DNA of 41,806 bases, taken from Candidatus Uhrbacteria bacterium. GTDB taxonomy: Bacteria; Patescibacteriota; Patescibacteriia; UBA9934. Location of the stretch: assembly GCA_018664485.1 (NCBI GenBank), contig JABJOE010000002.1, positions 75,896-117,701 of the forward strand, given 5' to 3'. The notes under the pieces were generated by a model. That model saw only the letters and a program-made list of their open reading frames with translations. It was not told the DNA's origin and ran no database searches. Position 1 is the stretch's first letter. The number at the start of each line of letters is the position of its first letter. The position numbers were made by a program, and so were the translations under genes. This document shows, piece after piece, positions 1 to 41,806 of the stretch.

Positions 1-135
1 GTTGCGGAGGCGGGAGACTCGGTAGAGTTGTTCGAGCGCGACGGAAGAACGGTGGGTGCGCTATTTATTGGTTCTGTGAAAGAAAGACAAGCAATTACAA
101 ACGCGATTAAAAAGTCGGAGATCTATGCTCGATGA
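1..135 (+). CDS. C-terminal fragment of an upstream CDS (product unknown)
   Basis: Frame 1 is open from the window edge (VAEAGDSVELFERDGRTVGALFIGSVKERQAITNAIKKSEIYAR*), ends at TGA 133-135 and overlaps the ATG at 125. Confidence 0.55.
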   Translation, partial: VAEAGDSVELFERDGRTVGALFIGSVKERQAITNAIKKSEIYAR

Positions 136-1186
136 TGAAAAAGTTTACAAACGCTATGATAAAGATGAAGTAGCATTTGGTATTGAAAGGCTTTCCGAGC
201 AGGTGCAGATTGCGTGGCAGCAGACGCGTCGCATCCAGGTTCCAAAGGCGTATCGAGGCGTTGAAAATATTGTCGTTGCTGGAATGGGTGGGTCGGCACT
301 TGGGATTCATGTGATTGTTAATACCTTGTCGGAGATGATTAAGAAGCCGGTTATAATCACGCGTGATTACCGTCTGCCAGGATTTGTAAATTCCAAGACA
401 CTCGTTATTTTGTCTAGTTTTTCAGGAGGTACGGAGGAGATTTTATACGCTGGTCGCGAGGCGAAGAAGCGAAAGGCAAAGATGATGGTGATCACTACTG
501 GCGGGAAGCTCGCTGCATTTGGTAAACGTGAGAAGCTGCCGATGTATAACTTTGAGCCAGGGGACTTGGCTAAGCAGCCACGACTTGGAGTCGGGTTTAC
601 GCTTGCAGGTACTCTCGGGCTGTTGCAGCGTGCCGGAATGGTGAAGGTTGGACGACAGGAGATTGATGCGTTCGCGTCTGCTATGAGCGAAGTTGTTGAT
701 ACATGTGCACTTGATGTAAAGGTTTCAAAAAATCCAGCAAAGACGGTAGCGCAAGAAATTGAGGGGCGACCGATTTTAATTGTTGCGTCCGAACACCTGT
801 CTGCAAGCGCTCATATAATGCGGAATCAAATTTCAGAAACTGGAAAACAGTTTGTTGAATGCCACAAGATTCCAAAGATGAACCATTATTTCATGGAGGG
901 ACTTACGTATCCGAAAGGTTTTGTAAAAAAGTTCGTTGTAGTGATGTTGAAGTCAAAGTTTTATCATAGACAAAATCAAAAGCGCTACGATATTACCGCT
1001 GAGTTGTTTGAAAAGCTTGGAGCGAAAGTTGTGGAGTATGACGCGGGCGGAGGTTCTCGTTTTGCAGAGGCCGGTGAGTTGCTGCAGTTTTCTACATTTA
1101 CAAGTTATTACCTTGCGATGCTCAACAAGGTGAATCCGATAAAAATTCCGTACGTAGATTGGTTCAAGGAAGAGTTGAGTAAATAA
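125..1186 (+). CDS. Bifunctional phosphoglucose/phosphomannose isomerase (SIS domain)
   Basis: 353 aa; GMGGSALG and LSSFSGGTEE SIS-type sugar-phosphate binding motifs plus PKMNHYFMEGL region typical of the family. Confidence 0.85.
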   Translation: MLDDEKVYKRYDKDEVAFGIERLSEQVQIAWQQTRRIQVPKAYRGVENIVVAGMGGSALGIHVIVNTLSEMIKKPVIITRDYRLPGFVNSKTLVILSSFSGGTEEILYAGREAKKRKAKMMVITTGGKLAAFGKREKLPMYNFEPGDLAKQPRLGVGFTLAGTLGLLQRAGMVKVGRQEIDAFASAMSEVVDTCALDVKVSKNPAKTVAQEIEGRPILIVASEHLSASAHIMRNQISETGKQFVECHKIPKMNHYFMEGLTYPKGFVKKFVVVMLKSKFYHRQNQKRYDITAELFEKLGAKVVEYDAGGGSRFAEAGELLQFSTFTSYYLAMLNKVNPIKIPYVDWFKEELSK

Positions 1187-1224
1187 ATTTCCAACAAGAT
1201 GTAAGAAGCGTAGGAAAGAAAGAG

Positions 1225-1250
1225 CCTCACAACATACATTGTGAGGTTTT
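1225..1250 (+). terminator. Rho-independent terminator after the SIS-domain isomerase
   Basis: CCTCACAA-CATACA-TTGTGAGG followed by TTTT. Confidence 0.7.
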
Positions 1251-1330
1251 GCGCATGCACAAAGGCGGCTAGGGCCCAACGAGAGATCTCTCTCGCCGGG
1301 TTACCTGCCGCCTACTACGATGTGGTTGGT

Positions 1331-3037
1331 CTACTTTCCGTGCTTCTCGCGAAGCTCTCGCATTGTCTCTGCGTCCTGTGAGCTATCCGACCGGTCAGGG
1401 TCGCTGCTTTCTGAGGACTTGGAGTCAGAGCTTGAGCTTTCATCACTGTACTCTTCGTACTTCTCCTGGGTCCACTGAACACCCTCCTTTGTGGTGTCGA
1501 TAGTCCAGCCGATTCCCGCAACCGCCCCACCCACAAAGATGAGCAAGAGGAAGTTGAGAGGGATCAAGATGAAGACGACCCAGACAAGGATGCGTACACC
1601 GCTGATCGTTTTGCGAGCGAACCAGTTTGGCTCTACCGCCTCGATACCTTCTTTGTTGCGGGTTGCCAGTTCAAGGGCGAACCAGATAATCAACAACGAA
1701 GAGATCAACCCCATGACACTCGCGACCTTCACGAGGCCAGGCATCCAACTGAGGTTTGCCCAAGGGAACCAGAGGAAGACTACGGATGCTACGCCGGTGA
1801 TGATCATGATCGTCTGAAGGCCCAGGTTCCTGTACCAAGTGATCTTGATCCGATCGTCTTCTGCCTCCTCTTGATTGTTGCGAACCATCTGTGCAAGCCG
1901 CTCCAGAATTGATCCAGTGGTGCGAACGGGGTTGAGCCGACGCAAACCATTGAGAACTATACTGAGCATAGCTGCCGGAATTCCTGCGCAGAAGCGCGTG
2001 ATTGCCGTAGGGACGAGGCTGCATGCGAAGAGGATGAAAACTACCAGGAACTCGTTGATGTAGTCCCAATCACCTTTCATTGCAAGCAGGACGGTCACAG
2101 CGAGAGTGGCTCCCCAAAAGAGGTAGGACATAACAACGGCGCTGATCCACAGGACGTTCACCGCAATGAACGCCAGGATTCCAGCTATCGTCGCCAGACC
2201 AGCGGCAACGCCGCCTGCCATTGCGAGCTTCCGGCCCCACTTGAACATGAACTCACTTGCTGCACCCCGATCGACTGCTGCATCTAGCTTGTCGAGATAG
2301 GTTGCTACAGGCATCGACTTGGCGTTGATGGCCATGTTGATGACGCCCGGGCAGTTCGTCATGGGGTGGTTCCAGACCTCTTCAAAGACAATGTCGTAGC
2401 TGTCAGACAGTGTCCTTCCGACAACGTCACGCTCGAAGGCCGCGGCCAGCTCTTCAGGCCGTTTCTCGGCGAGATGGGGCATGCCCTTGCGCGTACGAAA
2501 GGCCTTGCCTTCGAACGTACGAAACGGAGCTTCACCATCTTCTGCGTGCATTCGTGCTCTCGTGTTGTCTGACTGACACTCTTCTTCTGCGGCGAACATA
2601 ACCGCGTCATAGGCACGAAGGATCCAGCGACGTTCGGGTGTGTTGCACAGCGAGAAGAACGTGGTCTTTTTCACGTGCTCTACAGCCGCAAGCTTGCGTG
2701 CCACAGCTTCCTCGGCAGTGGCCATTGCCGCTTGAATTGCCTCGGGAGAGCGCTGGTTGCCGATCTGGTGGAAGCCGCTTGCTACGCCATGTCCGCTGGA
2801 TTCGATGATATCCCCTAGCTCTTGACCAAAGCGTCTTCGAGCATACCTTCCAACACCTTCTGTCACGGTGTTGATACCAAGGGCAGAGATCGTAGGATTC
2901 TTCAGCATCAAGTCGACGATGGTGCCGATGATGCCGGGCGCCGAGCGAAGCGCGTCTTGATTCGAAACCATGTAGGTACGAATTTCGTCATCCAGCGTGG
3001 CAACTGCGCCACCGGTCAGGTTGCGGGGGTTGAGCAT
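1331..3037 (-). CDS. Multi-pass membrane protein, ORFan, with Ser/Asp-rich C-terminal tail
   Basis: 568 aa; several hydrophobic segments, tail DESSSSDSKSSESSDPDRSDSSQD; SD CTGAGGAGACTCTCATG; promoter upstream. Confidence 0.8.
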   Translation of the reverse strand: MLNPRNLTGGAVATLDDEIRTYMVSNQDALRSAPGIIGTIVDLMLKNPTISALGINTVTEGVGRYARRRFGQELGDIIESSGHGVASGFHQIGNQRSPEAIQAAMATAEEAVARKLAAVEHVKKTTFFSLCNTPERRWILRAYDAVMFAAEEECQSDNTRARMHAEDGEAPFRTFEGKAFRTRKGMPHLAEKRPEELAAAFERDVVGRTLSDSYDIVFEEVWNHPMTNCPGVINMAINAKSMPVATYLDKLDAAVDRGAASEFMFKWGRKLAMAGGVAAGLATIAGILAFIAVNVLWISAVVMSYLFWGATLAVTVLLAMKGDWDYINEFLVVFILFACSLVPTAITRFCAGIPAAMLSIVLNGLRRLNPVRTTGSILERLAQMVRNNQEEAEDDRIKITWYRNLGLQTIMIITGVASVVFLWFPWANLSWMPGLVKVASVMGLISSLLIIWFALELATRNKEGIEAVEPNWFARKTISGVRILVWVVFILIPLNFLLLIFVGGAVAGIGWTIDTTKEGVQWTQEKYEEYSDESSSSDSKSSESSDPDRSDSSQDAETMRELREKHGK

Positions 3038-3133
3038 GAGAGTCTCCTCAGTGAAATGGAATGGGGTTTGGGAACGGAATGTTCCTTGTGAAGGTGTTGC
3101 TACGGGCGCAATGAGGCCACAGTAGAACGGTCC

Positions 3134-3162
3134 AAAATAGCATAAAAAAGCGTTTTTGTCAA
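3134..3162 (-). promoter_or_regulatory. Sigma70-like promoter with extended -10
   Basis: Minus strand TTGACA-17 nt (ending ATGC)-TATTTT. Confidence 0.65.
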
Positions 3163-3328
3163 TGTGTCTTAAACAAAAGGAGGGTATTTGGTTGAGGGTT
3201 CAGATATTGGAAAAAAGCTGCAACTTATCACTTTGTTGATGTTTTGTTAATAATTCATTGCTGAAGATATTTTTACGTAACAGTATATTTACAGAGTTAG
3301 CATTTATCACTGTTTTGTTCGCTTTTGG

Positions 3329-3357
3329 TTGACAAAAGGCCTATTTTATGCTATATT
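3329..3357 (+). promoter_or_regulatory. Sigma70-like promoter with extended -10
   Basis: TTGACA-AAAGGCCTATTTTATGC-TATATT, upstream of the 3447 CDS. Confidence 0.7.
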
Positions 3358-3446
3358 TCACAGTCCGAAATAGTTTCCAGAGGTGGCTGCGGACGCCCAC
3401 AACCTAATCCACCTCACACCACCAACCAAGAACACAGGAGAGAACC

Positions 3447-4181
3447 ATGCTCATCACACTGATGATGCTTTCAGGCCTTGCGCTCGCGCAGGACCACCTG
3501 ATGCAACCGGAAGAGCACTTTGAGTGCTACGTTCCGGGTGGAAGCGAGCCAGCACGGTGTTGGCAAGCAAAGAGCATCCACGACGCCGGCTATGTCTGTC
3601 TAGACACTGCCTGCTCCGCCCTCAACAACCCGCCCGTTGCAGCAAGTCTGCACGTCCATGTTGAGCCAGCTACCACGGTAAGCGAAAGCGCACCGTGGGC
3701 TGACGAGCGGGTTCCCGCTTTGACGCCCGAGGCTCGCACATCGCCCAACACCTATGCGCGGAGCCCCGGCACTGTCGATCGGAATGGCGTTCGGGTCTAT
3801 GGCCCGACGACGCATCAGTCGGGAGGGAACGGGTCCTTCGACAGGTCACTGGAGGTCGTCGGCAACTGGGATGCAAATGAGAGCTGGGTTGCGGAAGTCC
3901 GTGGCCAGAATGCTCGCTATGAGAATGAGGCCAATCTTGCTGATCAGCGTGCTGATGAAGCTGAGGCGCGTGCCGCAGCAGCTGAGTACAGCCGTCAGAA
4001 GGCTCTAGTAGCCCAGAGACGTGCGCAGGCACGTAGTCGATCTCTCGCCTCAGACCTTAACTCGGCCTTGGATGCCGGGGGAGGACTGCTTGATGAGAAT
4101 GATCGTCTCGCAGCTGAGCTCGCAGAAGAGCAAGCCCGCCTGCGGGCCCTGCAGGAAACCACCACCGAAGAGGAGAAGTGA
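3447..4181 (+). CDS. Secreted protein with C-terminal coiled coil, ORFan
   Basis: N-terminal signal peptide MLITLMMLSGLALAQ; Ala/Arg/Glu-rich coiled coil; SD GGAGAG before ATG. Confidence 0.75.
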   Translation: MLITLMMLSGLALAQDHLMQPEEHFECYVPGGSEPARCWQAKSIHDAGYVCLDTACSALNNPPVAASLHVHVEPATTVSESAPWADERVPALTPEARTSPNTYARSPGTVDRNGVRVYGPTTHQSGGNGSFDRSLEVVGNWDANESWVAEVRGQNARYENEANLADQRADEAEARAAAAEYSRQKALVAQRRAQARSRSLASDLNSALDAGGGLLDENDRLAAELAEEQARLRALQETTTEEEK

Positions 4182-4182
4182 C

Positions 4183-4815
4183 ATGAAGAAGTACATTACA
4201 GCGCTTATCGCCTTGATGTTGCTGATCGTGCCACTCGCCTCGGCGATGGCAAGGCCAAGCAACGTCGCGGACCAGCACCCCCAGGGTGCGAATGTCCGAG
4301 ACGTTCAGCAGAAGCACGGATACTGCTGGGTCGGTGACGTCCCGGTAGGCTTCAATGACCAAACTCTGGTCATTGAAATCACGTCGAGGAAGCGGACCAA
4401 CTCTGAGGCTCAGAAGGATGTGCGGCCGATGCTGCCGCTCATGCTCACGGTCGAGGGGTCCAAGGTCAAAGTCATGAGGCGACACACCCTCAACGAAGAG
4501 CATACGCCTCACGGCTATCTCGTCACGATTGGGAATGTGGAATACCTCGAGACCGTCCTGTGGCCAGGTCAGTCATGCCAGGTTACCCCGCGCCAAACCC
4601 CGGACAACCGATACACGGTTACCACGACCAGAGTGTCGACGGGAATTCTGTCTGACAATTGGCTGCGGGCAGACGGAGTAAGCGGATTCATGGGGTACAA
4701 GAACATCGTAGGCGGAAAGCTCTTGCACAGCGGGTGCGAGGAGAAAGAGGTTCGATACGTCGGCAAAACCATGCCGGTCGTGACGAAGGCCTCTGACGAC
4801 TTCACTGACTGCTAG
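4183..4815 (+). CDS. Secreted protein, ORFan (second gene of a two-gene unit)
   Basis: Start moved from ORF-track 4021 to ATG 4183 (MKKYITALIALMLLIVPLASAMA signal peptide) preceded by GAGGAGAAG; 1 nt after the previous stop. Confidence 0.75.
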   Translation: MKKYITALIALMLLIVPLASAMARPSNVADQHPQGANVRDVQQKHGYCWVGDVPVGFNDQTLVIEITSRKRTNSEAQKDVRPMLPLMLTVEGSKVKVMRRHTLNEEHTPHGYLVTIGNVEYLETVLWPGQSCQVTPRQTPDNRYTVTTTRVSTGILSDNWLRADGVSGFMGYKNIVGGKLLHSGCEEKEVRYVGKTMPVVTKASDDFTDC

Positions 4816-4860
4816 TCACCACTAGCAGTCACCTACTACAACCAGCAACCACAACGTCTA

Positions 4861-4916
4861 CGCCTTATCGAGAATCTGACGAATCTGTCAGGACTCGGTA
4901 AGGCGTTCGTTCTTTT
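4861..4916 (+). terminator. Rho-independent terminator after the secreted pair
   Basis: CGCCTTATCGAG ... CTCGGTAAGGCG then TTCGTTCTTTTT. Confidence 0.65.
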
Positions 4917-5096
4917 TAGCACCTAAATACAGTCATTATCCTGACTGTATTTGTCGTATGTTTGGCTGCAACGAATTCCAATCTCGTCGGCGTAGCGCTG
5001 CTAGGCCTCCTTGGTTATCATTCGTTTCGCTCAATCATCCTTTCAAATACATCTAGAACATGACCGTCTGTGAATACCATTTCTGACATGTAGACA

Positions 5097-5117
5097 TTAC
5101 GCAACCCGGTTGCGTAA
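5097..5117. repeat. Palindrome, copy 1 (TTACGCAACC-C-GGTTGCGTAA)
   Basis: 10-bp perfect arms with 1-nt centre; core ACGCAACC-N-GGTTGCGT recurs at 27762 and 31898. Confidence 0.8.
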
Positions 5118-5170
5118 TGGGTGGTACACAGTTGTCTGAGCGATATAAGGTTCTTATAAAAACAAAAACA

Positions 5171-5184
5171 GAGCCTTGCGGCTC
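5171..5184 (-). terminator. Terminator of the pilin array (minus strand)
   Basis: Minus strand GAGCC-GCAA-GGCTC then TGTTTTTGTTTTT; T-rich on the other side too. Confidence 0.65.
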
Positions 5185-5205
5185 CATTTTTATATACGCT
5201 TATAA

Positions 5206-5595
5206 CTAGCTGACTAGGTTCGCATCACTAAGCGCTGTGATAACGAAGTTTGTAATTGAGTATGCTGCGAGCAAGATGATCAGACCTACAACTGAGTTGA
5301 TCATGATTGTCTTTGCTTTTCCAACCTGGTCTGTGTTTCCTCCAGCCGTCATCCATAGGAATCCCGCGTAGATTACGAGCATTAGGAGTACGATACCGAG
5401 AACACTCACTAGAACACTCACTAGAATACCGATCGTTTCCGGAAGATCAGATGTAGCGAGAGTCGAGTTGTCTCCAGCCTCCTCAAGATTATCTGCTAGT
5501 GTGGCTGCGGATACAGGTACTGCTGCGTAAAGTAGTGGGAACGCTAGAGCGAGGGCAAGTGCCACGGCTCCAACACGTTTGAGGATATTTGTCAT
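5206..5595 (-). CDS. T4SS_pilin-like (TrbC/VirB2-like) small membrane protein 1
   Basis: Signal peptide plus two TM segments and motif YAGFLWMTAGGNTDQVGKAKTIMINSVVGLIILLAAYSITNFV. Confidence 0.8.
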   Translation of the reverse strand: MTNILKRVGAVALALALAFPLLYAAVPVSAATLADNLEEAGDNSTLATSDLPETIGILVSVLVSVLGIVLLMLVIYAGFLWMTAGGNTDQVGKAKTIMINSVVGLIILLAAYSITNFVITALSDANLVS

Positions 5596-5818
5596 AAATC
5601 TTTATTTAATATTTTTGGAATTATCTTCGAGAGTGTCCTTCGGTCCATTCTTTACAGCAACTGCTGCACCGTTGTGAAAAAGCCTCGAAATAGTTCTACT
5701 ATTCTTACGTTTTTTCACTTAGGCTCGCTAGCTTCTGATAAGAATGTTTTCAAAGGCACTCTCAAATACAATCCCTTGATGACAGTAGTGTAACAAATGT
5801 TGATTTAGTCTACCAGCT

Positions 5819-6199
5819 CTATTGGGTAATAGCCTCGACTACGAAGAGAGATATAGCATATGAGGCGAGGACTATTATTAATCCAACGATAGCATTGACG
5901 AGTATACCCTTCGCTTTATCAACCTGGCTTGAGTTTCCTCCAGCCGTCATCCATAGGAACCCCGCGTAGATGATAAGTAGCAGAAGTATGACTCCAAGTA
6001 TGGATAACACCACATCTATTAATGTGGAAACTATGCCCAGCAGGTCACCTTCATCGGCATCTACCGATCCGTAGACCTCTACAGCTGTATCGTCTAGCTG
6101 GTCGGTGAAGTCGACTGCTTGAGTGACAATCGGTACGGCGAAAAATAAAAGGAGGAGAGGGCTAGCTAAGAGCTTCGAAGACAAAGTTCGTAATCGCAT
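5819..6199 (-). CDS. T4SS_pilin-like small membrane protein 2
   Basis: YAGFLWMTAGGNSSQVDKAKGILVNAIVGLIIVLASYAISLFVV; start moved to internal Met (MRLRTLSSKLLASPLLLLFFAVPIVTQA) because the longer ORF reads deep into the next gene. Confidence 0.75.
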   Translation of the reverse strand: MRLRTLSSKLLASPLLLLFFAVPIVTQAVDFTDQLDDTAVEVYGSVDADEGDLLGIVSTLIDVVLSILGVILLLLIIYAGFLWMTAGGNSSQVDKAKGILVNAIVGLIIVLASYAISLFVVEAITQ

Positions 6200-6518
6200 A
6201 GGCGGCAGATATAATAACTGTTCCAATGACGGCAGTAATAAGAATGTTCTTCGCTTTATCAACCTGGCTTGAGTTTCCTCCAGCCGTCATCCATAGGAAT
6301 CCACCATAGATCATAAGGACCAGGAAGATAACACCAACCAAACTCATAAGAGGGTTGATGATATAGATTCCAACCCAGGAACCGATGGTGATGTCATCGA
6401 TAGAGCCGTAAACTTCCTCACCCGTAGTCTCAAGTCCTGTATCTTCAGGAGAGAGCTGGGCGAGCGCTAGTTGTGGTAGTAGGCACAATGTTAGTAGTGC
6501 TAGAGATAGTTTCCGCAT
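6162..6518 (-). CDS. T4SS_pilin-like small membrane protein 3
   Basis: Signal peptide MRKLSLALLTLCLLPQLALA; YGGFLWMTAGGNSSQVDKAKNILITAVIGTVIISAAYAITNFVF. Confidence 0.8.
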   Translation of the reverse strand: MRKLSLALLTLCLLPQLALAQLSPEDTGLETTGEEVYGSIDDITIGSWVGIYIINPLMSLVGVIFLVLMIYGGFLWMTAGGNSSQVDKAKNILITAVIGTVIISAAYAITNFVFEALS

Positions 6519-6588
6519 AGCCGTAGGCCCGAGAAGGGCCAGCGGTCATACGACAACGCATGAGTTTTGCAGGGCTGTGAGCGGCTTC

Positions 6589-6996
6589 TTACTGAGATGC
6601 TTCCAAAACGGATGTAAGCACAAAGCTTGAAATCGCGTATGCAGATAGGATGATGGCAAGTCCGATAATACCGGCTACCAAGAGACGCTTTGCCTCTCCA
6701 ACTTTATCATCGTTTCCACCGGCTGTCATCCACTTGAATCCACCCATAAGTACGATGAGCACTGCGATGATTCCAAGGAAGCCTAGGAAAACATTGATCA
6801 AGTTTCCGATTGTAGACTTTAGGTCTGACTGTCCAAGACCTGTGTTGTCAGTGAAGTCCTCACCGAAGAAGTCATCAACTTCTAGCTCGTCTGCGTGAGC
6901 GTACTGAATGTTTGCGTTAAAAAGTCCGGCTGCTGGTAGGAGCAATAGTAGTCCTAGACCAAATGCGCTAAGTGCGCGTGTGAGAATGTGGCTCAT
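6589..6996 (-). CDS. T4SS_pilin-like small membrane protein 4
   Basis: MGGFKWMTAGGNDDKVGEAKRLLVAGIIGLAIILSAYAISSFV with signal peptide. Confidence 0.8.
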   Translation of the reverse strand: MSHILTRALSAFGLGLLLLLPAAGLFNANIQYAHADELEVDDFFGEDFTDNTGLGQSDLKSTIGNLINVFLGFLGIIAVLIVLMGGFKWMTAGGNDDKVGEAKRLLVAGIIGLAIILSAYAISSFVLTSVLEASQ

Positions 6997-7141
6997 AAAG
7001 ACATTAGTTAGTAAGTGATAGTGATTTTAGATCATTCACATTTTAGAACAATTCCATATACGTAATCGGAGAAGGGTTTTCTCGCAATACGTTGATTAGA
7101 CGCATGATCGCAAAGGAAATGGTCAAAAAGTGAATGGTCTA

Positions 7142-7483
7142 TTAACCGTCAACGCTTCCAGTTGAAAGAGCGTTGAAGATTGCTGTTGTGATGATATAGG
7201 ATGAGGCGATAACAATAATTCCCAGAACCGCCCAAACCATGATTTTCTTACCCTTATCTACCTGTGCGCTTTCACCTCGAGCTGTCATCCAGAGCATTCC
7301 AGCGTAGATGAACATCAAAAGAGCTAGAGTTCCAGATACCGAAAGGGCTCCTTGAATCACTCTCGCTACAATGATGCGAGGATCAGCTTCTCCGAGTGGA
7401 TTTGTGATAGTAACCTGTGCGTGGCTCATCAAAGGGATGAACAAGACACTTAAAGATACTATATATGCCCAGATACGTTTCAT
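7142..7483 (-). CDS. T4SS_pilin-like small membrane protein 5
   Basis: YAGMLWMTARGESAQVDKGKKIMVWAVLGIIVIASSYIITTAIF with signal peptide. Confidence 0.78.
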   Translation of the reverse strand: MKRIWAYIVSLSVLFIPLMSHAQVTITNPLGEADPRIIVARVIQGALSVSGTLALLMFIYAGMLWMTARGESAQVDKGKKIMVWAVLGIIVIASSYIITTAIFNALSTGSVDG

Positions 7484-7538
7484 AGTGCAAATTATAACAC
7501 GTGGTTCAAATATATGAACAGTGTTTTACCCAGTTTGG

Positions 7539-8075
7539 TTATTCGGTGATGATGATGTCGGCAGCATCCCCTCCAATTGTGTCTTCGATACTGTCGCCAG
7601 ATTCTGGAATCTCTCCCGTTTTAAGAACGGAAATGATCACGTTTATTGCAACGTAGGCTCCGAAAATGATGGTAAGTCCGACAAGCGCACCAACGAGCGT
7701 ATTCTTACCTTTGTCTACCCAGTCAGTTCGGCCTGCTGAGAAGATCCAAACCATCCCCCCGTACACAAACATGAACAGCATGACTGTCCCGCTGATCGCT
7801 AATATAAAAACGCTAACATTTACCATTACCTGGAGGCCATTCTCGAGCGTACATCGACCTTCATCACGACATTCGCAAGTTGCAGCAGCCGAGTCACAGA
7901 TGCCCGCAAAAATAATTCCTTGATCTAAAATGTCATTGTATTGTTCAGAGACGGTTGCAGCTTGTACAGGTGTTGCGATTGCAAAGGCGCCAAGAAAAAA
8001 ACATGCAGTAATAAGGGTTGCTGTGAAGCGTCGAAATGATAAAACCATATGCGCAAAGTATACAACAAGGCCCAC
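7539..8075 (-). CDS. T4SS_pilin-like small membrane protein 6, with extra Cys-containing N-terminal segment
   Basis: YGGMVWIFSAGRTDWVDKGKNTLVGALVGLTIIFGAYVAINVII; CDSAAATCECRDEGRC insertion. Confidence 0.75.
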   Translation of the reverse strand: MGLVVYFAHMVLSFRRFTATLITACFFLGAFAIATPVQAATVSEQYNDILDQGIIFAGICDSAAATCECRDEGRCTLENGLQVMVNVSVFILAISGTVMLFMFVYGGMVWIFSAGRTDWVDKGKNTLVGALVGLTIIFGAYVAINVIISVLKTGEIPESGDSIEDTIGGDAADIIITE

Positions 8076-8116
8076 CTCTTTCGAAATGGGTCTTGTTACT
8101 GAATGTATGTTGTGGA

Positions 8117-9520
8117 CTAATTTTTGCTGTACGTTTGTTTTACGCGTGATGCAGCTGACGACATCACAGCGTCTGGATCTTCGACACCAGCAAGAATTTC
8201 ATCAATTAGATTTTTCAGAATCTCGTCTGTTGCGTCGGCGTCATACCCTTTGTACCAACTCTCAGCAGTTAGTACTTGTGAGGCAAATGGTCCGAGCCAC
8301 TCACTGTCTAGCTGGCTTGAGATCAGACTTCGTAGTGCTGTTGGCTTCTGCGCCTCCTCAAGGTACGAAGGAACATTCTCTTCGTCCGTTGCAAATAGGA
8401 TGAAGCTCCATGCCCAGTCTGAGAACTCTGTAGACTTCGATACGCCTTCAACCCAGAAGTTTGCGTAGTTGACCTCACGACCTCCTTCAATTTGAGGAAT
8501 AGTAGTGATGCTGAAGTTTAACTTTGGAGCTGTAGTACGAAGTAGTGGTGTGTGATAGCTGTACCCAATGAAAAATGCGGTTTCTCCGTTTGCAAATGCT
8601 TCAAATGAACTCTCGAAGCTCTCGTCCCATGTGTAAACTTCTTTTGTTGGGTTTGCAAAGTCAGTGTAAAAGGCGATGGCGTCATAGCTTGGATAGACAT
8701 CGTCTGGAACATCTGATGCAACTTCGTCGAATGTCACACGCCCGCGCTCATCCGTCATGTTTGCACCGTTTTGCATCATGAGTAGTGAGATTATATCGAC
8801 AGAGCGCTCTACATTGTCTGAGGATCCGATAGCTCCACCGGACTGTTCGATTTCTCCGTTTGCATCGTATGTTGTAAGTGCAATGATATTTTCTTGGAAC
8901 TCAGACCAAGAGTTTGGCGGCTCTGCAATCCCGGCGGCATCCAGAAGGTCTTTATTGTAAAAGAGGGCAAGGCTGTCCATCGACATTGGAAGCCCGTAGA
9001 TTCGTTCTTCGGGCTCAACGTCATCGTCTGGCTGATAGTCCAAGATGACATCTAGCTCAACCTGTTCTACAAAACTTGATGACAGCTCGCGCGTAGACAT
9101 TGTCTCTTCTTCGCGTTCGATGATTACGATTTCTTTTCTAACTGTTCCTTGTTGTACCTGTGATTGTGTTGTGATTGTCTCAGGCATTGGCTCCATCAGA
9201 TCCTGGTATTCATGCATCCATGTGTTGTGAACTGAGAAGATGTCTGGTCCACGTCCTTCGGCAATCGCAAGAACAAGTTCGTCTTGATATTCATCGAAGC
9301 GCAATTCTCGGTAGTCGATTTTTACGTTTGGATGCGTTAGGCGATAGGAGTCGATGACTGTGTCGAAAGTGTCATCATCGTCGAATACACGCCAGATTTC
9401 GAGCTCAACTTTGTCTAGAGATGAAACTGTACTTCCTCCACCTCCACAGCCGGCACCGATTGTGAGCAAGGCGACAAATGCGAGCGCTATAAATGGTTTT
9501 TTGAGTATGCTCATACGCAT
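8117..9520 (-). CDS. ABC transporter extracellular solute-binding lipoprotein (family 1, sugar-type)
   Basis: 467 aa; lipobox LLTIGAGC; ELEIWRVFDDDDTFDTVIDSYRLTHPNVKIDY, YGLPMSMDSLALFYNKDLLDAAGI. Confidence 0.85.
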   Translation of the reverse strand: MRMSILKKPFIALAFVALLTIGAGCGGGGSTVSSLDKVELEIWRVFDDDDTFDTVIDSYRLTHPNVKIDYRELRFDEYQDELVLAIAEGRGPDIFSVHNTWMHEYQDLMEPMPETITTQSQVQQGTVRKEIVIIEREEETMSTRELSSSFVEQVELDVILDYQPDDDVEPEERIYGLPMSMDSLALFYNKDLLDAAGIAEPPNSWSEFQENIIALTTYDANGEIEQSGGAIGSSDNVERSVDIISLLMMQNGANMTDERGRVTFDEVASDVPDDVYPSYDAIAFYTDFANPTKEVYTWDESFESSFEAFANGETAFFIGYSYHTPLLRTTAPKLNFSITTIPQIEGGREVNYANFWVEGVSKSTEFSDWAWSFILFATDEENVPSYLEEAQKPTALRSLISSQLDSEWLGPFASQVLTAESWYKGYDADATDEILKNLIDEILAGVEDPDAVMSSAASRVKQTYSKN

Positions 9521-10383
9521 AGTTTTTTTAGGTAGCGTTTCAAGTCTGCTTTAACGTCGGGATGTGTGAGTCCGAGCTCTATTTGGGCTCGGATAAAATG
9601 AAATTTGTTTCCGCAGTCATAGCGCTCACCCTGGAATTTACATCCGTACATTGCTTTTCCTTCTTTTAAGTATGTTGCGAAGGCATCTGCTAGTCGAATC
9701 TCTCCATCTCGTCCTGGTTTCTGAGTTTTTAGGATTTCGATGATTCGAGGAGTGATGATGTATCGCCCGACAGCTGCAAGATTTGATGGTGCGTTTTTTG
9801 GCTCAGGCTTTTCTACAAAAGTACTAATTTGCCAATTCTTTTTATCAACTTCCTGTCCCGCAATTATCCCGTAGCTTCCAGTTTTTTTCTTTGGAATCTC
9901 TTGGATTGCTACAACCGGGTCGCCATACTTATTATATGTGTCGATTAACTGTCCGATCGCTGGTTTTTTGTGATGGATGATGTCGTCTCCGAATAAAACG
10001 GCAACAGGCTCATCTTCATCAATGAAAGGGATTGCTGAAAGTAGTGCGTGCCCGTCTCCAAGCGGTTTTGCCTGGCGAACGAAGGCGAACTTCGCGAGCT
10101 TTCCGATTGCCTCTACCTTTTTAAGCTCTTCGATTTTCTTTTTTTGCTCAAGACGGTACTCGAGCTCGAAGTTTCGGTCGAAATGATCCTCCAAAGCCCG
10201 TTTACCCATAGCTGTCACAAAGATGATCTCTTCGATTCCAGATGCAACCGCCTCTTCAACGATATATTGGATTACAGGCTTGTCGACAACTGGGAGCATC
10301 TCTTTTGGCTGCGCCTTTGTTGCTGGTAGGAAGCGGGTTCCCATTCCGGCAACAGGGATAATGGCTTTTCGGATTTTTTTCAT
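9511..10383 (-). CDS. galU: UTP--glucose-1-phosphate uridylyltransferase
   Basis: KAIIPVAGMGTRFLPATKAQPKEMLPVVDKPVIQYIVEEAVASGIEEIIFVT signature. Confidence 0.93.
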   Translation of the reverse strand: MKKIRKAIIPVAGMGTRFLPATKAQPKEMLPVVDKPVIQYIVEEAVASGIEEIIFVTAMGKRALEDHFDRNFELEYRLEQKKKIEELKKVEAIGKLAKFAFVRQAKPLGDGHALLSAIPFIDEDEPVAVLFGDDIIHHKKPAIGQLIDTYNKYGDPVVAIQEIPKKKTGSYGIIAGQEVDKKNWQISTFVEKPEPKNAPSNLAAVGRYIITPRIIEILKTQKPGRDGEIRLADAFATYLKEGKAMYGCKFQGERYDCGNKFHFIRAQIELGLTHPDVKADLKRYLKKLCV

Positions 10384-10411
10384 AGTATGGATATTATAGC
10401 AAAAAGTTGAA

Positions 10412-10435
10412 CACTCCGCCCGGGTGGGCGGAGTG
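10412..10435 (-). terminator. GC-rich hairpin terminator of the 97-aa ORF
   Basis: CACTCCGCCC-GGGT-GGGCGGAGTG; minus-strand tail GTTCAACTTTTT. Confidence 0.65.
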
Positions 10436-10467
10436 CAGGTGGGGACGCCTAAGCGAGGGCGTCAGAT

Positions 10468-10761
10468 TCAGCCGGATGAGGCTCGTCTGATCTTGGGTAT
10501 GTACACATACGGGCGCATGACCGGACGTAGAATCATGTCGCTTGTCAATCCTCCAATGAAGAGATGTCCCTCGTGGTAGTGGTAGGCGAAGAGACGGGCA
10601 TCTGCATCATCGCTTGCATGACCTCGTACATCAGGGTTCCTACACCCGTGGTGTTCACATGTGCCAGAGGCGCGGGCCCAGAGCACATTATCGTCTTCAC
10701 ATTCATCTGAAGCGCGTATCGGGGACACGCCGCGGAGTTCACCTTCTGTAACTATGCGCAA
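10468..10761 (-). CDS. Hypothetical protein, ORFan (97 aa, TTG start)
   Basis: TTG start with AGGAGGT SD 6 nt upstream; terminator hairpin just downstream. Confidence 0.55.
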   Translation of the reverse strand: MRIVTEGELRGVSPIRASDECEDDNVLWARASGTCEHHGCRNPDVRGHASDDADARLFAYHYHEGHLFIGGLTSDMILRPVMRPYVYIPKIRRASSG

Positions 10762-10780
10762 TCTTTACCTCCTAATTAAA

Positions 10781-11287
10781 TCATAGCATCCTGTGCATCC
10801 TCCGCAACTTTTTGATCTTCTTTATTGCCTTGCCCTGCTTTTTTGGTTGAAATACCTCGATTTCTATATCGAGATTGTCATTTTTTAAAAATACGGCTTT
10901 AAGTGCTGCAACTCGTCCATTTCCTTCGAAAGTATAATATTCGCTACCTGAGCTTACCCCACGTATATAGGTGAGTGATGGTAGGTACTTTGCAGAAAGC
11001 TCTTTTGTCATTGAACCTTCTTTCAAAATCTTCTTTTTATGGGTTGCGAGAATGCCAGCGCGCTTTTTTGTTGATTCTATTGTTGCTTCTCGATTATCTA
11101 CCGGGTGGATTGGTATTAAGGAATAGAGAGGTACGACTTTTGTTTTTGGTTTTGGGCTTGTTTGCATAATCTCAAGTACAAGATGTGCCATGAAGGCATC
11201 TTTGTAGTTGAGCTGATGAATTTCAGAGCGCTTGCCACCAAGCCAGCTCCACACACGTTTCAATTCTGAAATAATTCGTTTGAACAT
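10781..11287 (-). CDS. Hypothetical protein with possible ParB/Srx-like fold
   Basis: 168 aa; VVPLYSLIPIHPVDNREAT... YYTFEGNGRVAALKAVF resembles ParB-like NGxxR motif. Confidence 0.6.
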   Translation of the reverse strand: MFKRIISELKRVWSWLGGKRSEIHQLNYKDAFMAHLVLEIMQTSPKPKTKVVPLYSLIPIHPVDNREATIESTKKRAGILATHKKKILKEGSMTKELSAKYLPSLTYIRGVSSGSEYYTFEGNGRVAALKAVFLKNDNLDIEIEVFQPKKQGKAIKKIKKLRRMHRML

Positions 11288-11356
11288 GCTGGAATTCTAC
11301 TATCGTTCAGTAAATAGCGAAACCGAAGCTATATAAGGTGGCGACTTTTGCTGATT

Positions 11357-11384
11357 TTGACGCGGGGATTCTTTATGCTACGTT
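11357..11384 (+). promoter_or_regulatory. Sigma70-like promoter with extended -10
   Basis: TTGACG-16 nt (ending ATGC)-TACGTT. Confidence 0.5.
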
Positions 11385-11400
11385 TTTAATAGGAGGGCAC

Positions 11401-11892
11401 ATGAGTATTTTTGGCGATGTTGATATTCTTGCTGTAATTCTCGCTGTATGTAGAAAGACCGGTGCGATCTCACCAAGGGTTGCGTCAAGGGTTGCTGAAG
11501 CGTTTTTGCCATTTGGGTTTGAGCTGTGTGGGCTATGCGATTTCAGTGCACCCTATTTTGAAGCTGGATGGGAGGTGGACCCGAGCGATACGGACCTCAC
11601 GGTAAGATCTATAGTTCAGAGCATGATGGGCATCAAGCTGGGCGACCTTACCGAGACGCAGACGAATGACCTTTTTTTGATTGGTCGGCTATGGCTGAAC
11701 GGGTGTACAGACAGCGGGGCTGCCTCATCAAGAGGTGTAACAGAGCTTCGTACACTACTTGGTCAAAGGGCGTTTCACTTGATGTTTAGAAGTCTGGTGG
11801 ATCGTTACGATATCAAGAAAGAGCCAGAACATCTCGCCGACGTCATCGCAGCTTTTGCGGCAGTCGAAGCATCTCGCTCCGAAGCCGCATGA
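11401..11892 (+). CDS. Hypothetical protein, ORFan
   Basis: ATG at 11401 with SD TAGGAGGG; the ORF-track start at 11338 lies upstream of the predicted promoter. Confidence 0.65.
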   Translation: MSIFGDVDILAVILAVCRKTGAISPRVASRVAEAFLPFGFELCGLCDFSAPYFEAGWEVDPSDTDLTVRSIVQSMMGIKLGDLTETQTNDLFLIGRLWLNGCTDSGAASSRGVTELRTLLGQRAFHLMFRSLVDRYDIKKEPEHLADVIAAFAAVEASRSEAA

Positions 11893-11910
11893 CGTGGCGC
11901 AGCGCACTCG

Positions 11911-11945
11911 TCGCCCCGGAGCCCTCGCTCCTCGGGCGGCTCTTT
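11911..11945 (+). terminator. GC-rich hairpin terminator
   Basis: CGCCCCGGAG-CCCTCG-CTCCTCGGGCGGC then TCTTTGCTTT. Confidence 0.6.
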
Positions 11946-11953
11946 GCTTTAGG

Positions 11954-13204
11954 TCAGCTTTGCGCTTTGCGTTTAGCTGGTTTTTTGTTTTCTGAGTTTT
12001 TTTGAGTTTGCAAAACTATTCCAGCGATCAGTATCCAGGTCAAAACAGAAAGATCGTTTTTAAAATATGGAACGTCAACCAGTCCGTGGATTGTCATTGC
12101 AAGCAGTGCTGCAAAAATTGCGACGACCTCTGGGTTTTTTCTGTTCTTCCACGCAGCCTCCATGACAAACCAAGCGAGCCAAGCAAAAGCGAATATTCCT
12201 AGCAGTCCAAGCTCAGTCCAAATGTTAAATATCAAAGTATGTGGGTACTGAAAGATCTCGTATAGCGTTGAATCGTGATAAGGCTCAAGCGCTTCCGGAT
12301 ATGCGTTGAGTCCCGCACCAAACGCGGGGTTATCCAAAAGCATCTGAGTTGTTTCAGACCACTGTGACTGACGAACGAGCCCTGATTCATCTCGCAGTAA
12401 CAACTTTTTACTTGCAGCCGGCACAAAGGCAAGGAGCACTATGAGTATCAGTACAGCCTCTCCGGCAACACGAAGTTTTAAAGTTTTGCGAGCAGAGCTC
12501 ATCATGAAGATAACCAGAAGCGCTGCGGGAATTGCGACGTATGCGGCTTCAGTTTTTGATAAATATATAGCGATGATCCCGGCTATGATAGCTGTAATCT
12601 CAAGCCAGTTTCGGCGCTTAGCGTTAAAGGCCCGCACGATAAGTAAAGTAATGATTGGTACCAAGAAAAGACCAAGAGCATTTGGATATTCAAACAGACC
12701 GGTTGTGCGCAATTCGATATCCCACGGGGTCGGGATGCCAAGACCTGTCAGCCATTGAAGTATTGCGGCGGCAGAGAGTACGAGTGTAGTTACCGTCAGA
12801 GCTTTTATTACCAGTGCCCAGTCTTTCTTTTTAAGGACGGTTATAAATAGTACGAATACGATTAGCGGTTCAACGAAGTAAGCCTTCCATACACCGAGCG
12901 CTCCAAAAACATCAGGCGCTACAACAACTCCAAAACATGCGGCTGCTAGAAGTAGAAGCCCAGGCATGATCCATGGGAACAGTGGAATCGGATTAAACGG
13001 CCACTTCTTCTTCTGTATGATCCAAATAAGCAGAGCAATTAAAATGAATCCCTCGAGCACTGTTGAGGGTACTGGTCCGTATGAGAAGCGTAGTAGATAG
13101 ATTGGTAGCAGACCTGCGAGAACGATGAGGGCCATTCGAAGGTCACGCCAGGCGAGTGCCGCAAAAGCGAAAAGTAATACAGAGACGAAAGCTAGATAGA
13201 TCAT
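11954..13204 (-). CDS. O-antigen ligase / polymerase-like membrane protein
   Basis: 416 aa, about 10 TM; FEYPNALGLFLVPIITLLIV and GAGLNAYPEAL ... YPHTLIFNIWTELGLLGI typical of the Wzy/WaaL superfamily. Confidence 0.82.
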   Translation of the reverse strand: MIYLAFVSVLLFAFAALAWRDLRMALIVLAGLLPIYLLRFSYGPVPSTVLEGFILIALLIWIIQKKKWPFNPIPLFPWIMPGLLLLAAACFGVVVAPDVFGALGVWKAYFVEPLIVFVLFITVLKKKDWALVIKALTVTTLVLSAAAILQWLTGLGIPTPWDIELRTTGLFEYPNALGLFLVPIITLLIVRAFNAKRRNWLEITAIIAGIIAIYLSKTEAAYVAIPAALLVIFMMSSARKTLKLRVAGEAVLILIVLLAFVPAASKKLLLRDESGLVRQSQWSETTQMLLDNPAFGAGLNAYPEALEPYHDSTLYEIFQYPHTLIFNIWTELGLLGIFAFAWLAWFVMEAAWKNRKNPEVVAIFAALLAMTIHGLVDVPYFKNDLSVLTWILIAGIVLQTQKNSENKKPAKRKAQS

Positions 13205-14673
13205 ACGTTTTCTGGTTTCAAGAGTTTGATGATGTCACGCGGTCCCGGGCCACCAATGAGTGGAATGATAATTCCATAGATCAAGATACCGGCAGGTAGA
13301 AGGATTATTGCATTTTGTGTTGGGAGCATTATCAGAACAACGGCCATTATGATACTTGCGATGAGTCCGCGTAGCACCATCCCAAATCGTGGTCTAAACC
13401 CACCAACACGCATGACGACTGTAGCTGTAACAATTCCGATAAGAAGCTCTGAGAAAAGTGTAAGCCATGCTGCAGCCCACATTCCATGCGCTGGAATAAA
13501 TATTATGTAACCAGCGATAGTGAGTACGGCGACAGCTGCGTAACCCCATGTCATAACGCGTTGTTTATTTACACCTACGATTGCGTGGCCAAACAGAGAC
13601 CCCCAGAAAACGAGTGCTCCGGCAGGACCTAAGATGGCAAGTACCTCTCCGGATTCTGCAAAGTCGGCACCGGCAATTAGAGTCATTAAAGGTACACCGA
13701 TAACGATTGACCCGAGGATCATCGGAAGCGCTAGTAATGAAAGGAAATCGAAGGCCCGTTGCATAGTGTCACGGAAAAGTTTTTTGTTTGATGCGGTCCA
13801 TGCGGCGACGAGCATTGGTAGTAGTAGACCCATGAACATCACTGGAATAGACGTCATTACATCGATTACCTTGTAGGCGGCTCCATAGATTCCAACCTCG
13901 GCATCAGAACGGAAGAGAGATAGAAAGACTATATCACCACGTAAATAGATAAGGTTAAAGAAGATAGATGCACCGATTGGCCAGCTTCGAGAGATGATCT
14001 TTTTCCAGAACGCCCACTCAACAGTAATGCCAAAGCGTATTAGCCGGCGTGAAAGAAGTAGAACGATGAGAAGTTGAGCTCCGTTTCCAATAACTAGCAG
14101 CCACATGATTCCAACGACACCCCATCCGAAAAACGGCGCTGCAATAATTCCGATCAATACGAGTAGGCGGTTTATGATCTCTGCAACCATCGCACGCCCT
14201 ATAACGAGTCGCTTTTGAAACACGCCGATGAACATCTGAGACGTTGTTCCAAAGAGGTATGACACGGCACCGACGGCAATGGCTATAAGGACGACTTGTT
14301 CGTACGGAAATAGCAGTGCTGCAAGCGGTGCGAGTGATAGAAATATAATTCCAGAGATAATCCGCAAGGAAATCAGGTTTGAAAGAAGACGTTTTTCATC
14401 TGCCAGCTTTTCGGAGATCATTTGCGTCGTCGTGAGCGTGAGACCGAAGTCTACGATCACAGCAAAGATAGAAAGGAAGGAAAGCGCGATCGTGAACTGA
14501 CCATAACCGGTCGTTCCAAGATAGCGAGTCATTATTCCGACTGTCACAACCCCAATTATGGTTATCAGCGCTCGGGCTGTAATTTGAATTGCTGTATTTT
14601 GTGCGAGGGCCTTTGAATCCATACTGTGGATGATAGTTGAGTTTATGTAATCGGAGCCGCTGTATTGCCTCAA
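13201..14673 (-). CDS. Polysaccharide flippase (Wzx/MurJ-like MVF family)
   Basis: 490 aa, multi-TM; ITARALITIIGVVTVGIMTRYLGTTGYGQFTIALSFLSIFAVIVDFGL. True start may be Met at 14622. Confidence 0.85.
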   Translation of the reverse strand: MRQYSGSDYINSTIIHSMDSKALAQNTAIQITARALITIIGVVTVGIMTRYLGTTGYGQFTIALSFLSIFAVIVDFGLTLTTTQMISEKLADEKRLLSNLISLRIISGIIFLSLAPLAALLFPYEQVVLIAIAVGAVSYLFGTTSQMFIGVFQKRLVIGRAMVAEIINRLLVLIGIIAAPFFGWGVVGIMWLLVIGNGAQLLIVLLLSRRLIRFGITVEWAFWKKIISRSWPIGASIFFNLIYLRGDIVFLSLFRSDAEVGIYGAAYKVIDVMTSIPVMFMGLLLPMLVAAWTASNKKLFRDTMQRAFDFLSLLALPMILGSIVIGVPLMTLIAGADFAESGEVLAILGPAGALVFWGSLFGHAIVGVNKQRVMTWGYAAVAVLTIAGYIIFIPAHGMWAAAWLTLFSELLIGIVTATVVMRVGGFRPRFGMVLRGLIASIIMAVVLIMLPTQNAIILLPAGILIYGIIIPLIGGPGPRDIIKLLKPENV

Positions 14674-14855
14674 TTATAGCGCTTTTTGTCGATTTTCTTT
14701 AATGCGTTGCTGTTTATAAGGTTTTCTAACACCTGTGTACAATCTGTGGAAGAATCAATGTGTTCAGGGTGATATACTGCCATGTAGATGGGTATGCGAA
14801 AAGGGCATTATTGCTGGGTATACTGTGGGGAGAATACAATTGATAATAACAAAAC

Positions 14856-16715
14856 ATGGAACACTCAAAGTCGTTTCAAAGAAGTTTAGTTTGGGGGACG
14901 CTACTCGCGCTGTTGGTTCTGAGTAGCTTTTTTGTTTTCACGCTTAACGCTCAGGCCGCGGCATACGAGACAATGCAGGTCAGCCTTTCGGGGTCAGGCG
15001 GCGAGCTCATTATGGAACCGGGGGAGGTAAAGGAGGTCAGCGTAGAGTTTTTAAACGCTGGATCGTCAACGTGGATGAATGACGGAGCCGGCTATCTCTC
15101 AGTTTACACTTACGGACCGAAATATCGTCGTTCAGTTTTTGATCCGGCTACATGGCTCGGGCCTGATCAAGTAAAACGTATTAGCGAGACTGTTGTGGCA
15201 CCCGGCGACACGGCGAATGTTGTATTTGAACTTCACGCACCATTAGAGGAAGGGGAGTATGAAGAAACTTTTGCTCTTGCGTCGGAGGGGGTTGCTTGGG
15301 TGGATGGCGGAGAGTTTACTTTTACGATTACTGTTAGCTCCGAGAAGGTTGAGGCAATGCCTGAATCTATAGTTGATGATGAAGTTGTTGGAGATGTTTA
15401 TGATGGGGAGGTCATTGTAAGAACTGCAAATAAGATTAAGGCTTTGGCAGAGCGACCTATCTTATTCACTGTCGTGGTCAAGAATACCGGATCAACAACC
15501 TGGAAAAATTACGGAATACAGTCGCAGGACGTTGCTATTGCGTCATCAAGTTCAGTTGATTTTGGACATCCGTCTTGGCTCGGGTCGCAAATTGCATACG
15601 CAGTTGAAACGGTGGCACCCGGGGAGTCGGCAACGGTTAGTTTCGCTTTTAGCGCGCCAGAGGTGAATGGATCACATACCGCGCGTTTCGATTTCGTAGC
15701 AAATGGTGAGGTTGTAGATGATGCACTGATTGAAATTCCAGTTGAGGTTACTGGCGGTGCTGCATCAGCAATTAATGAACCTGCAGATGAAGATTTAGTT
15801 GATGACGACGGAATAGTTGAGAGTCACATTCAACAAGAAGAGCCTTTACTACGAGTAGGACTTCTCACGGTTGACGATGAAACAGACAATATTATTACGA
15901 TCACTTCCTACGAGTCCGACTTTGACGTGCGAGACACGGAGGGGAATCTGCTAGCAGAATTAGAAGCTGGACAGCTGGCAACTGGGTATTACAAAGACGG
16001 CTATTATTATTACGACGTCGGTCGCGGGCTTGAGAAGTCTTCTTACGGACTTCGTTTTGAGCCACTTGAGGAAAATGCGGTGATGACAATTACAAACTTC
16101 GACTACCGACTTACTCGCGGCGGCGGCTACGCATACAATACGTACAGGAATGTTTTAGAGATTCGGTATAACGACTACAAAGATCGTACCTGGGTGATAA
16201 ACGAGATTTCTATCGAGATGTATTTGCGTGGACTTGCCGAGACGTCCAATATTTCTCATGAGGAATATCAAAAAGCATTACTTACGGCTGCACGAACATA
16301 TGCGTATTATCACTTTACTCGCGGAACTAAGCGCGGAAATGAGTACATGCACATCGTCGCATACGCTGACGATCAGGTTTACCGAGGGTATGAGCGAGAG
16401 ACAATGGCGCCACGTATTACCGAGGCGGTTAACGATACCCGAGGAACTGTCGTGACATACGATGATGACATTGCTATCACTCCATACTTTTCTCGCTCCG
16501 ACGGATATACTCGTGACTGGGCTGAGGTTTGGGGAGGTGATGTTGCGTGGGCGAAGTCTGTGAAGGTGCCATGTGACGAAGGTAAGTCGCTTTGGGGGCA
16601 TGGGGTCGGAATGTCTGCTTCAGGTGCGCTGTGCATGGCAAACGGAGGTGATACATGGGATGAAATTTTGAAGCACTTTTACACGGGGGTTGAGCTTCAC
16701 AAGCGCTGGGAGTAG
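14856..16715 (+). CDS. SpoIID/LytB domain protein with two N-terminal NBR1-type Ig-like domains
   Basis: 619 aa; EISIEMYLRGLAETS...KALLTAARTYAYYH... GHGVGMSASGALCMANGGDTWDEILKHFYTGVEL; GSSTWMNDG / GSTTWKNYG modules. Confidence 0.85.
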   Translation: MEHSKSFQRSLVWGTLLALLVLSSFFVFTLNAQAAAYETMQVSLSGSGGELIMEPGEVKEVSVEFLNAGSSTWMNDGAGYLSVYTYGPKYRRSVFDPATWLGPDQVKRISETVVAPGDTANVVFELHAPLEEGEYEETFALASEGVAWVDGGEFTFTITVSSEKVEAMPESIVDDEVVGDVYDGEVIVRTANKIKALAERPILFTVVVKNTGSTTWKNYGIQSQDVAIASSSSVDFGHPSWLGSQIAYAVETVAPGESATVSFAFSAPEVNGSHTARFDFVANGEVVDDALIEIPVEVTGGAASAINEPADEDLVDDDGIVESHIQQEEPLLRVGLLTVDDETDNIITITSYESDFDVRDTEGNLLAELEAGQLATGYYKDGYYYYDVGRGLEKSSYGLRFEPLEENAVMTITNFDYRLTRGGGYAYNTYRNVLEIRYNDYKDRTWVINEISIEMYLRGLAETSNISHEEYQKALLTAARTYAYYHFTRGTKRGNEYMHIVAYADDQVYRGYERETMAPRITEAVNDTRGTVVTYDDDIAITPYFSRSDGYTRDWAEVWGGDVAWAKSVKVPCDEGKSLWGHGVGMSASGALCMANGGDTWDEILKHFYTGVELHKRWE

Positions 16716-16814
16716 TTGGATCCAAAAGTTAGTTATTGTTCCTAAATACCTAGGCCCTGATACCTAGAACCTATAAGGCATCATTGCACCCACTTCATTC
16801 GTTGTATCTTTTTT

Positions 16815-17858
16815 ATGAAGAAATTTTTTCTACTTAGTTTTTTGGCCGCGTTGTTGGTCCCGCAAGCATCTTTTGCGATCAGTCAGGACCTTTTTGAGAT
16901 TTACGATGATCGTGGAGATCTTCAGGAGGCGTTTGATAACGAGACTTACCAGGCGATTCCAGGAACGGCATCTGGATTTTTAATTGATATAGAAGATTGG
17001 GCTCGTCAGTATGGGTATGTGGCGTATCCGGAGCTCGCAGATTATGCACCTGAAGTTTCGCCAGCTACCTATGATGGCGTGGGTGTTGCGCCCGAGGTTA
17101 CTGCTGAGACTTACATTGTTATAGATGACGCGTCAGGAACGATCCTCGCAGCCGGCAATGCAGATCAGCTGTGGCCAGTTGCATCTATCACAAAGCTTGT
17201 AACTGCCAAAACTGCGATGGACCTTGGGCTTGATGGCGGAGGTGTTGGAACTGTAGAGGATGTTGACGATGTCGGCGGTGCGAAGCTCTGGGTATATGGT
17301 GGGACGAGCTTTGCGATGATCGATTTATTGAAAGCGACACTTGTTGCTTCAGCGAATAACGCAGCAAACGCAGTAGCGCGACTGACAGGATATGAAAACG
17401 AAACATTCATTGATCACATGAATGAGTTTGCGGCATCACTTAATCTTGGACGCACAACTTTCGAAGATCCAACCGGCATTGAACTTGGAAATGTATCGAC
17501 GGCACGCGAGGTTGCGGCATTTGCAAGCGCTGTTTTTGCAGATGAAAATATCCGACGCATGGCCGGAACATCGAGTATTTATATTGACGCACTTAATGAT
17601 GACTATACGCGTAACATCAATAGTACTAACTGGCTTTTGTATGATCACGCATACGATGACGTGTATGTGACAGCGGGGAAGACCGGATACTTGCCCGAAG
17701 CTGGATGGAATTTAGTCGTACGCATGCACCCGATGGGAGACGACGAAGATAGTTCGGTACTTGTAGTAGTTATGGGGTCGGATGATAGACGTACAAGCTG
17801 TGATGATGCCGCGTCGCTTGCAAGATGGGCTTGGGCGAACCACGACTGGGAGCGATAA
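16815..17858 (+). CDS. D-alanyl-D-alanine carboxypeptidase (serine peptidase S11 family)
   Basis: 347 aa with signal peptide; SITK active-site motif, SANNAANAVARL, KTGYLPEAGWN. Confidence 0.87.
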   Translation: MKKFFLLSFLAALLVPQASFAISQDLFEIYDDRGDLQEAFDNETYQAIPGTASGFLIDIEDWARQYGYVAYPELADYAPEVSPATYDGVGVAPEVTAETYIVIDDASGTILAAGNADQLWPVASITKLVTAKTAMDLGLDGGGVGTVEDVDDVGGAKLWVYGGTSFAMIDLLKATLVASANNAANAVARLTGYENETFIDHMNEFAASLNLGRTTFEDPTGIELGNVSTAREVAAFASAVFADENIRRMAGTSSIYIDALNDDYTRNINSTNWLLYDHAYDDVYVTAGKTGYLPEAGWNLVVRMHPMGDDEDSSVLVVVMGSDDRRTSCDDAASLARWAWANHDWER

Positions 17859-17899
17859 CTTGCGGCGACAGCATTTTTTAAATTTCTTTAAAAGAAGAT

Positions 17900-17933
17900 G
17901 ACCTCCGAAAAGCTCCCCAGCTTCTCGGAGGTC
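17900..17933 (+). other. Hairpin upstream of a small ORF, possible regulatory leader
   Basis: GACCTCCGA ... TCGGAGGTC; the 3' arm CGGAGGTC is repeated exactly at the sORF Shine-Dalgarno (17988-17995). Confidence 0.5.
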
Positions 17934-18001
17934 ACGTACCTTCACCGCCCCTTGGCGAAACAACAGTACTAGTGGAGCTTCCTTTTGCGGAGGTCGCTCC
18001 G

Positions 18002-18172
18002 TTGAATTCCCTCCAAGGATTCAACACCAGAAAAGATGGGGCTCTACAGAAAAGTGATCTGGAGCTCAACATCTTGCGTACTCGTGGACAACTTTGCTCG
18101 AATGAGCTCGGTGAATCCATGCAGGGCAAGTACGCAATCAGCGCTCTGGCAGCGCTAAACTTAAAGAACTAG
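18002..18172 (+). CDS. Putative small ORF, 56 aa (TTG start)
   Basis: GGAGGT SD 7 nt upstream of TTG 18002, in frame with ORF-track 17972-18172; terminator hairpin overlaps the stop. Confidence 0.45.
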   Translation: MNSLQGFNTRKDGALQKSDLELNILRTRGQLCSNELGESMQGKYAISALAALNLKN

Positions 18173-18193
18173 CCCAAGACTAGTCCTTTTTTT
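18168..18193 (+). terminator. Rho-independent terminator of the small ORF
   Basis: ACTAG-CCCAAGA-CTAGT-CC-TTTTTTT. Confidence 0.55.
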
Positions 18194-18224
18194 GTATTTT
18201 GTCAATGCCTGGTGGAAAGCCAAA

Positions 18225-18250
18225 GGCTCCAGGGACGATTCCCCGGAGCC
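18225..18250. other. GC-rich stem-loop in long intergenic region
   Basis: GGCTCCAGGGA-CGATT-CCCCGGAGCC; minus-strand tail TTTGGCTTT suggests a minus-strand terminator. Confidence 0.45.
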
Positions 18251-18586
18251 ACGCGTTACGCAAACCTTCAGGGCCTCTCCCAAACCCTTCTGGTTCTCTT
18301 ATCCCTTAGCTCCCTCAAGCCTCCACTTCCTCGACACCACTGGTCCCTTTACTCACCCGTGCATCCACCTGCAACGCATTGCGCTGCTTGAAATGCTTCT
18401 ACCAAGAGAACGACTAGAAGCAGGTTGCCTTCATCGCTCTATATGCACAGCGGGGATTGCTGCATATATATGTTCATACGCTTGGCGCGCGAACAAACTC
18501 TGCGGATGTGGTTCATTTCTGAGACCACAACCAAAAAGTACGCTAACAACGTAGCGCACTATTCTTGATATGTCAACGCCTAAAGC

Positions 18587-19132
18587 TTAGCGGGAGTCGT
18601 CTCCGTGTCGACGTTTGTCGTTTTCAACAAGCTCAACAATTTTATGTTTTACGTCCTCTGGATTGTCGACGTTTTTAAAGTTGAAGCGCTCTGTCGAACC
18701 AGCTGTCTGAATATGAACATTCCCGAATGTAAATATAGTTGAAAAGAATCCGTGGGTCTCAGCAGTTACGTCTTGCACCTGGTTTAGGTGAAGCGTTGAG
18801 ATAACTCGAGAGAACAGTCCGAGCTGCTCGATGTTTACGATACGCTCGCTTGTAACGATCCAGGTATCCAAGTAGTAATCGGTGAACATTGTCATCAGTA
18901 GAAGTAGTCCAACGATCGAATAGGTGCAGATTCCCAGAATTCCGAATGTCTGCCAGAGGATGTTAGTAATGTCTGTTCCCGTTGAGAGTATGATCAGGTA
19001 GAAAGCTGCCGGGATCAAAAGGAATCCAAGGAAGTATAGAAAGATGGTGAGGACCTCGATCCAGTGCCGGCGCAAAAAGATGACTGTCTTTTCTCCGCGC
19101 TGTTGATTTGGTAGGTGGTGAAGGGAAATCAT
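18587..19132 (-). CDS. PH (YdbS/YdbT-like) domain membrane protein
   Basis: Two TM then TSERIVNIEQLGLFSRVISTLHLNQVQDVTAETHGFFSTIFTFGNVHIQTAG. Confidence 0.75.
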   Translation of the reverse strand: MISLHHLPNQQRGEKTVIFLRRHWIEVLTIFLYFLGFLLIPAAFYLIILSTGTDITNILWQTFGILGICTYSIVGLLLLMTMFTDYYLDTWIVTSERIVNIEQLGLFSRVISTLHLNQVQDVTAETHGFFSTIFTFGNVHIQTAGSTERFNFKNVDNPEDVKHKIVELVENDKRRHGDDSR

Positions 19133-19141
19133 ATTTGTAAT

Positions 19142-19396
19142 CTAAAACGTAGGTGCTGTTGAAAAGAAAGCTTCACTGATTGAAAGTGTTTGTGTCCAGT
19201 CTATGCTTAGTATTAGATTTACTTGCAGTAGGACGACAGCCGCAAACGCTATTGTGTAGAGAGCGAGAACGATAGTTGTTTTTGTGCTTTGTAGGCCGAA
19301 GCGAGCCATGTGGTAGAAGTTGAAGAAGACGAAAAAGCTACAGATGAAGAAGAACAGGCCGTATATTGCAAGGAAGATCCAAAGTGGGAATATCAT
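19142..19396 (-). CDS. Small membrane protein, hypothetical
   Basis: 84 aa, two hydrophobic segments, tightly packed behind ruvB. Confidence 0.6.
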
Positions 19397-20409
19397 ATTG
19401 ATTTTAAGTGGTCGTAAGCGCGCTGTGTTGCTTTGCGTCCGCGAGGAGTGCGTTCGAGGAAGCCGATTTGTAGAAGGAATGGTTCGTAGATTTCTTCAAT
19501 CGTTGCTTGCTCTTCCTGGGTTGCTGCAGCTAACGTGGATAGTCCAACTGGACCACCATTGAAGTTGTTGATAATTGTATGAAGTAGCCGGCGGTCGGTG
19601 TTATCGAGTCCAAGAGGATCGATTGCGAGTATGTCGAGCGCTGCGTTTGCGATCACTTCGTCTAGATCGCCACCGTGCTTCACCTGGGCGTAGTCACGAA
19701 CGCGCTTCAGTAGTCGATTTGCGATTCGAGGAGTGCGTCGTGAGCGGCATGCGATTGCCTCGCATGTTTTTGTGTCAGGGGACAGTTTAAGGAGTTGGGC
19801 ACTTCGGTTAACGATTTTTGTAACTTCATCTGGAGTATAAAAAGAGAGGTGGTACGTTGATCCGAATCGGTCACGCAGCGGAGATGAAAGTAGAGACAGT
19901 CGAGTGGTTGCTCCAATGATTGTAAAACGCTCAAGTCCCAGTCGAAGTGTGCGGGCAGATGGTCCTTTCCCTACAACTATGTCTAGCGCATAGTCTTCCA
20001 TTGCAGGGTACAAAACCTCCTCGATAGAGCGATTCATCCGGTGTATCTCGTCGATAAAAAGAATGTCACCTTCTTTAAGGTTTGAAAGTATTGCAGCAAG
20101 GTCGCCAACGCGTTCGAGTGCAGTACCGCTTGTGATACGAATATTTGCTCCCATTTCTTTTGCGATGATATGAGCTAACGTTGTCTTCCCAAGTCCAGGG
20201 TTTCCGTATAGAAGTACGTGATCCATCGCTTCTTCGCGGGCTTTTGCAGCGTCCATGAATATCTGCAGTCCTACCTTGAGATCCTCCTGACCAACGAAAT
20301 CTGCAAGACTTTGGGGACGTAATCCAATCTCAAACTGGCGTTCGTTCTCATTAGAGCCTTTTGAGACAGTACGCTTTTCCTCTTTTATATCTGTATTCGT
20401 TTCGATCAT
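19393..20409 (-). CDS. ruvB: Holliday junction branch migration DNA helicase RuvB
   Basis: [76 protein letters not shown]. Confidence 0.96.
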
Positions 20410-20613
20410 TAATCACAGTATACACTGCCTGGTTGGATACTAAAATGCTTGGCAATCAGCAATTTTCAGTGTAAGACTGGGTTGTCGTTCATTTGCCCAT
20501 GGAGGGACTGTGGCCGGCACAGTGGTTATTCTGACCGTATTCCTCGTATTGGCTGTTGTTGGTCAATTATGTGGGTACAGCAAATCTTTGACTCAAACAA
20601 TGAAGGGAGGTGA

Positions 20614-21030
20614 GTGATGGAGGACGCACTTATAGTCGTCGGAATTCTCGTGTTGGTACTGGCGTTACCGATCGCGATAATACTGGTCTTCACGCCTCCT
20701 GAGATCACGGTCGGGTTTGTGCTGAGGGCATTTGAAAGGGATTGGTTCGTGGAGCCGACGCTTCAAACCGGGTCGTTGTCGCCACATTCTCTCATGTTTC
20801 GATATAGGAAAAACATCTACGTCATTAGCTATGCTCGAATCGATGATTGCGACGAGATCTTGAGGGTGGTCTTGCGCTGTGATAAGGATGGAGGTGTTGA
20901 CGGGAGTCACACAGAAGACCTGCTCATCGCATTTCGAGATGGCGAAAGCACCCACCTGGACAGGCAGAGACACATCCGTTTCAGCAAGGAGCTGCTTCGC
21001 CTCGTAAAGGAGAAGCTCGATATTTCGTGA
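20614..21030 (+). CDS. Hypothetical protein with N-terminal TM, ORFan
   Basis: 138 aa; SD GGGAGGTGAG; downstream GC hairpin CGGTCGACCC..GGGTGCGGCCG. Confidence 0.65.
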   Translation: MMEDALIVVGILVLVLALPIAIILVFTPPEITVGFVLRAFERDWFVEPTLQTGSLSPHSLMFRYRKNIYVISYARIDDCDEILRVVLRCDKDGGVDGSHTEDLLIAFRDGESTHLDRQRHIRFSKELLRLVKEKLDIS

Positions 21031-21138
21031 GTAAAGAGCTTTCTGCGCGGTCGACCCACCTGGGTGCGGCCGCGATTGCTTTTATGAGTATAGGCCTTGA
21101 AATTAACGCTAATCTCGGATATATTCTGCGTGGACTAT

Positions 21139-21224
21139 GCCGCGGTGATGGAATGGTAGACATAGGGGACTTAAAATCCCCGGGTAGAGATACCGTGTGG
21201 GTTCAATTCCCACCCGCGGTACCA
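21139..21224 (+). tRNA. tRNA-Leu (anticodon TAA)
   Basis: GCCGCGGTGATGG...GACTTAAAATCC...GTGGGTTCAATTCCCACCCGCGGTACCA; variable arm present; CCA encoded. Confidence 0.93.
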
Positions 21225-21226
21225 TC

Positions 21227-21348
21227 AAAACATCATCAGTTGGGCTATTTTCGACTCACGGGCCCCGACAGACTTCGTCTACGTACTAATAGTACGTTTC
21301 CTTGTCTGCCACCCGTTCATCGAAACTATCGCCAACTGATGATGTTTT
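21227..21348. repeat. 122-bp inverted-repeat element directly after tRNA-Leu(TAA)
   Basis: 17-bp perfect terminal IR AAAACATCATCAGTTGG / CCAACTGATGATGTTTT, imperfect inner extension, central ACGTACTA-A-TAGTACGT. Confidence 0.8.
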
Positions 21349-21514
21349 AGTTATAAGCTCGCTTGCCTTCTGCTTGGCAGCATAGAAAATCGACTAAAAT
21401 CTTGCGTTTTGTAATTTAAGACCATAGCTTTTTGCTGTGGTTTTATTGTTTATATATAGCGAGATAACTTGACGTTTTTCCTTTAACTTTAGCCATTATT
21501 TTGCTCGTTACAAC

Positions 21515-21543
21515 TTGACAAAACAGCGTTTTTGTGCTATTAT
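21515..21543 (+). promoter_or_regulatory. Sigma70-like promoter with extended -10
   Basis: TTGACA-AAACAGCGTTTTTGTGC-TATTAT. Confidence 0.7.
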
Positions 21544-21557
21544 ACAGGCGTCAATGA

Positions 21558-21983
21558 GTGATAGATGTTGCGAAAAACGCAACCTCTCTGATCACAGAGG
21601 CAGAGCAAAGACAGATGATGGCAAAAAGAATCAAGAGGACTCTCTATGTTCCGCCTGCTGGTAACAAAAATGCCCGTCTCATGACCCCCTGGTCGAGAAT
21701 GGGGCTGACCTTCAGCGCAAGTGGACAGAGAAGTCAGTGGACGATCGGTGCCGGTTCGAGTTGTGACATCGTGATCGACGCAGAAACGGTTTCTGGATGT
21801 CACGCAGTTCTGGTAGCGGAGTGGAATAACGGCAGCTATCAGTGGTATATCTGCGACAGCGGCTCTACCAATGGCACCGGTATTCGGGATACGTGGCTTC
21901 AGCCAAACCTCATGTATCGCCTCGAAAACGGGGAGACCATCTGGTTGGGTAGATCCATCAGCGTAAGGCTCTACACCCGCTAG
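21558..21983 (+). CDS. FHA-domain protein (small, stand-alone)
   Basis: WTIGAGSSCDIVIDAETVSGCHAVLVAE...YICDSGSTNGTGIRD...RLENGETIWLG; true start may be ATG 21615. Confidence 0.8.
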   Translation: MIDVAKNATSLITEAEQRQMMAKRIKRTLYVPPAGNKNARLMTPWSRMGLTFSASGQRSQWTIGAGSSCDIVIDAETVSGCHAVLVAEWNNGSYQWYICDSGSTNGTGIRDTWLQPNLMYRLENGETIWLGRSISVRLYTR

Positions 21984-22053
21984 CCTTTAAAGAAAAACAA
22001 TCGAAGCGAAAAATGACGTTATCTAGGCTTACGCCCAGGGATGCTATTCGCTC

Positions 22054-22087
22054 CAGCCACCGGGTTCTCCTGGTGGCTGAAATTTTT
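22054..22087 (+). terminator. Rho-independent terminator after the FHA gene
   Basis: CAGCCACC-GGGTTCTCCT-GGTGGCTG-AAATTTTTT. Confidence 0.7.
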
Positions 22088-22131
22088 TAATAGACCTTTA
22101 CGATTATTTATTCTCGTCGTATCCTCTTTGC

Positions 22132-22593
22132 ATGAGTTTATATAGACCAAATGTAGCAGTCATTGTCACCGACGGGCACGGAAAAGTGCTTTTATGTGAA
22201 CGTGTTGATGGTACACTTAATGTTCAGACCGTTCAGGGAGGTATTGATTTTGGAGAGAAGCCACTCGAGGCAGCTGTGCGCGAGATGCAAGAAGAGTTAG
22301 GTTTGTCGTCTGACAAATTTGAAATTTTGGACGAGCTTCCAGATACGTATAACTATGATTGGCCAGATGATGTTGCAAAGAAGCTTCACTACACTGGTTT
22401 TATAGGACAGGAGCAGACATTTTTTCTAGCACAAGTAGATGCAAACGTATCTTTTGATCTTGATGCGCATGAACGCGAGTTCGGGAAAGTTTGGTGGGGT
22501 ACAGCGCAGGAGATGATCGAAAAAGCCTGGCCGCAAAAGAGACCGGGCCTTAACGCTGCTTTGCGTGGGTTCGGTTTACTCGGTGAACGATAG
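22132..22593 (+). CDS. NUDIX hydrolase, RppH-like
   Basis: GGIDFGEKPLEAAVREMQEELGL NUDIX box; YRPNVAVIVTDGHGKVLLCER start. Confidence 0.85.
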   Translation: MSLYRPNVAVIVTDGHGKVLLCERVDGTLNVQTVQGGIDFGEKPLEAAVREMQEELGLSSDKFEILDELPDTYNYDWPDDVAKKLHYTGFIGQEQTFFLAQVDANVSFDLDAHEREFGKVWWGTAQEMIEKAWPQKRPGLNAALRGFGLLGER

Positions 22594-23262
22594 GCTGTTG
22601 GCGATTTCATGCACGGCTTTTTCCGTAGACCCAACCGTTTCCTCTAGATCAGTTTGACGTAGGCTCTGAGCCGAGAGCGCTATCCCATAAAACGGATGGT
22701 CGGGATGGAAGGTGATGTATACATGTGTATCTTCGAGATCCCACCCAAACCAAGATGTATCACCTTTAATGCGTGCAAACGCGACACCGTGATCATTGAT
22801 TAAAATCTCGCAAGCTTCATTTGGCTGCACGTAGTAGGCGTCATTATTTTTATAACTATCGCAAAATTCTCGCACTGCATCTTCACTTGATGCCTCGACT
22901 GCAATGTCACCCCACCAACCATCACGTGGCATAGTCTCACCCTCACTTACGAGCATAAGAAAAGGAACATCGTAGGCTGATAGCGTAGACTCCATGCGAA
23001 ATTCCTTAAGCTCTTCTGGTGGCACTCCGATCCATTCGGTTATCTCACTCCAGGCAGCTGGATATGTGAAAGATACTCCAAGCTCCTCGCTCTCAAAGTT
23101 ACGGTACCGACTTCCTTCGTAATATATTTCAGGGCTGTCATCAATTAGTCCAAGCCCGGAGGTCTGACTATTTGTTTTTGCTATGTAGTAGGCGGAGATT
23201 ACGGCGATCGCTAAAATTAGAACGATCAACGTGTATTTGAGAGCATCTTTTTTCTTTAGCAT
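22576..23262 (-). CDS. Membrane-anchored hypothetical protein
   Basis: Start moved to MLKKKDALKYTLIVLILAIAVISAYYI; the ORF-track N-terminus runs into tRNA-Gly. Confidence 0.7.
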   Translation of the reverse strand: MLKKKDALKYTLIVLILAIAVISAYYIAKTNSQTSGLGLIDDSPEIYYEGSRYRNFESEELGVSFTYPAAWSEITEWIGVPPEELKEFRMESTLSAYDVPFLMLVSEGETMPRDGWWGDIAVEASSEDAVREFCDSYKNNDAYYVQPNEACEILINDHGVAFARIKGDTSWFGWDLEDTHVYITFHPDHPFYGIALSAQSLRQTDLEETVGSTEKAVHEIANSLSFTE

Positions 23263-23339
23263 ACTGTTATATAATAGCGAACATGGGCTCGGTTGACGAG
23301 TCCTTGGGTATAGCCTAGAATTTTCTCGAGCACTATATT

Positions 23340-23414
<75 letters not shown>

Positions 23415-23506
23415 ATAGCCACCTTCCGTATGGAGGGTGTTTGTTGTTATACTTAGGCCAATAACTATTATATGGTTTGGCAATAATTTACTAGCTTACG
23501 ATAGAT

Positions 23507-24613
23507 ATGAGTGAAAATGAAGAAATGGAAGTAAATCAGGATGTTATGGATGCTGCGGCCGAGCAGGTTGAAGCGCGAGAGGCTAAGCTTGAAGGCGCTG
23601 CCGAGCAAGCTGAGGCTCAAGAAACGTTGAATAGACAAGAGGCGGAAAGTTTTGTATCTGGGCTTGAGGGTGAGGGAGGTAAGGAACGTGCGCAAGAAGC
23701 GCACGAGGATTTTGAGGCGCGCGCTCAGAGTGCTCGCGAGAAAGTAGAGACGTTACTTAAGGGTGCAAAGATGGCAAAAGAAGGGTTGCACAAGCTGACG
23801 GAACGTTTTGAAAGTATTGATCTGACAGACGAGGCTTTGAACGAGAAGGGGGTAGCGGACGTGATCACCGGAGCTTTGGAAGAGCATTTTTCAGCAGATA
23901 TGGACGAGCTTATGAGCGCCACCGAGGGAATGAGTCCTGCATTTTTTGCAGCTAGTTTTATGCGCGACGCTTATCGGTCAGTGATGGCAGATAGTGATGA
24001 GGAGACAGCTGCGGCGCGAAAGAGTGTTTGGAAAAAATCTGCAAAAGTTAATCCTCTTATCGCTATGGCAGATTGGGGACACAATGTTTGGGGAGCCGCT
24101 ACCAAAGAAGGCGAGGAACGTCAGGCTCATGTTGACGACATGAAGGAGACTCTTGCTAGCAATTCTTGGTTGGCAAAAATGTTCCTTCAGGATAATGGAG
24201 ATGTTATTAAGGAACAGCGAATTCGTGCACAGGTTAGTTCAGATGTACTTGCTGTACTTGCGCCGTTTAGCATGGGGCTTGGCCCTGAGGTTGCAGCAGC
24301 GGTAAAGATCGGTAAGGTTGGAATGGAAAAATATACTGAAAAGCTTCAAGGTCTTGAAACTCGAATCGATGCTGGCGAGGAAATTTCAAAGGGTGATGTC
24401 TTGTCAGAGCTTACAAAGGCATCTGTTGAGATAGTTGATAAAGACCCTGCTGAACTCATAAAACTCGCTGCCGAGGCAGCGCTTGCGTCAGGCGGTATCG
24501 AGAATGAAGCGGGACTTATGGCGCTTGAGCTACTAAAGGCAAAGCCGGAAATCGGAGTTGCTGCATTGCACAAGCTTGATAGTGCTATTACGACTGATCG
24601 CGCTGCGGCGTAG
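23507..24613 (+). CDS. Hypothetical Glu/Ala-rich, mostly helical protein
   Basis: 368 aa, coiled-coil N-terminus; terminator at 24642-24666. Confidence 0.7.
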   Translation: MSENEEMEVNQDVMDAAAEQVEAREAKLEGAAEQAEAQETLNRQEAESFVSGLEGEGGKERAQEAHEDFEARAQSAREKVETLLKGAKMAKEGLHKLTERFESIDLTDEALNEKGVADVITGALEEHFSADMDELMSATEGMSPAFFAASFMRDAYRSVMADSDEETAAARKSVWKKSAKVNPLIAMADWGHNVWGAATKEGEERQAHVDDMKETLASNSWLAKMFLQDNGDVIKEQRIRAQVSSDVLAVLAPFSMGLGPEVAAAVKIGKVGMEKYTEKLQGLETRIDAGEEISKGDVLSELTKASVEIVDKDPAELIKLAAEAALASGGIENEAGLMALELLKAKPEIGVAALHKLDSAITTDRAAA

Positions 24614-24641
24614 TCACGAGACTGTAAAATAAAGAAAGAAA

Positions 24642-24670
24642 AAGAAGCGGCAAAGAGCCGCTTCTTTTTC
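24642..24670 (+). terminator. Bidirectional terminator
   Basis: AAGAAGCGGC-AAAGA-GCCGCTTCTT-TTTC. Confidence 0.75.
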
Positions 24671-24874
24671 TTATCGGGCAGGTGCCGCCTGTTCGCGTGC
24701 CCAGCGAATGCCGCTGCGATTACCCGCCATGTACTGTTCTTGAGCAATCTCAACAAGAAGGTTTTTTACTTGTGAACTAGTCTCGTCTGCAAGACCAAGG
24801 TTACTCATCAGCGTTGAAAAACGATTTGATAACTCAATGTACCACTTTGCGTTTGGATTTTTTACGTGTGCCAT
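24671..24874 (-). CDS. Small hypothetical protein (67 aa)
   Basis: Start moved to MAHVKNPNAKWYIELSNRF; compact frame ending at the bidirectional terminator. Confidence 0.55.
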   Translation of the reverse strand: MAHVKNPNAKWYIELSNRFSTLMSNLGLADETSSQVKNLLVEIAQEQYMAGNRSGIRWAREQAAPAR

Positions 24875-24878
24875 AGGA

Positions 24879-27032
24879 TTATGTTGATTGATAAGATCCA
24901 GGATTAAATTTGTAGATAACAAACCAGTAAGCGATCATGCTCGCGCTTCCCCCCATCAAGATTGCTCCGATCCAAGGAAAGCTATCGTCTCCAGTCGTTG
25001 TCATTCCTGCGAATGTTTCTGCGTCTTGCTCTTCTACGGTTTCGTCTACGAGTTCTGTCACGTCATCCCAGCTACGTGTGTAGAGTTGAACGACGTCTCC
25101 TCGTGTACGAACGATTCCAGTGACCGTATAGGCGCTTGCTCCAAGGTCAGACCAGCTCATTCCAGCTTTTTCGTTTGCAATGATTTCTATTTGGCCCGAG
25201 TCGTCTCCAAGCGTGAGCACTTTGCCATCGATGCCGAGGATTTCTCCACCGACCTCCATGAGCGACCCGATGTCGTGACTGAAGACATCTGCTACAGAAG
25301 ATTCGGTAGGTTCGGTGGACTGTGATCCAGTGATTTGAATGAATTCCTGCCCAGCGATTTTCACTCGTTCTTCGTTCCAGGCCGTTGACGATTCTCCCGT
25401 CACGCGCACAACGTCACCAACTTGAAGCTCTGGCCAATCTGCGTGATAGAAGTAGAGTTGCATTCCGTCAATGAAAGCAATTTGTGATCCGAATGTTCCA
25501 GGCGCCGCCGTTACCATACCCTCAACACTACTTAGACTTGATGAAGCCTCTGACTTTGATGAATCTGTTTGAGTTTCATCTTCCGGTACGTCTGCTATGG
25601 CGATAATGTGATGAATGTCGGATTGCTCGGAAACCACATTATCCTCTCCCGTGCTCGTTTGCTCAGCGTCCGAAACATTTTCGTGTTCATCTTGCGAATC
25701 AGTGTCGGTGTCGGCCGCTTGATCGTCTGACTGTACGTTTTCATATCCAGTTTGGGTTAATTCTGGAACGGTATTTGATGCACCCGGCGTGAGAGTTGAG
25801 GTGACATACCAGTTATAGTCCTCCATTCGTGCAAGATTCTCTCCCTTGGCAGGCGCCTCCGGATCGTATCCATATGTGAGGCTGTCGATTACCGTTCCAA
25901 GTGCGTCTTTGAGAACTACTGAGTCTCCACCGTTATTTAGATTTCCCTTTATTTTTTCAACTACAAGAAAATTTCCAGGTAAAAGAATTGTGCTTTCAAG
26001 GGCGGTTGATTTTCCTGACCCCTCTTCTATCGTCCATCCAGTAAGGTCGACCTCTACATTTGTATGGTTGAATAGTTCTACCCATTCTTCTCCGTCTGCA
26101 GGATCGGAAACGATTTCGTTAAGTATTACTGAACCAGGCTCGTATCCGGTTTGTGTTTCTGTGACTGATTCCTCCGGTTCCTCTGCAAGCTCTTCGCTTT
26201 CTTCCGTTAACTCGCTTGATGACGTTTGATCAGTTGTGTCACCAGCTTCATCTTCAGATGTGTCGGTCATTACCTGGTCAAAATCATCGTCTTGTTCTTC
26301 GGATTCAGGTTCCAAAACATCTTCGTGGAGATTGCTAGGCATGTAGAGCGAGTAACAGTTTGCCAGCTGTTCCTCACTTAGCTCGACTGTACTTTCTGAT
26401 AATTCTTCAACCTCGTCGGCGGCAGCTTCTACAGTCGTTGCGGAATCCGTAGGCTGGACTGCAACAGACGAAGCGTTTGAAACTGCACCTGGGGATCCAA
26501 GCTGTGTTGTGTCGGAGAGTCCGGTAGACTGAGTAGCGCTGCTCCAGGTTCGGTCGGCAGCATTCCTTTGCATTGACACAAATGGTTCTGTTGATCCGGC
26601 TTCAGGCGCTCCTCCGTCACCCACGCCGTCGACCACAGTACCGTCGGGCATTGCCAATAAGATTTCCTGCGAGCTATTTGATAAACTTAGCGACGCGGTT
26701 ACAAGATCGGCTTCGACGGTTAGGGTAGTTTTCTCATTATCGGTAGCGTAGTTTGCAATCAATAGTGTGCCGTAAGCTTCTAGTACTGTTCTCTCGGCGA
26801 TTGATAGTGCTTCTCCCTTACTTGCACTGCCGGTGATAACCCACCCGCTAAGATCCACGCTTTGGCCATCCGCGTTATGCAGCTCGATCCATTCATCGGA
26901 ACGGCTTTGCGAGGACCCGGCCCAGTTGATTTCGGAGATGTAGACGTCGGGTGTAAATGTGGTCTCCGCACTGGCGGGTAGAGCTTGCATAGAGAGCAAG
27001 CCGAATACGAGAAAGACATATAAATATCTCAT
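24879..27032 (-). CDS. Secreted/anchored lamin-tail-domain protein (two LTDs plus an OB-fold-like segment)
   Basis: Start moved to MRYLYVFLVFGLLSMQALPASA; VYISEINWAGSSQSRSDEWIELHNADG and VILNEIVSDPADGEEWVELFNHT; Glu/Ser/Asp linkers; C-terminal TM. Confidence 0.8.
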   Translation of the reverse strand: MRYLYVFLVFGLLSMQALPASAETTFTPDVYISEINWAGSSQSRSDEWIELHNADGQSVDLSGWVITGSASKGEALSIAERTVLEAYGTLLIANYATDNEKTTLTVEADLVTASLSLSNSSQEILLAMPDGTVVDGVGDGGAPEAGSTEPFVSMQRNAADRTWSSATQSTGLSDTTQLGSPGAVSNASSVAVQPTDSATTVEAAADEVEELSESTVELSEEQLANCYSLYMPSNLHEDVLEPESEEQDDDFDQVMTDTSEDEAGDTTDQTSSSELTEESEELAEEPEESVTETQTGYEPGSVILNEIVSDPADGEEWVELFNHTNVEVDLTGWTIEEGSGKSTALESTILLPGNFLVVEKIKGNLNNGGDSVVLKDALGTVIDSLTYGYDPEAPAKGENLARMEDYNWYVTSTLTPGASNTVPELTQTGYENVQSDDQAADTDTDSQDEHENVSDAEQTSTGEDNVVSEQSDIHHIIAIADVPEDETQTDSSKSEASSSLSSVEGMVTAAPGTFGSQIAFIDGMQLYFYHADWPELQVGDVVRVTGESSTAWNEERVKIAGQEFIQITGSQSTEPTESSVADVFSHDIGSLMEVGGEILGIDGKVLTLGDDSGQIEIIANEKAGMSWSDLGASAYTVTGIVRTRGDVVQLYTRSWDDVTELVDETVEEQDAETFAGMTTTGDDSFPWIGAILMGGSASMIAYWFVIYKFNPGSYQST

Positions 27033-27259
27033 AATAATTTCGGGAATATTTCCCAGATGTAATTTGTTAAGGTGCAAGGCCTTGCTGTCCCGTGCGCAAT
27101 ATCGAGACAGAATGAAACTCCCCACCCGCAAAAGCGAGTAGGGAGTTTGTATATCCATTACCCCATGTATGAAGGTCTGCGTCAAGTATAGGTTGTGGAA
27201 GGGTTGATAAAAAGTCGCTATTCTGGCATACTTGGCGAGCCTAAGAAATAGGCGTACGT

Positions 27260-27344
27260 GCCGGGATGGTGGAATTGGTAGACACGCGTGCCTTAGGAGC
27301 ACGTGCCGTAAGGTGTGCAGGTTCGAGTCCTGTTCCCGGTACCA
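27260..27344 (+). tRNA. tRNA-Leu (anticodon TAG)
   Basis: GCCGGGATGGTGGAATTGGTAGACACGCGTGCCTTAGGAGCACG...GCAGGTTCGAGTCCTGTTCCCGGTACCA. Confidence 0.95.
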
Positions 27345-27382
27345 TCAAAATGACGCAACCGAAAGGTTGGGTCTTTTTGATT
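27345..27382 (+). terminator. Terminator of tRNA-Leu(TAG)
   Basis: ATCAAAA-TGAC-GCAACC-GAAA-GGTTG-GGTC-TTTTTGAT extended stem with GAAA loop. Confidence 0.65.
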
Positions 27383-27384
27383 CT

Positions 27385-27810
27385 GCGACAGGACTCGATC
27401 GGATTTAATTGTCCTGCTTGCCTGCCGTAGCTTCAGCGAAGGCAGGTTCCCGGTACCACTGAGCTGAGCTCGGTTTGATCGATGTGATACGGAAGCTGAG
27501 CTTCCGTTAGGACAAACGTCAAGATAGGCTTAGCTTGGTGATAGTCCAGCTCAGCTGGAACAAAACGCTCTCAGATAGCGATCTGTTGGATTGCAGCTAT
27601 GATCCTCGACACCGACCAATGGGGTCGGCTTACTCTGGTTCTCGCTGCGCCTGTCTGCCGACAGGCAGGCACCAACATCTCATCTATCTGATAGCGTTTT
27701 TGAATTACGACACCCGTTCACCGAAACTATCACCAACTGATGATGTTTTATTTTTATGTAGATACGCAACCGGGTTGCGTATTTTGATTCTGCGATCTGT
27801 GGGTTCAATT
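27385..27810. repeat. Palindrome-dense composite repeat island with tRNA-Leu fragments
   Basis: Multiple perfect palindromes, a 13-bp repeat of the tRNA 3' end, an inverted T-arm fragment and a right-half copy of the 21227-21348 element. Confidence 0.75.
27762..27782. repeat. Palindrome, copy 2 (ATACGCAACC-G-GGTTGCGTAT)
   Basis: Same core as 5097-5117 and 31898-31914. Confidence 0.8.
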
Positions 27811-27882
27811 TTATAAATATAAGAAAATATCGTGAGTTAAAAGTAGCCTGACTCATTATGTTTTAGTTTTTGGATGCACGTA

Positions 27883-27908
27883 GGGCCTGGTCGAAGTAGA
27901 CCAGGCCC
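27883..27908 (-). terminator. GC hairpin terminator of the 331-aa ORF
   Basis: GGGCCTGGTC-GAAGTA-GACCAGGCCC; minus-strand tail TACGTGCATCC. Confidence 0.55.
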
Positions 27909-27918
27909 CAAGGACGTT

Positions 27919-28914
27919 TCAATTTGTGTTGTCGAGCACATCTCGAAGCGTGTTCGATCTGTTCTCGGTCACCTCCACGAGTTTCACCAAGTGCTCTGAC
28001 ACAACTGTCAGTTGCGCCCTCCGCTCAGGCGAAATGTCGTCTCGTCTCGCCTCGGCAGTTACCTCATGCATGATTTTTGCAAGCGAAAGTCTGGTGGCAG
28101 ATAGACGCTCAGCGAGCGTGCCTCCGGGGGTGAGCCCGATGGCTTTGGTAAGCCTGAGCGCCTCAAGGGCTGATGGGTCAACGTCCATTTCGTCGAGCCT
28201 TATCAGGACGTCCCGCAAATAGACAGCGATTGCAGCGGAGGCCGCGTAGCCTTCGTTATCCAGGGTAACCGCAGCCTTTGTACGCTCGAGCAAAGCGGCC
28301 ATCCTTGCGATTGGCTCCAGGTTGAGCCTCCCCATCTGTTGAGTGAAGTTGCCAAGGATAGAGAGCGTACGGGCAAACTGCCCAGCCGTTTCGAGCGCCC
28401 CGCTCGTCTTAGCTTCCTTGCACGTGGCGACAAGAGCCGTTGCGTAGCCGTGGATTTCCATCGTGAGATCTTTCACACGCTCGATATGATCCTCCGCTAT
28501 ACTGTTCTCTTTATCCGCGATCTCCTCGGGCGTCGGCGCGTAGTAATTGCGCACGGCACCGAGCACGATCTTGTACATGAGGCAAGCTGTCATGATGCTT
28601 GCGCCACTCCAGTAGAATGCCCTGTTGGGCTCCGCGCCACACATAAGGAAGAAGATCAGAGCCCCCAGCGCCCCGATCACCAAGAAGTACTCCTCCAAGA
28701 ACGCAGCGAGAGAAGACGGTTCTCCAGATCGATAGCTGTTGGCAGCGGTCATCGTCGGGAGAAGTAGTCCAATTGCTGTACCTAGGGATAACGAGAGTAT
28801 CACAGCGGCTCCAGGTGAGGTGGGTGGGATGGGAAGGGAAGGGAAGGTACTTTCAGGGCCAAACGACCGGCCGATGAAGAGAGGGAGAGTACTCATTTTA
28901 TTGACGATTGTCAA
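27919..28914 (-). CDS. Hypothetical membrane protein, ORFan
   Basis: 331 aa; N-terminal hydrophobic segments then a helical domain; start may be ATG 28896. Confidence 0.7.
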   Translation of the reverse strand: MTIVNKMSTLPLFIGRSFGPESTFPSLPIPPTSPGAAVILSLSLGTAIGLLLPTMTAANSYRSGEPSSLAAFLEEYFLVIGALGALIFFLMCGAEPNRAFYWSGASIMTACLMYKIVLGAVRNYYAPTPEEIADKENSIAEDHIERVKDLTMEIHGYATALVATCKEAKTSGALETAGQFARTLSILGNFTQQMGRLNLEPIARMAALLERTKAAVTLDNEGYAASAAIAVYLRDVLIRLDEMDVDPSALEALRLTKAIGLTPGGTLAERLSATRLSLAKIMHEVTAEARRDDISPERRAQLTVVSEHLVKLVEVTENRSNTLRDVLDNTN

Positions 28915-28956
28915 GTATTAAGGCACTGTGGCAATAGTTTTGACCAAAATTATATT

Positions 28957-29619
28957 ATGTCTGAAACAATAAAAACCTATCTATTAGACGACCCTGACGT
29001 CCTTATACCGATGGATCGAAAGGCTTTCTATAAGGAGCAGATCGCAGAGTACAAAGAAAATGGAAGACCATCTCGTGCTGTTGAGATCGTTCAGGCTTTT
29101 TTGTTTAATGAGGACGGAGAGCTTTTTGTGCAAAAGCGCTCAATGAAAAAATCTCATAACCCAGGACTTTTGGATAAGTCTATCGGGGGTCATATTCCAA
29201 TGGGAGACAGCTCTGATCACACCATGATGGTAGAAACAATCCAGGAGATGCAAATTCCGTCGTTTGTTATCCGGTCGGGAGAGGATTTTATTCGTACTTA
29301 CGACTTGCTTAAAACTTATTTGAGCACAGTCGCTATTATCCGTCACATCGATACATCGATCATCGAGCAGGATAAAATTATTGACGGGGAGCCCGCAACG
29401 ATCGCTGCTAAAGCTCATGTTTACGTCGGAGTGTATGGAGGGCGCGCAAAGACGGTCGATAAAGAAGCGAAAGGAATTTTACAATATACGCTTGAGGACT
29501 TGGATCGTGAGATGGAGGCGTACCCTGGAATGTTCACACAAGATTTGAAGGATTTAGTGAAACGACATCGTGTGTCACTCGAGGCTTTTGTGAAAAGATT
29601 CAGCAATAAAGAAGAATAA
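28957..29619 (+). CDS. NUDIX hydrolase (IPP isomerase-like), paralogue 1
   Basis: AFLFNEDGELFVQKRSMKKSHNPGLLDKSIGGHIPMGDSSDHTMMVETIQEM. Confidence 0.8.
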   Translation: MSETIKTYLLDDPDVLIPMDRKAFYKEQIAEYKENGRPSRAVEIVQAFLFNEDGELFVQKRSMKKSHNPGLLDKSIGGHIPMGDSSDHTMMVETIQEMQIPSFVIRSGEDFIRTYDLLKTYLSTVAIIRHIDTSIIEQDKIIDGEPATIAAKAHVYVGVYGGRAKTVDKEAKGILQYTLEDLDREMEAYPGMFTQDLKDLVKRHRVSLEAFVKRFSNKEE

Positions 29620-29623
29620 ATTT

Positions 29624-30277
29624 ATGTCAGAGATTGTAAAAACTTATTTACTAGATGAGCCGTACGTTTTGTCTCCGATGGATCGTAAGACTTTTTATAA
29701 AGAACAGGTTGCTGAATTTGAAAAGAACGGAAAACCATCTCGGGCTGTCGAGATCGTCGACGTCTTTCTGTTTAACGAGGCAGGAGAACTTTTCGTGCAA
29801 AAGCGTTCATCAAATAAAGCTCATAACCCAGGACTTTTGGATAAGTCTATTGGGGGGCATGTTGATGATGGTAATGCCGCTGATTACACGGCGATGGTTG
29901 AGACGGTCCAGGAGCTGTCGGTACCTTCCGTTGTGTTGCGCTCTGATGATGATTTTCACAAGACTCATAAAATGCTGAACACGTATTTAAGTACGATTGC
30001 TATATTGCGGCATGAAGACACACGTATTTTCGAGTTTACAAAGATGATTGGCGGGAAAGAATGTACGATAGCCAATAAGGTCAATGTGTATTTCGGAGTT
30101 TACGGAGGGAAGATTAAGACCGTTGACCAAGAAGCTAAGGGCGTGTTGCAGTATACGCTTGATGATCTCCAAGATGAGATCAAAAAGGCTCCAATGATGT
30201 TCACGCAAGAACTTGGTTATTTTATTGAGTACTATCGAGCACCGCTAGATGTATTCGTTAAGAGTATTAAAAAGTAG
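29624..30277 (+). CDS. NUDIX hydrolase (IPP isomerase-like), paralogue 2
   Basis: VFLFNEAGELFVQKRSSNKAHNPGLLDKSIGGHVDDGNAADYTAMVETVQEL; colinear with the previous gene. Confidence 0.8.
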   Translation: MSEIVKTYLLDEPYVLSPMDRKTFYKEQVAEFEKNGKPSRAVEIVDVFLFNEAGELFVQKRSSNKAHNPGLLDKSIGGHVDDGNAADYTAMVETVQELSVPSVVLRSDDDFHKTHKMLNTYLSTIAILRHEDTRIFEFTKMIGGKECTIANKVNVYFGVYGGKIKTVDQEAKGVLQYTLDDLQDEIKKAPMMFTQELGYFIEYYRAPLDVFVKSIKK

Positions 30278-30279
30278 TT

Positions 30280-30870
30280 ATGCGAATTGTTTTGGTACAC
30301 GGCTACAAGAGCTCGAGTAATGGTAATTTTTTCCCATGGCTGCGCGATGAATTGCACGCAAAGGGGCACGAGGTTGTGTGCCCCGATTTGCCGAATCCAG
30401 AATCTCCAGACCCGGAGGAGTGGATGCAGACATTGATCGATGCTGTCGGCGTTATTGATGACGAGACGATCATCGTCGGTCATTCACTCGGTGCTCCAAC
30501 TGCATTGCGATTTTTGGAAGCCGCCGAAGCTCGATCTACACCAAAGGCATGTATTTTGATTTCACCGGCATGGATGATTAAAAATGAGATGTTCCAAGGT
30601 TTCTTTTTGAGTGAGCTGGATTTTGATGTGTTGATGTGGAAGGCATCGAGGTTTGTTGTTCTCCATTCGCACGATGACAAGTCGATTCCGTTTGATCATG
30701 CCAAGAAGTATGCCGACGTCTTGCATGCGAAGTTGATTGAGCGCAACGAAGGGGAGATGCATTTTACGGGAGATAAATATCCGATCATTTTAGACACGAT
30801 TGAGCAGGCTGTTGCTGAAGAAATAGTTTTTAAACCGGGTGAAGAGCTCGGCCATCAATACGAAGACTAG
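30280..30870 (+). CDS. Alpha/beta hydrolase (RBBP9/YdeN-type serine hydrolase)
   Basis: MRIVLVHGYKSSSNGNFFPWL... IIVGHSLGAPTALRFLE. Confidence 0.82.
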   Translation: MRIVLVHGYKSSSNGNFFPWLRDELHAKGHEVVCPDLPNPESPDPEEWMQTLIDAVGVIDDETIIVGHSLGAPTALRFLEAAEARSTPKACILISPAWMIKNEMFQGFFLSELDFDVLMWKASRFVVLHSHDDKSIPFDHAKKYADVLHAKLIERNEGEMHFTGDKYPIILDTIEQAVAEEIVFKPGEELGHQYED

Positions 30871-30889
30871 AAAAGTAACATGCAGTAAT

Positions 30890-30916
30890 CCCCGCTGACC
30901 GAGTAGGCCAGCGGGG
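30890..30916. terminator. GC hairpin between convergent genes
   Basis: CCCCGCTG-ACCGAGTAGGC-CAGCGGGG; + tail TGTTGTTTTTT, - tail ATTACTGCATG. Confidence 0.65.
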
Positions 30917-30948
30917 TGTTGTTTTTTGCCCGCGATAGGGCTACGACG

Positions 30949-31680
30949 CTAAGTCATCGACGCGAGCAGCTGCTCTTCCAACAGGTCTTTTTCGGTAATG
31001 ATCTGCAGAGCCTTCTGCTTACGCTCATCCATCAACTGCTCGGGCATCCAGATTACGTAGACGGCGTGTATTCCGTCTCTTGGCGAAACTGGTACGACTT
31101 TCACCACACGAAATCGTCTGCTCCTCGTTTGTAGGTATCGCTGGTAATCTGCTGAACTGGTCCACCTGTCACCTACGACGAGCTGGGAGATGGGGTACGC
31201 GTCACCGTGTGTGAAGATCTTCCTATGGAGCCGCTGAACGCTGTCACTCACGAAGATCACTACGACGTCAGGTTGGATGATTTGTTCCCAGCCGGTAATG
31301 ACCAAGAACGGGGCATCTTCTCTGCGTAGTGCATGTTCCTTGGCGAGAAATAGAGATCCGTCGCCATTCGTGAAGGGGACATGCAGTTTTGCATCTTCAC
31401 CGAAGCTGAGCGCGTACTTCCTTTCCATTGCGCGTCGAAAGTCTACCCAGCCTCCGTCACCGGTACAGTGACCGTGGAATTGTTGGCTGTCGGTCGCAAG
31501 TCGATGAGTGTCGCCCAGGAACATGAACTTTGGATCTCGGAAGACCCACACTTTCTGGCGACCTTCTGGCCCTTCTTCGGCCAGGGCTTTGAAGCGTCCA
31601 TGCGGATTTGGACACACAGCCGTCACTCCCGCGACGTGCATGTACAAAAAGTCCGGCGCCCTTGCTGTCTTTGCTGTCAT
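30949..31680 (-). CDS. Hypothetical protein, ORFan
   Basis: 243 aa open frame with a terminator hairpin downstream; no family recognised. Confidence 0.6.
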   Translation of the reverse strand: MTAKTARAPDFLYMHVAGVTAVCPNPHGRFKALAEEGPEGRQKVWVFRDPKFMFLGDTHRLATDSQQFHGHCTGDGGWVDFRRAMERKYALSFGEDAKLHVPFTNGDGSLFLAKEHALRREDAPFLVITGWEQIIQPDVVVIFVSDSVQRLHRKIFTHGDAYPISQLVVGDRWTSSADYQRYLQTRSRRFRVVKVVPVSPRDGIHAVYVIWMPEQLMDERKQKALQIITEKDLLEEQLLASMT

Positions 31681-31848
31681 CTAGACCTCACTTCCCTCAT
31701 TGAGGGTCGGATTGGTGCATATCTGATTCCTTCCTCTGCCTTTGCTCGGGTCTGTGCACAGATAGTTCGAGTTTTCGAACAAGATCACTTTCTCTCGCGG
31801 ACATGCCATTGTCAAGCGCGCTTGGACAAGATAAGATGATTTATAGAT

Positions 31849-32475
31849 ATGTTTACTGGTATTTTAAAGGCGAAAGCCACTGTAGTTGAGCTCACTGACG
31901 CAACCGGGTTGCGTACTTTTGTGCTTGAGTTTGAAAAAGGAAACCTTGAAGAATTGAAAACCGGAGCGAGTATTTCAGTGGACGGAGTATGTTTAACAGC
32001 TGCCAAAATCGAGGGAGAACGAGTTTATTTTGATGCCATGGAAGAAACTTTGGTGCAGACTACCATCGGAGAGCTTGAAGTTGGAAGTGAGGTGAATGTA
32101 GAGCGATCATTTAAAGTGGGCGACGAAATCGGAGGCCATATTGTGTCAGGTCACGTTACCGGAAAGGCAAAAATTATCGATGTAGATGTTCCAGAAAATA
32201 ATCACGTGATCTCGTACGAGATTGAAAAGAAGTTCATGAAGTATGTTCTTCCAAAGGGATTTATTGCACTTAATGGGGCGAGTTTAACTATTGTCGACAC
32301 AGATCAGTCTGCCGGAACATTTAATGTACACCTCATTCCAGAGACATTAGACATAACAACATTCGGACAAAAGGTTGTTGGTGACAATATGAACTTTGAG
32401 ATCGATTCGCGTACCCAGGCGATCGTCGACACGGTAGAGAGGATGGTGCAGGAAGGTCAGATCGAAGGGAAATAA
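31849..32475 (+). CDS. ribE: Riboflavin synthase (alpha chain)
   Basis: MFTGIL, ISVDGVCLTA, NVERSFKVGDEIGGHIVSGHVTG, GASLTIVD; two lumazine-binding repeats. Confidence 0.93.
   Translation: MFTGILKAKATVVELTDATGLRTFVLEFEKGNLEELKTGASISVDGVCLTAAKIEGERVYFDAMEETLVQTTIGELEVGSEVNVERSFKVGDEIGGHIVSGHVTGKAKIIDVDVPENNHVISYEIEKKFMKYVLPKGFIALNGASLTIVDTDQSAGTFNVHLIPETLDITTFGQKVVGDNMNFEIDSRTQAIVDTVERMVQEGQIEGK
31898..31914. repeat. Palindrome, copy 3, inside the ribE coding region
   Basis: ACGCAACC-G-GGTTGCGT, encoding part of DATGLRT. Confidence 0.75.
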
Positions 32476-32530
32476 TCGAAACGACTTAACGACGCAATTA
32501 CTAAACGACTAAGTTACTTAACAACTTTTT

Positions 32531-32944
32531 ATGCCAAAACGTATCGGGCTCGTAATGGGTTCATTTCACAAAGAAGAAATCACAAAGATGCTCGAGGAAG
32601 CACGCATCACCGCTTTGAATAATAATTTGGAAATTGTAGAAGAGATTTGGGTTCCTGGATCTGTAGAGAAGCCGCTTGCAGTACAGACATTGTTGAAGCG
32701 TGATGATGTCGATGGTGTGGCGATGCTCGGTATTATCGAAAAGGGTGGGACGAAGCACGGATTTACAATGGGTCAGTCGTTGATGGATATTACAATGAAG
32801 TTGTCTCTTGATTACAGTAAGCCGGTTTGTCTTGGAGTGCTCGGGCCCGGTATTGAACCTGATCAAATTGAGCCACGACTTTTGCCGTATGCTAACAAGT
32901 CGATCGAGGCACTTTCAATGATGCTAAAACGTGAATGGAAATAG
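32531..32944 (+). CDS. ribH: 6,7-dimethyl-8-ribityllumazine synthase (divergent)
   Basis: VPGSVEKPLAVQTLLKRDDVDGVAMLGIIEKGGTKHGF, lumazine synthase fold motifs, downstream of ribE. Confidence 0.85.
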   Translation: MPKRIGLVMGSFHKEEITKMLEEARITALNNNLEIVEEIWVPGSVEKPLAVQTLLKRDDVDGVAMLGIIEKGGTKHGFTMGQSLMDITMKLSLDYSKPVCLGVLGPGIEPDQIEPRLLPYANKSIEALSMMLKREWK

Positions 32945-32945
32945 T

Positions 32946-33314
32946 ATGTCTGAATTTCGTGAAGTACCACCGCTTCCTGAAGCGAGGGAATCGGAGTCGG
33001 TAACTCCAGCAAACTTGCTTGAAGATTTTGATGGTGCGCTTGCAGCCATTGCAAGTATCGAAGGTCAGTTTTGGATGGGTCAAATAAACGATAACCACGG
33101 TCATCCGAGCGCAGATCAAAGTAATTTACCTTGGGGTGTACGAGATGCGCTTATGTCAGGCAGTCCTCCAAATGTAGGTATAATCAATGGCCTGGCGGGA
33201 AATCGTCGATATTATGTAAGCCCGGATGGTACTGTAAAGATAAGTTCAAGACACACCATGGATGAAGAAACTCTAGCCAAGGCGAAGGCTTTGGGGATTG
33301 ATGAGTGGAAATAA
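32946..33314 (+). CDS. Hypothetical protein
   Basis: MSEFREVPPLPEARESES...; start moved from 32931 to the ATG directly after the ribH stop. Confidence 0.6.
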   Translation: MSEFREVPPLPEARESESVTPANLLEDFDGALAAIASIEGQFWMGQINDNHGHPSADQSNLPWGVRDALMSGSPPNVGIINGLAGNRRYYVSPDGTVKISSRHTMDEETLAKAKALGIDEWK

Positions 33315-33328
33315 TTTAGATGCACAGA

Positions 33329-33359
33329 GCCCGCCTCCCGGAGTACCGGAGGGCGGGTC
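33329..33359 (-). terminator. GC hairpin terminator of the GNAT-like ORF
   Basis: GCCCGCCTCCCGG-AGTA-CCGGAGGGCGGGT; minus-strand tail CTCTGTGCATC. Confidence 0.55.
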
Positions 33360-33398
33360 TTTGACGTTGTAGGAGCTCAACACGAGGGCGTGAGCTGA

Positions 33399-34136
33399 TC
33401 AGTTCGGCTGCTCCAGAAGTGCGTGTGCGGTGGCAGCAGAGACAACGCAGAAGCACACTGTATCCCGTCGCGTACAATGTGTCGTGTTCTGTTCGGTGCT
33501 CGGCGCGCCAGTCTTTGCGGTCGGGCAACAGCAGGTCGCTGCATGCACAACGGGCGGGAGGCTTTCGAAGGGTACGACAACCATGCCCCGTCGTCTGCCG
33601 TGATCGACCACCTTGTTTTCCGTAGTAGTCATCAGAACCATGTCTCCACGAGCTTCGAATTCGCGAACCGCGGCTGAGAGCATACGCTCACAGATACGCA
33701 AGCGTGTCTTTCCGTAGCGCGCATCTTCATCTACGAAGATGGTTCCGATCTCGGTCCAGCTTACGCGGTGATCCACGAGATGCCAAGGGAAGAGGCAGCC
33801 AACGAAGGCTCCGGTCAATCGGTCGAAGGCGACGAAGACTCGACCTTCCTCGATAGCCGCACGAATGGACTTGCTGCTTTGCTCCAGGAGTGCTGACTCG
33901 CGGCGCGTGGCCTCGATCACACTTTGAATCCATACGTGATCATTAGGCGTCAGATCTGATCCGTGCCGAACGGCGATGCCAGGCGTGGGAACGATGCCGG
34001 TGAATCGAGTGAGTACGAGACTGGCAACCTGGGCCGTCTGAGAATGCGCGAGTCGTGTACGTGCTCGCAGCAGCAGTCCTCGGAGTGAGGCTCGCTGAGG
34101 AATGGGCTGGGCTTGTGCGGGCATTGGTGTCTCCAT
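33399..34136 (-). CDS. GNAT-like acetyltransferase, ORFan with Cys-rich C-terminus
   Basis: VFVAFDRLTGAFVGCLFPW...SWTEIGTIFVDEDARYGKTRLRICERMLSAAVREFEARG. Confidence 0.6.
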   Translation of the reverse strand: METPMPAQAQPIPQRASLRGLLLRARTRLAHSQTAQVASLVLTRFTGIVPTPGIAVRHGSDLTPNDHVWIQSVIEATRRESALLEQSSKSIRAAIEEGRVFVAFDRLTGAFVGCLFPWHLVDHRVSWTEIGTIFVDEDARYGKTRLRICERMLSAAVREFEARGDMVLMTTTENKVVDHGRRRGMVVVPFESLPPVVHAATCCCPTAKTGAPSTEQNTTHCTRRDTVCFCVVSAATAHALLEQPN

Positions 34137-34337
34137 CGGGTTAAACGAAAAGCACTCCCGAGAGGGAGGCTTGCTTTTGCTTACTTACAGGCAAATAGAA
34201 CAAGGCATCCCTCAAGAGAGGCGCTTCTTAGTCTTCTTTGTAAGTCCTGTATAGATCATAGCTCCTTTGTTATATCGGACTTTGCAAAAACCTGCAAGCC
34301 TTTTGTTTTTATGGTGTTTCTATTATGCTCCGGATAT

Positions 34338-35213
34338 ATGATCGAAGAAATCAAAGAATCTATTTGGAAAGTAGTCACTGACAAGGTAGGTCCAACTGTT
34401 ACCGTCATTGGTGGAACGCATGGGAATGAGCTTACAGGTATTGAAGTTGTGAAGAAGTTAAAGGCGCAATTTGGGGCAGGAGAGATAAAGCTATCTTCCG
34501 GTACAGTGTTCCTGATGCTTGGCAATTTAAAGGCGATGGAGATTAATCAGCGTTGGTCTGGCGATCATCGAGATCTTAATCGTCAGTTTTATAACGAGCG
34601 AATTGAGTCAGAACCGGATGGTACATATGAGGATTCTCGTATGCGTGAAATGCTACCAATTTTAAAAGAATCAGATATTAGTTTAGATATTCATTCTGCT
34701 AACAAGCCTTGCGAGCCATTTTTATGCAGCGCATCGTCAGCAAAACACGACCTTGTAACGAGATGGTTTAAAGCAAAAAAGATTGTCACAGATCCGAATT
34801 ATGTTTTGGGAGGTCAAGCGGTTGCAACAGATGAGTACGTTGACCTTCAAGGTGGCGTCGGTGTGTGTTACGAAACTGGTTTGGCAACTGATACATCCAG
34901 AATAGACGAAGTGATTGTAGATATTCTAAATGTATTGCGCGATCAGGGGATGATCAACGATGGCGTTGTGCTTCCGGATATTACACAAAATGAAACCTAC
35001 GAGTTAGTTGAAGCTATCGTGCTAACGGAGGACGGGTTTGAATATAAGATAGAGGGTGGTTCGTTCACTCCTTTCGTAGCTGGAGAGATTGTTGGTATCC
35101 ACGGTGATGGTAAGGAGATAAAACCGGACTTTGATGGTGTAATAATTTTTCCAAAACCAAAAGACCACTGGGTAAGCGGTCTTCCGATAGGTTACTTGGC
35201 AAAGATAATTTAA
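34338..35213 (+). CDS. Succinylglutamate desuccinylase/aspartoacylase family protein
   Basis: VIGGTHGNELTGIEVVKKL, RDLNRQF, SLDIHSANK, CYETGLATD; start moved to ATG 34338. Confidence 0.85.
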   Translation: MIEEIKESIWKVVTDKVGPTVTVIGGTHGNELTGIEVVKKLKAQFGAGEIKLSSGTVFLMLGNLKAMEINQRWSGDHRDLNRQFYNERIESEPDGTYEDSRMREMLPILKESDISLDIHSANKPCEPFLCSASSAKHDLVTRWFKAKKIVTDPNYVLGGQAVATDEYVDLQGGVGVCYETGLATDTSRIDEVIVDILNVLRDQGMINDGVVLPDITQNETYELVEAIVLTEDGFEYKIEGGSFTPFVAGEIVGIHGDGKEIKPDFDGVIIFPKPKDHWVSGLPIGYLAKII

Positions 35214-36298
35214 ACCTCGACCCAATCGCTATTTTCTCGCGCGCTCTTGTAGCAGGCATGGGCAATTTCAAACGCACGTAGGCCGTCATATATAGAAGGT
35301 GATGGTTTTGTGTCTGAAAGAAGGTTCCGCATAAACCAGTAGTCCTGTATAGCATAGTAATCACTCATAAAGAGCAGGTCTTCTCGCCGAGAGATGTCTT
35401 TAAATAGGGGTTCATCTGAGAGCATTGCGAACAGGTCATTTTTTTCATATTTCTTCTCGGCTTCTTGGTCCCGTACGTTGATGTGATGCATCGCGTAGTC
35501 TTGCAAGGTGACAAGAGATTTATTGAAGAAGATTTCAAATGATCGCACAGACGTATGCGCTGGAATGTCATGCCACATATGCGTCATCGTTGCAGTTTGA
35601 CCAGACTCAAACTCAATACGAATTTCAATAAAGTCTTCAATTCCTTCGTAGCTATGATGATTACGCTGCGTTGCTGAAACTCGTTTAATTTTTCCGAAAA
35701 GATGCTCAAAAAGATCGATGTCATGAATACCGTGCTCAATCAAAACGCCAGCGCCAGCTTGTTTAACGTCGGATCGCCAGTCTGTGTAATGCTGTATCCC
35801 GCTTATTGGAAATTTTTGGTCATCACGCAGACTTATATGTCGAAGAGGGGAATTATCAGATTGTTTGTCTAGGATTTTTTTCAACGCTACATAGGTTGGG
35901 GCATATCGAAGTACGAAACCGACTTGATGCGGAGCTGAGCTGTTAGTAAGAATTTCGTGTACTTCGTGTGCTTGTTCGAGTGTTACCGCAAATGGCTTTT
36001 CACAAAAAACGGCTTTTCCTTTTTTGGTAGCTTTGCGGATTATGTCGATATGAAATTTTGTTGGAACACAGCTGAAAACGACATTGATATTTGGATCGTC
36101 CAGAATTTTGTCGACGTCATCTGTGGTAAGTGGGATATCGTAATCACTGGCAACAGCTTTTGCTGCTTCAAGATTTTTGTCTGCGATTGCTGCAAGTTTA
36201 ACTTTTCCGCCAAACATGGATGCAGTGAGTCGAATGCTGCGAGCATGTTCTCGACCAATGTAGCCTGCGCCAATTATTCCGATATTAAGTTCATTCAT
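35210..36298 (-). CDS. Gfo/Idh/MocA family oxidoreductase
   Basis: NIGIIGAGYIGREHARSI Rossmann motif; CEKPFAVTLEQA; LIEHGIHDIDLFEHLFG. Confidence 0.9.
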   Translation of the reverse strand: MNELNIGIIGAGYIGREHARSIRLTASMFGGKVKLAAIADKNLEAAKAVASDYDIPLTTDDVDKILDDPNINVVFSCVPTKFHIDIIRKATKKGKAVFCEKPFAVTLEQAHEVHEILTNSSAPHQVGFVLRYAPTYVALKKILDKQSDNSPLRHISLRDDQKFPISGIQHYTDWRSDVKQAGAGVLIEHGIHDIDLFEHLFGKIKRVSATQRNHHSYEGIEDFIEIRIEFESGQTATMTHMWHDIPAHTSVRSFEIFFNKSLVTLQDYAMHHINVRDQEAEKKYEKNDLFAMLSDEPLFKDISRREDLLFMSDYYAIQDYWFMRNLLSDTKPSPSIYDGLRAFEIAHACYKSARENSDWVEV

Positions 36299-36354
36299 AT
36301 GTTTCGGTTGAGTATAGATTTTCCAAAGGATATCAAATTTTATAGATGCACGAA

Positions 36355-36381
36355 GGCGCGAGGGTGGAGTTCCCTCGCGCC
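36355..36381 (-). terminator. GC hairpin terminator of the GT ORF
   Basis: GGCGCGAGGG-TGGAGTT-CCCTCGCGCC; minus-strand tail TTCGTGCATCTA. Confidence 0.55.
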
Positions 36382-36399
36382 ACGGAGCGGTTGTGCTCT

Positions 36400-37413
36400 T
36401 TAGCCGCCGGCAAGACGCGTAGCAAGACGAATGTCTTGCACTGACGGGAGGATCCTGTCGCGTGGCAGGTCCTCAAGATGCGATGAGGTACCCGTACTTG
36501 ATGGTATGTAGCTCCTCATCGGGCCGAGGGTGTTGAACGCCCCTATCTCTGGGTAGCCAAGCAGACCATGGTGTCCCCGTGTTGTACGCAGCAAGTCACT
36601 TACGAATCCGATGATTGTTGTGTACATGCGCGTGTGTACAGCGTCTGAGTTTGCGTCATCGACCAGTGGAACGGAGAGTGCCACTTCGCCGAAGGCACGT
36701 AGACTCCTACGCCTCCACATGATGTGTATGAGCATGGCGATCTCGACGCCATAGCGACTAGCGAAGCGCATTTCTCGCAGAACCTTCCAGGGCACGATGA
36801 CCTGTCCGCACAGTGGCCACTCCAGCGCACCGATGTTGAACAGTTCTGTGTTGTTGAGGTAGGCGATTACGCCCTCGTTCTGCCTTCCTTGTGCTGCGAG
36901 CTTGATGATGTCTGGTCGATCCTCACGCCATACATGCCACCCAGCAAGCAGGCACCCAACCGGGTTTACGGCATCGAGGTTTGCGATGTCGGCATCCAGG
37001 AAGATCACCGGTGCGTCATCGGGCACGCCCAGATGTTCGAGTACGAGTACTCCCATGAACATGGCGAATCCCTTTCCGCTCAGGTCACTTTCGTCGATTC
37101 TGAACTTGCTCATTGTGGCGAGCGTATGCGGGACGAGGCCCAGTGCCTCATCCTGGGTCCAAACCGTGGCTGCGTTGGTATTTCGCGCAACAGCCTCGGT
37201 GTTGTCATCGCTTCCGTTGACGATCACGTGGATACGTTTTTTCGGGAAGCCAAGTCTGACCAGGTGAACGATGGTTGCAGCGATGCTTCCGGCCTTGTTC
37301 TTCGCCGGGATCACTACGTGGGCATCACTTGGCACCAGATCGTCTACAAGGAGCCCGAGGACCGGACCTACCCTTGATGCATCCAGTCGCCGAACCTGAT
37401 TAGTTGTAGTCAT
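36400..37413 (-). CDS. GpgS-like (GT81/GT78-type) glycosyltransferase
   Basis: VVIPAKNKAGSIAATIVHL, GKGFAMFMGVL, VIFLDADIANLD, WPLCGQVIVPWKVLREMRFASRYGVEIAMLIHI resembles glucosyl-3-phosphoglycerate synthase motifs. Confidence 0.65.
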   Translation of the reverse strand: MTTTNQVRRLDASRVGPVLGLLVDDLVPSDAHVVIPAKNKAGSIAATIVHLVRLGFPKKRIHVIVNGSDDNTEAVARNTNAATVWTQDEALGLVPHTLATMSKFRIDESDLSGKGFAMFMGVLVLEHLGVPDDAPVIFLDADIANLDAVNPVGCLLAGWHVWREDRPDIIKLAAQGRQNEGVIAYLNNTELFNIGALEWPLCGQVIVPWKVLREMRFASRYGVEIAMLIHIMWRRRSLRAFGEVALSVPLVDDANSDAVHTRMYTTIIGFVSDLLRTTRGHHGLLGYPEIGAFNTLGPMRSYIPSSTGTSSHLEDLPRDRILPSVQDIRLATRLAGG

Positions 37414-37755
37414 GGTTGTCTCCTCCGGTGAATTGGTGATGGTCGAGAGTCGACCGATCTATTTGATACACTAAGGCTTTTAAGATGGGTCTGCAATAGT
37501 AGTTCGGCAGTTTTTGTGGAAAAGAAAAACTAGCCTATTCTCACAGTATAAAAACGCTATCGTGCTGTCTGGATTTCCCCGGCAGATTCGCACTTACAGG
37601 CAGGTATCTGCAGTGGTACACTATGTTTACTATGCCATGAAGTGAATGTTCGATAGAAAACTGCTCGGTTTTCCGGTCGGAATTAAAAAGGTATAGCAGA
37701 AAACAGTTATAATTCATTCGCAGACGATTGTCTGATTGAACATCTACTTCAGGGT

Positions 37756-38775
37756 ATGCAAGATATTCCAAAGATTGTTTTAGAAGCTTACGACTTAGGC
37801 CCAATCGATAGGGTTACTAAGGTGTCAGACGGTCTTATTCATCAGACGTATAAGGTTGAGTCGATGGCTGGTGATTTTATTTTGCAGCGCTTACATCCTT
37901 TGTTGGGAACTTCAGAAATCGGCCAGGACTTTTTCGCAGTCACTACACATTTGAATAATGAAGGGTTTCCGGCGCCTGAGGCTGTACTTGGTATGGGTGG
38001 GGAAGTCTTAGTGAATGATGGTGAGTACAATTGGCGGATGCAGACTTATATCGATGGCCGCACATATAGCAAGCTTGATAATCCGTATGTGGCGAAGGAA
38101 GCTGGGGCGATATATGGGCGCTTGCACAAGTCTCTCGCCTCAATGGACTATGAATTTCAGTCAGAGTTGAAATTGCATGAAACAGAAAAGATTTTTGCAG
38201 AGTTTCAGGAGGTTATTGGGAATTGGGGCGGAGATATAGGGCTAAAGGAGAGCGTACGTGATGAGGTCGATTTTATTTTAGAGCATCTTCCAAAGCAATT
38301 TCTTCCTAGCGGTCTTCCGCAGCGAGTGATCCACGGAGATCCAAAGATTTCCAATATTTTATTTAAAGGTGGGGAGGCTGTTGGAGTTATAGATTTAGAT
38401 ACTTGCAATAATCACACGGTACTAGTTGATGTTGGGGACGCTTTTCGTTCATGGTGTGGGAGAGATGAAGATGATTCTCAGAATGCTTTCAACCTTGAAT
38501 TGTTTGAGGCTGGATGGCTTGGGTACATAGGTACGGCCGGCGACTTTCTGACAGACGAAGAGCGGAGCTTGGTACCACGGGCGATTAGCTGCATCACCTT
38601 AGAGCTTGCAGCACGGTTTTTAAAAGATGTTTTCGATGATTCTTACTTTGGATGGGATGCTGAGCGCTACGCTTCTCGCCGTGAGCATAATTTGGCTCGA
38701 GTACGTGGGCAGATTGCTCTATATAAGGACTTGCAGGACAAACTTGGGGACGTTAATAGAATTGTGCAGCGATAA
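37756..38775 (+). CDS. Aminoglycoside-phosphotransferase-fold kinase (N-acetylhexosamine kinase-like)
   Basis: LIHQTYKVESMAGDFILQRLH; VIHGDPKISNILFKGGEAVGVIDLDTC. Confidence 0.8.
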   Translation: MQDIPKIVLEAYDLGPIDRVTKVSDGLIHQTYKVESMAGDFILQRLHPLLGTSEIGQDFFAVTTHLNNEGFPAPEAVLGMGGEVLVNDGEYNWRMQTYIDGRTYSKLDNPYVAKEAGAIYGRLHKSLASMDYEFQSELKLHETEKIFAEFQEVIGNWGGDIGLKESVRDEVDFILEHLPKQFLPSGLPQRVIHGDPKISNILFKGGEAVGVIDLDTCNNHTVLVDVGDAFRSWCGRDEDDSQNAFNLELFEAGWLGYIGTAGDFLTDEERSLVPRAISCITLELAARFLKDVFDDSYFGWDAERYASRREHNLARVRGQIALYKDLQDKLGDVNRIVQR

Positions 38776-38779
38776 ACAT

Positions 38780-39193
38780 ATGTTTGATTGGGAGAGTGGC
38801 GTTATTCCTGACTCAGAGATTGCACTTAAAGCAACTCGTGGGGGAGGGCCTGGAGGACAGGCTGTAAATAAGACGTCGAATAATATCGAGGCACGTTGGT
38901 GTATTGGTGACTCTCAAGTTTTAAGCGAGGGGGAGAAAACTCGTGTACGCGAAGCCGGTCGTAAGGTAACAGGACAGGATGAATTGATTTTCCGATGCCA
39001 AAGTGAACGGTCTCAAATGCAGAATATTCAGGAAGCAAAGGATCGTTTAAATGAATTTGTGCGCAATGCACTTACTCCGCAAAAGAAACGCAGAGCTACG
39101 AAGAAGTCATGGGGCGTAAAAACTCGAGAACGTGAAAGTAATGAAAAAGATAGTCGTAAGAAGCGTGATCGAAAGTTTAGAGGGGATTATTAA
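38780..39193 (+). CDS. Peptide chain release factor-like protein (ArfB/YaeJ type, GGQ)
   Basis: RGGGPGGQAVNKTSNNIEARW and basic C-terminal tail; start moved to ATG 38780. Confidence 0.85.
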   Translation: MFDWESGVIPDSEIALKATRGGGPGGQAVNKTSNNIEARWCIGDSQVLSEGEKTRVREAGRKVTGQDELIFRCQSERSQMQNIQEAKDRLNEFVRNALTPQKKRRATKKSWGVKTRERESNEKDSRKKRDRKFRGDY

Positions 39194-39242
39194 ATTGTAG
39201 AAAGTTTGTAGGTAGGGGTGGGAAAAATTTTAAAAACACACA

Positions 39243-39267
39243 CGCCGCGGACAAGGTCCGCGGCGTT
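39243..39267 (+). terminator. GC hairpin terminator
   Basis: CGCCGCGGAC-AAG-GTCCGCGGCG-TTT. Confidence 0.65.
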
Positions 39268-39549
39268 TACGAGGGTACTTTTTTGATCTTGTCGTGTTGA
39301 GTTTAGTATGCCGGTGGACTATGTCCGACCTTTAAGTCCTAAATCAGTTCAACGGCTCAGCTTCCTTTTTGTTTTATGAGGCGGGCTGCCTCGAGCTTGC
39401 GTGACTCCCTTTCTGCACTGGGGAGCATATCTTGTATATCAAGATGATTGCGTTTTGTATAATGGCTGGCTCTATTTATATTGACTTATTTGCTGAAAAA
39501 CGCTAGTCTGTAGTGTCGCTTTGCGGCAGCTAACCTTCTGGAGGACCTT

Positions 39550-39822
39550 ATGGTTCGCAGTTTTATCAGACTGTTCGTTCTCAGTGCTCAGGCATCTCTT
39601 CATGCGCGACGTAGGTCCGCTCCACCTACTTTCAAGGATCGCTGCGACGAGATGCATCGCATGATTCACAACACAACACTTTCGGACGAGGACCTAAAAG
39701 AGAAGTTACGCAAACTGATCGATGACGGGGGTGGCTCGGACCACTTTCACTACATGGCGATGGTTCTGACGGATCTAGGGTGCAAAAGACCTGGTCTGGC
39801 AGCTATCGCAAGTCAGCTATGA
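39550..39822 (+). CDS. Small hypothetical protein, ORFan
   Basis: 90 aa; SD TGGAGG before ATG; possible promoter TTGACT-17-TAGTCT; hairpin downstream. Confidence 0.55.
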   Translation: MVRSFIRLFVLSAQASLHARRRSAPPTFKDRCDEMHRMIHNTTLSDEDLKEKLRKLIDDGGGSDHFHYMAMVLTDLGCKRPGLAAIASQL

Positions 39823-39928
39823 CACTATCTCGTAGACTCACCTTCTGGGGGGTCTATAGTGCTTTTGGGCTAAAATAAGCCAAATAAAATCTAAATAAAT
39901 ACTGTACACAATCTGGGCGTATATATCC

Positions 39929-39957
39929 TTGACATATATCCTAGTTTTCTATACAAT
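39929..39957 (+). promoter_or_regulatory. Strong sigma70-like promoter upstream of the 23S region
   Basis: TTGACA-TATATCCTAGTTTTCTA-TACAAT, 17-nt spacer. Confidence 0.65.
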
Positions 39958-40502
39958 CTCCGCACAATCTACACATTGCGTACTCACCTTGTTCCGAACC
40001 CCCAAACGCCAAAGTGGCATCGGAACTTCAGGGAGTGGTGTTCGGGACACTTCTAGCAGTGATTATAGAATCGTTGACGAGACATTACCCAAATGTTTCA
40101 AACGATAGGTCTATGTCAAATACTGCAGCAATGAATTATGTGAGTATGCGTGATCCTTTTTGATCTCGCTGCCCTTTAAGGGCGATACAGCGAGAATTTT
40201 GTTTTCAGAGGAAACTCTGATTCAGAGATCGAGAGCTTATCTAGATAAGACCTTCTCTCTGAACCTTAACAACGAAGATGTTGGGCCTGTGCACTGGATG
40301 TGACAGACAAGCTCAGAGTCGAAAGACCAGTCTTCTACATACGCGTCTAAACGAATTTATCTTAAGCGCCGTAGTAAGCGTAGAGATTTTGTCATTGTGA
40401 CTTAGTCTTGTCCGATAAGATAAATTCAAAAACAAAACAAAAAACAAGCTACTGATTGTTACGTTCACGTCTGCCAACAGGCGTTGGACATTAACAGTGA
40501 GT

Positions 40503-41806
<1,304 letters not shown>

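Follow-up and report, generated by a model that had tools for sequence, protein, structure and literature searches.

UTE, a three-hairpin palindromic element of about 101 bp, is found in Candidatus Uhrbacteria, almost always flush behind the 3' ends of tRNA or tmRNA genes, and one copy is present in the window analysed here (the whole stretch of 41,806 nucleotides, from contig 5 of the 10-contig, 0.98-Mb genome G000). The element has one fixed architecture and one orientation, has spread without its flanks and has two conserved folds, and palindromes with a CTNAG apex cluster at RAYT transposase genes of the same order. UTE is specific to the order Candidatus Uhrbacteria and new to Rfam. We favour, with rather better than even confidence, the explanation that it is a small non-autonomous palindromic mobile DNA of the REPIN/RAYT kind, specialised for tRNA and tmRNA 3' ends in these bacteria and probably moved by RAYT.

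The layered palindrome island in the window

The palindrome island behind tRNA-Leu(TAG) is layered. The tRNA gene (27260..27344, plus strand, identified by ARAGORN and as Rfam RF00005) encodes its CCA and is followed by an intrinsic terminator (27345..27381, plus strand) whose stem begins at the CCA (inverted repeat 27344-27360/27365-27381, 4-nt loop, T-run), a layout that recurs at nearly all tRNAs of G000. Next comes a short unstranded palindrome read in the sequence, CCTGCC..GGCAGG (27418..27447), with a similar short match at G000:C7:116866, and then GTTCCCGGTACCA (27446..27458, plus strand), an exact 13-nt copy of the tRNA-Leu 3' end at 27332-27344. This relic is preceded by GCAG, as in a tRNA T-stem, and its T-loop has apparently been lost between GTTC repeats. 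UTE occupies 27459..27559 on the plus strand (covariance model R1, 94.4 bits, E 5e-22, for a copy that belongs to the training set), with hairpins H1 (CTGAGCTGAGCTCGG, 27459..27473), H2 (ACGGAAGCTGAGCTTCCGT, 27489..27507) and H3 (TCCAGCTCAGCTGGA, 27545..27559), all on the same strand.

Behind UTE lies LHF-1, which belongs to a second family of repeats and forms a large hairpin (27562..27700, unstranded), with a unique stem that includes a T-run, 17-nt arms and a conserved core that matches contigs 10 and 7 of G000. The right arm of another such hairpin, LHF-2 (27711..27756, plus strand), is a fragment of the tRNA-Leu(TAA) trailer located 6.4 kb upstream, being 91% identical to window positions 21310-21355 (G000:C5:97205-97250). 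It is followed by a terminator-like hairpin, ACGCAACCGGGTTGCGT plus TTTTGATTCTGCGA (27763..27795, plus strand), which partially repeats the hairpin behind the tRNA, including an exact 14-nt repeat of 27375-27388, and by a 13-nt string (27798..27810, plus strand) that reads as the T-arm of tRNA-Leu(TAA) and may be chance. The window UTE is thus an old copy, behind a decayed tRNA-Leu 3'-end duplicate and followed by further hairpin repeats. The simplest history suggested by the order of the pieces is that a UTE-bearing tRNA-Leu duplicate decayed to its last ~17 nt, and that the further hairpin repeats would have piled up after that decay. A tandem pair of similar open reading frames of about 220 aa, apparently paralogues, lies further downstream (28957-29619 and 29624-30277).

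The original prediction had singled out this region for its density of palindromes and tRNA fragments, and the strings it listed are present: GAGCTGAGCTC at 27461, CGGAAGCTGAGCTTCCG at 27490, TCCAGCTCAGCTGGA at 27545, CCGACC..GGTCGG at 27612, CCTGTC..GACAGG at 27650, CCTGCC..GGCAGG at 27421, a 17-nt inverted repeat (27562-27578/27684-27700, 94% complementary), the copied tRNA end GTTCCCGGTACCA at 27446, TTTTGATTCTGCGA at both 27375 and 27782, and the T-arm piece TGTGGGTTCAATT at 27798. That last piece (13 nt, 27798-27810) and the 'inverted T-arm' ACAGGACTCG do occur in the sequence, but at such short length neither can be interpreted with confidence. The fold of 27456-27562 is beyond chance (z = -5.9), and the three GCTNAGC hairpins of UTE are the only ones of their kind in the 41.8-kb window. 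An element that lands at tRNA gene ends explains why the tRNA pieces and the palindromes had been seen together.

Part of the island is ordinary, since nearly all tRNA and tmRNA trailers of G000 open with a hairpin flush with the CCA. In a raw count, made without a shuffled control and within G000 alone (loci L213-L242, L249-L251, L010 and the window), the first paired base fell within 3 nt of the CCA in 36 of 37 trailers. The flush position of UTE may partly reflect this general rule. The LHF-1 core was also found within the terminator stems of tRNA-Thr, Arg(cct), Phe and tmRNA. These cores and the helices flush with the CCA place terminators and LHF hairpins in the general tRNA-trailer landscape, from which UTE stands out.

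Some side observations concern the same trailers. Both LHF families combine conserved cores with stems unique to each tRNA (window 21225-21355 and 27562-27756; L010, L213, L214, L218, L241), and between them they sit in the terminator stems of Thr, Arg(cct), Phe, tmRNA, Leu(taa), Tyr and Val(gac). The trailer of tRNA-Cys(gca) (L237) contains TCGAGCTGGGCTCGA..AGCTCGATGGA, which resembles a decayed UTE.

Folds, placement and spread of UTE

All three UTE hairpins share the apex GCTNAGC. In an alignment of 48 full-length copies, 98.4% of cells pair overall (98.6% in H1, 98.7% in H2 and 97.8% in H3), and 110 cells were changed on both sides, compared to 31 +- 4 in shuffles; in H2, such double changes were found in 6 of 8 pairs. 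The alignment was fitted to a model bearing the same structure, which gives that structure some advantage, yet the effect clearly exceeds that in slid control structures, in which only 20-42% of cells paired. G-U pairs make up about 1% of the hairpin pairs, which points to palindromes at the level of DNA; strand-switching, as raised in the original prediction, could account for their near absence.

Hairpin H1 competes with a second structure. A long-range helix, P1, excludes H1 and takes in the CA of the tRNA CCA; in the window, the minimum free energy fold pairs its 5' strand (27457..27470, plus strand, including the CA of the relic CCA) with its 3' strand (GGCTTAGCTTGGTG, 27527..27540, plus strand). 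In 27 of 32 copies the central base N, which is free in H1, is the complement of N' in the 3' GCTN'AGC, compared to 9.0 +- 2.4 after shuffling, with pair types G-C (10), T-A (8), C-G (5) and A-T (4); related copies inflate these counts, which are strong support rather than a formal probability. With DNA parameters, the H1 fold lies at most 5 kcal/mol from the minimum in 39 of 48 copies. UTE has two competing conserved folds. Many copies also carry a GGTG foot 5' of H3.

The covariance model, built from 16 copies with that of the window among them, gave matches in 24 of 60 genomes of the order, and the named homologues were mostly Candidatus Uhrbacteria (Patescibacteria). Against Rfam, the window gave no match over UTE at the gathering threshold, and a UTE homologue searched at a relaxed threshold gave only chance-level matches over the element, so the single known RNA family considered in the original prediction as an alternative does not describe it. 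In the literature outside subscription journals we found no description of elements of this kind at tRNA ends or in Uhrbacteria.

The placement is highly regular. The full-length copies begin flush with the 3' end of a tRNA or tmRNA gene in 45 of 48 cases, always in the direction of the gene, and the genes that bear them cover 14 specificities (Ile, Pro, Leu, Arg, Gly, Met, Phe, Thr, Trp, Ser, Asp, Val, Ala and Tyr) as well as tmRNA. Three copies depart from this: that of the window is flush with the tRNA-Leu relic, one lies behind a possible tRNA remnant (G036:C18) and one in protein-coding surroundings (G040:C21). In G000 itself, homologues adjoin tRNA-Pro and tRNA-Ile. Since a BLAST survey whose query includes tRNA letters favours tRNA sites, the survey was repeated with a tRNA-free pattern (CCGAGCTNAGCTCGGTTG) and with the covariance model, and the tRNA-letter-free scan again found full-length copies at tRNA ends. 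Where the CCA is not fully encoded, as in a few tRNA genes of genus g2, UTE joins close behind the discriminator base.

Typical carriers contain 3 to about 12 full-length copies per genome. In genus g2 a short form with two hairpins, H1 and H2, is dispersed as well (G014, G010, G017 and G020; loci such as L159, L170 and L146), mostly inside open frames of 224-988 codons, and with this form included the model matches reach about 40-50 per genome.

Two copies within a genome can be as much as 99% identical, although their flanks resemble each other no more than background. The nearest neighbour of a copy was found in the same genome at another tRNA in 26 of 48 cases, and at the same tRNA in another genome in only 2 of 48. 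Such similarity within genomes could also stem from gene conversion. UTE occupies the tRNA-Leu(cag)-RNase J locus in G044, G029, G024 and G020, which represent three families, but not in others; within genus g11 the site is occupied in G044 and empty in G040. The insertion joints are exact on the left and ragged on the right, and no target-site duplication was found when G044 was compared with G040. A duplication of the CCA at the right end was considered too, and was rejected as not general: a CCA stands there in 11 of 48 copies, which is above chance.

Unrelated palindromes have entered the same tRNA-Leu(cag) CCA in G059 (compared with G031) and in G041 (compared with G038), the sister site being empty in each case. 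Palindromic inserts flush behind the CCA of this tRNA, some of which open with TTCGACT, were seen at L188 (G059), L185 (G023), L204 (G026) and L203 (G041).

RAYT transposases and known palindromic elements

Genes for RAYT-like Y1 transposases were found in 35 of 60 Uhrbacteria genomes, and many of them have palindromes of their own on both sides. CTNAG-apex palindromes numbered 29 near RAYT genes compared to 5 elsewhere in the same loci, while each of eight other apex types was found 0-2 times near these genes. Perfect palindromes such as CCAACACCCGGTGTTGG or GTCACTTAGTGAC flank many of the RAYT genes at loci L272-L301. In G003, doublets containing GGTG..AGCTNAGCT stand on both sides of the RAYT gene, and the doublet is also scattered over several intergenic sites, an arrangement known from REP/RAYT systems. 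None of these G003 doublets lies at a tRNA end. The NCBIfam match of the G003 RAYT is REP_Tyr_transpos, below the curated cut-off, and a search for a matching solved structure gave none. No UTE was seen directly beside a RAYT gene; GCTNAGC or CTNAG palindromes flank several Uhrbacteria RAYTs, none of them in G000. No Y1_Tnp was detectable in G000, which is 100% complete, or in the UTE carriers G015, G019, G028 and G036.

Like the REPIN and REPtron elements (PMC2817692, PMC3116915, PMC3733652), UTE consists of short palindromes, in doublets or triplets and without genes, that spread within genomes. REPINs have been reported to adopt a long-hairpin and a clover fold (PMC3116915), and UTE likewise appears to alternate between a long hairpin and separate hairpins, the central pair of P1 and H1 both covarying and their DNA energies being close. 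In a REPtron, palindromes of one type stand on both sides of the RAYT gene; in the order that carries UTE, palindromes with the same apex as UTE, but not UTE itself, flank several RAYT genes. However, UTE has three hairpins, and the 48 aligned copies have no constant GT(A/G)G head as in canonical REPs. Unlike REP/RAYT systems, which often exceed 100 copies per genome, UTE has few copies per genome, is placed flush with tRNA and tmRNA 3' ends, and is found in several genomes with no RAYT. In its behaviour UTE resembles a REPIN, yet we do not class it among the canonical REPs.

Two other groups invite comparison. Rickettsia palindromic elements (RPE) are palindromic DNA of about 100 bp that sit inside open reading frames of a reduced genome. 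Judged by description, the short form of UTE in genus g2, mostly inside long open reading frames, may be comparable to the in-frame insertion of RPEs in protein genes. The full-length element, by contrast, is hardly ever found away from tRNA 3' ends. In IS200/IS605 elements such as IS608, the foot of a terminal hairpin forms guide pairs with the flanking cleavage site, and the target is a fixed tetranucleotide. The 5' foot GGTG of UTE could, from its letters, pair in the same way with a flanking CACC; unlike these elements, UTE contains no transposase gene, and its target is a tRNA end.

On this basis we propose that a RAYT-type Y1 transposase, acting in trans, would excise UTE as folded single-stranded DNA and insert it at the foot of a folded tRNA gene. 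The foot GGTG would pair with the CACC formed at the joint by the CA of the tRNA CCA and the first two bases of the element, in a manner comparable to the guide and cleavage-site pairing of IS200/IS605, and the folded tRNA gene would presumably supply the remaining specificity.

Competing explanations and significance

A structured trailer of use to the host could have produced much of the same pattern. UTE would then be a bistable RNA at the 3' end of the pre-tRNA that shields 3'-end maturation or termination or sets its timing, and its spread would be due to selection and gene conversion, not to mobility of its own. This would fit its constant position flush on the sense strand, the hiding of the CCA by both P1 and H1, the helix at the CCA with which nearly all G000 trailers open, and the occupation of the tRNA-Leu(cag)-RNase J site in three families. 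However, most genomes of the order have no UTE (24 of 60 were positive), sister species have empty sites, a G-U share of only about 1% is unusual under constraint at the RNA level, and the related short form of genus g2 lies inside long open reading frames. We regard this explanation as rather unlikely. A joint made at the RNA level is improbable: here a reverse transcriptase would jump from the element RNA to the CCA end of a mature tRNA, and the cDNA would recombine into the tRNA gene. The CCA is indeed the only sequence common to the targets, tmRNA is among them, and the left joint is exact where the right is ragged; but some g2 copies join tRNA genes with no encoded CCA, and complete G000 has no RVT_1 gene. 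Reverse transcriptases were rejected as agents of the spread, since RVT_1 genes are not associated with UTE (10 of 16 carriers compared to 29 of 44 others).

The original prediction had suggested repeated insertion or strand-switching at a tRNA-Leu attachment hotspot, which would correspond to an integrase site produced by repeated site-specific integration. Repeated insertion next to a tRNA is supported by a multi-copy element flush with tRNA 3' ends and by occupied and empty orthologous sites; a hotspot specific to tRNA-Leu is not, the element being found at 14 specificities and tmRNA. The partial 13-nt duplication of the tRNA 3' end would suit an attachment site, but it is confined to the window: other UTE copies have no tRNA repeat past their right end, no att-core signature was seen, and the inserts are about 100 bp long and carry no genes. 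Integration of this kind is thus very improbable. Finally, the compared genomes are mostly environmental or metagenome assemblies, which might raise the suspicion of an assembly chimera or of chance palindromes; since at least 16 independent assemblies, drawn from four families, share the architecture, we give this practically no weight.

Genome-shaping repeats in Patescibacteria are little described. Beyond the RAYT-moved element that we favour, we tentatively suggest, as a possibility well short of even, that UTE represents a class of mobile palindromes that can target practically any tRNA-like gene at its 3' end, through the folded tRNA gene and a GGTG/CACC guide, each insertion providing a new tRNA 3' trailer. 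If this is true, UTE would amount to a natural insertion system that is guided by structure to a 'safe harbour' within a streamlined genome, and would link REP/RAYT biology with tRNA 3'-end maturation.
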